Assembly (NCBI GenBank): GCA_916610825.1
Contig: OU744446.1
Location: 15,496,538 to 15,560,537 of the forward strand
Length of the DNA: 64,000 nucleotides
Direction: 5' to 3'
Origin: Haliclystus octoradiatus
Lineage: Eukaryota; Cnidaria; Staurozoa; Stauromedusae; Haliclystidae
Shown piece after piece: positions 1-64,000 of this stretch. Under the pieces are notes generated by a model that saw nothing but the letters and a program-made list of their open reading frames with translations, was not told the origin of the DNA and ran no database searches. Made by a program: the position numbers and the translations under genes. Each line of letters starts with the position of its first letter. Position 1 is the first letter of the stretch.

Positions 1-974
1 AATTGCTAAATTGAATCGTAGCAGATCATATTCATAAAATTCTCCTAATTGATAATGTTGAAGGCTTGCTTATCTTTATTTTGTCGGTACTTCAGTTTAA
101 TTTGGAAGAATGCTATTGAAACAGAACCCCAAATATATCTGTTAGAAGATAATGTGTTTTTCTTGTTGTGAATAATTATTTCCAAGTCCGTCAACATCGA
201 TGTGAACTTTTCAAGAAATTTGTAAAACAACTCAAAGAAGTTGATATTAGAAATATATTTGCTTCTATCGCGACTATCCTGAAATGTGTTTAGACTGTTC
301 ACAGACAGACTGTTTTTGCATGATTTGAAAAATGACAGACCAGTGTGACACAAGCTTCAATAAAAGATCCTGGGAAGTATGTACCTTGGCTATCAAATAT
401 AATACGACAAAGATGAACATGATACAGGGATGCTTAAAAATTAAGGGAGTAGCTAGACTGCATGTAGTTTTAAATGTTCGGACGTGATAGCCTTTCTACA
501 CAATATAGGCTCCATGTATTAGGACAAGTAACTACCGGATAGGTCACCAGCATATAGATCAATACCGATATAGTAAATATAGAACACCAAATTTCAAACG
601 TTACTATGCACGACAAAACATATTTGCAAGTGCACGAATATTTCGGAGCTCTTAGAAATAAGGAAAGTCATAAGAGAACTTAAAGAAGTATTCAAGAAAT
701 ATGAAAATTTTGAAAATTCTTAATTTCATCCCTAAAAACCATACTGGGATAGCCTCAGGGGGCTGTGTAATTTCTTGCGCTGTTTCAATTTAAGGATTTC
801 CAGTTCGTGACATCATTGTAGGCTTAAAATTAATTACACATTGCTTAGGACGTTAATATGAATTAAATTGATCTATATTAATCTCATACATGAAATAGGT
901 TATGTAAGGAACTCAAAAATATTTTTGTTATTGACACTTTGACTTTGGAAGGTATTATCTAGTGAAATCCTCAA
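1..974. other. No supported gene
   Basis: AT-rich non-coding sequence. The longest open frame (minus strand, 45-353) has no recognisable domain and no supporting context, so it is not called as a gene. Confidence 0.5.
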
Positions 975-1441
975 GGGCCTGTTAACAAGGAAGTCGAGTC
1001 ACCCGGGTAGGTGAGCTGCTCGCCTTTCCAAGTTAAAATGTGTTGTGTGTTTACAAGAGCAACCCGAGTAACCCGCCTACCGGAGTTGAATAATTTAAAG
1101 CTGATCTAAGCATGCGCGCTGAAACCAAACGATCAGAGAACAAAATATGTCTACAATGGAAACGTTCGAAACAATAGAAAATTCAAGCTACTATTTTTAA
1201 TTTTAACTCGCCTACCCGACTGACTCGCCTATTTGTGTTTACAAAGCAGAAAATTTGTCTCGGGTGGTACGGTAGCCCGGTCTGCTAGGGCGAGTAGCTC
1301 GGGTAGACGAGATACTCGGGGGGCGAGACATCATTTGCGTTTTGCTTGTAAACAGAACGCGCATAAACAATAGACCCGAGTAGCTCGCCCACCCGAGTAA
1401 CTCGCCTATCCGAGTTGCTCGCCCTCCTTGTAAACAGGGCA
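975..1441. mobile_element. Short GC-rich inverted-repeat element (MITE-like)
   Basis: A GC-rich island of about 467 bp in AT-rich DNA. The left edge GGGCCTGTTAACAAGG (975-990) is matched in inverse by CCTTGTAAACAGGGC (1426-1440). Inside are many copies of a degenerate motif alternating CCGAGTA and CTCGCC, in a loose 18-bp tandem pattern clearest at 1370-1425. No transposase frame is present, so it is probably a non-autonomous DNA transposon. I could not settle a target-site duplication. Confidence 0.6.
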
Positions 1442-2492
1442 TAAAACTCTTGTTTGTATCATTACCACTGCCATGATGTTTCTGTTATCCTTTAAGCAAA
1501 GCTGTCAACAAAATATTTGTAGAAAATAATTTTATAAAAAATTTTTCTATCAAAAACAACAAATTTGAAAACTTATACTTTTTTTTTTATATCATAGTAT
1601 GTTGCTATTATATATCATTATATGCAGTATATTTTTTGTTTCTACGAATGAAGCTTTATTGACATCTTATTTTTAATATACTATCTATGAAATCTCCCAA
1701 GTTTTGATTGTGATAAGCATCTTGACAAAACTTGTTGATGTACATACATATTCTTAACATATCCCAGGTTGACGACATATAGACAATGTTAAATTACATA
1801 ACATACACAATAGTTGTGTTTTAAATGGACGGATTTACGAGTAAAGTAGAGAAGCAAATCAAAATATTAACCGCTAAAAATATTATAGGTATTGTTAATA
1901 AACAAGGTTTACAATTTAAATGATATACATGATATGTGTATGCCGCGATCAGGCTTGACCAAGATCGAAGATATATCTGTTTTGCCGCGTAGCCGACTGA
2001 CAATGCCGAGGCTAAATACGATATACTATATCTGAAGTGATTATTCTATTTTAAGTCCTAAAGATTGGCATGATATTTGCTGTTAGTCTCCCTTAGTTTT
2101 ATATAGATGTATTACTTATATAAGGCGAGGATATAATATAACTAACTGACCTAAAATGTGATAAATATCGGATATCATGATCTTTTGAAATATATTGAAT
2201 TTAAAATTCAACAAGGATAAAATTAGATGTGGGTCAGCATGGAGAGATAAAAATCAAAAGTTCAATATAAAAAATAGATTAAAAACACTAAGAGAAAATC
2301 GCTTTATTTTTAATAGGAATTATTATCCTTGACAAGATATAATTATAATTTTGCATCCTGCAAATTTGTTGACCAAACCGCTAGTACGTTAATATCCATT
2401 GTATTGACATCTGGACCTCCATAGGATGTTTTATTGGGTGATCATTCTTCATTATACCTACATGTTGGGATGCAGCTGCTCGAGATCTCAGC
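1442..2492. other. Non-coding upstream region of gene A
   Basis: AT-rich DNA with no supported gene. It presumably includes the distal promoter of the gene that begins near 2520, but no specific regulatory site stands out. Confidence 0.5.
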
Positions 2493-2500
2493 TATATAAA
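2493..2500 (+). promoter_or_regulatory. TATA box of gene A
   Basis: TATATAAA lies about 55 bp upstream of the first ATG of the signal-peptide exon. Transcription would be expected to start near 2520-2530, leaving a short leader. Confidence 0.6.
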
Positions 2501-2552
2501 CACTGTGCGTTGTAATCGAAACGTTTTTCAGTCTATATATACATTGGTTAGG

Positions 2553-2835
2553 ATGATGCTTCTATCTGCCTTTCATTTTCTACTTATACTAACATTTCTT
2601 GATAGAATCACTGATGTTGCTTCCCAATGTCAATCAGAAAGATTGCTTGTGTTTGGAAAGTTTCGTCAGAAGATACCATTGAGGTGTAATACAGCTACGT
2701 CAAAAATACATTGTGCGCATTTATGTAAACTGTATAACGGATGTCTTGACTTTGAAGCTAAAATGAGGGGAGTGAACAACTTCAGATGTTGTTTTATTGG
2801 TATCAAAAACATTGAACATCATGCATCAGCATTAT
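2553..2835 (+). CDS. Gene A exon 1: signal peptide and PAN-like module
   Basis: Starts at tandem ATGs (2553 and 2556); the open frame extends upstream only to a GTG. The leader MMLLSAFHFLLILTFL is a good signal peptide. Cysteines in CAHLCKLYNGC followed by CC fit a PAN/apple-like fold, although the match is loose. The donor at 2836 reads GTAAGT and leaves phase 1. Confidence 0.75.
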
Positions 2836-5800
2836 GTAAGTATCTGAAATAATTCACTACTTCTTACAAATTTCTATAAAGTCCTTTTAGATTATTAGAT
2901 ACAATTATATAAAATATAATATTGAATTTTTCATATATTGAAATGGAACGTATTAAAGCAATATTCATGATAATTCTAAAGAAAACATCATAATTGATAT
3001 TATTCGTGGTCACACAATCATCATTGTTAACATACGACAAATATGTAAAAATATATATTGGCATCATTTTGATACTGTTTCCAATTTACAAAATGTTGTC
3101 TCGAAGGCTTTATTATTATTTTTAAGAACCCTATACTTTCTATATCTGTCTAATTTATGTTTATCTAACATCGACAAAACAACAATTATAGTTTCCCTTT
3201 GATAAAATAGTCTAAATAGCTTTACTGTATATAGATAAAGTAAAAAATTTAAATTTTTATATTTGTCAGAGTGAAATATCATCAATTAAACTAATTTGTG
3301 ATTGTAATTTGTAACTGATGGTTGTAAGTGAATGGTATTATGACTTTTTAAATAGGGCATATGATAACAGCACTTATAGTCAAGAAATACACAATTTAAA
3401 AGTCGGCCAACAGTAAAAATTATATGTATTTCTCAATTCTATTTTATTATTTCATTAAAGTATCCATTAAATTAACAGCACAAATTATTATTCTAAGCTG
3501 GACATTTCATAGACCCAAATTGTCACGCGTGAATATTCACACCTTCTAATTATTCTATATTGGATTTACTGTATCCGCCGATTCGATAAACATGGAAGAC
3601 GGATTACATTGATTTGCGGAAAAGGATAAAAGACTACAATGTAGATTAGCTGTAGAGTGACAATACAACTCTATATATTTGGTTGAAGCCAAATCAAGTG
3701 TATAACTTCGACACCTTAGCAACCACTGGTCTCTATATAGGTTGGACATACTGTACGTAGCGCTCGATCGGTTACATTCTTCAAATTTCTTGTATAGATC
3801 ATTTTTGAGCAGTACTACCGACTAAAAATAACGAGTATGGCTTGGTTTTATGTATATATCATTGTTAGTGGACGAACGTGTTATGTTGGTGTACAGAGCC
3901 CGGTACAAAGACACAAGGGAGGAGTTTGATAAAATTTAATTTTCTGAGTCAAGGAAAGCTGATTGAAAGTCACCATGCCCTTGATGATTGTTCTATATAG
4001 GCAGTGGAAAAACTTTTGACATTGTTACATGTACAATTTGTATATGACACACCAATTTAAGATGTTAAATATGTCAATCAAATTTTTATTGGGTGGCGTA
4101 GCCGCTATTCGTGGTCTTTTAAAGCCTTGATCAAAATACACATATTTGCAATTTCTTTGGCTTACCGCTGGGAAATCAATTTCTGCATTTGGAAAATCAA
4201 TTACTGTTCATAAAAGAATACAAATAAACTCGATAAAGTTTGATTATTATGATAATGGAATTTCATTTAATCTGCTTCAAACGAATAACTTTGATAATCA
4301 TAAAGGAGTTTCCTGAGTTTTAAAAGAAAATATAAGCTCATTTCGGTTACAAATGGCATTTTGTAGTGCGCTTTAACTATTTGTATTCATCATTCTATCA
4401 TATTGACATTAATGTCAATATCAGCTGCAAATATTCACAATTCAACTGCGAGGCTGTTTGTTTTTTATGTGCAGATAATATATATGTTTAAACATTTCCT
4501 AGGAGTATTTTTAAGCAGTTAAGTTTAGAGTACGTAATGACTTTTGAGTTGGTATTCTAAGGCTGCTAAACGAAAACAAAAGTACAAGCATGAAGAGGAA
4601 GAAAATTATTGAAATTACTTGAAAAACCGTTTATGTAAAGATGAAGTAAATTGAATGATAAATATAACGAGATGTGGCTTTCTGATAACATATGTTTTAC
4701 CTCAAAAGTATTGTCGATATAAAGGAATACCATCACATCACATCATGCTGATCCACGAATAATAGTGATGTAATCATTTTAATAATCATTAATATAGCCT
4801 TTGTCTGAAATATCAATTATCTCTCATCAATATAACCACAGCAATGATTTCTTTTCTAATTTAATATACCGAGCGCCATAGAATTAAAACGGCATGTTTC
4901 TCCGGGCAACTTGAAAATCACATAATAGTGTTTAAAAAATATGATAAATAATTGCCTATTTCTTGTTTTAATTAAATTTTATTGTAAACCCTTCGAAAAT
5001 CGAATTTATATTTCATGATTCACGATCGACGCCTTCTTATCATTTTGATAAAATGCTGAATGTGAGCTTCATGGTTCTTTGTTCTTTTATTATCCTATGA
5101 GTTTGTGAATCCATAGAAGCATGACGAAAGCACAAAATCTATAAGTTAGGAGGGTTATGACCGTAAAATTATTTATAATTTCAACGATGATGAGCTACAC
5201 TATAAAATTTGACTAAAACAAGAAACGAGAAAGTATTTATGTTATTTTTATGAACATTTTATGTGAATTTCAAGTTACCCGGTGAAACCTGTCGTTTTTG
5301 ATATGTGGTGCTCGGTCTATAATGCGTTTTCCAATAAATACATTTTGAATAAAATTCCTAAAAATCTAATTTCAATATAGAATGCGAAGAATCGAAGATT
5401 ATTGTTTATCAAATCATTAAAGTGTATATCCCGGATATTTGGAGATTACTTGTTTAGATAGAGAAAAATTTTCTAATAGTACATGTTCTTTTTTATTTTT
5501 ACTTTGCGCAAGCATTTCCTCCTCAAAATTGCAATCAAAGTTACGATTTTGTGTTTCACTCGTTTACCTCCAACAGGAATCCGCTTATTTTCCTATTTAT
5601 CTCCAAAGGAGGTTTACACAGGAAAAAACACTAAACATTTTACTTAATTGTCTCTAAATAAAAAACGGCTGAAGCAATCTATTCTTATCTACTTTCGGAA
5701 TGAAGTTTTCAATGATCGTGCAAAGTAAAAACACAAGAAGATCATTTTCTCTAACTAAAGAAGCAATATCCCAGTATCCGGGATATACACTTTAATATGT

Positions 5801-8800
5801 TTGCTTTAATAAAAATACAATAATAGTTAGATCTGAATGTTGCTAATCTCAAGCTATTGATTTATTTTAATTTCCAAATTGAATTTTAAATTACAGAGTA
5901 TATTTTTTATTAGATTTTATGAAAAATTATTCAATTTATCGAAGGTCACCGCCATTTTCAAAATACGTGTTCTAGCTGTTTGGTTAAAACCGTGCAAGTT
6001 TGAGTCTATATCCGATATAGCACGAAAACTCGTATTCCTGTGAGTTCTCTTGACATAACTGTAAATCATGTGGTACAGATCAATCCGCCAATCATGACTC
6101 ACCTTTTTTCAAGTGATTATTAAATAGGTATATACCTTATTCTATCAAAGCAGAAGGTAAAGGACTCTCATATTATAGCTTTTTCACGTCGACCATGTTT
6201 GGTGTTGCTTAACAATACATCCCAGGGTCTTCGTCTTCTGAAATACACCACCAGTATCATCAATATTTTCTTTAAATAATTCTAGAGTGACTTTTTGGAT
6301 AGCTGTGTAAAAGGACAGTATAATCATTATCACGGTACTTTGAACAAGAATTTAGGTGATAAAAGGATGTATTAAAATAAAAAATATGTAACATATCATA
6401 TATCTAACATATTAAATACATGATTCTGTTTATCTGGAAATTTGTTATCTCGATTTCATATAATAAAGCCACGGAGTGGAAGCAACTAAATGGCTCACGA
6501 AGTCTTCATTTTATTTCATCCGAGCTTCAAGTAGCTGAGAACGCCTTTTTGCTGAATTCGAAGTTTTTCAATCTCTTAGAGCTAGAACAATACGTTTTTC
6601 AAAAAGCAATTGTGCATGCAAAGGAGCTACACTAAATCGGATTGTCAGATTCTCAGGATTCTTAATGATGCCAAACAGCTAATTTGCTACTAGGAAATAC
6701 TTTGCTTTAGAGTATGCATATGTGCTACGGACAAAGACAAAATATGCTGAAGAAAAAAAATCTCTAGAAAGAGTTCTTGAATCAGTGAAGGTTTTGAAGT
6801 TAAATTAACGTAGCTCCTTAATGATATTATTGGAAAATGTATGGTTCGCGCTTCTTGACGTTGCATTGATTTATTCGACAAGCCAAGCTCAGATTGTTGT
6901 ATATTTTTACAATTATAGTGCAGTATCCTGGATCATGGACGGCTTGGATAAATTCTACATGTTCTGTTTCCTGTGGTCATGGAACACTGTCGAGAGAAAG
7001 AAATTGTACAGGTCAATATGTATCTCGTAAATATAATTGCCCTGGTGAATCATTTACAAATGCAACTTGTCTCCGAATGGCATGTCCGACTACCCCTCGT
7101 AAGTATTATTTAGTCTCAACGCATTATGAGTATTATTTTTGCCTGACCTTCATAAGGTTATGTTTTATTGTCACATAATTGATGTTGCGGAATCGATTGA
7201 CCATTTTCTGAGACATTAATAGATCAAATGGAAATGAAGAATAGATTAAAGCTCAAAAAGTATTGATATATACATAAGAAAGTCTGTAATCTCTTAGTTG
7301 ATGCTTGCAAATTGATTAATACATTTCAAATTGTGCTTAAACTAGAACGAATCTTGATTAGAAGATGTTTTAAAGACCTTGTGTGAGATACTTGTTTACC
7401 AATTGAGACTTTTCCCTCTCATGTTGTTTGTACTCTTGTCTTTAGCACCGATTGATGGTAATTGGGGTCCATGGGCAAGTGGCAACTGCGTTGGTGATTG
7501 TGGTACAGGAAATGAAGATCAAACAAGAATATGTGACAATCCTATTCCTCTGCACGGTGGTGATGCATGTATTGGGACATCCAGCAGAACTGTCACCTGC
7601 ATACTACCAGCATGCACTACAGTATCAGGTGACACATCATTCGATAAAATTAAAAGTATTTTTACCCTTCAAGCGAGCGACATTGACTGGTTGTGGCTAC
7701 GAGCTAAACTTGAATTAAGCTTAGCATAAATTCAATGATCAAGGTCAATCATGGCTTACTGCATCGAATCAAATTTTTTAAGTTTCGGCATGGTTTCAGG
7801 CACATAAAACTAAACAAACGGCAATCACGACGTGACTCTAAGCGCGTATAGAGCCCACCTGTCATTGTTGCCCATTGAACTACTTCAAATGCTGCTATGA
7901 ATGTCTTGATTCAGTTTCCTCAGTTCGAAACAAAAGTATACATTCTTTCTTAAATTACATAAACCTTTATTAGCTAATGGAGCTATTTTGCAGAAATAGG
8001 TAAATGTTGAATACTGTACAATTTATCTTCATCAAATTGCAACTTGAAGATTTTTATAACGAGTTAGATAGATCTATTTTTGTGCATAATATGAACAGCC
8101 ATTTATGGTATAAAGCAGTGCCGCATTGCTAGGTATTGCTCATTAATCAGGAAGTATTATTCTGTAAGGATCTATTTCACTATTTTAATACTATATTGCT
8201 GCCTCAAGCCCTGTAATTTTCACTGCATTGGTGCGGGAAATAACAGTTCATACTTTCAAAATAAGAGATGCTTAACAAATTGACTCAATTTGATGATCAT
8301 GCAGATTTGGCTACCGGTTATCATCCCTACAGTTTTAATGGAGACAAGAATTGAAAGATCATTTTCAAATTACTCCCTCTATTTATCAGTTTTCCTCTTA
8401 CCACTATATAGCTGACTTCATTCCTCGCATTCGCTGCCTATGGCGTAATAACAATAACTTTCAAAAACACTACATTTTGCTGTGGTTCAAAACTAAGCAA
8501 AAAATAATTTAACCTTGAAATGTATATATCACCTTCACAGCGGATTTGGATAGAAATTCGTTTTTCGATCCGTCCATGTCACTGTTGCCTTTCTGCATAA
8601 TGCGATTCTTTCCCCGTAAAAATTGGCCTTGGACATGGTATTTTGGAGTCTCTTGTCTCATTTTTTGAAACCAAAAATAAAATTATTCCCGACAAGAGAG
8701 TTTGACCGTGGTTGCGGCCAACATTCTACATTTTAATTGCTACAAGCAAAAGGAAAGTCGGAATCGTTCATTTTTTAATAAATATTTAACTGATCATGCT

Positions 8801-11800
8801 AATAGCTACTATTCATATAACATAACATATTCCAAAAAGAGCTATATTCCTTCAAAGTTGTCACTTTTTATAATCACACTTTCTAGCACATACTTATCAC
8901 ATCAGCAGGATTATCGTGTTGCTACGCAACAATACTGTAACTGAGGTTAAATGTGACAGAAATAGATTTGAGATGAAATTCCAGACGAAAATAAAGATTT
9001 AATCTTTAATAATTTGGGGCTCTATACGACTATTAAAAACTATGCAATACATGAAACAATATGAAGAAAGAGGTGGTCTACAGCTGTAATAATTACGGAT
9101 ACAAAAGAGAAAAAAATGAATGAATAATAGCTTTTTTACAATGAAGACAATGAAAAAGACATGGAAGGTGAAATGTTCTATCGGAATGGATATTTTAGTT
9201 TATTATATATATATTGTTGGCTGTATATATAAATTGGCTGGTTTATTTAGTTTATATTTTAGATATTTTAGTTTTTATTGTCCAGCAGGTGTTGATAATG
9301 AAAATAAATGCTGACCTTGGTGGCTGACATATCTGTAATCCAACAGTTGCACAAATATTGTCAACATTAAGGCACGAAAACAAGTAAACCAGCTATCGCT
9401 CGCAATCTTTAAGTCCTTCTTTGTGTCTATTTATTGCGCCCACACTTTCCGATTTACTACGATACAAAACATAATTACAAATTACAATGGGTATATTGAT
9501 TATTTGAAATTTCTGTGCAACTTAGCAGAGTGATGATAACAAAAAAATTGCCGATCTGAGTAGCCGACAGTAGTATAAAACAGGGGCTCGCACGATCAAA
9601 GGAATATGGGTACAGGAAACACGTAGACATCACGTGATCTTCATTCTAAAAATAGGCATCATACGACGAAAGAATGTGGGTACAGGAAGTAGATGAATAT
9701 CATGTGATTCTAGTCTAAAAATAGGCATCATACGACGAAGGAATGTGGGTACAGGAAGTAGATGAATATCATGTGATTCTAGTTTAAAAATAGGCATCAT
9801 ACGACGAAGGAATGTGGGTACAGGAAGTACAAAAATATATTACGTGATCTTGTACTGAGAATAGAATAAATTAGACAGATGAGGTCATGTCTAAATATAT
9901 ACAGGATACCCATATCACAGCTTCATAAAGTAGTGTTGAGCATGTTCTAGCATATATTCAACCTCATTCGGGTGTTATTCTGAGTATAAATAGAATACAA
10001 TCCAGCAGCTATAGCTTTACAAGCACAGTTACAGTAGACAGGACTCAAACTACGACCATGGCTTCAGCTGTTCCAGAATGGATTCATGCAAGCCAGGATA
10101 GGGCAAGAGACACACTTAGAAGAAAGAAAGATACGCGCCTATTTAAGAAAATGCTAAAATCATGGAGAAGCACAAAATCCTCTTACACAAATGTGGATGT
10201 AACGGCTCATGTAGATGAACAGAATAGAACTAAAGGATTATATGCCTTGATGCAACAAAGTAACAACAATGGTACTGAAATGGGATCAATTCTATTACAC
10301 GCTTCAAGCATCCCTGACATTATCAGAGCACTAAACTCTATCAAGAGATCTTTTCAGACTTACAGTAAACAATTACAGAAAGTCGAAGTAGATAGGATGG
10401 GTGATACGAGTATACAGATGGAGATGCAGGAAGACAAAGATGAAAAAGTGCCAGTGACACATCTAACAGTGGATGAATTGGAACTTACATCATGGCAATC
10501 GAGACATAGATTAGAAATGGCCACTGTCTACGCAGAGCTGATGTTGAAGATTTTTCCAGACGTCGTGAAAGATTTGTGCTATGGTTGTCAGAACGACTGC
10601 CCATCCCAGAAGGATCATGATCTATGTCTGATGGCTGACTTTGAAGCCCAGATAGACACCACGTTCTACGACTTGATCAATCGTGTCGACGAGGAACTCG
10701 CCAACGCAAAACTGTTTTCATTTCTAAGCAAGAATGAAACTATGGCAATAAATACCAAACGACTCTACTTGCATAAAGTCGATCTACTTCGTGATCCCGA
10801 GTGGGTTGACGCTGTCAAGAGGAGCATGGCAAAGTCAGATGAGATTAATGTGGAAGAAGAACAACCCGAGAAGAAAGATTCAACAACAGTAAAGATAGAA
10901 TAGATGGGAATCCAATATAGTTTTACAAAAAAAAATAATCATGATATAATGTAATAATAAATTGTATTTTTTCAAGTAAAAGAGAAATATACTAACAAAG
11001 GGATTAATGAGTTATATCTGGAAATGTTTCTTTATGTATTTACAAATCAATTCTAGATCATTCTAGATCATATAATTACGCTATTCTATAGAAATGTCTT
11101 TGTGTCCGTATGGCAGTGACGTTACTCCGTCTGCCAGCAAGTACCGCTTATCATCGGACGACGCGAGGGCTTTCTTTGTCATGGTAACAGTTTGTAGTTT
11201 ATGATTTTTAGACCTGATCTGGGTCATACTACGAATAACAATAATTGAATCGAAGAGACATCTTTTGTAGTCCTCAAAAGACAGATGCTTTTGAATAGTG
11301 GTCTTCTTTACACCTTTAGCTTTTTTCACCTCTTTCCCCTCAAAGTTGAAAGCATAAAGCTTGGCCCTAAGCCCGACGAATTCAAACATAGGCTTTCCAC
11401 CAAGTTCATCTTTAAATTTTCCAATAACCTTTTTATTCTCCGTGGAATAGCAATGATGGTCAGATGGATAGCCACTAAAATCAAAACGGGTGTGGTCTTC
11501 TGCCATATCTGAATAAATATCTTCCGTTTCAATAGTATAAGCTAGCGAATCGGTGTCTGTAAACAACAGTTTAGATCTCTGCCCAGGATATCTCCTCTTC
11601 ACGTAATCGTAATGAAAGGTGTACATAAGCAGTTTACTTAAGTCAAGGATACAAAATCCAACATAAAGAGGTCTGTTCAAATACAGTTCGGCTTGAGCCC
11701 TCTCTACGGCACATAAATTCTGATGAAATATTCTAAAGGATTTGAAAGTCGGCTTACACACCAATTTTTTTAAACTCTGTGGATTTGTTACCAGATTTAC

Positions 11801-14800
11801 TGTCCTTCTATTTCGTAAATTCTCACACGTTTTGCCAAAACAACTGTTGTTGGCAAGCTTGAAAAAGTTTTTTTCAAACTCGTTACTTGCTTGGGCGCGT
11901 TTACTTGTATTAAATGAAATAAACACCTTCAACCAAGCAGACTGTGAGAATGACAATACCTAAAGATATAGGAAGTAAATGAAAACGACTGTTATTGAAA
12001 GTAATTGTACACAACGTAAAGCTCAATCTCTCAATAAATGATGACATGGTTACCTGGTGAACTTTTCCAAGTATCATACCATGATCGAGGTAAAACTTCA
12101 AGTTTCTATAATGTACAATGTACTTTTCTTTGTTTCGGAGGTTCGGAACGAGCTTTGTAGAACTTGATGTTCTAGTTGTGAACGATCCATTCTCTTGATC
12201 GAGTACATAGTTGTGACATGGGGAGCGCATGTCGGGAGTGATGACCATCTTTTCTGGAGCCAACGGGTACTCGGAATGTTGATCATGAATAGACGGAGGA
12301 TATTCTAGATCACATTCCAGTACGTATCCGATTTCACTGTCATCAGAAACGGTGCCAAAATCCAAACTGGAAATTTCCGACTCAGAAAGCCAGCGAAATT
12401 TTCCAGTTGGAAGTGGCTCTGACATGGCCCAGCCGTACAAATTACTGAAAAGAGAAGAATAAAAGCGCTCGATTAGACATCTATTTTCATGCAGACCAGA
12501 CAATAAAACAGATACGATGCCAACACATGACACTCACTTTGCATCCCAGTAAACCAAATGAGATGTAGGATCTTTGGAATTGTACTCAGGACATCTGGGA
12601 TTATTTGCTTTGGCATAACGATGTGAAATCACTGCCACACCACCCCGGAGGCCCTCTTCGAAGAACAGATGCTTGTCTACGTCACACAAGAGCTCCAACT
12701 TGACACCTGTCATCTTCAAAGCTGCACACCAAGCCATACCGGGCGAAGTGTAAAAGTGGCACGGATCAAGTCCGTAATGCTGAAGACAAGTGTCTCTGAA
12801 CGCCTCAAACACATCTGCCAACAACACCACATCCGTCAGGAGATAAAAGTCATGATACTCTCCCAAGTTTTTCATATTAAACGATTCAAAGACGTTCTTA
12901 GCGTGCTGGTAATCCTGTTCAGATACGCCTTCTTCTGTAATGCAGCTGTAAAACGATTCTGCTGGTGGTAGGGAAGACTCATCGAATCGTGCCCAACTAT
13001 CCATATATTCATACGGATACACGCCCTTTCTCTTCATCAGCTTCATCGCCTCATTAACAAAATCGTCAGACATGTCTGTTTTTTCCAGGTAACAACGCAA
13101 CGTCTTCAACTGTTCCATTGACAAATTGTCCACCAAAGAACTGAGACTCGATGGCATGAACTGCATCGAGTCCAGGAAAGTGGCTCCACCGATTTTAAAA
13201 GTAATGTACTTTTCCATGTCGAGGGGAATGCACTCAATCACTTTTCCATGACGCTCAGTCACAGAACCCATGATGTGATGAGCATCATATCCCCTCAAAT
13301 TATGAAACACGACAGGGATCTTAATGCGATCCTGATCAAGCCGGTATTGCAAATTGCAATTAGAATGGGCTGCACCACGATAATGTCCGGTGATATGATC
13401 ATGGTCCATGACCTTGTGCCTCCCGTCCTTATTATTAGATAACGAAAATCCACATTTACCACAGATGTAGCAGTTCTGTGCAGCATCATGCGTCCTCTGT
13501 TGATACGGTGTTAAGGGGATCATTTTCTTTGGATTACGTACAATATTTTTGATTTTTTCCAACTTTTCAGCTAAGGTATCTAGAAAATGTGTCATAGGAT
13601 CTGGACCCCTATAAACCACTGGTTGCTCCGTGTATTCCTCACAAGACGATTTAAGGATAAGTCCGTATCCACATGCCACGTGTTGAGAAACGACTTTGGT
13701 TGAACCTCCACTGCTGACGTTCTGGTCAGTTGTCTTGATGAGGAGACTTTCCGTATCAGCGTAAAACACAAATGGAAGACGCATCTGAGCTTCCAACTTT
13801 GTGAACTGCACTATGTCTCTTTTATTAATGTCACCTTTCAAGGGTAATCGGACGCGTTGAGCATTGTGCTTTTTACATCGATCAATATGTTTTTCCAACA
13901 CTTCCGCTGACCAACATCCATGCAAGCAATATTGACAGAAATGTGTTTTCGATTTCCGCTTGTTATGCTGTTTACTTAGGAGCCTGCTCAGGGAATCAAT
14001 TGTGACGTAATGACTTCTTTGTCGGTTCTGCACATCAATATCCATCTGATTGTCGAAATTATCGATGTATCTTCTACGTTCATGTTGTTCACCTTCAACT
14101 TCTTCGTCTTCTATAGGAGTGTAGTCATCGGAAATCATCAGCAAATTCACATGGCGAGAAGTGTGTTGATTGTGGGAAATCCTCAGTGGGACAATCTTTC
14201 TATCTTCATAACCAAAGACATGCACAGATATCAAGTTCATTTCTTCGAATTTATCAATGTCTTTTAATTCTATTGGAAAGGTTAAATCTCCAAAATTTAA
14301 AGTTCTTGCATGTCTCTTGTAACTTGCTGTACGATTTTGATTTATCTTGGTGGGATATAGAGCTGCTAGAACTGCCCACATGAAACAACGGTTGTCATTA
14401 TTCTTGACGTTGACTGTGGCTTTCCGTGCCGCCAATTCATCAGGTAAGCTAACAAACGACGATCCACGCAAAGGTTCGTAGGACACTATGCCAACGTCGA
14501 GAGACTCGAAATGGCTGAAAACCCAAGAGGAGCCATTTTGTTGGTACTGCTCAATTTTATTAAGTAGTTGATCATGAGAAACATCAAGAAAGAAATCCAA
14601 TTTCTTATCCAGTCTGAGCAGGCGAAAAACTTCCGAACGGAATACAACTGGGGGATCAGTCACTTCGTTCACATCATCAGACTTGTGAAAAATGACCGAT
14701 GTTGAAATGAAAAACTTGATCGCAGATCTCTCACGGCATTCTCTGGCAATAACGTCGGAGAATAACGAAACCATCTGTTTGAAGTGAAACAAAGAATTAC

Positions 14801-15385
14801 TGACATTGTTCGGACCAAAATCTTTCGTATACACAATGGCTGTCTTGTTTAGGGAAGATTTTTTCACCGTTGGTGGTAGATCGGCATTGTAAGTAGATCC
14901 ATCATCAGTGCTCTCAACGTTCACTCCGGACCCACCCTGCTGTACTTTGGTATCATCAAAATGCTGGTCGAGTATGTCACGACAATGACGTACATGCAAT
15001 TCGAGTTGAGTTTTCTTGGCGTAGCACTTACCACAACATGAACACATGTGTGGTCGCTTAACATCATGGCATCCCACGTGATTTAAATGCTGCTGTTCGT
15101 CCACAAAAAGCAAGTGACATACCTCACACTTGTAAAGCATATCAATTTCTAGGTCTTCACTTGCTGTTGGATTTATGAAGGCTTGAGAAAAGTCAATAAT
15201 CATAGTGCTGGAGGACTGCGTAGTAGCATGGTTTGTATTCACTTGCTCAACATCAACAGGAGTGCTAATATCATCAGCAATAGTCATGTTTTTGAAAAGA
15301 GCACGTGCAGCCAATTCCGGGTCAAAATTAGCCACATCATCATTATCATCGTCATCATAAGCAGCAGCATCATTATTGTTATCAC

Positions 15386-15430
<45 letters not shown>

Positions 15431-18400
15431 CTGGAACAACCTGAATAACAATGAGTTGAAAACAAAACGAGAAATAAAATATTGAGCGGACCAATGGTAT
15501 CTCAAAATTTCTTTTGCAGGGTTTCAACAGACATAATGTTTGTACAATATTTTTACCTTGTCTGAGACGGCATCATCTGCACCAAGCTCATAACGCACTC
15601 GATCCATGTAATAGTCGTGATTAACGATATCATTCTCATCATCGGACTGTGGCAGGTTATCTTTGAAGTCTCCCACGATGACAATGTCATTGCTAGGCAC
15701 AGGCCCGCTCGGGAGTGAAACACTAGTCTTTTGTGGGATGGTCTCTGTGTTATCTTGAGAATTGGTTGACTTTCCTACTAGATTCCTTTTGCAAATAGAA
15801 GCGTGATTTTTAAGATGCTCTTTCCGTGAGAAATCAACCAAGCAGGTTGGACACTTGAAATTCCTGCTTCCATGTACCTCCATGATGTGTCTCTTGAGCG
15901 AATATTTCTTTGTAAATCTTTTCTGACATGATTGACATCTGTAAGGCATTCTATCTTTTCCCGGTGCTTCTTCAAGAGACAGATGGTGAGGGCAGCTGTC
16001 AATGAAAAAAAAATGAGCAATATCAGTCAACTTTTATAGCCTGAGGGTATACATAAGGTAACCAAATAAGGTAATCTACATTACAAATATGGTCAAGACT
16101 GACACGTGACAACTGACAATACAGACAAGCCCAGGCAAGCCTTTCTCTTTGTCAGATTTGTATAAACAAAAGCGGGGTAGTGAAAACGAGTCAGATTCTG
16201 GCCATTGCAGTGAACCATGGACGTGAGATTGCATCATCCGTTCAGCATGTTAGTCTCGGGGACGCGGGGCTCGGGGAAGACAGAGTTTATGAAAAGGCTG
16301 CTGAAATACGGAGACGTGATGATCACCCCCGATATCAACCAAGTTATCTGGTGCTACACCAAACATCAACCCAAGCTCTACGATGAATTGATGAAGCTAA
16401 AGATGGCAGTCAAGTACATCGAAGGTCTTCCCAACGATTTGACATCCATGCTCGACCTCAAAACGAACACTCTGGTTGTGCTAGACGACATGATGGACAA
16501 GTGCAAGGATGGAAGAATCGCCGAGTTGTTTTTCAAGGGTCGTCACGACAATATGAGTGTGGCCATGCTAACACAAGATCTGTTTCACAAAGACCAGCGA
16601 TTGATATCACGAAACTCGGACTACATGATCATCTTTAAGAACCCGAGAGATGCCTCGCAGTTTACCCATCTAGCCAAACAAATCAGCCCTCACAACATCA
16701 CATTCCTACAACAGGCCTATCAAGACGCTGTCAGAGAACCGCATTCTTATCTATTTCTCGACTTTAAATCGACCACGCCGGAAAAGTTTCGCATTCGGGC
16801 CAGAATACTGCCAGACGAGTTCCCACATCACAACTATCAGGAGCGAACGTGATGCCTTGTACCTACATATCTCGTGCAGATAAATGTCTCTCTGTCAGTT
16901 GCTAACATACCACGGTGACATGCACAACAGCGCCTCCACGCGGACATGACGCATAGAGTGAAGAAGAACCTACCTATACTGAAGGCGCTGACGACGTGCA
17001 AACACAAAGATCAGCAACAATTCCTCAAGGTAGCCAGCCCAGAGCTCATCCATTCCATTTGCGATATAGTTCTCAACGTGTTGAAAGGTCGAATCCCCAT
17101 CAAGCCCGACCAAAAGAAAAAGCTGTTTAAACATCGAAACTTGCTGAGAAAACTTGTCAAGCCCAAGCAATCGGTGAAAACTAAACGCAATTTATTGGTT
17201 AACCAGAAAGGAGGTGGACCTATAGGTGCACTGATAAAGCTTTTAGCCAATGCTCTTCTGTAGTGATGTCCACCCACTTTAGAAGACACGTAGTGATCTC
17301 ACCCGAGATGTACGATTCTTTGATATCAAAGACGGACAGCAAAGCAATACTGAATCCGGAGAAACATGCCATGATGACAGCGCACAAGGACATCGAGGCA
17401 AACCTACGACGTGAAGACGTACCAGAAGATCAAAAGGTTCAGCAATACGTAGAGGATCTCAACGAGTTTCAGCATTGGCGAAAAGCAGTTACAACACCGA
17501 AACCTGTACCTGTAAAGCTCAATATAAGCGGTGTCAGAGAAGAGGCATCCCCCAGCTCTAGGGAGGACAAAGAGGGTAAAAGTGAGGGAGGAAATTATAT
17601 TGAAGTCGTCACAGTGGATTCACTCCCCAAATCTCTACGTCCACAAGGAGAAAAACTACTGAAGGCCATCAAGAACAACAAGGGAATCGCGGGGTGGAAC
17701 GATCGTGGAGAGCTCATCTACAAGGGTCGGGTCATTCCCGGTTCAAATGTCACCGACTTGGTACTGAATATATTGCGCACTAGAAAGGGGGATGATGACC
17801 ATATACCTGAATTTCACAAAGCCTTATTTTCCAAGACTTTAGCTCAGATCAACGTGCCCATGGATTGGATCAAGAATAAAAAACGATTGCAGAGTGTACG
17901 ATCCTACAAGCAAGGCACCAAGTCACGAAAGACCAGTGATGATGATGATGATAATCATGGCAGTGACGTGACATTTGAAGACGTTGAAAGTGATGGAAGC
18001 GTCGAGAACGTTGCACCTCTGAAAACGGCGAGAAAGCGTGTGAGAGGGGCGTTCTCTCCCAAGTCGAGAATCCCTTTCAAGGCGGCAAAAAAGTTACCGT
18101 GGCTGTCTTCTACGGCCTCCAGGCGATAGAATTGAATCAGATATAACTTACATGTAGATATTTAGCATTGTCATTTGAGAGTGGGATGTTGTAATGATAA
18201 GATGTCATTTCAATTTAATGCAAGAGAACTACTCGAGAAACTAAAGTGTATCTTTATCTGCTGTTCATCTGAAATCAATCTTCATACGTCCGAGACGGAT
18301 GGTTTGGAAGAGTCGGAAGATCAACCGGACGGCTTCGACGAGATAGACTGTCCACATCCAGACGCGGCAGATGAGTTCTACAATCGATAAGACCACCTCC

Positions 18401-21400
18401 ACTCAGTTGGAAAGTCTATACTATGACCTGGACAGTCCAGCTGCTTATTCTGGAAGAGAAAGTCTGTTTCGTGAGGCTAAGAAAGTACTTCCTCTATTGA
18501 CTAGGGAGCAGGTGACCGAATGGCTGAAGACCCAGCGGACATACTCTTTACATCACCCTTCTAGGAAGAACTTCAAAACTCGCCCTGTCGTCGTCTATAG
18601 CATGGACGAACAATGGGTCGTGGACCTAGTAGACCTGAGCAAATTGTCCAGGGTCAACAACGGCACAAGATATTTGCTAATGTGCATTGACGTACTGTCT
18701 AAGTTCCTGTGGGTGCAGCCCTTGAAAACCAAAACCGGAGCAGAACTCACAAAGGCATTTGTCAAGATATTAAGATCGGGCCGTCAACCCAAGAGAATTC
18801 AGAGTGACGAGGGAACAGAATTTTATAATCGAACTTTCCTACAGCTTTTGAGGTCTAACGGCATCAAACTGTTCTCGACAAAAAGTGAAAAGAAGGCTTC
18901 GGTCGTAGAGAGAGTCAACAGGACCTTCAAGAACTTACTGTTTGCCTATTTCACAAAAAACAATACACGTCGGTATCTTCCGGTTTTGCAATCCCTAACG
19001 GCAAGATATAACAAAGCTTATCATCGTTCAATCAAGATGAGACCCATCGATGTCACCCCGGACAACGAGATAGAGGCCTGGATCAACATCTACGAGCGCA
19101 AGAGATTGGAAGAGAGACCTTCAAGTCGAAGCAAACGGCTTGGCATTGGTGACACCGTGCGGATCAGTCACAAGAGAACATTGTTCCGCAAGAGCTATTT
19201 GTCTGGTTGGACAGAAGAACTATTCAAGATAAAACATATTGTCGATGGTAGATTGCCGGTGTACAAGCTTGAAGATTTCAACGGTGAACCCATAATTGGA
19301 ACATTTTACCGAGAAGAGCTGCAGTTGGTGAAAGACCCTCAGGTATACAGGATCGAGAGGATCATCAGAAAGAGAAAGACCAAAGATAATCAGACTCAAT
19401 ATTTTGTCCGCTGGCTAGGCTACGGACCTGAATTTGACTCCTGGGTTCTAGCATCTGACATCGAAGGAACATGAATGTTGACAAGATCACAGAGTTTTAT
19501 GTCACGCTTGCTAGCAACTGCAACCTTGATTTGCATCCAGATAATAAAGCATCGAGTTTTCAAATCAAGTTGTCCAAGCCTTTGACGTTAAAGGGGCATT
19601 GGGAAGTGGCGCTATCCGAAATACGATATCCTCGTACTTGGTACAACGTCAGAAAGGGATTTAACAGGATTCAGATAACGGATGGAAGCACAACGTATCC
19701 GCTGACCCTTGCTCCGGGTTATTACGGATCAACCGGAGACGTTATTCAAGCTCTGAAAGAAGCAGGTCTGGGAACAACTACGATGCCGACAGTGAAAATA
19801 AACTACAATAAATCCTCGGGTCACACCACCGTTGTCATACCATCCGGCTGCAAGCTGGATTTTGAGAATTCGGATATCAGCTACTTACTCGGATTTCCGC
19901 GCAAAGCACTGTTGGATGGTGGTAACTGGGTACAAGACTCACCATTTATGACGTCAATGGAGGACGGCTTTAATTCACTTTATGTTTATACAGACATCAT
20001 TAAAAACCAACACGTTGGAAACGTCTCTGCCCCTCTCCTTAAAGTGGTACCCATTCGAGGGGCACACGGTGAATCTGTAAGCCTGAAATTTACCAACCCA
20101 CAATTTTCACCTTTGAGTCAGACAGAGATACACACGATTGGTGTGTATATAACAACAGACACTGGCGATCTCGTGTCATTCCAGCGAGGGGAGAGCTTAG
20201 TGACCCTGCTCTTCAAAAGAAGTCCTGTCCGTTTCTATGAGTAGCCGAACCGAGACAGGCATTGTCTGTAGGAGAAAGAAAGGTCAATAACAGAAGAAAT
20301 CGATTTTTATTTAAAAATATTAACAATGTACAACTGGTACATGGATCCTAGTCGTAGGATGATGCATCCGCGAAGGCAACGAGGTGGCTCTGGTCTAGGT
20401 GGTATGTTCAAGTCCCTCATCCGATCCGTGGCCCCTATGGTTAAACGTGGACTCTTGTCAGCAGGAAAGAGAGCACTTAGAACTGGAGTAGACGTGCTCG
20501 GTGATGTGGGAAGTGGTATGGACCTGAGCACTTCACTGAAAAGACGTGGTCAAGAGACGTTGGGTGATATGGTGACCGATGTCTTCTCACAACCACCGAT
20601 AAAACGTATAAAACTCAAGAGCAAGACGAACAACCGCAGTTCGTATCGAGCAGGCACACTGAAAGGACGAACAACATCATCGAAAAAGTCTGTATCTCGA
20701 AAGAAAAAGAAAGGAGCAAAGTCCAGCGGGTCCACGGATATATTCTCTTGAATACCATCATCATCATCATCATCATCATGGAGAAAGACGCCACTATCGG
20801 AGCAGAGTGCTTGCTGTCCGAAGTAGAATTATTTGAGCCGGCTTATGTTCAAGCTGTGATTCAAAGTGGTCAAATGGAAGAACATTTCCCTTTGAATAGT
20901 ATTGCTGACGGGGGTCCCATCGAATTTCAGATAAATAATTCTTCAGATCAGTTCATCGATCTTGCCTATAGCTATTTGAAAGTGCGATTGAGGATAGTCA
21001 AAGGTGATGGATCGCCTGTCGAAGACACACATCACGTCGGATTAGTAAATAATCCCATTGCCAGTCTATGGTCTCAAGTGGATGTTAATCTAGGCGGTCG
21101 TACTGTCTCAAGTGCGACCAGAACCCATGCCTACAGAAGCATGTTTGAGAGCTTGCTAAGTTACAGCAAAGACACGTGTGAGTCTCAACTATCCATGGGG
21201 CTATGGAGAAAGGACACCCCGAAATTCATGGACGTCAGTGACCCGAATGGTCAAAACGAAGGACTCAAAGAGAGGGCGAGTTACACATCAAAAGGTCAGG
21301 TGCTTGAGCTCCGTGGTCGTCTCAATAGTGATTTACTCCATCAGCCTCGTCTGTTGCTTAACGGCGTACCCCTGAAAATAGTACTGCACAGGCAGAAGGA

Positions 21401-24400
21401 CGCCTTTGTCCTAATGAGTGATGACAATGATGCAAATTACAAAGTCAAACTGTTAGAAGTGACGTTCTGCGCTAGAAAACAAATCCTGACTCCACACCAG
21501 TTCCTTTCTGTTCAAAAACGTCTGTCTAGTCAGAATGCCAAGTATCCTCTCAATCGTGTTGTGGTAAAAAGTCATAGTATTGCTGCTAATGTTACGAGTG
21601 TCTCTTGGCAACATGCCATTGTTGGGGCACTCCCCACGAGAGTCTTTCTAGCCATGGTGGATAACACTGCCTTTTCCGGAGACTACAAACAGAACCCTTT
21701 CAATTTCAAGCATTACGATCTCACCAGTATGGGTGTTTACGTGAATGGAAAAAGCACACCGGGAAGACCTATGAAATTCAATTTCAAGACCCAAGATTAC
21801 CTAGATGGCTACATGAGTCTATTTACAACCTCTTCTAGAATATTCCTAGACGAGCCTCTCAATATACAACGGGAGGACTTTAATGACGGGTACAGTATTT
21901 TTGGCTTTCATATTAGTCCGTCTGCTAACGAGAGCGGGTTTCAAGAGCCAAAGGTCACCGGAGATCTATCTGTCAATTTGGAATTTGCCGGACCCCTCCC
22001 AAATTCCGTATCCATCCTACTCTATGCCGATTTTGACAATTGCATTAGTATTGATAAAAATCGCAACGTATTGACAGACTATTGAACAAACCGTCATCAA
22101 TACTCGAGAGCTCACAGAAATTCTATCCCGTGATGGTTACATGAATCATTTAGACACGGCAGGGGTGTTTGCTCATGACCAGTTTATGGCTCTGGATTGG
22201 ACGCCCGTTAGAAAACATCAGAAAGCTGTTTTTGTATTCAATTCGGAACCTAGTTGGATGAGCGGAGAACATTGGCTGCTTTGCTATTTAGATGGGTGTG
22301 GTCATGTGGTGTTTGTGGACTCTTATGGGAAATCCCCTCAAATTTACAATGTGGAACACAAGCTAAAGACGATGGGAAACTATTTGAGTTATATTGATAA
22401 TTGGCAGTTGCAAGATAACTTCTCAGCTGTATGTGCAGAGTATGCATTGTTCTTTGGATTCTTGTTATGTCGTCATAAAGAATTGCATGATATTCTACGA
22501 GACTATTTCCATCCAACGGATAGATTACTTAACGACCAGATTGTGAGAGATTTTGTCAACGCTACGTTTCCAGGCTACCAGAGGTCAATAGAAGAGGATG
22601 CTGGTTTTATATTGACACAAACTGTTCGGAGCCTTCTCATGCAATGATAACACAATCATGACAATCTAGAATGGTCATGTCTTTTAATCACATATTACTA
22701 GCATTTAAAATATTTTTGTTTGAGATCTTACCTTGTATTTCTTTCCAGTTGTACTTGCTTTCAATTTATATTAGTTGATAGTTCCAGTGTTGTAATAGAT
22801 GTACTTTCCCAGTTGGAGAATAAATCAAACAAACAGAGCTTGTCGTTGAGTTGATTGTTTCTCATTCTACTTCATGATGTAAAAAAACCGGATTCAATCC
22901 ACTTTTATAGCATTTTGAGATTAAAGGGGTCAAAGGTTAGGCAAATAAGGTCATCATTTGACGGTCGAAATTGAAATGAACTTTGTCTTGTTTATTTATG
23001 TTTAGTAGATTATGAAATATGTAACTGTGCAATCACATATGTTAGGAGATAGAGTTTTGGAAATACACATCTACTATGCGGCTTCATGGTAAAGGTAAAG
23101 CTGAACAAAGGTAAATAGCCTTCAATAAGTGCCGTGTTGCTGAAACAACGCGTAGACGTCATCAATGTGTCTTTTTTTTTCATGGTTTAGTAGATTATGG
23201 AATATGTAATTGTGCAATCACATATGTTACGAGATAACGTTTCGGAAATACACATCTACTATGCGGCTACACAGTAAAGGTAAAGCTGAGCAAAGGTAAA
23301 CAACCTTCAATAAGTGCCGTGTTGTTGAAACAACGCGTAGCCGTCATCAATATGTCTTTTTTTTCATGTAAAACTGATGCATTATGCAATGGATAACGTC
23401 AGATCACATATTTCTTTTTTAATTTCCCAAAAAAAAAAAAAGGTATAAAAGCACGAAACCAATTTTTTTTTCAATCGTCTTCGAAACCTTATCCACCATG
23501 GATTTAAAACAGGAGTCAGATGAACAACAGCCATCAACCTACAGTTTGAGATACGGGTGAGATTCTATTCTAGTTAATTGAATTTGAATTAATTGGATGA
23601 TTTAAGATGGGTGTCTTTGTTCTTAATTTAAATGATAATATTAATGGTTAGAAGTGTAGATGCTAACAATGGTAATGAGAATGACAGTAATGATTGTAAT
23701 AATAACAGTAAATGATAGTAACGCTCTCTTTTTTATCCTCCAGCTTAAACGTGTTATTTGGAAATAACGCAGAGACAGAGTTGTAAGTTCGTTGCTATTA
23801 CAATTCAATTTTATGTTCAGAATTGTTCAGAGCACACTGTAATTGGTTCGTTTCTGTCTTCTTATGCGCAGGCTGTATATGCTACTTGCCGATAGGCAAG
23901 AAAGTAGTTTATGTATCATCAGATCCTTGGTGTGGGCATTATTAGAATGCCTTATGCAAAGATCAAGAAGTATGTAATTATGCTTATATTTGTTTTGAAG
24001 TTCCCGTGTGACTTTCATGATTATCCAGCTAATCATCAAAGTCATTGTTATTATTATTTTAATTTTTTTTTCTTATGAGCTCTCTTTTCTTTCTCTCTCA
24101 GACTACAATACAATTTACACGCTTACTGTGTGCGCTCATGTTCTGTAAGTATTCTAGACATTATATTTTCCTTTTTTTCCATCTATCATGTGCATCTAAT
24201 TACTATTTGTTTCTTCTTTTTTAATTCAAATTCAGACTGGTACTGGAAAAGGTTGACAAGACCGACCAGGAAAAGTTTGATTCTATCAATGAATTATTGG
24301 ATGGATTTCTAAATCACATGCAACTTATGTTGTGATAATAATTTTTTTTTTTTTTTTTTTTTCCATGTTAACATTAAAAAAAAAAAGTAATAATAGAAAA

Positions 24401-27400
24401 AAAAGTAATAATAGAAAAAAAAGTAATGAACAATTACATGAAAAAACTGTCATTATCGATATCTTGTGCCTTTTCTAACTTCATCTTTTGGGTTAATACA
24501 TCAGTAGAATAAGTAGTCTCAATACTAAAACGGGAGTTCAAAATCTTTAACAGTTTCACTAGCTCGGATGCAAAAAGATAGATCCCACCAACTACCTCAC
24601 CGTCTTTGAAGTTGCGTAAAACAAACATCGCATATTGCCCTTGTTTCATTGATGAGATACTAATTTTGCTTTTCTTTGTCGGGGATGGATTTGAAATGAA
24701 AATAGTTTTCAATTTCCACGATGGTTCCTCTTCTATTTTGAATGGTTGAAATACTTGGTTGTCTTTCAATTTAGTGTACACGTCCAAAATCTTGGTGAAA
24801 TCAATATACTTCATTTGACTTGCCATTTTTTCACCTTTACGGCATAATAATTGCAACGAGGCGTAGAACAGTTTCTTCGTGACAGACTGTTCTTTGAAGC
24901 CGAATGCCGGTAAAGTCGCGCGGTCCGATAAATCTCGCACGATAACAGTCGGAATGTCGCCTTTGATTTCATAGAGTACTTTAAATTTACTCAGGCTTGT
25001 ACAATTATATTTAGTTAACATCAATCTTTTTTTTATGATTTCGGGGCTTTCTATCACAGCGTCTTTGGTTTCATTCTGATTATCCAATTCTGCATCTTCA
25101 AGAGTGCTATTACTATAATCGTCATAACCATCAATGTCTTCAATGTCGTAAGTCAATGATCCAGATGTATTCTTGGCTTGTTTACTGTGACCTTGGATGC
25201 TCTCTTCAGATATCATTGAAGTCTGCTTACGTTTCATGTTTTCACTCTTCATCTTTACGATTGGTGATGTATATATGTTTTAATGATATTAATGAAATAG
25301 TTCTCTTCTCTATTTATACAGGTTTGCTTGTGACCTTTGACCTAAATGTCGGAAGAAATACTGGTTTCGAAAATCATATGATATTCTTGTACTTCCTGTA
25401 CCCACATTCCTTCGTCGTATGATGCCTATTTTTAGACTAGAATCACATGATATTCATCTACTTCCTGTACCCACATTCCTTCGTCGTATGATGCCTATTT
25501 TTAGACTAGAATCACATGATATTCATCTACTTCCTGTACCCACATTCTTTCGTCGTATGATGCCTATTTTTAGAATGAAGATCACGTGATGTCTACGTGT
25601 TTCCTGTACCCATATTCCTTTGATCGTGCGAGCCCCTGTTTTATACTACTGCCGACATAACTACAATTCAATATTTACACATAATGTTTTCAATTTAAAG
25701 GATAAAAACAACATCAGAAATTGATTTTAATGAATATTGCCATGTAAATTCCATTTTGACAATATCACTCTTCCATTAGCTTTTTGAAACAAAATCCGAT
25801 TAAATTTACGCAACACATAAGGCAGTGAATTAGAATTAGCTTGCATTACTAATCAATTGGAATTGCAAAATTTTTATTCGCGGTTGATAATTGTATTACA
25901 TGAGAGGTACTTAATTTTGACTTTACAGAAAACCGACAAGTAAAAGACACACTTTTCTGCAGCTCCTTCATTTTATTCTAAAATCATCATCAGGCAAATG
26001 AAAGAAAGAGAGAACAGGTTTACATCGTGTATATAGTAAAATAGTACTGTACGTAATCTATTAAAATGTTGTGCTCATACGACTGTAACACACTAAACAA
26101 CGCATGAATCATTATGACAGAAGAGATGGTCTATCGCAGTACTAATTACGGATACAATACAAAACAAATATGACACAATAATTACTTTTATACTAAGAAA
26201 ACAATGAAACAAAGCATAGAAGGTAAAGGGTTCGATCGGAATGATCACAGGTATTTTAATTTCTATAGTTCAGCAGGTGTTGATAATGAAAATATTGCCA
26301 ATCTAGCTTTATGACATGAAAAATTTCAAAACAATATGTAAATTAAGTTTTCATAACTATAAGTACGATGTAAACCTGTTCTCTCTTTCTTTCGCTTGCC
26401 GAGTGATAATTTTAGAATAAATCGAAGACATTGCAAATGGTTGTGTGTTTTATGGGATTTTGTACTTAAATTCACAAAACGTAATCAGTTAGTGTAATTA
26501 GTATAACTGATAATCAGAAATTAAGAAGGTTATGAACAGTGAGAGCCAAAATTCTCCTACTGAACTTGTTTTAACTTCGATAATTGAATTCAAATGTGCA
26601 GAACTTTATGATTAAGAACTACGATGTACAAATTAATTTGCGGCTATGGGGCTATTAAATCCCTCCGCTTTTAAATCGATAATCATACGTGTTATGAAGC
26701 ATTAATTTTTCAGAGAAAGGACATAAATATATAGATAACTGACAATTATAGATTAGATTGCCTGATGATCGCTTAGGCGTGAAACTTGAAGTAGCAAAAA
26801 TGAATGTTTGATTTTTGTGTTTTTCCAATTAATTTAATCATATATAGCTCTGCATTTACAAAGGTCATTGAGCACTATGAAAACAGTACAGACAACATAA
26901 GTACTATTATAGATAACTGACAATCTATTTAAGCGACAAACAACCGAGGATAAAAGGATTTGTAATACCTCAAGTCGTGAATTTCAACATAAATCAGCAA
27001 ATTTGCATTAAAACAAATTCCTAGCTTATGATTATATCATATTTGTATAGGAAGTCAACATTTTTCAAACAATTCCTTTTTTAATTTACTTCATTGACGT
27101 AGGAGTATACGTGAAAGGTGATGTTGAAAAATCAATAGTGAGGACTTATTGCAAAAGATGTATTCTAACCATAGACTTACGTAGACTGCTGATTCCATTG
27201 CCAAACTTCTTGGAAAACACATAGCGACCATGGGCATCCATAATGGCTGAAGCAAAGTACCAAAACAGAGGCTTGAAAACCACGAAATTTCAAGCCACTT
27301 TTTGAGCAAATTTTGTTTCTAAATGAAACAGGATTTTTTTTATAAAAGAGTTATTTATGACTACCAATTTCAAATTGCCCACCAACATGAGTTAAAATAT

Positions 27401-30400
27401 CTATTTTTTAATCCTTTTGAAGGTCAATAATTTTTTTTTTTAATTTTTATATTTCCTTGTCTCTCAGTATGATTTTAAATTATTCATAAATGTTTGAAAA
27501 TAATTATGATCATATGAACAAATCTCAATTCGCTGGAAGGAAAATCCTATTTAGACTATCTTTCTATGACAGTGAGAACATATTGTTTAGAGTTTAGATA
27601 ACAAAAGAGTTTATAGGAGAGATCAAATAAATTTGAAAATGTCAATGAGGAGAGCTCTAAAATGAGTCCTTTGCGTCAGCCATCTTTGTTCCCCATGTTG
27701 CACATTTCGTCAGCAGTCTATGTAAGCCTATAATTCTAACAAACACCATCAAACTATCCACCATGTGTTATTGCAAACCTCCATAGACATTTTCTTCATT
27801 GCCCAATTTTTCTTTCCGCAGTTAACTTTTTGTTGTTGTTGATAAAGACTGAATTCCACATAAGTTAACATAATTTCATTGTTTGACTACTCCGAATTTA
27901 TTAGCTAATAGATCATAAATTATTTATGATTGCTGAATGCTGCCTTTTCACTTCCCAAATGCTCCTCTCATTTGTTTACAATCTATTTTCTCCCAGTTAT
28001 TTGTTGAACTCGCAAAGTACTATTACTTCTAATATTGATATCTTGATTTTATAAAACAAATAGAAAACAGGTATCCGCGTTTGAACTCTGATGCAAACTC
28101 TTTATGAGCCTTTCGACATTCAAATGACCAAAATCATAAAGCTCATCATCATGCATTGTGTTTGCGTCAAATCCATAACATCATATCAAATTTTACCACA
28201 AATTATCTCATCGTAATAGGGGAGAATGCTAACAACGGCTTTAATGCAGTACCTCTTGCAAAATCTGAATTTATTGAGCTTATACACAAATTTTTATCTG
28301 TTGTATAGCATCAATCGATGGTTCATGGGGATTATGGAATTCATGGGTAGAATGCTCTGTTAGCTGTGGCCACGGAACACAAAACCGGCAAAGACAATGT
28401 AACAACCCAGTACCATCGAGCGGCGGAATAAATTGCATCGGGGAAGCAGCTGAAACAAGATCATGCCAACAGTCAGCCTGTATTGTCCCTACAGAACCAC
28501 CTTCCGGATCTCCTGGGCCTGTCGTAGACAACACTGGAGCGGCTATATTGTGTAGGTTTTGAGAATTAACGAGGGAAATTTTCGTTCTGGTAGGAATGGA
28601 CAGCATTTCTATTGTATTAATTGTCATACTTTAACTATTCATAATATTAGATATTAAGCAATTGGCGCATAGCTTTCTATGACCAGCCTCGGCGTGTAAT
28701 TTTCGCCTTCGATTTTTCTCCTGAAGTAACTCGAGTATGCCAAATATCAACAGCTCATAGAAAACTGTGCACCAATTGCCTTGTATTATAACTAGCACAA
28801 CTTTATACGAACATTTACATGACTTTCTTGCTCATAAAGTGTTTTTAAAAACCTGATCAAATTGGAAATCTCATTCATGATATCAAGCTTGAATTGTAAG
28901 ATCAATTGTGTTTTCGAATAGTAGAACAGCGGTCAATGTCAGTTGACAGAAGTAAATATAAATAAATAAGTGAGCGCTTAAGACTACACGTTTTGTTACT
29001 GTTACTTGAATTTCACTGTTTGTGAGATCCTCATACGGTTAGAAATAAATAAATACACAAGGATATTGTTTTAGCTAGATGCAATAATCCTTTGTCGTGA
29101 TTTCCTATGCTGTTGTTAAGTTTAACCTAAAATATCATATATTTCCATCTGATAAAACTGAAGAATTAAAATCATTAGGTCACATTTCATTACGATCATT
29201 ATGTAATTCTCGCATCATAATTATCATTGTAAAACATTATGAGGTAGGTAGGACAATGAGACTATAGCATATAATTTTCACATGTTGTCGTGTTATTATT
29301 AGGAACTATGGAGAAATCTATTTCATTGTAATCCTCCTTTTATTCAACAGTTACACACCAAGAGGCTATTGATCATTGTACATTAGCTACAGCAAGTCCA
29401 ACGACGGAAGCCTTGGCTCTTCCAGCAACTGCAATGTGGGTTGATTGCCCTCTCTCATATGTAAGTATTGAAATGGAAATGCACTCCATTTTTGAAATAT
29501 ATATTACAAATTGATAATCGTTAAGTATCACAGTTACTACTATATGAATTGTAAAAACTTTATGTGGGAAGAAGGAATGTCAAATTCCTATCCATCATAT
29601 GGTATTATTCATTACTATGTTAATTGGAAAATTCGAAATTTTATTTCAAATATAATCGAATGCATGGTTTTCGGAAATAGATACTTATACGGTCTATTCA
29701 TGTTTTACATTAATCCAAAATTATGTAAGCTCTGTATACATCGCACATTCAAACTTCGAAAATTGAATTTAGACTAGTGTCTTGATGTTGAACATTTTTG
29801 AAGCATACATGTCTCTGCCAGTTTAAAATGAAAAACTTGAAGTGAAAATAATAAAATAAAAAGTGTCGCAAAAGCTTGCAAGCAGGGAATTTGAAGAATT
29901 TTCCAACAAAGAAAACGCTTAATTTTTCATTTTCTAGGACAGCAGTGTCCCTGTAGTTGAAAAAGCGATGCTAAAGGCTATATGCAGACACATGGTTTAA
30001 AGGCCAACGTTTTCGAAGTTACAAAGTCAGAATTAAGAGAGATAAATACCGTATATAAATGTTCTACAGCATGTAAAGTATACAACTTTTAGATACATCA
30101 CCTTTATATTAATTAGAGGTTGATTCACCAGAAAATTTTTGCATATCCAAATCCGATTACTATATCTGTAACATAATTTTTGCATATCCAAATCCGATTC
30201 CAATAGTTATAAAATTATGGTCTAGTATACTGCGACAAGAGAAGCTGTAACCAATAAAACAAGTATATATTCAAGTTACTGTTATCAGCATTGGCAAGAA
30301 AAGGCAGGATAAAAGTGTTTATGTGTAACAATATGAAAGCTATTAAAGTACCCTGGAGAAGAACACTTCTCTTGCTTTATAATTTCCGGAGTTTGAAGAA

Positions 30401-31956
30401 GGACGCCTCATGATACAAAGATCACTTTCCATCAACTTTGAGAATATACTTGTGAGTTTATGAGTTGTTCTGACAATGGAGAATGCAGACTCTGAAAAAT
30501 CTTAAATTTCTACATCGTTCATACCAAATGACTCATTCTTGAGCTCGACATGTGAAAGATTCTTCTTGGAGTAAATGTTTTGCTTCAATCTTATTAGATC
30601 TTTTCTTGAGAAAGATCGTCACCTAAAATATTTTTCAATTCCAGCAATGAATTCAATCCTACACTGAGCACCTTTGTGACTTTGGATTATGATAACAAAG
30701 GGAGGCTAGATGACGATGACTGATTCCGGGGTGCAAAAGATAACGAAAATAGAAGAGAACGTACAAGCAGTACAAGCTTTGTTTTCCACGGTTGACGAGG
30801 GGAACTAACTATGTCAATTATATGAGCGAGGGAATTATCATCTACGTCACATGAGGCGTGCAAAACCAACAGAATAAAATCAAAATGATGTCAATTGTGC
30901 CAAACAACTTTAAACAGTGCCTAAATTAGACGTATGGTTTATGAATGCAAACGGTTGAGAAATTTGTCCAATAGTTGTTGAGGAAGAATTCATTTGAAGT
31001 CCTTCTAGTCCAGCTTCCACTCATACGATTATTTTAATAATTGTCCTGCTACTTCCAATATGTTACGAAAAATGTTATATACTAGAGAAATTTCATTTGC
31101 AACTCGTTTTCTTTATTTTTTGCTTTCGTAATGCCTACAAAGCTAAAATGTAATGAGTGGGCAGTTTATTTTCACGGTAATAAAGCAGCAAATAAAGTAT
31201 TCATAGGTTGAACCATGACCTAGAACTTTAACATTTTATTTTCTAAACTTTATAAAAATAGAACATAGCTGCTTCTATTAGATTTCAAACTTATATGAGT
31301 CAACTCATACTAATTTGTTTACATAATCTTTCATGTAATTTTTTAATAGATGGTTAAACTAATTGCACTGGGCTTGCCACGTGAAACATGGTTGCTATTG
31401 TTTAACCATGTGTAACATGGTACACATAATTAAAATAAACGTGGTTTTAATATTAGTTTAAACTACTATACCTTGTATATATGTGTAACATTTAATCACA
31501 AATGTTAGATCTATGTGCGTTTTATTGCCTGCAAAATCTTTGCTACATATTTTTGCCACTTTCAAGTTATGGTTTACAAAAAATACTACCTATGCATTTA
31601 CACGACGAATCAATCAAAGCATGTAGTTGACAATTTATAAATTTGAAAAATAACATGCAAATAAAGATCTATATATTTGTTAACCTTAATTTGAAAATGG
31701 CTAGAGAATCTAACTGAAACGCTATTACTAATAGAAATCCACCGATACCACTGTCATTAGTATTTGAAAGCTTCTGCAACAAAGTTTTTTATATTATTTT
31801 GTAACATTTTCTAATTTTCCAATTTCATAATTTCCTACCTAGAACGCTGGATGTGGATGCTCACCATCACAAAGCACCGTAATGTATGAAGCAGGTGGAA
31901 CAGTTATGTACTTTTGCATTGCAATGACGGATAAGCATGGCTTACTATGTGGCTAG
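2553..31956 (+). CDS. Gene A: secreted PAN-TSP1x3 protein with novel C-terminal domain
   Basis: Six exons splice in frame to 371 codons: 2553-2835, 6919-7098, 7446-7628, 28309-28551, 29351-29460 and 31843-31956. Every junction is GT-AG. The first four introns are phase 1 and the last is phase 0. The product has a hydrophobic signal peptide (first ~25 residues), a cysteine-rich PAN/apple-like module, three thrombospondin type-1 repeats with WxxW and CSxSCGxG-type motifs, and a ~75-residue C-terminal domain of unknown family. TSP1 and PAN modules usually mediate extracellular protein or glycan binding, so a secreted adhesion or recognition role is inferred. The third intron is swollen to 20.7 kb by a Polinton. 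A paralogue with the same plan lies on the minus strand at 44-63 kb. The exon model is my own and has no transcript support. Confidence 0.82.
4865..5321. mobile_element. Foldback-type MITE with long imperfect inverted repeats
   Basis: The left arm from 4865 (TATACCGAGCGCCA) and the right arm ending at 5321 (inverse TATAGACCGAGCACCA) pair imperfectly for about 120 bp or more. The best block reads CCGGGCAACTTGAAAATCAC on the left, with its near-exact inverse at 5262-5284. There is no coding potential. A TA target duplication is possible. Confidence 0.65.
5416..5796. mobile_element. MITE with ~27-bp terminal inverted repeats
   Basis: ATTAAAGTGTATATCCCGGA at 5416 is repeated in inverse at 5796 (TCCGGGATATACACTTTAAT). 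The element is about 381 bp with no plausible protein. The inverted repeats are almost identical. Confidence 0.75.
6919..7098 (+). CDS. Gene A exon 2: first TSP1 repeat
   Basis: A 180-nt phase 1-1 exon. It encodes a TSP1 repeat with SWTAW, CSVSCGHGTLSRERNC and three further cysteines ending in RMACP. The acceptor is the TAG at 6916-6918, not the CAG just downstream, because only the former keeps frame with exon 1. The donor is GTAAGT. Confidence 0.85.
7446..7628 (+). CDS. Gene A exon 3: second TSP1 repeat
   Basis: A 183-nt phase 1-1 exon after a TTTAG acceptor. It encodes GNWGPW, then CVGDCGTGNEDQTRIC and a C-terminal LPACTT. The usual serine of CSxxCG is absent. The following intron (7629-28308) contains the Polinton. 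Confidence 0.85.
7629..9568. other. Gene A intron 3, part left of the Polinton
   Basis: Non-coding. The block around 7795-7865 resembles 44710-44805 (shared AGCGCGTA core and TTGCCC), and 9063-9308 resembles 26119-26295 on the other side of the Polinton. The last 6 bp (GCCGAC, 9563-9568) are the Polinton target-site duplication. Confidence 0.6.
9569..9838 (+). repeat. Polinton left terminal inverted repeat
   Basis: 270 bp, matching 25381-25650 in inverse with only a few differences (one T/C change near 9784, then divergence in the last bases). Inside are 69-bp tandem subrepeats starting at 9672, 9741 and 9810 (partial), preceded by a diverged 70-bp copy at 9602. Each full unit carries GGGTACAGGAAGTA and AATAGGCATCATACGACGAA. 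Confidence 0.95.
9985..9993 (+). promoter_or_regulatory. TATA box for the left-end Polinton gene
   Basis: TATAAATAG lies 73 bp upstream of the ATG at 10058. The same core, TATAAATA, occurs inverted near the other end (25318-25311), so the two terminal genes share a promoter style. Confidence 0.7.
10058..10903 (+). CDS. Polinton left-end gene, unknown 281-aa protein
   Basis: I do not recognise a function. The ATG has a good context (ACCATGG). The N-terminal 45 residues are basic, the middle is acidic (around residues 120-140) and the protein is largely helical in appearance. A cysteine/histidine cluster at residues 174-190 (CYGCQNDC, then H and C) has spacing CxxCx3Cx5HxxC and could bind a metal. 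The C-terminus is charged. The gene is read inward from the left TIR behind a TATA box and converges on PolB. AATAAA at 10956-10961 is a likely polyadenylation signal. The position suggests a Polinton accessory gene. Confidence 0.8.
   Translation: MASAVPEWIHASQDRARDTLRRKKDTRLFKKMLKSWRSTKSSYTNVDVTAHVDEQNRTKGLYALMQQSNNNGTEMGSILLHASSIPDIIRALNSIKRSFQTYSKQLQKVEVDRMGDTSIQMEMQEDKDEKVPVTHLTVDELELTSWQSRHRLEMATVYAELMLKIFPDVVKDLCYGCQNDCPSQKDHDLCLMADFEAQIDTTFYDLINRVDEELANAKLFSFLSKNETMAINTKRLYLHKVDLLRDPEWVDAVKRSMAKSDEINVEEEQPEKKDSTTVKIE
11081..15949 (-). CDS. Protein-primed family B DNA polymerase (Polinton PolB)
   Basis: Replicates the element. Four exons give 1522 codons in one frame: 15949-15557, 15440-12538, 12444-12054 and 11959-11081, with introns of 116, 93 and 94 bp, all GT-AG. 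In order: C2H2-type fingers (two in exon 1, two or three in exon 2), a poly-Asp run, exonuclease motif FYADTES, an endonuclease VII-like HDH/RGAAH zinc module, FHNLRGYDAH, DFYLLTDVVLLADVFE, then palm motifs. Motif A is split by the second intron and is completed by splicing. Motif B lies in FFKLANNSCFGKT and motif C is FTDTDSL. The start at 15949 is chosen because a TATA box (16038-16031) would place transcription initiation downstream of the alternative ATG at 16030. Stop is at 11083-11081. Confidence 0.92.
15388..15428 (-). repeat. (ATC)n microsatellite encoding poly-Asp in PolB
   Basis: A run of about 14 TCA triplets on the plus strand reads as consecutive Asp codons just after the first PolB intron, in an acidic linker between the N-terminal fingers. 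Length variation here would not shift the frame. Confidence 0.85.
16031..16072 (-). promoter_or_regulatory. PolB promoter
   Basis: Reading on the minus strand, TATAAAAG lies at 16038-16031, with ACCTTATTTG 25 bp upstream (16072-16063). The same pair of motifs recurs at 22951-22902, suggesting a shared Polinton promoter module. Confidence 0.55.
16161..16168 (+). promoter_or_regulatory. TATA-like box upstream of the ATPase cluster
   Basis: TATAAACA lies 49 bp upstream of the ATPase ATG and about 90 bp from the minus-strand PolB start region. It would make a compact divergent promoter for the rightward cluster. Confidence 0.45.
16217..16852 (+). CDS. Packaging ATPase (FtsK/HerA, A32-like)
   Basis: Genome-packaging ATPase of the Polinton/adintovirus type, thought to pump DNA into the capsid. 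Walker A is GTRGSGKT (residues 15-22), Walker B is LVVLDDMM (86-93) and a sensor-like LTQDLF follows (118-123). At 211 aa it is normal for the family. The start is in ACCATGG context. It is the first gene of the rightward cluster of structural and maturation genes. Confidence 0.93.
   Translation: MDVRLHHPFSMLVSGTRGSGKTEFMKRLLKYGDVMITPDINQVIWCYTKHQPKLYDELMKLKMAVKYIEGLPNDLTSMLDLKTNTLVVLDDMMDKCKDGRIAELFFKGRHDNMSVAMLTQDLFHKDQRLISRNSDYMIIFKNPRDASQFTHLAKQISPHNITFLQQAYQDAVREPHSYLFLDFKSTTPEKFRIRARILPDEFPHHNYQERT
16946..17263 (+). CDS. Small basic Polinton protein, 105 aa
   Basis: Lysine- and arginine-rich, with a helical N-terminal half and a C-terminal QKGGGPIGALIKLL tail that is glycine-rich and hydrophobic. 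Proteins of this look recur in Polintons next to the ATPase and resemble small DNA-binding or membrane-active core proteins of adenovirus-like virions; that role is inference. The stop (17261-17263) lies 2 bp before the next ATG at 17266, so the two reading frames are nearly continuous. Confidence 0.75.
   Translation: MTHRVKKNLPILKALTTCKHKDQQQFLKVASPELIHSICDIVLNVLKGRIPIKPDQKKKLFKHRNLLRKLVKPKQSVKTKRNLLVNQKGGGPIGALIKLLANALL
17266..18129 (+). CDS. Conserved-looking Polinton protein of unknown function, 287 aa
   Basis: The first ATG is at 17266; the frame runs from a GTG three bases earlier. The protein has a charged N-terminal region, a low-complexity linker, then a compact segment around residues 120-190 with SLPKSLRPQGEKLL and GWNDRGELIYKGRVIPGSN, an acidic patch of consecutive Asp, and a basic tail. 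I associate the GWNDRGELIYKG-type segment with Polinton-encoded proteins but cannot assign a biochemical role. Its place between the packaging ATPase and integrase suggests a virion or core function. Confidence 0.75.
   Translation: MSTHFRRHVVISPEMYDSLISKTDSKAILNPEKHAMMTAHKDIEANLRREDVPEDQKVQQYVEDLNEFQHWRKAVTTPKPVPVKLNISGVREEASPSSREDKEGKSEGGNYIEVVTVDSLPKSLRPQGEKLLKAIKNNKGIAGWNDRGELIYKGRVIPGSNVTDLVLNILRTRKGDDDHIPEFHKALFSKTLAQINVPMDWIKNKKRLQSVRSYKQGTKSRKTSDDDDDNHGSDVTFEDVESDGSVENVAPLKTARKRVRGAFSPKSRIPFKAAKKLPWLSSTASRR
18202..18390 (+). CDS. Small Polinton ORF, 62 aa
   Basis: The first ATG of this frame is at 18202. It encodes a 62-aa protein with CIFICCSSE near residue 20 and an acidic C-terminal half (many Asp and Glu). 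Its last 20 bases overlap the start of the integrase gene in another frame. I do not recognise it. The tight placement between two real genes favours a genuine gene, but it could be chance. Confidence 0.4.
   Translation: MSFQFNARELLEKLKCIFICCSSEINLHTSETDGLEESEDQPDGFDEIDCPHPDAADEFYNR
18371..19474 (+). CDS. Retroviral-type integrase with C-terminal chromodomain (Polinton INT)
   Basis: Catalyses insertion of the element and generates the 6-bp duplication. The DDE core is visible as D85 (WVVDLVDLS), D146 (QSDEGTEF) and E180 (SVVERVNRTFK). A chromodomain occupies residues ~325-367 (VYRIERIIRKRK, then YFVRWLGY and SWV), which in related integrases binds modified histones and can steer target choice. 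At 367 aa, the frame is intact. It overlaps the preceding small gene by 20 bp, and its stop overlaps the next start as ATGA. Confidence 0.95.
   Translation: MSSTIDKTTSTQLESLYYDLDSPAAYSGRESLFREAKKVLPLLTREQVTEWLKTQRTYSLHHPSRKNFKTRPVVVYSMDEQWVVDLVDLSKLSRVNNGTRYLLMCIDVLSKFLWVQPLKTKTGAELTKAFVKILRSGRQPKRIQSDEGTEFYNRTFLQLLRSNGIKLFSTKSEKKASVVERVNRTFKNLLFAYFTKNNTRRYLPVLQSLTARYNKAYHRSIKMRPIDVTPDNEIEAWINIYERKRLEERPSSRSKRLGIGDTVRISHKRTLFRKSYLSGWTEELFKIKHIVDGRLPVYKLEDFNGEPIIGTFYREELQLVKDPQVYRIERIIRKRKTKDNQTQYFVRWLGYGPEFDSWVLASDIEGT
19471..20244 (+). CDS. Minor capsid (penton-like, single jelly roll) protein
   Basis: A 257-aa protein of the Polinton minor capsid type. Its start EFYVTLASNCNLDLHPDN, followed by a strand-rich stretch with WEVALSEIRYPRTWYNV, is the family's characteristic opening; the rest is mostly short beta-like segments. 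It would form the capsid vertices. The ATG overlaps the integrase stop, which suggests coupled translation or a separate transcript. Confidence 0.88.
   Translation: MNVDKITEFYVTLASNCNLDLHPDNKASSFQIKLSKPLTLKGHWEVALSEIRYPRTWYNVRKGFNRIQITDGSTTYPLTLAPGYYGSTGDVIQALKEAGLGTTTMPTVKINYNKSSGHTTVVIPSGCKLDFENSDISYLLGFPRKALLDGGNWVQDSPFMTSMEDGFNSLYVYTDIIKNQHVGNVSAPLLKVVPIRGAHGESVSLKFTNPQFSPLSQTEIHTIGVYITTDTGDLVSFQRGESLVTLLFKRSPVRFYE
20326..20751 (+). CDS. Basic virion-associated protein (pVI/core-like), 141 aa
   Basis: The N-terminal part is Gly/Arg-rich (RRQRGGSGLGGMFKSL) and is followed by an amphipathic helical segment with APMVKRGLLSAGKRALRTG. The C-terminus is a Lys/Arg/Ser-rich nuclear-localisation-like tail. 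Polintons and adintoviruses carry such a gene between the two capsid genes; a role in membrane penetration or genome condensation, by analogy with adenovirus minor proteins, is inference. The ATG follows an AT-rich, TATA-like stretch (20309-20320). Confidence 0.75.
   Translation: MYNWYMDPSRRMMHPRRQRGGSGLGGMFKSLIRSVAPMVKRGLLSAGKRALRTGVDVLGDVGSGMDLSTSLKRRGQETLGDMVTDVFSQPPIKRIKLKSKTNNRSSYRAGTLKGRTTSSKKSVSRKKKKGAKSSGSTDIFS
20778..22085 (+). CDS. Major capsid protein (double jelly roll)
   Basis: A 435-aa Polinton major capsid protein. The real start is the ATG at 20778; the open frame upstream only runs through a (CAT)n microsatellite. The N-terminus has the typical FPLNSIADGGPIEFQI and SYLKVRLRI strands, followed by a region placing a positive-charged histidine/arginine segment (RTHAYRSMFESLLSY). 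The frame is complete and ends at TGA 22083-22085. It is somewhat shorter than many family members. It would form the trimeric capsomers of a virus-like particle. Confidence 0.9.
   Translation: MEKDATIGAECLLSEVELFEPAYVQAVIQSGQMEEHFPLNSIADGGPIEFQINNSSDQFIDLAYSYLKVRLRIVKGDGSPVEDTHHVGLVNNPIASLWSQVDVNLGGRTVSSATRTHAYRSMFESLLSYSKDTCESQLSMGLWRKDTPKFMDVSDPNGQNEGLKERASYTSKGQVLELRGRLNSDLLHQPRLLLNGVPLKIVLHRQKDAFVLMSDDNDANYKVKLLEVTFCARKQILTPHQFLSVQKRLSSQNAKYPLNRVVVKSHSIAANVTSVSWQHAIVGALPTRVFLAMVDNTAFSGDYKQNPFNFKHYDLTSMGVYVNGKSTPGRPMKFNFKTQDYLDGYMSLFTTSSRIFLDEPLNIQREDFNDGYSIFGFHISPSANESGFQEPKVTGDLSVNLEFAGPLPNSVSILLYADFDNCISIDKNRNVLTDY
22141..22647 (+). CDS. Adenain-like cysteine protease (Polinton PRO)
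   Basis: Virion maturation protease of the C5/Ulp1-like fold. Catalytic residues visible are His44 (GEHWLLC), Asp60 (FVDSYG), Gln91 and Cys98 (SAVCAEYALFFG). At 168 aa from the first ATG it is short. The same frame is open from 22075 and encodes 22 further residues that look like the helical N-terminus of the family, but no ATG precedes 22141. Either translation starts at a non-AUG codon, an exon is joined, or the N-terminus has been lost. AATAAA at 22819-22824 probably ends the rightward transcripts. Confidence 0.88.
   Translation: MNHLDTAGVFAHDQFMALDWTPVRKHQKAVFVFNSEPSWMSGEHWLLCYLDGCGHVVFVDSYGKSPQIYNVEHKLKTMGNYLSYIDNWQLQDNFSAVCAEYALFFGFLLCRHKELHDILRDYFHPTDRLLNDQIVRDFVNATFPGYQRSIEEDAGFILTQTVRSLLMQ
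22648..23440. promoter_or_regulatory. Polinton regulatory stretch between PRO and the spliced gene
   Basis: No protein gene seen. It contains a DR1-like site (22927-22939), a minus-strand TATA box TATAAAAG (22909-22902) with ACCTTATTTG 33 bp upstream, and a 185-bp tandem duplication (23001-23370). It probably acts as the upstream control region of the following gene. What the minus-strand TATA would transcribe is unclear. Confidence 0.5.
23001..23370. repeat. 185-bp direct tandem duplication
   Basis: Two copies starting TTTAGTAGATTATG at 23001 and 23186, roughly 90 percent alike by eye. Each contains repeated AAAGGTAAA blocks and a small palindrome around TGAAACAACGCG, and ends in a T-run followed by CATG. 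Confidence 0.9.
23444..23451 (+). promoter_or_regulatory. TATA box of the spliced 112-aa Polinton gene
   Basis: TATAAAAG sits 54 bp upstream of the ATG at 23498, just after an A-run. It is a good match to the core promoter consensus and supports a dedicated transcript. Confidence 0.65.
23498..24335 (+). CDS. Five-exon Polinton gene, unknown 112-aa helical protein
   Basis: No single reading frame shows this gene. Exons 23498-23556, 23744-23782, 23872-23969, 24102-24144 and 24236-24335 (59, 39, 98, 43 and 100 nt) join at GT-AG borders with polypyrimidine acceptors into one open frame of 112 codons plus stop. It starts in ACCATGG context behind a TATA box. The product is rich in Leu with helices such as LYMLLADRQESS and LINE-type charged ends such as DKTDQEKFDSINELLDGF; I see no signal peptide or known motif. 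Introns are 89-187 bp. Function is unknown; a small all-helical regulator of the host or of the element is one guess. The exon model was built by eye. Confidence 0.7.
24336..24433. repeat. Convergent 3' region with poly(T) and 18-bp A-rich repeats
   Basis: A run of about 20 T followed by copies of AGTAATAATAGAAAAAAA separates the 112-aa gene from the convergent right-end gene. It probably holds the 3' ends of both transcripts. Confidence 0.6.
24434..25252 (-). CDS. Polinton right-end gene, unknown 272-aa protein
   Basis: Function not recognised. The first 75 residues are hydrophilic with a basic KRKQ segment and an acidic Asp/Tyr-rich patch (DIEDIDGYDDYSNS). The remainder looks folded, with alternating beta-like stretches (FKVLYEIKGDIPTVIVRD, GQYAMFVLRNF) that could suit a nucleic-acid-binding domain, but this is not supported by a motif. 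The ATG at 25252 follows a TATA box (25318-25311). It mirrors the left-end gene: both are transcribed inward from the TIRs. Confidence 0.75.
   Translation of the reverse strand: MKSENMKRKQTSMISEESIQGHSKQAKNTSGSLTYDIEDIDGYDDYSNSTLEDAELDNQNETKDAVIESPEIIKKRLMLTKYNCTSLSKFKVLYEIKGDIPTVIVRDLSDRATLPAFGFKEQSVTKKLFYASLQLLCRKGEKMASQMKYIDFTKILDVYTKLKDNQVFQPFKIEEEPSWKLKTIFISNPSPTKKSKISISSMKQGQYAMFVLRNFKDGEVVGGIYLFASELVKLLKILNSRFSIETTYSTDVLTQKMKLEKAQDIDNDSFFM
25311..25343 (-). promoter_or_regulatory. Right-end gene promoter with DR1 site
   Basis: On the minus strand TATAAATA (25318-25311) is preceded by AGGTCAAAGGTCA (25343-25331), a perfect DR1 direct repeat of the nuclear-receptor half-site AGGTCA. Use by a host nuclear receptor is inference. 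Confidence 0.55.
25381..25650 (-). repeat. Polinton right terminal inverted repeat
   Basis: Inverse of 9569-9838, with the same 69-bp tandem subrepeats. It ends GTTTTATACTACT directly before the GCCGAC duplication. Confidence 0.95.
25657..28308. other. Gene A intron 3, part right of the Polinton
   Basis: AT-rich, with no supported exon. It contains the inverted-repeat element at 25965-26427. The rest shows no clear structure. Confidence 0.6.
25965..26427. mobile_element. MITE-like element with ~62-bp terminal inverted repeats
   Basis: The left arm 25965-26027 and right arm 26366-26427 pair closely, including AAGAAAGAGAGAACAGGTTT and its inverse. The interior (26119-26295) matches 9063-9308 in direct orientation on the other side of the Polinton. 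Confidence 0.75.
28309..28551 (+). CDS. Gene A exon 4: third TSP1 repeat and linker
   Basis: A 243-nt phase 1-1 exon. TSP1 repeat with GSWGLW, CSVSCGHGTQNRQRQC and later cysteines, followed by a Pro/Gly/Thr-rich linker (PTEPPSGSPGP). The donor is GTAGGT. Confidence 0.85.
28552..29350. other. Gene A intron 4
   Basis: AT-rich intron with no other supported exon or repeat. Confidence 0.6.
29351..29460 (+). CDS. Gene A exon 5: C-terminal domain, first half
   Basis: 110 nt, entering in phase 1 and leaving in phase 0. Encodes AIDHCTLATASPTTEA and MWVDCPLSY, which align with gene C's [16 protein letters not shown] and AWIDCSLNY. Confidence 0.8.
29461..31842. other. Gene A intron 5
   Basis: AT-rich, with no supported exon. 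A short direct repeat around TTTTTGCATATCCAAATCCG occurs at about 30136 and 30178. Confidence 0.55.
31843..31956 (+). CDS. Gene A exon 6: C-terminal domain, last half
   Basis: 114 nt including TAG. Encodes NAGCGCSPSQSTVMYEAG and ends KHGLLCG. It is the same length as the last exon of gene C and begins with the same NAGCGCS. An AATAAA at 32088-32093 is a likely polyadenylation signal. Confidence 0.8.
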   Translation, partial: NAGCGCSPSQSTVMYEAGGTVMYFCIAMTDKHGLLCG

Positions 31957-33701
31957 TCATAATATGTTGTTTTCATTCAATCTTCTGTGGAACCTGGAAT
32001 TTACTCTTGATAACTTAGGAAAATATATATAGGTATTGGTAATTTAGGATGTCATTGTACAGTATCGTAAATGTTGAAATATACGTAAATAAATATTGAT
32101 AAGGTAGTCTTTGGCATAATTAGATGTTCACATTTATGTTACAAAGTTGAATGTATATAACACTGTTTAACTGTTATCTATCTTATCAATGTATATCAAT
32201 ACAAAATATTACACTTTATATATATATATCTATATATATTATAAAACTATAATAATAATATACGCGGTGAAAGAATAAAAAAATACGCATTCTCTATTTA
32301 TAAAACTATAGATTCCCAGCTGCACTCGCATACGCGTTTAACCAGAGCCTTCTGACATGTGCCTGGTTTGTCTACGCCAAATTTAGTTTCCTCGCTAGAC
32401 AAAACTTGCCGCCCGGAATAGTTTATAATTACAACGATATGATTATTCAAATTTTAATCAATTTGTATCTGAAAAGCAGAGAATGATGTCAGAAAGCACA
32501 ATGACATATCGGCTAAATGAAATTTAACGTTAATATATAAGTCTATAAAACTTTCCTTTTCAATATTTGGTTTTGTTGATAAACGCCAGAGGGTCACGCT
32601 AGGTTAAATAAATCTCAGCGTTTTACTGCTTGGAAGGTACAAATCTATATAGGATCCTGTTTAAGAATGATTGAATAATATTCTAATTTCTCTCTAAATC
32701 AGTCTGAACCAAGGCTCTTTGCCTCTAAAATTTTCAATCTATATTTTCATCCATTTTTATAAGTTGTCGTATAGCTTTCTTTCCTCATAGTGTTGCTATT
32801 TCCAAATCCGCTCTTATTCTAGTCTATATTACGAAATCATATTAGAAGAATTTACATGCAATCATTATTTGATCCTGTTATTGTCAAAGTAAACAGTTTA
32901 TTCATTTGTCAGCAAATAGAAAACGGCCATCCCTGTTATATTCATTGATCTGACACGAACACTTTGTATGCTATAAGACACTTGAGAGGCCAAAATCGCT
33001 CGCCTGGCAGCTTTAGATTTTTGAAGAATCTTCCATGTCACAGTACTCGTCCAGCATGTTCGTATCAGAGCGTGACGTAGTCACCTGTAAATGTATGCAC
33101 GTTAACATGCTTCGTTCGAGTATTATTTCGAGTTATATTGTTAATTACTTTGTACTATAAATATCAGTTCCATTCAGAGGAAATGCAAGCGTATTCCCTA
33201 TCAGGAATGACACCACGGATTGGCATCCCGAATGCAATATGTTTCAAGGCGCGTATATAGCTATAATCATTGTATAGTTATAATCATTGTATAGTTATTA
33301 TTATTATTATTATATAAAGCAATAATAATAACTTTAAAGCAAATATTATTGCTATATACAGCAGACAGCATGGATCTAAAAGACTGAATAAGAATTTACC
33401 TAACTCTAAACGTGGAGTATGGTATACAGCATTGGGGCATACGGCATTGGGTGCCAAAAGGCATTTGGCAAAACTCCGTATGTTTGTTTCAAAGAAACGA
33501 AATAGCCACTTCTTATTACAGCTTGCATTTTATAATGACATTGGATTATATATTCTCTATCTGGTTTAGCAGTGGCACGAATAACCCCACACTTCTCAGT
33601 TTGGAAATACTACAATAGTATTATTGCTTTATGAAGTTATGGTGCAGCGAAAGCCCACTCAATTGTTGACATCGATCATCGATAAATATATAGCGTTTGG
33701 T
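31957..33701. other. Intergenic region between genes A and B
   Basis: AT-rich, with short TA and TTA microsatellites (about 32216-32240 and 33298-33317). No gene seen. Confidence 0.55.
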
Positions 33702-33794
33702 ATGAAGTCAATTTGGCTTTTAATCGCTTGTAGCGCACTAACCATAGTACAATCTTGCATAACATTTTATGATCTAATTACGCGTTGCATAATG
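33702..33794 (+). CDS. Gene B exon 1: signal peptide
   Basis: ATG at 33702; 31 codons, phase 0. A hydrophobic leader ends near VQSC. The donor GTAGTG is acceptable. Chosen because it is the only convincing signal-peptide exon upstream of the lectin exons. Confidence 0.55.
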
Positions 33795-36700
33795 GTAGTG
33801 GCTGACCACAGGCCTTCTTAACCACTCTTAAATTGTTGAAAATTTGGAAACAAACTGGAAAAGTCCAATTTATTATATTTCGATATTAGTATTATTCCCA
33901 CTCTTTAACGTTGAAAGGAAATGATGTGATGATTATATTAATTATATTTTAAATAGTATCATACTTCTAGTATGATTGTAAAAGTTATGTTTATTTAATG
34001 ACAGATAATGCAGTGCTCTGTGTTAACTGTTACTCATATTCGTACATTCGTAACCGTCTGTCTGAAGATTGTAGTGAAATTCGTGAAACTTGAGTAACAG
34101 TAAAGAATGTGTATTCTTTGACTCTTTCACCATATTTTGTTGTTATAAAAATAGATTTATTATTATAGATTTATAATTAAAAGATTTTATAATAATTACA
34201 TAATTTATATATTATTTAATAATTATCATAGATATCAAACTCAAAAATAAACTTATAGATAATCTTCCATATAGAAACTCAAAACTAGACCATGCTTAGA
34301 AAGATAGCATGAAACCAATGGAAACGTATATAAATTGAATAAACCAATCGCAGTTATATTTAAAAAACGAGTGTAAACATTTGATATAATAGATCTCTTA
34401 CTCGAATAGGCAATTGTTTTGATCCTCTTCAATCATAGGCTATACTCTGATTCTTTCCTAATTCCAACTGGATTGTTGATGTTGATTCTGATTAATATTT
34501 AAATCTGAACAAGACAATCAGTTTCAATTTGGGTTGCTATCGGATTCACTCATTCAAAGATTCATGCACACCATATTGAAGTAATATATACTACTTGCTT
34601 AAAGAGGTCATTAGTTTGTTCTCGTATAAACAATCCTTTTATTTATTTATTTATTTTGAATACCATTACTGTTTCTATAATTTAGTTCAATTTAATTTAA
34701 TTAAGTACCTTTTAATTAAATTGAGAAATAGTGTAGGTGCAATATGCATCACGGAGTATTTAAAACCGAATTAACAGGCATTGTTGAATTAACAATTATT
34801 CAAAATTGGATAATTAAAACAATCTAATCTAAGGAAAAGCAATCATATTATCTTAATTAAGTTTGTGCTTTACACCATTGAGACAAATTTAGTAGGGCAA
34901 TCGGATATTATAAATTATTTTTCGTCTGAAAGGAGTTTCTCAACAAGGAGAAAAAAGCCATCGTAGCATTCGATACAGGTATTGGTTTACATCGTTCATA
35001 TCTAAAAATATCGCTTACAAATCTAATGAAAAACATCATGCGAAATGCTGTGTTTCTAAACACTGTCATTTTGTTACAAAATACATTAAGAATGATTGAG
35101 TAGAGTAATTAATTATTATTTGCTAATGTAACTATAGAAATTATCAGACTTCTATAAAGGAATCTTAATTGTTTGGTCATGTGCAGTGCAACTAATATGA
35201 TTGTTATCTTGAAGTTAAAAAATTAAATGTAAATTAAGCTATCAAATGATTTCAACTGATAATGAATGTTATATAACGAGATGCAAACAGAGAGTAGTCA
35301 TCATTGACAAGAGATTGAATAGATCGAAGGTAAGTTCTTAAAGAACATCTATATTAGAATAGAATAGAATAGAGTTTTATTTCAACCACATGATAAACAA
35401 ATATTTACAGACTAAAGACATTGATTTATGAAATATGATATACAGTGGTTGACTTCATCTCGTAAACAAAATTTGCTTGTCTATTGAGAGACGCTATAGA
35501 GTTTATGAATGACATGGGTAAAAAGTTAAAAATAATTATGATGAATTTAAACTACAGTAAAAGAAAATTGAAAAATTAATTGTAGTTAAGAAGTTAACAT
35601 AGTATACAAAACAATATTACAATTTTTTCAATCAAATGCATATTTCTTTTTCATAATCACAGTAGAGTATACACTTATTTGGTATATAAAATGAAACCTC
35701 ATAAATATTTACCTCTAAGATCAATTGAATCAAAACGTAAGTATCATTTTAACATTGACGCTCATCATCGAGACAGACGAGTTTCCCAACAAACCCAAAC
35801 TCCAATTTCCCAAGAAATTTTTGAGTTAAAATCGTTTATTCATTTACAACAAAATTCCCCAAATTTGTAATTCCAGTTTCCATTTTTGACATTTTTATGT
35901 GCACTGTGTGCAGCGTCATTTAATAAACCCTAAATGAACGTATTTCTCATATGATGATTGATTTGTAATTGATGCTATATATCAGATGGAGATCATATGG
36001 GATTGAATAACATCATAAATTATTAATGTATACTCCTTTTCTGTTATATCCAAAAAGGAAGAAGACTATTTACAATTCGTAGAAGATGTTGGTGAGTATA
36101 GGTGATTTGCAACGTTTAGTGAGAACCAACAGAGTCTTGCTATAGAGTTATCAATGTTATATCCTCGTATTTTGTATTCTATTAAATATATCAAAGGCAA
36201 CAGTAGTTTCATATTCCTTTTTATTTAATCTCAACGTTTTGGTTCTCGCTGTGACTCATTTCAAAAGCAAAATAAATGTTTAAACTTGAACTTATACTTA
36301 TATATATATTTTTATACAAAGAATTTATGATGTATATCTATATAACTTCAAACTTACAACTACGAAATGATTTTAAATTAAGAATGGATACTGCTGCTAT
36401 CATTAAGTTGCCTTTTAAATATCAAGTAACAAGTAAAATATTAAAGAGATATATTTATTCTCTTTTTAGTATAATCAATTTGAATATTTATCCGGTTTTA
36501 CGCGTCAAAAGCTTAAAGATGACTTAGTATTTATTGCATAATCACTGCAGTATCTGCCAAAGCCATGAATTTTAGTAATCGATGAAATTGAGGGTTGCAT
36601 TTGATTCGTATGATTTCAAGATAACTAAATTACTAAAAACTTTAACAAAACTTTTACGACTTCACCCTATGTTCTTAGATTTCACAACCTTCAACTTAAT

Positions 36701-39700
36701 GAAGATCGAACTGTATTGAATAGTTTGCAATTTTAATTTTCATATTGATTGTTTGCTTGACATGGTCATGGTATGGTTTGTATGTCTGGTATAGATGAGG
36801 AAATCATGCAAGAAACATTTAGAATTGCATAAATATTTTAATCAGCATTACTATCTCGACATTAAATACTTTATCTTAATTTTTAGACTTTATTTCTGGC
36901 AGCAGTCATCTTTGTTGCAACAGGTAGAAGAAGTATTTAAATAATACAAACATATATGTTTACAAAATATATTTTAATTAATTAACCCTTAATTTATTGC
37001 TTTAATTCTACAGGAGAAGCAGCAGTAAAGCTAGCTTGTGAGCGTCAAGCTCCTTTGAATATCAAATGTCCATATGGGTACATTGAAATCAATGATGCAT
37101 ATTATGGAAGAGCTGCTGGAGACCGTAGAACATGTGGGCCTGCATATACACCTGGAAATTACGTCAGAATTCCTATATCTGTTGTCAGTTGCAGATCAGA
37201 TCAATCGATTAAAATTATCTCTGAAATGTGTCAAGGAAAAAAGGAATGCAAAGTATCAGCATCAAACTCTATATTTGGTGATCCATGTGTTGGAACCTGG
37301 AAATACATCAAGGTCGTCTACGACTGCAAAAGGTATAATGAGGAGTTGTTTGGTTTACGCAAATACCTACGAGAAAGATAAACAAAAGTTAACAGTCTTC
37401 CTATAATGAACTAAATCAGAGCTTTAATGACAAACGTTTATATATTATGTATCTTTTAATTTCAGTAAAATGAGTGAAGTCGTCCCAGTCAAGGCAAGGA
37501 GCGGTGCAGGTATATGACAATACAATTATCAAATGTTTGATTAAAGTGGATGATGTTTTTACAATTTTGATATGTATTCGTAGCTATATTTGAATTGAAT
37601 ATCCTTTTCAATAAAATGTGCTTGGCAAAATAAAAAATACAACTATACATAAAATATATTTTATTTATAAGTTATCATCAGTGTACAACAGCTAAATACG
37701 GCATGTGTTTAATTTTGATTTCTGACGAAATAACTGACTCATAATGAATTTGTAATAAAAGTGTACATATATCCTACATTTTAAGATCTGTCTGAAAGAG
37801 AAATGAAATGTTTATAACAAAACCTATGAACTATGAATCAAAACTGTTTTGCAGTATTCATTTTACAGATAGTTGCACAAATCTGATTGGATTATATTCT
37901 ACTCGCGATTCTACAAGCAAGATATGATTGAAACTCTCATGCTAAATAATAATATATTTTTTGCAGTTGTACAATCTGATAACAAAGCATTGTCAATTTC
38001 ATGCCCAGCACATAAAACATTGACTATCATTAAAGCATATTATGGCAATATTGCAAAGAGATGTTTGTCTTCAGTAGCCAATGGTAAAATCAGCAATGCC
38101 TGCAATGGACAAGCAAGATGCAACATTCACGTCAACAAAGCTGCACTAGGAGATCCAAAATGTGCCTATGGTATCGCCAGTGGTTTACTATTGAAATATC
38201 TGTGTGATGGGTAAGGTAGATTATTTTCAATGGTTGGATGAGGATTCATAAAATATCTTAATAAAATATGATTAAATAATTTTCAGGAGAATTTTCTTCA
38301 ATATTTTTCATTCCATATAATCATCAAGTGTATATTAACTCCTGATCAATTGATCCTTTAGTTGGCAAACAAATGTGTAGAGACCACCCAAATGGTTGGA
38401 TATGTACTTCGTCAATTATTAACAAGCGGGGTATTTCAAATTTTGAAGAGGCGTTAACGAATTTCCCAGAAAAGATAACAGTTGAGCCTCATAGAGTTTA
38501 GTGAAATTGATAATGTGGCCTCAGCTGTACAACTACTGTAATTGGTTAAGTGTTGTAAATTTAAATAGAATTACAGAACAGAAGCAGAACTTGAAGCAGG
38601 ATTTTAGTAATTACACTTGCATGAGTATGAATATATTGATATTCTACTAGCAATATCTATAGAGCTGTATCTGAGCAAGATCTAAATGTATTTTTTCTTG
38701 ACTTTTTATAGAACAACCAAACAAGAAATGAGCGGTATGTAAAATAGTTTAAAACGATAGGTCAGATCTCTAGTGTCACTCTTATGCAAGACATCTATAC
38801 CAGATAATAAACAGTTGAAATGAATATTTTTGCCTTCAAAATGAATTCACCTGCGTTTGGGTATAATATATAGAAGCAACTAGAAACTTTGAACAGTAGT
38901 CATATTCAATTTGTTAATCGAAAACCAAGTATTCTTGTATCCGCAAAAAAGAATGCATGCATTAAATATAATATCCTAGCAATTTCTTACGAGTGTAGCA
39001 ATTAAAGACAGTGTGATAGATTGATTTCATTGTACGTTTAATATAATGTTTGGATGGCCGATAGACGGCTTAGGTTCTATGCCGACTTACATAGGCATAG
39101 AAATTATAGCCCTGTGTCAACCACAAGCGTGAAAGGTAGGCCTACAGTTTACACACATAAATATATATAGCTGCACAGAAAATTATACATAATATCAATG
39201 ATCGTACTATGACGTTAATTGTATATTAAAGGCATAAAATTAACGGCGGGCTTTGCCCTCAGCCTTCGAATATGCATTTATTCACTTCATTACTTGCGGC
39301 TTTAAAAATGGCATTGACTTTTAAATTTAAGTCCGCAAGGCGTGATCAACTTTGTGCCTTTAAACAACTAGACGAATAGTAAAACTTCATACAATAAATT
39401 AAATATTTGGTAATGGATACAAATTTATAAAAGACTATAGCTATCATTGGAAAGGTTTTGACCTAATCTAACAGTTTAATGATTCTGTTACTTATTTGAA
39501 ATTGCATTATATCACATTTGTATTTCTAGGTTATGCTCCTGTTTCTTCGGAGCCCATTTGTCTTTTCGCAACTGGAACCAGACCAGCACAGATCCGATTC
39601 CCATTTTCAAGTGGTGGATACAGCATCTTAGTAAGCAACGTTCTTGGTGGTGTCACGTGTCGAGTTCCAAACAATAAGTTATGGCAATATGGTTGTCAAC

Positions 39701-39978
39701 CCAGAAATCCAATTTCATTAGTTATGTCAAAGCGTTCTGGAGCTCGTAAAGACGGACCAGGAATTGTTTGCAATGGCGATTTCAACATTGTAAATGGCAA
39801 AGTAGAATGCAATAACATGAAGGTCGATGGAACAAAAATTAACTCCATTGCAACTCAGGAAAGGATTAGATTCTACCACAATCATTTTTACTATCTTTGG
39901 TTTGAAGAAGACTACACCAAAGAGACTATTAGTGACAATGCTGGATTTGCTTGTTACATGATGTGGGCCAAAAAATAG
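33702..39978 (+). CDS. Gene B: secreted protein with two SUEL lectin domains
   Basis: Proposed exons 33702-33794, 36058-36091, 37014-37332, 37466-37509, 37967-38210, 38712-38734 and 39530-39978 join in one frame of 402 codons. The phases (0,1,2,1,2,1) agree at every junction. The product has a signal peptide (MKSIWLLIACSALTIVQS), a first SUEL-type galactose/rhamnose-binding lectin domain with YGR and GDPC motifs, a second more divergent one, and a C-terminal domain of ~148 residues I do not recognise. A secreted glycan-binding role is inferred from the family. The second exon is the weakest part. A possible 21-nt microexon at 36903-36923 would also fit. AATAAA at 40100-40105 may end the transcript. 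Confidence 0.75.
33795..36057. other. Gene B intron 1
   Basis: AT-rich sequence with short open frames that resemble no family. No repeat element recognised. Confidence 0.5.
36058..36091 (+). CDS. Gene B exon 2 (tentative small linker exon)
   Basis: 34 nt encoding EEDYLQFVEDV. It bridges phase 0 to phase 1 exactly as the flanking exons need and ends at GTGAGT. The acceptor is only moderately pyrimidine-rich. Confidence 0.35.
37014..37332 (+). CDS. Gene B exon 3: first SUEL lectin domain
   Basis: Complete SUEL-type domain of ~100 residues: CERQAPLNIKCPYGYIEI, AYYGRAAGDRRTCG, CQGKKECKVSASN and FGDPCVGTWKYIKVVYDC. The YGR and DPC-type motifs that contact sugar in the family are both present. 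Confidence 0.9.
37466..37509 (+). CDS. Gene B exon 4: linker
   Basis: 44 nt, phase 2 to phase 1, encoding a short hydrophilic linker (KMSEVVPVKARSGA) between the two lectin domains. The acceptor TTTCAG is good; the donor is GTATAT. Confidence 0.6.
37967..38210 (+). CDS. Gene B exon 5: second, divergent SUEL lectin domain
   Basis: Shorter SUEL-type domain with AYYGN in place of YGR, CNGQARCNIHVN and GDPKC, then LLKYLCDG. Loss of the YGR arginine may change or abolish sugar binding. Confidence 0.85.
38712..38734 (+). CDS. Gene B exon 6: small linker exon
   Basis: 23 nt, phase 2 to phase 1, encoding TTKQEMS, flanked by a TATAG acceptor and a GTATGT donor. It makes the second lectin exon and the last exon join in frame. 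Confidence 0.5.
39530..39978 (+). CDS. Gene B exon 7: unrecognised C-terminal domain
   Basis: 449 nt ending in TAG. Encodes ~148 residues with six or more cysteines, IRFPFSSGGYSILVSNV, YGCQPRNPISLVMSKRSG and a C-terminal CYMMWAKK. Spacing suggests a disulphide-bonded extracellular fold, but I cannot name a family. Confidence 0.75.
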
Positions 39979-40612
39979 AAGGTATAAAATTGACTTCGCA
40001 ATCAATTTCCATATTACTGTTCTTCGATTTATATGTCATCACTATTGTTTTACTACGTTATTTGGTACTCTTTACTGAAACTGCTCTTTGCTTAAGGGAA
40101 ATAAATATTTTGAAATTGAGGGAACTAAACCCACAAATTGTAATCATCATTCTGAAATTTTGCGTGACATCTATTGTAAAGGGACTCATTGTAGGCCTAT
40201 GTAAAATCTTTAGAGTAAGCATGTACATGTAGCATAATCTGATTAATTACTTTTGATATTCAGAGCCTTTAGAAAATGAAAGGGGCAGTAGATAACCATA
40301 CAACCATATAGGCAGTAGATAACCATATTAGGTACAATATTATCGCTTCAGCTTTTATTAAAGCTTTCCAGCCTTTTGATAAAAACTGCAAATTCAATTT
40401 TGAACGCCATGGAAAAGTAAATGTGTTTTAAGTTGTATGCAGCTCTTTCATCGTTTCATATTAAATTCATTTTGATTGCATGGTATGGTGCAACTTTCTC
40501 ACTTATCGTTAAATTCTATACCTAATTATTTCATTATAAAACATTTGATGAATATCTATAGAATTACAATTCGTTTCGAAATATTTTATTGACATAAATG
40601 ATTAACACTTAT
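39979..40612. other. 3' region of gene B
   Basis: Contains AATAAA at 40100-40105 and a short direct repeat of GGCAGTAGATAACCATA near 40285 and 40310. No other gene seen. Confidence 0.5.
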
Positions 40613-40621
40613 GCTGCCGCA

Positions 40622-41023
40622 GCAGATTTTTATTAACAAACCCATGAAGCGCATCCCTGGCCATCAAGCGCATCCCTGTCTCGTTTGCATTTGGTCTATT
40701 TGGGTGAACATGAGGCGTGATCCACCCGATCACGTGATCCACCCGTTTAGGGTTAGGGTTAGGGTCAAGTCACGTGATAACCACTCGGTCGAGTATAAAT
40801 TCATTTCTGTTTCATGAGTTGTCGTCGGTTGGCGTAGCTCATTCGGATTGAGTCGAGACGAAGTTGCAGGGTATGGGTAGCGAGTGCAGGGTATGCTGGT
40901 TCGAGTCCTGGTCGAGACGAAGTTTTAATTTTTCCCGAAATGTTTACAAGTTACTGTTCGTTCATTATACGCATGCGTTGATGGCCAGGGATGCGCTTCA
41001 TGGGTTTGTTAAAAAAAAATTGC
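40622..41023. mobile_element. 402-bp non-autonomous element with ~47-bp TIRs
   Basis: The ends share AACAAACCCATGAAGCGCAT and its inverse, plus TCCCTGGCCATCAA further in. They are flanked by identical 9-bp sequences GCTGCCGCA (40613-40621 and 41024-41032), a plausible target-site duplication. Inside are three TTAGGG units (40747-40764) and a pol III promoter-like pair. A 9-bp duplication would fit a Mutator-like origin, but the superfamily is not proven. Confidence 0.75.
40830..40925 (+). ncRNA. tRNA-related / SINE-like pol III segment
   Basis: The A-box-like TGGCGTAGCTCATTCGG (40830-40846) is followed by a perfect B-box GGTTCGAGTCC (40898-40908). The 68-bp spacing is longer than in a normal tRNA, the T stem pairs poorly, and TCGAGACGAAGTT occurs twice. 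It is more likely a tRNA-derived fragment within the 402-bp element than a working tRNA. Confidence 0.45.
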
Positions 41024-41032
41024 GCTGCCGCA

Positions 41033-44013
41033 CTACGAACTGTGAGAGAACCGGGGTTCTCCACAGGCCGCGCGAAATGAACTCAGCACGTGGGAAGAAA
41101 TGCATTGAATTTATTTTACTTTTGGGAAGGTTAGAGATTGTTTAATTGCTTGAAAATACATAGTTTGGAGTATACCAGCATCATTTATAGTGTGAGATAT
41201 TTTCTATTCGAAATAAATTGGGATGTTTTGTTCCTAGTAGTGAAACACTTTGAAAGTTCTAGTTTGCTACCAAGTAAAATGAATATTTTAATGCAAAACA
41301 AATATAAAATAAACTTTTAATTTATCACTTGCTAGCACACTGTCTTCGTAAGATCATAAAGTGGTCAAATACATTTTAGATGTTATAAATTATCGCGAAA
41401 TATTGGTCACACAAATATTGGTCGATGCATTCAGCTGTAAAAGATAAATGCATCGAAATCGTACGACGTTCATAAATTCATATGATGAAGTTAAACAAAT
41501 CATCGAAGAAAAACAATTTTACAACTCAAATATACACTGGAGAGATATACTGGATTATCCGTTTGCTGTAACATATGTTTCTAATGAATTTCTGAGGATA
41601 ACAAGGTCTTCGGAAGTCGAATGGAGAATCAGCACAATAACAAAACGAAGCACTCGCTTCCTTCACTTGAAAACTGATTTTTTCCATAAAGAGACGACAA
41701 TAATTATGTTGAGAATGACTGTCAGTATATTTTTGAACAATTTTTTGATGGAACTTTTATTCTGCTTAATACGTGCTTTGTATTATTTATTATTCAAAAA
41801 CTCCAAGCTCATTCTTTTCAACGCCGTTTTGTTTACAACATGCTTCAAAGTTTCTCTAAATTCAACGGATCACGACCGAATCACGTGAATGAAGGTCACC
41901 CTGAAATATGAAGCTCGATTGATTAATATCAACAAAATAACTGTTTGTGAAGCAATTAAGTGACGTTCATTTTTAAATCGCTTATACTTTGGGAAGACGT
42001 GTGGTGCGGGAAATCTGAAAACGAATATACAGCAACAAAGGAGCTATAAAGACTCTCTTGATTTGTGTCAGTTTTTCAAAGTTTGATTTTATTCAAAAAT
42101 TATTTTCAAGAACAATGAGCTATCATGTTGATTCTGGGAGAAAATCAGAGGATTTCAGCAGATATTGATTAAAAGCCCAAAAGATGGCCCTAAAGGCCTT
42201 AATATATTTTGAAAAATAAAACTAATGGTCTTTTGAGAAATTAGGAGACTGCAGTTTATGACGATAAATGACTAACATCCTGAATTTTCAACCATGACAA
42301 TTATGTTACTGGACTCATGTATAAATATTTTTCTATTATAGGTCACAGTTGAATGCATCAACGAGTTTTGCCAAATGAATGATCATCATCCAGCTACACC
42401 AATATTTCTATACTTGCATGATAACAAATTAAAATTGTTACACTTTATTATTTATTCAAATTATATATACCCAAAACATTATTAACAATTGTTCTGTACT
42501 TCCTCTTGCAGAAGAGATTACAAATCTGAAAGATAAATTAGCTATAGCCATTATATCATCTGCATCGTGCATCACTTTGTGTCCTGAGCATGAAATTGAC
42601 AATGACTTGCTATTTGCTTTATAATTGCAAAGCAATTACGCATAACATTATTTAACACCGATAGTTTCCACAATCAGAAAAATATTCCTGGAGTCAGATT
42701 ATCAAACAAACAAACTTACTTTCTTGTGAAAAGTAAAACATTTATTTGCGTGGCTCAGATGAAATCATGGAAGTAAGTTTGTTCATTGAAACGATAATCT
42801 GACCCCTGGAAATTCTCTTGCATCAAAACGAGATGATCTTAAAATAGTTTTGAAGGCCAATTCTCAGTGATTCTGCCGTGTCAGAAGCAATCAAAATGTT
42901 TGGAAATGATTGGTATTGGGTCAACATAGATAGACTTTTGAGGACGTTATTAATGTCGCAAGAAGGTGTTGTTTTCAAATTTAAGTTATTCAATACTTGA
43001 GGATGTTAAATACATTCTATTTGGTTGATTTTCACAAAGGTAGGATAATATTACGGCCCGTTTAAAACTCAGTTTCAAACACAAATCTGGGTTAGACTAT
43101 CTTGGTTATATTATAATGTGTTGATTAAACTAATTACAAGGCATCGACCGGCAGCTTTTATGTAAAATATCAAAAATAGCTTTTTAATGAGTATTTCATA
43201 CCCGGGGGTAGCTCTCACATGATAGATATATGGGTACGTGCCACTTTTGGGGGACTTTGGGGTCATCTTTTTTTGACTTTGAAAACATTTTGCATCAAAT
43301 TTGTGAATTTACTTGAAATCAACCAACCTGCTGCCACTTTTTAGGTACGATTTTAAAATTTTTTGAAGTTTTGAAACTTTATGGGTACTTCACCTTTTCA
43401 AAAGTGACCCCCCCCCCCCCGTTCCTGAAGAGCTGAAGTTAACCCACTTTGGATTTCATATCGAATCCCTATACTGAAAAGTATAAATCCTGCGAATTTA
43501 TTAAATATATGACAGATAAGAAGTTATTTATAAGAAACAACAACAGTCAAACATCGAGTGTGAACATTATTTCTTGCAGCGGGATATGTGGAATGGCTAA
43601 AACAATGGCGAGCATGAAGGGTAACGCCAGTTTATTGTAAGCAAACGCCTAGCATTTTAATTATATTTATCCTATTTATCTTGGAGATATGTCATGAGAT
43701 ATGTCATATGATATGTCAATCTCACCTCGAAGGACCCCATAATGTACAGTAATTTGGTCATATAGGGTATATTATAGCATATAACAAGTCATTAACATAA
43801 CAATCCTTAAATTGTTATTATCTATCTATACATTAATAATCACGATCCCGAGAGATGCTTAATAAGATATTTGATTATGTGCATTGGTGTATATTTTGAT
43901 TTAATAAAGTCAAATAAATTTCATTCAATTGATACGTATATAGGTTTCAAATGTAATTCTGATTCTGATATGGAATATATCATGATTCTAATTAATCGCT
44001 CATTTCTCAAATG
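41033..44013. other. Intergenic region between genes B and C
   Basis: Mostly AT-rich non-coding DNA. An open frame of 146 codons (41448-41888, +) has no recognisable domain and is not called. There is a hairpin at 42684-42814 and a likely transposon fragment around 43200-43430 with a C-run. Confidence 0.5.
42684..42814. repeat. Inverted-repeat hairpin of ~130 bp
   Basis: The left arm (42684-42725) with GTCAGATTATC and CAAACTTACTT pairs with the right arm (42768-42814). It may be a tiny MITE remnant. Confidence 0.55.
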
Positions 44014-44127
44014 TTATGCACAGATAAAACCATGCTTGTTCATTCTTGACATGCAATAGTAATTAATCATTGTGTTGGCTTTGTATACAACTGGAGCTTG
44101 AGTTTGAGAACATCCACATCCTGCATT
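44014..44127 (-). CDS. Gene C last exon: C-terminal domain, last half
   Basis: 38 codons including TAA. Encodes [18 protein letters not shown] and ends KHGFICA; nearly the same cysteine frame as gene A's last exon. The acceptor is TTAATAG. Confidence 0.85.
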   Translation of the reverse strand, partial: NAGCGCSQTQAPVVYKANTMINYYCMSRMNKHGFICA

Positions 44128-47100
44128 CTATTAAAAATAAATTACAAGCATTATATCAATCATGCACATAATTTGACTAAGAACTATATGATTTGATAAT
44201 AACCATCTTGCAAAGAAATGTTGGGGTGTTTTCTTTCTAATTCTGATGTAAAATAATAGCAAAGTAATAGCGTAAATAATGATAGGGAATTTTCTGCCAT
44301 TCAAAAAAAAAAATTGTAATTTTGATTACATTAATATTTGAATTCTGTTCAAAAAAGTGTAGATTAACAGTACTGCTGTATTACGTCATCGACACGAAGT
44401 ATCGTAGTGTTACTGTTCTGTTTATGATTACAATGCAAGATATCTCAAGTAAAATCCAGTTAAGCCTACAGACTTGAGAAAAATCGATCAATTCACTGTG
44501 GAGTATTTCAACATTTATATTCGCAATAGTATAATGATTGATGAAAATAGCACATATAGTGTGGCTAGTAGAACATATGGAAGAGCAAAAAGCCATAAAT
44601 TGTACTATAAAAGTGTATGAAATGATATACTACTAATTCCTTGCAACATTGACAAGCGGCTGCAACGAGTTTAATTTTAAAATAATCTTACGGTCTACGT
44701 ACGTCATTCATGGGTGCGGCATGGCAACAGACACAGAACCAGTACGACCTACAAACACGCGCATGACTTTTAGCGCGTAGAACCCACAGGTTATTTTTGC
44801 CCCTTTATATATGCCATATATAGGCATATTAACATTATCAAGCAATAATTTTGAACAGTTTCTAGAGCTTTAGCTCCATCCATAGATTATAGAATACAGG
44901 GATTGGCAGCTATAAGGTCTGCAAAAATATGTTTTTGTTTGAGATTGATTTGTTTTTGTTTGAGATTTTCAGGGAACAAGTGATCTCCATCCGACACAGA
45001 ATCTTGTGAGGAATTTTCACAAATGGCATTTCAACAACGCGGTCGACTGTTCTACTCATTTTCTCATCTTTTATATCTTCAAGCTTGCTATAAAATGTTC
45101 ACTTCATTGTTTAATTATTTTAAAATGGATGGTCAAATAAATAGCAGCGACTTTCAGTACTTCAAATTTCTTAAACGTGGAAGGCGATGAAGAAAATGGT
45201 GAACTCAATCGATGAATGTTTTGAAGAGCGCGTCTACAGAAAAGTATACGTTGTGCTAATATTGCTGAAGGATTTGAAAACATAAAGGTGACTTAACAGT
45301 GTCGGTAGCCCTTCACACACAATCTAAACACACTGATATAAAATTGTCCGTCGATGAAGGTGAAGTTATGTTCACGGCCAAATGAATCTACTCTTCTCAA
45401 AACTTACTACGAATGAATTATTTCCTCGGACATTTCTGGAGATTATATGTCAAATTTATTCAACAATGTTGACCTATTGCCTACACAACTGCTCGGCAGT
45501 TATAAAAACATCTATCTGAAATTCATTGCGTGAATGAGCACCTTTGGAAAGTTTATTTATAATTGATGTGGAACTGTGAAAACGAATTTCGTAATTAATC
45601 ATAAGGAGATCGAATGGACTCTTGAAGCAAACACCCCTTGAATTTTTGCAAAAGACAGAAGTTTAATCTAGCTGGGATAAAGCAGTACAACACTCTGGTT
45701 TAGAAGATAACAATACTGATGATATTATTTTTATTTGTCTACAAAGTGTTATAATTTAATATACGAAGTGAGATAATTTCGTACACGGCATGGGCTTACT
45801 GCTTGTAACTTCGAAGAGAAACTAGAATTGGAAAAGGAATCACTATAGAAACAAATTAAGCAACAAGTGTAACAAAGTAATTATAAATGTAACACACCGA
45901 CACTGAATGTTTTTGTAAGTGTTTTAATTTACCATACCAGTTATCGATATTTGCAAAATCTCTTGTTTATTCTGTGTATTGCTTGCTAAGTTTGTAGTGT
46001 GTTCATTGTATTCATTCTGCTGTGATACACAATCCGGATTATGTATTATGTGATGAAAATTGTTGAGTGTATTTTGTACTACTGTATGCCGTAGGCCTAG
46101 GCAGCCTAGCTGTATACTGTGAACTGTATTCCTGTCATTAAGCGCAATTATTTTTCAGTGAACATTTCAGCTTGATTGTGATTTGTTAGTTATAAATATG
46201 TTTGTAGAATAATTCAATCACACACATCTTCTTTTGAAAAGTTACACACATTTATTTGCAAATTGCAAGCAATATTTTGGTGAAATATACCGCAAAACAT
46301 GGTGAATCAAATTGGCCATATCTTCTCGCAATTTTATTTAAACGTAATTAAATTGACATGGACATTTAAAGTAAGTTCTATTTAGCATTATCAAAACATA
46401 AAACTTCAACAAATTTTGAGTTACATAGGGTATTACAGTATGAAAGTTACGACGATTACAAGGTTTTGACTGCTCGGGTTAATTCTTGTGTCATCGGGCT
46501 AATTTTTGAAATCATAATCATTTGTCAATTAATAATGTTTCAATCCTTTAAGTTAGCACCACCAAGTCTTGCATACTGGGAACTCAATTTGTGAATGGTT
46601 TCGCTTTGATTTATTGGTAATGGTATTATTTGACAAATTCGGTTTGTTTTATTGATTTCAAAAATTTTAAAAGGTCCATTCATAAATAATTAAAAAAACT
46701 CACGTAATTCAGACTGCAATCTATCCATGCAACAACACCATCAATTGCTAATTGCTCGGATGTAGCACTCGCAGCTGCCAAAATGCAATAGGCAACTGCA
46801 TCGCTGTACATCACTAATAAAAAAAAAAAATTTTATAATCAATTTATAATTTAACTCATCTCAATAATGTATATGCACGATCACTGGTAAGAGATTTTAA
46901 ATTTTATGTCCTTTTCCAGGAAAAATTATTTGTTCAACTCATAACAAGGTTTCATAGCACTTACTTTTATTTATGCGTATTCATCAATTTATTCTGCGTC
47001 TGAAAAAGGTTTTACAGTTTAGCTAAAACGTTGGTCATGAAATTGTCGTGTGGTTTTAATCTTTGTCATATAGTAATACATCTTCATTTATTAATGTAAT

Positions 47101-50100
47101 TCTTTGTTTATTCGATGTGAGAAGTGAGATTTTATTGTAGAAGCCTAACGGCAAAACATACCCTGAGGGTATTTGCAACGTTTAGAATTAATGTAATTTC
47201 TTTCTAATTTTTCTATTTTTAATCGCCTGTCATATGCTTATATGCAAGGTTTCTGCATATATAAATAACATACTTACATTGTAAAGGTATTCCATTTTGA
47301 TCTAGGGCAGGTCCTGTATTCTGACTTACATCACCAGGGCAAGCATCTGTATTACAATCTTTCTCATCTGTTGGTAAGCCAATGCAATCAGAACCACCGT
47401 CTGAAGGAGCAGGGCTAGTGCAGTTTCTCAGCCGGTTTACTTTTCCAATGCCGCAACTTAATGTGCACTGTGACCATTGGGACCAATTGCTCCATTCACC
47501 ATCTGTTTCAGTGAAATGTTTATATGCTTATAGTTATATTTTGCTTAAAATACTATAGTTTAATTAGTTTTTGACTAAATGTCAATGTACGATAATCGAA
47601 TTCATACGATATTATAATGGTGGATTGAACGGTTCCGAAAAAATTGCTATGTATATTATATTAACAGAAATAAAATAACACAAGGGGTAAAATACTCTTT
47701 TATGGAAAAGCAACTAACATGTGAAGCATCGAATAATATTAATCAAATGGTTTCTATCACTGTATGAAGAATGTAAGTAATCATTGTTAGATCGGTGCAA
47801 GGATTTTTGTAAATGGAAATTACCTCACGATCTGTTTTAACCTATAATAAGAACCATTGAATTTGAAGTAAAGTGTGGTGATTGAGATCTGCAAGGGAAA
47901 GGGTCCCTTCCTCTGAGATATAGCAGTATAGTATACATGTGTCTTCGTCAATCAGGAATATGCAATCTTCGTTTCTTTGTTTATGACTCCCATTATAGAG
48001 ATCAAACAACCTACAATCTCAATAATTCATCTACTGTTCTTCCATGCACAACCTCTTAAATCATAAGGGAGAACTGCCTATCATTTGAGCCATCAACCCA
48101 TATAACTAAATGTTGGATAGAAGCCAGAAATCTTAAAAATATTGTGAAACACAATGAATTTATCACCTTTCATTTGCCTTCATCTTCAGGAACCGAAGAT
48201 AGTACAGAAAGTTAATTTGTCAATCCAAATACAGTCTAAGGAGCATATATGTTTAGTAAATATATGTGATATGCAACTAGCATTATTTAGGAAAAAAAGA
48301 TTACTCCTTCTCACTTCACCTCAATACCCTATTTATGGTATTTTTTACTATATCATCCATTGATCGGAAATTCATTTATTGGATAGAGTAATCTACATTC
48401 CTGTTACATGATCATCATTCGAAGAATATAATTGTGACAGACATTCCTATCGTAGAAAATGAGCTTCTGTTCACTTTAATTGCAAGGGAAAATATTGTAA
48501 GGACTTGCAGATAGTATTAAAGCCATTTACCTATGCGGCAATGTTCAATGTTGCAATCGTCAAACTTTGTCCAGCTTCCATTGCATTGTTGTCCACCGTT
48601 TCCATTGGAAGATGTGTCACATACTCTCATCTTTTGCATTGTCCCACCACCGCAACTTACTGAACAAAGTGATTCATCAATCCAGGGACCCCACTGACCA
48701 TCATTTTGCACTGAAATTACACAGATAATTTAATATGCTACAGCTATCTTTGGTATTGATATCATTTGCCTATTAAGAAGTTTGATCAATAGTTCAATAA
48801 TGTCAATAAGTTCAAATTGTCATCATCCACTCCTTCTGACCATTTTGATATTAACAAATAGCTAGTAAACTGGTTTCAATAAAATACATAGTTGATTGCG
48901 AACATGTTAATGCTTACGCGCATGAAATGATATTATTACACAGTAATTAGTTACTCTGTTCCTCTTTATCAAAAAATGTACAAAATACAAAACAAGACGG
49001 TGTGTATCCCCGTGTATCAATAGAAAAAATGATGAAATTCAAATGTAATCGTAATATAAGATTTGGACTTAAATTGAAGTACTTGCTTGGGCGATAAGCC
49101 GTTAATAACTTTTTATATGGAGATAGGACGCCATATTTCATTGTTTAAAAATTCAGGGTAGATATAGAGTTCCGTTCGCTCAATGGGAAACATGATAACT
49201 TGGGATGCGACAATGGGCTGCAAATATTAGGATAAATTATTACTAACATAAACATCCAGGTCCGCTGTTTAAGGTATTGTTTTCAGCAGTAATAATATAA
49301 ATGAAAAACATACTCTGTTCTGATTGGCCGAGATACAAGCAATTATTCTCGAATTATTTTTGGAAGAAGTGCAAACAAAGAGAAAAACAGAGCAGAATTC
49401 TATTGCTGTAAAGAACAATGGAACTGACAATGAAACAACAGCAATAGAATTTAGAATTCTAGAAAAGCAACAAAATGTAAACCCTGTCTGGTCACAGATA
49501 ATTCTGAATTGCACCATCATTGACAAAATTTTAGTTATAAAACAAGAAGTTCATTGAAAAAGTAGGTCTATTCTTTATGTTACATTTTTAAATATTCTTG
49601 AGTAGTTATACACTATAGCAAGAAGTTTGAGCGCGGAAATAAATAATTAATTATTTTGATGGCGAATCCTGAATCCGACTTCTTCGACCAGATCTTTGGC
49701 GCATCCATTTTCTTTGCATTTTTTATCTTTATTATTAAATGGTAATCATACGATCTTTCTTTCAACTTTGAATTCAGTTAAATTGTGAATTTTTCAAAAA
49801 GATCAAAAATTTACTTGAGCAAATTAATCATGAATTGAGCAATGTAGCAAGAAATTTCAAAGTCGACTCACTTGATAAGCGACCTTAGAAGATGCCAGCC
49901 GTATCGTTTACAAGCTCTCACGGCAAATTCCCGAATTATTAACTAATTGTATGTATAATTTTATATGTAAAGCCGACATAAAGTTTTTGCAATTTTTTGA
50001 ATCAAATTAAAAGTGCTGCAAAATTTAAAGTTACTTCTAAAAATATTTGCAAATAATAAATGAAACTTGCCAGATAAAAATCATTATGACGGTTGTCCTG

Positions 50101-53100
50101 CAGCTCCGCCATATCAATTGTTAAACCTTTTATTATTTGAATTCAATCATATTCAAGTTAAAAGCAAACGTAGACCTCGCCCATGCTATTAATTTTGTAA
50201 AGTTTAAATGAGAGCATTTTTAAAACGTGGCTTAAGATTCCCACGAAATTAAATTTGGTATCCAGCTCCCTTTTGAGACTGTTGAGCTATTATTGAAATC
50301 TTTAAAACCATTTCGTAAATCGGAGAAAATAATGCACTATACTGCATATCACATGTATCAACAAAATAGAGTCGAACTATACAAGGTTCATATCGGTTTC
50401 CGACAAATTCCTGACCCAGTATTTAAGACCAACTTTCGACGGTTTTCCGACAAACCAGCTTTTTCCAACCATGTGACTTCGTGTGTTTAGCGGGAAGTAG
50501 CGCAAACTAGAGTTTCCCCAGGAATTGAAGATCCTTGTGTAACGATGGTGGATTGAGATATAGGATAAATCGTTACTAGAAAATACACATAGACGAGACA
50601 GTGATGAATCGTTATTTATGTCTTGTTCTAATGGTACGGTAGTCTTGTTCTTGTTCTACGGTAGGCAGAGGACTGTTATTTGATATTGTTATATAAGTGA
50701 ATTCAATGACTAAATATTACAATACATGATTGAGAGGCTTAATGATAAGTCGTACAAAATTAATAGTAACAATATTTATGATATATTGAGGTAATAAATT
50801 CGTATTATATGCTTCAAATAGTGTAAATGTTCAATGCTAATTAAGGGTAATTCTAAATGTTCTAATATTGAAATTAATTAATAAAATAGTGTAATGTAGG
50901 TTCTAGTGAATATAATTAGTAATGATGATAGTAATAAAAATGTAAATAGACGGTAATAATTGGTGTGAATACGAGGTAATAATATTGGATGTAATAATTC
51001 TTTAATTTGGTGAGTAATAGATAGTATTTGGTTGAGGGTTGAATCGAACTGATCGTCAAGATCGTATTTTGGGTACAGTGTTTCTAGTTGAATATTGATT
51101 GTTGGTTGTAATAATGGTGCTGAGGTTGATGTTGAAGTTGACGTAGAAGGAATAGTTGGTTGAATTGTAGTAGTTGGTGTTAACGTGGGTTGGGCGACTT
51201 GAGTTGGTAGTGTAGCAGGTTTTAGACGATCAATAGAAACAGTATAACGAGTACCAAATTTGTCAATCACAAAAGTATTAAGATTTCTGAAAATTACTTT
51301 GTACGGTCCTTGATAAGGTGCTTCGAGCGGTTTCCTAACGCGATCAATTCGTAGCCAGACGTGTGTACATGTGGTAAGCTTTGGATCAACATAAGATGGT
51401 ATAGTAGTAGGAGTACGTGAAGGTGTTCGATGAAGATATGGTAATATGGAACGGAGCTCAGTTACGAGAGTTTCGGGAGAGTTAAAATTAGATGTCATTG
51501 TACGAGGAATTAAAATGTTTTCACCAGTGACAATACTGAAAGGTGATAAGCCGGATTCGTCAGGTGACATGCGGGTAGCTAGGAGTGCCATTGGTAGAGT
51601 GCGAAGCCAGTCTTGTTGTTTGCGCGAAGAATTGTTTTGATTGTGCGATGATTGCGTTCGATTTTGCCGTTAGATTGAGGATGATAGGCTGTAGTGAGGA
51701 CACGATGAAAACCAACTGAGGAGGCGAGAGACTTTTGAAATTCGGCAGCTTCAAATTGACATCCACGATCTGTTACAATGTACAAAGGAACACCAAATCT
51801 TGTAATCCAGGTAGATAAAAATGTTGCTGCAACGGTAACAGCGGTTATGTCAGGAAGTGGTGTAGCTTCTTTCCAGCAAGAAAAACAATCAATCATCGTG
51901 AGTACATGACGTGGAGAAGGGAACAAAGAAATAGCAGGATCAGATTGTACATCAATTATATCAATATGGACAGTTTCAAAGCGTCCTGTAGGCAATAATA
52001 AATGCCCGTGTGGAGATTTGGTGTGTCTAGTGACTTTTTGCTGTTGACATGTTAGACATGTTTTGCAATATTCTTTGATGTCAGAATTCGTTGATGGCCA
52101 GAAATATCGATCGTGCCAAAATTTCCTAATGAATGAAATTATTCAATTAAGGTTTTACGAAGTTGTGATGGGATGTATGGGCGTGGCATATTTCTTGATG
52201 TATCACATAAAATTGTTGTGTTAGAGGTTATAGGAAATGATTTTAGATTATGGTTAGCAGGAGGTGATGACTCTTTTTGAGCCTCGATGATAGCAGGTAA
52301 ATCAGCAGCAATAATAGAGACAGCAGATGTAGTATGTTCAATGGTAGAAGAATCAGGTGTAGCTTGAGCGTGACGGCCATTAGTAGATATCGGAGTGTAA
52401 GATGTTGGTGTTGCAGATGAAAATATATCGGGCTATCGTGACAAGGCGTCGGCGACAGTGTTCTGAGAACCACGAATATATTTTATAGAATTGATGTATT
52501 CAGCTAGGATTGAAAGGTGTCGTTGTTGTCGGTCGGATGGGCGTGGTTGATGGGATTTAAATGCTTCTGTTAATGGACGATGATCAGTGAAGAGAGTGAC
52601 TTGACGACCTTCGATGAGTGGTTTGAACTGCAAAGTACCAAGGTAAGCAGCTACAAATTCTTTGTCAAAGTTGAATAGTTTTGGTGAGCAGAAGATAGTT
52701 TACGACTAAAAAAACCAAAAGGTACAGGACCATTGGATGTTGTTTGATGTAAAGCTGCTCCTACGGCGTAATTTGATGCATCTGTTACTAGAGTATAATT
52801 AGTATAATCAGGATTAGGATGATATAATAAAATGCGTTTAGATAGAATATCTTTGATAGAAAGAAATGCATTTTCAACAGAAGGTGTACATATATAATCA
52901 GGTTTAGCATTCATAACTTCGTGTAAGGGAATAGCTAATTTAGAAAAGTCAGGTATAAAGCGACGATAAAAATTGATAGATCCAAGAAAACTTTGGAATG
53001 ACTTATGATCAACAGGCGTAGGCCAATTGGTAAGTATTTCTGTTTTACAAGGACGTGGTTTGATGCCATTTGATGATATGGTGTGACCAAGAAAATCTAG

Positions 53101-56100
53101 TTCATATTGTGCGAAACTACATTTAGATAATTGCAAAGGTAATCCATGATCACTGAGGGCTTGAAAAATTAATTTTAAATATTCGTAATGTTCATCTAAA
53201 GTTTCTGAGGCGATTAAAATATCATCGATATATGCAAATGCAAAAGGAAACGGGCGTAAAATATTGTCTATAAAACGTTGAAAAGTTTGTGCGGCATTCT
53301 TGAGACCAAAAGTCATGCGATTAAAATGAAAAAGTCCGAATGGTGTAATGATTGCAGTTTTGTGTTTATCTTCTTCAGCCATTGGAATTTGGTGAAAAGC
53401 ACGAACTAGATCTAACTTTGAGAAAATTGTTTTATTGTGGAGTTGACGAGTAAAAGATTGAATATGTGGTAACGGATAACGGTCAGGACAAGTAATGTAA
53501 TTTAATGAGCGATAATCACCGCAAGGGCGATATTTTCCAGTAGGAACTCCATCTTTTTTCTTAGCGACCATGTGCAAAGGCGTGGCCCAAGAGCTGTCTG
53601 ATGGACTTATGTAGCCAGAATTGAGTAATTGTTCAAATTCGGAATGAGCAAGGTCAAGCTTTGTTTGTGAGAGTTGACGAGCACGTGCGTGAGTAGGTTG
53701 AGAGGTTGAAAAGAACCCAGTATCTATACGATGTACTGTGTCGTGGGACACTTCTGTTAACGTAGGGAGACTACCGCCTTCTTTGTAGGTAAATAATGAT
53801 GAATGTTCTTGAATTAGATTAGATATTTGTGAAGGCACAGTAGAAGGAATTTCGATAGTAGATGTTATAGGTAAATCAATAGTAATAGCATTTGATGATA
53901 ATTGTACAGATAAGTTTGTTAAGGGATCAGTTAATTTACAATGTCCATAATCAATAATAAGTTTGTGATATTTTAAATAGTCACTACCCAATATTGGAAT
54001 AGTAACGTCGGCTACTATAAAGGTCCAAGGGAATGATCGGCGTAATCTTCTGTAATATACCGTTGAATAGATTTGTCCGGAAACATTAATCTGGTTGCCA
54101 TTGGCAGCTTTTAGTGAATGGTTACAAGGGGAAATATCGACGGAACTTACATAGCGTTTCGGCATAATACTTACTGAAGAGCCGGAGTCAATCAGGAACT
54201 GTAAACGTGTAATGTTGAAACGACCCTCTGTGAAAAGGCGTTTTCGTATGTCAGTTTCTTTGGCTTGTGAAATATTTGTTGAATGTGAATGTTCTTGAGA
54301 ATTTTGTATTTGAGTTGAATTGTTTTGATTATAATTTCTGTGACCTATACGTTGATGACACCAAGGACGACAAGTACGGGCTTTTGATCCATTATGTAAA
54401 TGATCATCGCAAATTGTAGGATATTGATGATTTTGAATAGAATTTGTTGTATCTGTTGTGTTTTGAGCGACGGGTTGATTACGAATAGAATTAGATATAG
54501 TAGACGGTGGAATGATCATAGTGATACAAAATACATAGAGAAACAGTTGATATCTTGATAAAAAGGTAATGAATAATAGTTGAGCAATAAAGCCAAATAG
54601 TTATAATCAATAACCATGTAGAGTACAGAAAATAATATAAACTAGTAAATACGATGAAAATAGCCAAAATAATAGAGCATGTTGATAAAATAATACAATG
54701 AAAAATCCAATAGGCACTGATAAATACTTCGACGGACCAATGTAACGATGGTGGATTGAGATATAGGATAAATCGTTACTAGAAAATACACATAGACGAG
54801 ACAGTGATGAATCGTTATTTATGTCTTGTTCTAATGACGTTAGACAGAGGACTGTTATTTGATATTGTTATATAAGTGAATTCAATGACTAAATATTGGA
54901 ATACATGATTGAGAGGCTTAATGATAAGAGGCTAAAATCTTATACACTACACTTGTATTGGCGGAAAAGTTATAAGGGAAAGAAAGTAAGTCATTTAATA
55001 ATCTGGAAGTAGATGGATATATTACTCTCTATGCTGTCTACTCTACGCGTTCAATAAATGATTTGCATATAGTTGCAATTAAAGAAACTTACCAGGACAA
55101 GTTGGCATGGTGCAATTCTCGAAGCCAGTTGAATCTCCTTGACAGGGATTTACAAAACAGTTCGTAGATGTAATTTTGTATGAACATGATCTAAATGTTG
55201 CTTTTACTGAGACCCCACAGGTAGCGCTACATGCTTCATCAGTTCTCCATGTCGACCAAACACCGTTTGCTGAAATTATCAATGAATCAAATAGGAAGTA
55301 TGAATTTTCTCCCGATATCCTCTATATATAACGTAATCAAGCTTTTGAATCTCTAATATATGATAGTAGTAATTTGTCCTCTTTACTGTTTCCCAAGTAT
55401 TGATCCTGCGCAATTATTTTGAATGTGTCCTGCAGAGAAAATCTTGAAAAACTCTTTCCAAATTTTCGATAAAATCAACTTGATGAAAGACAAAGTTTTC
55501 ATGGTTAGAAAATAGTCCTAGAAAGCAGCATCTATCTGCATCATATGTATAGGGATTACGTTAAAAATGCAAGCTGCACGGATTTTATAATACATGAAAA
55601 CGGGTGAATAAAATCTGTACAAAGCCCTTTCCATGAAGTTTTTAATATATATTCTAGTCATTGATATTTTAACTCTGCAAGTGCAATGAAGAGATGCACA
55701 TCTATGACCGTCCAAGACTATAAATTAGAGACTTTTAACTGCTACAATATGTTTTGGAAGATTTGAAAGTACTTTAGTGCCTATCGGTTTCATGTTTTGA
55801 TTTGAGCACTTGAATAATGTTTGCATAAATCAATCCCAAACTTCGGCAAATTTATCAATACATTTTGCTTCCTTTGCATCTCGCAAAAAGAAAATGAAAC
55901 ACATTATCTGTGATGAAAGATCAAAGACATTGCTGTTTTGGCGCTTAAGTATAGCCTAAATAATTTCAGAAAATAATTGCTTATCAGACAAGACGAGGAA
56001 TAAATTAATTACATAATGGTTTTAGTTCTTTAAGTCTCCAAAGCCATTCAATTTATGTTTAAAGGGTCAAACCAGACCAGCAGCCTTTGCATTCAACTTT

Positions 56101-59100
56101 TTTCAAAATGGAGTCTCGCAGCCTTTTTATCAACGTCATAGCATTCCTCATAATTTTATTTGAGCCGTAGCAACCTTTTAATTTTGTATGGATATTTCTG
56201 AAAAACAACATGAAAACAGGAGCGAAACAATGCGAATTGAATAAGGATAATGAAAACTATGGTAATTATGTACGAGCTTGAAACATTAACAAAACATACT
56301 CAAACCACAGAGAGAAATACACGAAGGAATGGCAAAACTGATCAATAATAAAATACTATTTTAATTAATTTTGCTATAGAAATTAATATATTTCATGGGT
56401 CCAGAAACTACATATGATGTTTATTTCATCTCGATCGAAGTTCCATAAATATCAAGTGTGATTGAAATTTGAAAATAGAAATACAAAATAAGCTGTTGAT
56501 TTGAGGTTGTGAAAATGGAGCTTCGCTTTTTGTTCTTTGAAGGGATCTCGCATTGATTGGTTTGTAAACAGGAAAAAATTGTCAAATCTTTACTCAGGTG
56601 TTCCTTTAGACAAAATTCCTTATACCAGTCTTTGCAAATCACGAAATTTAGGTAAAACTTTGTTATGGTTTATCGCCACAGCATATGAACAGATATCCTG
56701 ATGTATAAGTGAAAGCTCTTGAGTTATCGGTAGCCTTCTACCTGCTCCTTCCCTATTACCACCATGTTCTGGTTCTTCAGGAAACTTGGCATTCGTGCTA
56801 TTAAAATTATCGAAGATTAGAAATAAAGAATACGCTAGTAAGTAAAGCTCTTGTTCAAGAATGGTTCAAAAATATTTTACGACAAACGCATTCTAGACGA
56901 GGCAAAGCCATGTTTGGAAACGAGTGTTTGAATTTTACGTACACTATTCAAAGTGTGCGCGCGCAAGGTTTCCCGGTCTGTTTTGACCCTTTAATGATAT
57001 ATTCGTTTGTGCTATACAAGGCTTATTTTCATGTAGATTTTATTTTTATGTAATACGGGAAATACGTTCTGATTTGTTGTATTGTTTTTAATGCACGTGT
57101 GAGAAAATCCTGTAAAGACACTGATTGACTCTGCAGGCTATTATAAGATTAAAAATGGACGGAAAAGATGTTCGCGATATCTTACAGACAAATATCGCTG
57201 GCTATGAGAATGCATAAGTGTATGACACTTATATATTATATTACAGTATATTATCTAAACTTTAGAGGTTCAAACAATAGATTTTAAGGACGTTTAAAAA
57301 GTGGTTAACTGGATGAAGCTCATCTAATACGGTAGATAATATCAGACTGAAAATAATTCACAGATATGAACACGCTTACCTGCATCAGAAATTAGACATT
57401 CAATCTGCCGAAAAATTATACAAGTTATTAATAAAATCCCCCAATGAAGGAGAATAAGACATACATATTTGATGGTTTGCTATAACTATTTGAAAAATAA
57501 TGTCTCACACAAATATCAACTTTTTACAATAATAAGAAATGTAACATTTTGTATTTGCAGGATTTAATAAAATTAAAATGAATTTACTCTTAGATTTCTT
57601 TGCAATACAATATAATTGGCTGAAATGTAATTTGCATAAATAAAGTGCCAGCTTAATTGTCCGCTTATCTGCAGCCTGGCTTTTAGCCTCTTAAATATTA
57701 ATTATCAAATAATTATTTAATAATCTATGATCAATGTTACTTTTATAAATGCAAAGGAATCCATAATCAATCTTTCAATCATCTAAGCCGGCTTACTGAA
57801 TAGAATGAATTCAAATAAGACATGTTTTAAAGATTCAAAGACAGGTGAGAGAAATTGGTATCACCAATAATGGCTGCAAAGAAGTCGTTGGAGCTACTTT
57901 AAATTATATATCATACTTTATAACAGAAACACCATGACGAATAGACAGTACAATTCCAACCATAATGATTAGTGAATGCAAAAACCACACATTCATATTT
58001 GCTACTATAGTGGCAGGGATGTTAGTAACGATTACAAAAGTAACGACGTTACTTGTAATCGTTAGTTTTTAGTAACTTCTACTTGTAACTAGTTACAATT
58101 AGGATTAAAAATAAAGTAACGATTACTCGTTACTTTTTCACTACATTTTCGTTTTCTTCCGTTACTTTTTTCACAAAAGAGTGCTCAAAGTTAGCAGCTT
58201 CTCGATCGCTATTGTGTTTTAATTAGTCAAAATCTTTTGTTCTCATTGTTACCATCCAAGAACAATAAAAACACAGACAAAAAGTTCCCAACAACTGCAG
58301 GAAATCCTGTTATAAATTTGGAAGTCAAGAAAATTACATTCAGGGAAGTAACATTCTGCTATTATGTCTGTTCGATCAATTAATTGTCATAGCAACCAAG
58401 CCTGAAATAGAACTAATGGCGCGTAACTTGAGATTTTATTTATTATGGAAATTAGGGGGGTCGCCTAGACCATTCAAAAACACGCAAAAGACGTCGCTGT
58501 GAAATATTCATCGGGTGCCTGTTTTCGTATTTATATTGTCAACAAGAACATTTGATTAATTAACAAATTAAAATACAGAATTATTATTTGAATACTTCAT
58601 ATATGTCTCATTGCTTCTGTTGGATATTTTTGGACTTATTTAGAAAAAGTAACGGAAAAGTAACTGTAACTAGTTACTTTCGAATTAAAAGTAACTTGTA
58701 ACTTGTAATCGTTACTTTTTCTGAAAAGTAACGTCTGATAGTAACTAGTTACTTTCTCGTCCAAGTAACGGTAACTGTAACTAGATACTTTTAAAAAGTA
58801 ACTTTAACATCCCATCCCATAATAGTGGCTACTATAGTGCAACCAATATTAAGAAATGTTAATGTCTGATTGTTGCGTTGCGTTTACCATTATAGCTCTG
58901 CACTTATTTCATCTAGAACTATTAAAGCATCAAAGACAGCATAATACTTCAGCACTACCCATACACTTAGTTTGACTAATTCTATAATTAATTGGGAAGT
59001 TTAAATTTGGGAATCAATGCTTCACATATTAGATATTCCTAACAAGAAGGCTAATTCACGAACGAGAGAGCTTTTCCTCAAATATTGCAACCAACATTAC

Positions 59101-62100
59101 TTTAAGTAGATGCTTCTGAATTTTTCTGAATTTTTCCCACAGTGTTCCTGCCTCTCTTGCATGCTAACACTCGATACCAGCACTGTACTTCTTGTTGGCT
59201 GATTCCATCTGTCATAAAAACGGTTTTAATCGGTTTTTGCATGAGATACAGGAATGAAAAGTGTTTCAACCAGGCTCCGAAACAAATTTTGAATACCCCT
59301 GTCAAATTGCTAGGCCCATATTAGGGGTCAAAAACCCATTTACTGCAACGGCCCCGGAAGAGGAAATAAATAGTCATTTTACAGTCCCGCGGCACCAACA
59401 ACTCCCTTCATCATTTATTTTGTTCAATAATCTTTAATTGTTTCTACATTTGATACAATTACACTACAATACCGATTAAGGCACTATACAATATGTACTT
59501 TGTTCAGATCAAATCTTACTAGGTAAGAAGCCAACATCTCTTTCTCAAATGATTACCCTGTCTGTTAAACCTCAAAAAGATGAATATGAGTTCATAATCA
59601 GGGGCGGATCCAGACTGTCGCAACTGTCGCGCAAGCGACAGTCAGCATTTTGAAGAAAATGCAAAAATTTGTTTTGTTTTCATATTATTGATCCTCAACG
59701 TTAGTTGTTATTTTATTATAATCGTATCCCTTAAGTTAGTAAATAACGTATTCATTATTTCCCAGTTTGTCCCATTGAGTTTTCTTACGATATTACGCAG
59801 ACCCTACTAATCATAAAAAATAATTTGGGTCTGCGCGCAGGCTAATGCATCCAGAGAAGAAAAATTATCGAGGACATATATGGCAAAAATGACAACTTAA
59901 GCTGATTTTACGTTTTGGCAAACGAATAAAGCTTCTCAAAAGCCAAAACTGCAGATATAATAGCCTTCACCGTCTGATTTCCTTCGATGATTTTTCTCCA
60001 CCACTCGTCAAAGATCAGATTATGATTTAAATGTTCGAATTTACTGTATATTGAGTGGTAAGTGATCAAAGCAACATTCATGGCTCATGACTGCACGCCA
60101 ACAAAACAACCAAAATAAGTAAAAAATGTGTCAAAAATAAGTAATTTTACCGCTCGTTGTTTTTGAATTCTTTAACGGACATGTGCAGATTATTTCTCTG
60201 TCAAATATTTTCAAGATTGAAGTAGTTTGATTCAATTAGAACCAATCATATTGCGTAAAGCAAGGACAGGCTTGGGTTTTGTCCATGATTACGTCATATT
60301 AAAGGAAAAAATACATTTGCCAATTGACATACCAGACCCCCCTCTATCTGGGCTTGGTCCAGCCTCAATTTTCAAAATATTTTAATTTAATTAATTAATT
60401 TCAAGTGAATTTTCAAGTGGATTTCAAATTAGTAAAATCCACTTGAAATTGCCATAATCCATTTGGATATTGCTTTGATGGAATATAGTAATAGAGAATA
60501 TTATAATATAATATAATAATGTGAATCTAGGAAGAGCTTGAAAATTACGAATAATTGTAAAATGAATTATATTACATGTGGTTAATGTTCAAATACATAA
60601 TATATCAAAGTTTATATGGAAACATTGAATAGCAGCTTGACAAAAACTATCTTTTATTGTCTGATATATTTAGCATAGCAAAATAAGTTATAATCGTCAG
60701 CGGAAGGCAACATTTGCACAACAACTATTTGATGGCATTTACGACCCTGTCTGTAACAATAGAAAAGCTACATGTTGTTTCATAAGCTAACATACAATTC
60801 CGGTAGCTTTCACTCAGGACATATCATATGTTGTCTTGAAATAATAAATGCAATGTCACAGAAAAGAAAGCCTCGGCCTGCAAGCCAACAAAGCATTATT
60901 GATAAATGCGAATTTGATCATTTATCTGCATTCAGCAACTGCTCAACTTAAAATTCGTAATTCCATTAATAAAACGTTTTTGTGTTAGTAATATTTGTTG
61001 CAATAAAGTTGTTATTACTTATTGTATCTTCAATTCTAGCTGTTATTTGTAGTAAATTCACGAAGGTATCAGATCCGAAAATAGTTTGAGAATCAGTTGA
61101 AATAGAATTTACGCGTTTGCATTTCAATGTGACCCATTATCTCTTGACAAAAGAGTCTGGAACTGGTTCCCGTGCACGGTTTTTCATAATTTTTGGCATG
61201 GAATTTCCTCTTAGATATTGATTGATTTTGAGGGTGGCCCAGAGGTGCAAAACACACACACACACAATCTCAGAACACGCACACAATCTCAGAACACGCA
61301 CACAATCTCCCAACATGCACATGTAATCTCATAACGTGCACACGAAACCCACAACACCCATATGGTCTCGTGACACGCACACAATCTCCCAACGTCTCAC
61401 ACAAAACCCACTAAACTCAAATAGTTGTACTTTATTATACATTATATCAATGCTAATTAAATTATTATACTGTACTTATGATAATGGATAAGAATGTTTA
61501 TTGTAAAGTATTATTTTCAGGAAGGCCTAGGCTGTGAGTTACGTTATTGGAAAAACTCCCATGAGGATAAGATATCAAATCAAACACAGCTTACTCGATT
61601 AAAATAGTACGGTTTACGTTGCCATGGAAGGGATTTCAATGTACATCATGTCCGACACTGCATCCAAGAGGAGCTGATGTATACCAGAGTGCTTACTAGG
61701 CTACAGAATTTACAACCATTTATTCTTAAATCTGTATTTCAATTTAAACACTAAATCTTTTAAGCTTTGTAAACAGTTGCTCTAGAGATTATTAACGTAG
61801 AGAATAGTTACATCAAGATTAAATCAGAAGCATAAACGTGCAGTACATCATTTTCAAAGCTAACTGTACGCAAAGGATTTTTATATTTTAGTCTTGTCTA
61901 ATGTCAAATTACTAGCATGTGCGGTAAAAAATGATGATCAAGTATAATTTGATTCCAACTAATGGATATCTATCAATCAGGGTATTAATTAGACAGTATT
62001 TTTGTGAGATGTGTGCGAGTTGTGAGCTTTCTATGCGCGTTTTCAGGGTGTGTGCATGCTGCGAGATTGCCTGCGTGTTGTGGGTTTTGTGTGCGCGTTG

Positions 62101-63246
62101 TGAGATTGTGTGGGTGTTGAGATCATGTGCGTGTTGTGAGTTTTTTCGAAATTTGGAAAAGAAAGTTAGGGTATTCCTTCACATGAACATTTTTTGACAT
62201 ATACTTTTATGACCTTGTGCCGTTTTTTTACAATTTTAATTTTTAGTTTAAACAAAAATTCGTTTCTTATTTTTTACGCCGTTTTTCAAATATATTTGGG
62301 GTTATTTTTTTCATGAACTGCAATTTTTCATGGACATTCGGCCTAAGTTATATTTGAGTGACCCTGTCGAGCTGCAATAGAAGTTATTTCCCCCACCACT
62401 GGGTTCTAAACCAAATTGCTTATTTTTCAAAATTCATCCTGGCTACTATTGACATGGTCACTAACTAGAAATAATCCCAATAGCCATTTACTCTGCAACC
62501 ATCGTAAACCATGCAGGTTCTGTTATACAAATGTGAAATAAGAAATTTAAGCTGCTTTAATTGCATTCGACGAACCCTACTTGGATAAACATCAAGATGA
62601 CAACAGCACAAACAAACCTATTATTGGCAAATTCAACATTATTAAGCATAGCCTATTTGCCAAATGTTGCTGAACACTAAAAATAAAAGCGTTTACTACT
62701 ATGTGATATGCCTTTCATCAGGTAATTGAAATTAAGCCTGGTGAAGGTTTATGTAAGGGCAAAGAAAATGTAGCTCCTCTATATTCGATTTTCATGATTG
62801 TTTATAAATTCGCCTTGCTATATAACTTATTTTATAGTCTGTTACAAGATATTAAGGTTAGAAATATTGTAAGATATTGCCATTGGAGGTGAAATGGTAT
62901 AACAGGATCTTCCTTACAGAAGAAAACCTACCGGAAATAGTAGAATGGTAATGGATTTCGTGTCTGACTTGAAAAATGTGACGATGCGTGTTTCATTGAA
63001 TAAGCTACACAGCGTACTTTCATCGTCATTCATGGTGAAACTTAAGGAGCTGCATCCGATCTTTTTTTCGCAAATAAAACGGCAGATGAAGATGTTGATA
63101 TCATTCATCGATTCCATAGGGCTATAATCGATCTTCTTGTTATCAAACCACCTTCCTTTGTATAACAGATCATTAGCTGCTCCAACTTTTCTTATACTTC
63201 CATACATCATAATGCCGTAAACGACAATCGTGAGGTAAGAAAACAT
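44014..63246 (-). CDS. Gene C: paralogue of gene A (SP-PAN-TSP1x3-novel C-term)
   Basis: Minus-strand exons: 63246-62932, 55269-55093, 48710-48531, 47502-47278, 46813-46704 and 44127-44014. The product has a signal peptide, a PAN-like module, three TSP1 repeats and the same C-terminal domain as gene A. The five downstream exons agree in phase (1,1,1,1,0) and match gene A's in size (177/180, 180/183, 225/243, 110/110, 114/114). The first exon leaves phase 0 at its best donor (GTAGGT) while the next expects phase 1. Either a small exon is missing between 55.3 and 62.9 kb or a donor 4 bp downstream is used. The intron between 55093 and 48710 holds a decayed LTR retrotransposon. A secreted role is inferred. 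Confidence 0.8.
44128..46703. other. Gene C intron 5
   Basis: Non-coding. The block near 44710-44805 resembles 7795-7865 in gene A intron 3. Nothing else stands out. Confidence 0.5.
46704..46813 (-). CDS. Gene C exon 5: C-terminal domain, first half
   Basis: 110 nt, phase 1 in and phase 0 out. Encodes [16 protein letters not shown] and AWIDCSLNY. Donor GTGAGT; the acceptor follows a long T-run. Confidence 0.85.
47278..47502 (-). CDS. Gene C exon 4: third TSP1 repeat and linker
   Basis: 225 nt, phase 1-1. TSP1 repeat with [25 protein letters not shown] and DACPG, then a linker with [10 protein letters not shown] similar to gene A's. Donor GTAAGT. Confidence 0.88.
47503..48530. other. Gene C intron 3
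   Basis: AT-rich intron with no supported exon. Confidence 0.5.
48531..48710 (-). CDS. Gene C exon 3: second TSP1 repeat
   Basis: 180 nt, phase 1-1. [22 protein letters not shown] and C-terminal EHCRI. Donor GTAAAT, acceptor TTTCAG. Confidence 0.88.
48711..50533. other. Gene C intron 2, part left of the LTR element
   Basis: No supported exon. A 28-codon ATG frame (49659-49745, +) in a locally GC-richer patch is discussed as a finding. Confidence 0.5.
50538..50756 (-). repeat. 3' LTR
   Basis: 219 bp, TG to CA. Compared with the other LTR it carries about 24 extra bp containing a second copy of CTTGTTCT with TACGGTAG, and lacks ~16 bp at the other edge. Confidence 0.8.
50878..54519 (-). pseudogene. 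Broken pol of the LTR element (PR-RT-RH-IN)
   Basis: The first open part (54519-52651) has a short zinc-knuckle-like remnant ([14 protein letters not shown]), aspartic protease [13 protein letters not shown], and RT with [14 protein letters not shown] YIDD. RNase H follows in another frame (52633-52433) with TDHRPL and ADALSR and then an in-frame TAG. Integrase (51995-51579) shows the [11 protein letters not shown] finger, [14 protein letters not shown] and [10 protein letters not shown]. The rest (51591-50878) has a GPY/F-like module (YQGPYKVIF) and a Thr/Ser/Pro-rich tail ending in a hydrophobic stretch. Breaks lie near 52655, 52435, 52130 and 51625. Confidence 0.9.
54741..54951 (-). repeat. 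5' LTR
   Basis: 211 bp, matching 50538-50756 with two indels and a few substitutions. The divergence suggests an old insertion. Confidence 0.8.
55093..55269 (-). CDS. Gene C exon 2: first TSP1 repeat
   Basis: 177 nt, phase 1-1. [22 protein letters not shown] and PTCPG. Donor GTAAGT, acceptor TTTCAG. Confidence 0.88.
58015..58821. mobile_element. Non-autonomous hAT-like element, 807 bp
   Basis: Both halves are filled with AGTAAC/GTTACT motifs in inverted order, including TAACTAGTTAC. The edges read AGGGATGTTA on the left and, in inverse, GGGATGTTAAAG near the right. Identical 8-bp flanks ATAGTGGC (58007-58014 and 58822-58829) fit a hAT target duplication. The exact right terminus is uncertain because of a TCCCA duplication. 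No transposase. Confidence 0.7.
61249..62141. repeat. Inverted ~19-bp minisatellite arrays (foldback-like)
   Basis: The left array (61249-61412) consists of degenerate units like CACGCACACAATCTC. The right array (62006-62141) carries the inverse, like GAGATTGTGTGCGTG. About 590 bp of ordinary sequence lies between. The arms could fold into a long stem, as in foldback elements. Confidence 0.7.
62932..63246 (-). CDS. Gene C exon 1: signal peptide and PAN-like module
   Basis: ATG at 63246 (the frame reaches upstream only to a GTG). The leader [16 protein letters not shown] is a plausible signal peptide. [11 protein letters not shown] and a later C match the PAN-like spacing in gene A exon 1. 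The donor GTAGGT at 62931 gives phase 0. Confidence 0.65.
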
Positions 63247-64000
63247 TTTTTTCTTTTCCTCTATATAAAATATCACGTACCTTTTTTATCACTTAAAAAC
63301 CTGGTATAGGTTAGAGATATCCTACTATGAGAAAGTATTGATCTCTATCGCCGAACACTTGATCTTATTTATCTTTATTCACTAAATTTGGAATAATCAA
63401 TCGCATGATATGAAATAGAATACTGTCTAAATCCTATAAAATTCATGAGCATGATAATGCATTTCTAAGATGCAGCTGTTATCAGTTCTCTTGTACAAAA
63501 CAAAATCACAAATAACTCGATATACGCCGGACTGGATACGAAATCATAAAATTTTTAATGTATAATGTAGCGTAAGTAGTTTTACTAATTAAGCATAGGG
63601 ATCCGCAATGCTAATACAGCAGAGCTTCAAAATATTTAATGTATATATAGCTATAAGTCAGACAATCATGTTTTGCTACTCAAATTTTCAAATCAAGGCA
63701 AGCATCAGTCAATCTATTCAAATCAGCAAAAATGATTGTCTTTCTTTTGACCATATGTTATATATATCATGATCAATTTCTAGTATTGTCATTAACTAAA
63801 AAAGGAGAAAGACTGCTTTACAGTTATTGACTGATTGCAGTTATTCATTGGTCCTATTAAATACTAAATAGAAACTGAAATTGATTTAAGATCGAGAAGC
63901 ACCTGTACAATACCAAAGTGCTCTTAATATATTTAATATTTCTATAGTGTATTCATAATTGATTCTCTTAACTATAATTGAGCCATATAGATCAGCAGCA
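63247..64000. other. Upstream of gene C
   Basis: AT-rich. TATATAG lies immediately upstream of the ATG but is too close to serve as its TATA box. No other gene seen. Confidence 0.5.

What the first reader, a model, noticed from the sequence alone, without database searches (positions are those of the whole stretch)
23444..24335. Hidden five-exon gene in the Polinton encoding an unknown 112-aa protein
Five exons of 39-100 nt with clean GT-AG borders, pyrimidine-rich acceptors, a TATA box and an ACCATGG start join in a single open frame; every phase agrees. Such dense splicing is unusual for a virus-like element and simple ORF calling would miss it. Splicing could restrict expression to the host nucleus at a given stage, or the gene could have been captured from a host.
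Basis: seen in the sequence. Interest (0 to 1): 0.8.

Follow-up and report, generated by a model that had tools for sequence, protein, structure and literature searches.

The report
Spliced accessory gene in a Polinton
A virus-like transposon in an animal-type genome carries what looks like a real five-exon gene for a small, fast-changing protein of unknown function, whereas intact elements of this kind in vertebrates were reported to have no introns.

Summary
Window 23498-24335 has five exons (59, 39, 98, 43, 100 nt), four GT-AG introns, a 112-aa frame and a TATA box. Its splice score was reached by 0 of 700 shuffles and 0 of 880 other stretches. A decaying relative, L063, keeps a full open five-exon model with a 43-nt exon 4 and 27% protein identity. 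In another Polinton family, L070 and L086 carry a five-exon gene in the same slot; a phase-free search gave the same phases, 2,2,1,2, and dN is below dS. Sequence similarity between that family and the window gene is undetectable, so common origin rests on slot and architecture. The element's polymerase gene also has GT-AG introns. Pfam, PDB and 5.8 billion proteins gave no credible relative. Only 2 of 11 near-identical copies keep the gene, one with an in-frame stop; a second family lacks it in 6 of 18 copies. Best reading: a real, spliced, fast-evolving, dispensable accessory gene. Transcription, splicing in vivo and function are inferred. Host capture is possible but unsupported.

The parts
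9569..25650 (.). Polinton (about 16.1 kb) with (AGT)2/(ACT)2 ends and 6-bp target duplication GCCGAC
   Evidence: Inverted repeats 274 bp at 98.9%; ends and duplication read
23444..23450 (+). TATA box of gene X
   Evidence: TATAAAA also 78 nt upstream of the start in L063 and 44 nt in L070
23498..23556 (+). Gene X exon 1 (ends in phase 2)
23744..23782 (+). Gene X exon 2 (ends in phase 2)
23872..23969 (+). Gene X exon 3 (ends in phase 1)
   Evidence: homologous stretch in L063, tblastn E 0.002 over eight stretches
24102..24144 (+). Gene X exon 4, 43 nt (ends in phase 2)
   Evidence: also 43 nt in L063 and in the L064 chain
24236..24335 (+). Gene X exon 5 with stop
23476..25356 (.). Segment missing in 7 of the 11 copies by one junction; nearly the same segment missing in 2 more by another
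24434..25249 (-). Neighbouring reverse-strand gene, predicted Pur-alpha/Whirly-like nucleic-acid binder
   Evidence: 84 matches in the genome, 66 at E up to 0.001, some of them pieces of one gene; model pLDDT 62, pTM 0.65; Pur-alpha E 1.1e-4
22075..22647 (+). Putative protease gene, the other border of the slot (named by position; no Pfam match)
11081..16033 (-). DNA polymerase gene in several open stretches separated by GT-AG introns of 93, 94 and perhaps 116 nt
   Evidence: family recalled from its motif

Best explanation
Gene X is a genuine protein-coding accessory gene of an intron-bearing Polinton lineage. Host RNA polymerase II reads it in the nucleus from its own TATA promoter, the host spliceosome removes four short introns, and the mRNA gives a small protein of about 112 aa. 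It sits in a fixed slot between the protease gene and a reverse-strand gene for a Pur-alpha-like nucleic-acid binder. It changes much faster than that neighbour and has been lost from copies that still multiplied, so it is not needed in cis for mobility. The likeliest role is a fast-evolving factor at the interface with the host (counter-defence or tuning of the host cell) that can act in trans. Shown by computation: gene structure, conserved layout, purifying selection in the L070- and L073-type relatives, loss from many copies. Inferred: transcription, splicing in vivo, fold, role.
For: Exact model and chance tests. L063 keeps an open GT-AG five-exon model of 131, 40, 76, 43, 88 nt, 125 aa, 27% identical to the window protein, although its reverse-strand gene is broken by stops. 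L070 and L086 give phases 2,2,1,2 without constraint. dN/dS: L073-L084 0.063/0.76, L070-L082 0.030/0.188, L070-L086 0.028/0.163. Polymerase introns of the same grammar. X is 27% identical to its L063 counterpart while the reverse-strand neighbour is 62-73% identical. Two deletion junctions in the window family and one in the L070 family, each in more than one copy.
Against: No RNA evidence. An alternative exon-3 donor scores equally. hhalign finds no similarity between window-type and L070-type proteins (probability 0.1). The phase-free finder agrees with the window's phases in 2 of 19 loci only. L063's exon-2 donor is weak and its phases are 2,0,1,2. The L079 model score (8.4) lies within the genomic null (up to 12.6). 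Selection could not be tested for the window type itself. No test of function or fold.
Confidence: 0.68

Rival explanations
1. Captured cargo: an ordinary animal gene with its introns was picked up by an ancestral Polinton and has diverged beyond recognition.
For: Spliceosomal introns and a TATA promoter are host-like; nematode Mavericks are known to carry captured genes (recalled, not read here).
Against: Window X matched only the two Polinton copies (8 matches); no Pfam, PDB or protein-database relative; the polymerase gene of the same element has introns too. The genomic setting of every one of the 141 matches was not checked.
Confidence: 0.17
2. The window-type, L070-type and L064-type genes are unrelated accessory genes that came to occupy the same slot; only the window and L063 genes are one family.
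For: No detectable sequence similarity between window-type and L070-type; 13 of 86 aligned residues identical between window and L064.
Against: Same slot, same exon number, same phases in L070 and L086 without constraint, similar exon lengths (36/39, 92/98, 49/43, 91/100 nt).
Confidence: 0.25
3. Chance: no gene, only fortuitous splice-like signals.
For: Only in-silico evidence; an alternative donor scores equally.
Against: 0 of 700 shuffles and 0 of 880 other stretches match the score; conserved layout in L063; low dN/dS in other families.
Confidence: 0.04
4. The window copy is no longer functional: a once-real gene in an element losing it.
For: 9 of 11 copies lack it and the other X-bearing copy has an in-frame stop.
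Against: In the window copy the frame, the splice sites and the TATA box are intact.
Confidence: 0.3

Closest known systems
Accessory genes of vertebrate Mavericks (Barreat and Katzourakis 2021, PMC8097293; passages seen)
   Same: Diverse genes in accessory regions flanking the conserved core modules of a Polinton with the same terminal motif.
   Different: [quoted passage not shown] this gene has four and the element's polymerase gene at least two.
Introns in polinton-like viruses of cryptophytes (PMC12220804; passages seen)
   Same: An intron in a short gene close to the capsid gene of a related kind of virus.
   Different: Those are self-splicing group I introns of 309-376 bp; here the introns are GT-AG with pyrimidine-rich acceptors, and no Rfam family matched 22600-25700.
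Adintovirus accessory genes (PMC11071296; passages seen)
   Same: Accessory genes in animal viruses of Polinton kinship, some proposed to be anti-apoptotic or oncogene-like.
   Different: No sequence link to X was found or tested; the passages seen do not speak of spliced adintovirus genes.
Spliced early genes of adenoviruses and other nuclear DNA viruses (recalled)
   Same: Small accessory genes spliced by the host.
   Different: No sequence similarity found; fold unknown.

Membership tests
[quoted passage not shown]
   98.9% repeats; GCCGAC on both sides
Polinton/Maverick (the carrier element) | Retroviral-type integrase and A32-like packaging ATPase | tested here: met
   rve E 2.6e-11 with chromodomain; Pox_A32 E 1.3e-10
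Polinton/Maverick (the carrier element) | Protein-primed DNA polymerase B | tested here: inconclusive
   Recalled motif at a splice junction; the one piece scanned had no Pfam match
Polinton/Maverick (the carrier element) | Major capsid protein | tested here: met
   Relatives include Porites proteins named capsid protein and major capsid protein; Clytia relative 50%
Intronless Polinton gene set as described for vertebrates | Genes without introns | tested here: not met
   Gene X and polymerase introns
Polinton accessory gene | Lies outside the core modules and is absent from some copies | tested here: met
   Beyond the protease gene towards the terminal repeat; absent in 9 of 11 copies
X family as one family (window type with L070 type) | Detectable sequence similarity | tested here: not met
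   hhalign probability 0.1
X family as one family (window type with L070 type) | Same slot, exon number and phases | tested here: met
   L070 and L086; other loci inconclusive
Any known domain family | Profile match | tested here: not met
   Pfam none for four X proteins; PDB best E 0.048 over 25 positions; protein database none of 1490 candidates
Any known fold | Predicted structure | not tested

The most novel reading that the evidence does not exclude
This genome hosts Polintons that rely on the host spliceosome, with an old, dedicated slot for a five-exon accessory gene whose exon architecture outlives recognisable protein similarity. In the L070 type the exons change more, mostly silently, than their own introns, as if the spliced mRNA were under pressure (small-RNA escape) or exons were exchanged through spliced cDNA, and deletion derivatives without the gene repeatedly multiply.
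Probability: 0.2. Interest if true: 0.8.

Novelty: new variant of a known kind. Interest (0 to 1): 0.6.

Why it matters
ORF-based surveys of Polintons and virus-like elements do not see spliced genes, so their accessory genes, where host-interaction factors tend to sit, would be undercounted. Conserved splicing also argues that these elements are transcribed in the host nucleus. Natural copies with and without the gene in one genome make its role directly testable.

Tried and rejected
Viral contig scans with the window X protein, its capsid protein, a capsid alignment and the L070-type protein confirmed no relatives; the X alignment A2 had no stretch conserved enough. Protein database with window X: 1 candidate, none at E up to 10; with A2: 1490 candidates, none. 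Rfam on 22600-25700: none.

Copies without introns as proof of splicing: two stretches whose hits span an exon junction (L039, L044) proved to be deletions in copies that keep other introns. Host identity: the COX1 search did not complete; the end of C1 is (TTAGGG)n. Insertion rather than loss as the reason for the missing segment: rejected because the reverse-strand gene inside it is widespread among other Polintons. A recalled impression of a death-fold or Bcl-2-like protein was dropped for lack of a test. Adintovirus papers were searched and gave no lead to X.

Full report
What is there. The window holds one Polinton at 9569-25650 with 98.9% identical terminal inverted repeats and the duplicated target GCCGAC. 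Along it lie an unknown gene (10058-10903), the DNA polymerase gene on the minus strand in several open stretches, a packaging ATPase (Pox_A32), an unknown gene, an integrase with chromodomain, three structural-type frames ending in the major capsid protein, a putative protease (named by position), the finding (gene X), and a reverse-strand gene. The genome has 262 Mb in 33 contigs; the end of C1 is (TTAGGG)n; the best capsid relative is from the hydrozoan Clytia at 50% identity. The host was not identified.

The five-exon model is exact. With a scorer built on generic metazoan splice frequencies (recalled, approximate), 0 of 400 and 0 of 300 shuffles and 0 of 400 and 0 of 480 other stretches reached the observed score. 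In one search the finder was tied to the window model's phases and exon lengths; it was not. The scorer alone cannot decide the exon-3 donor: 23929 scores 28.4, 23969 scores 28.3.

Copies. Eleven near-identical copies of the element were found by the capsid gene, the window's included. The X region is whole only in the window copy and on C11. In 7 copies one junction joins 23475 to 25357, removing X and the reverse-strand gene; in 2 copies another junction (about 23427/25373) does the same. The C11 copy differs from the window at two exon bases of X, one giving an in-frame stop in exon 1. The reverse-strand gene has 84 matches in the genome, 66 at E up to 0.001, some of them pieces of one gene, so its absence is a loss and X was lost with it. 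In the L070 family I picked, by hand, 18 copies whose protease matches at 39-40% over residues 7-188. Of these, 12 have an X exon-3 match in the slot and 6 do not, their protease-to-reverse-gene interval being 692-693 bp against 1913 bp in L070's element. Two of the 6 (L052, L055) were aligned and lack just the X unit; the other 4 are inferred.

Comparison across Polintons. The slot was examined in 19 fetched stretches. A strict finder tied to the window's layout gave 0 of 8 (L062-L069); a relaxed one gave 6 of 11 five-exon models (L070-L074 and L079 of L070-L080). Its null is not empty: on shuffles it gave models in 1 of 150 (L070, best -4.3 against 19.4), 3 of 150 (L073, best 10.1 against 15.1) and 1 of 150 (L079, best -4.4 against 8.4), and in 9 of 292 window stretches (best 12.6), so L079 alone would not stand. 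Of 7 further stretches, L082 and L086 gave full models, L081 (tandem array) gave models with a doubtful exon 1, and 4 gave none. Three-exon chains appear in L064, L065, L068 and L069 of 8; L084's exons match the L073 type, while the chains found in L083 and L087 use non-matching exons 4 and 5.

L063, the closest relative outside the young family, was first hit at exon 3 (tblastn E 0.002 over eight stretches). It has an open GT-AG five-exon model of 131, 40, 76, 43 and 88 nt, phases 2,0,1,2, giving 125 aa; its exon-2 donor is weak. The unconstrained finder alone shortens its exon 2 and picks another exon 5. L062 shows decayed exons in the same order, read by eye. Without phase constraint the finder returned 2,2,1,2 for L070 and L086 only, out of 19 loci; the others gave different models or none. 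So L063, L070 and L086 are the firm comparisons; L064, L073, L079 and L084 lean on them. L070 and L073 proteins are 31% identical, but hhalign finds nothing between window-type and L070/L073-type profiles.

Selection. L073-L084 (exons 3-5): dS 0.76, dN 0.063. L069-L084: 0.639, 0.075. L070-L082: 0.188, 0.030. L070-L086: 0.163, 0.028. L082-L086: 0.061, 0.024. L070-L071: 0.061, 0.008. More distant pairs were saturated or uninformative. These frames are under purifying selection. The window type could not be tested so.

An oddity. In these pairs exons differ more than introns: L070-L086 17 of 324 exon bases against 4 of 456 intron bases; L070-L082 19 of 324 against 8 of 455. Of 9 copies compared with L070, one is identical (L072), and L071 (p 0.074) and L087 (p 0.059) show only a trend. 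Intron 3 is unchanged in 7 of 9, and 5 of those 7 differ in exon 4. A stretch upstream in the L070 and L086 elements, reaching into the protease gene, differs at 7 of 1298 positions. Copies share ancestry, so the tests are not independent. Exon-limited conversion, pressure on spliced mRNA and constraint in introns are all open.

Splicing elsewhere in the element. In the polymerase gene, leaving out 93 nt with GT-AG ends gives YWDANNLYGWAM, a motif recalled as typical of this polymerase type; a second intron of 94 nt gives GKVHQVLSFSQSAWLK; a third of about 116 nt is plausible. This is an internal control that the element uses GT-AG introns.

Literature. PMC8097293 (passages) reports no introns in the genes of intact vertebrate Mavericks, in agreement with Kapitonov and Jurka 2006 (not read). 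PMC12220804 (passages) reports group I introns in a short gene near the capsid gene of polinton-like viruses. Searches for Polinton with spliced and intron, with Maverick, introns and accessory gene, with spliceosomal intron, and polintovirus with introns (listings), plus passages of five papers, showed no spliced Polinton accessory gene. The library lacks most subscription journals, so this is not proof of absence in print.

Neighbour. The reverse-strand gene is modelled (pLDDT 62, pTM 0.65) as two units of four strands and a helix and matches Pur-alpha (best E 1.1e-4, TM-score 0.63 by target length), with weaker Whirly matches (E 0.076). It is probably a single-strand nucleic-acid binder.

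How it most likely works. X is read in the nucleus, spliced by the host, and acts as a small accessory protein in trans. Fast change relative to its neighbour (27% against 62-73% identity to L063), no relatives, and three deletion junctions in two families without loss of mobility fit a host-interaction factor. Its specific activity is unknown.

Noticed in passing
L070 type X genes: L082, L086, L081, L076, L077 against L070; also L073/L084: Exons, above all exon 5, differ more than introns between close copies, mostly silently; intron 3 is unchanged in 7 of 9 copies compared. Unexplained.
   Followed up: partly
G000:C6:5647000-5670000 (part read as L081): Tandem array of L070-type X gene units: 17 exon-3 matches within about 20 kb, with extra exon 1-2 pieces. 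Origin and expression unknown.
   Followed up: partly
G000:C1:4706, C4:2305, C5:13310, C1:39973842 (L083, L087): Diverged X genes within 14 kb of contig ends, next to protease-gene fragments.
   Followed up: partly
window 24434-25249 (-): Reverse-strand gene predicted to have a Pur-alpha/Whirly-like fold, widespread in this genome's Polintons.
   Followed up: yes
window 11081-16033 (-): Polymerase gene with GT-AG introns of 93 and 94 nt and perhaps a third of 116 nt.
   Followed up: partly
L052, L055 against L070: Deletion of the X unit alone, leaving protease and reverse-strand genes in place.
   Followed up: yes
window 22984-23368 and 9645-9829 / 25372-25574: A 185-bp tandem repeat (2.1 copies) just upstream of gene X, and 69-bp tandem repeats inside both terminal repeats.
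   Followed up: no
window 50878-54600 (-): Retrotransposon-like frames with reverse transcriptase and integrase motifs (motifs recalled).
   Followed up: no
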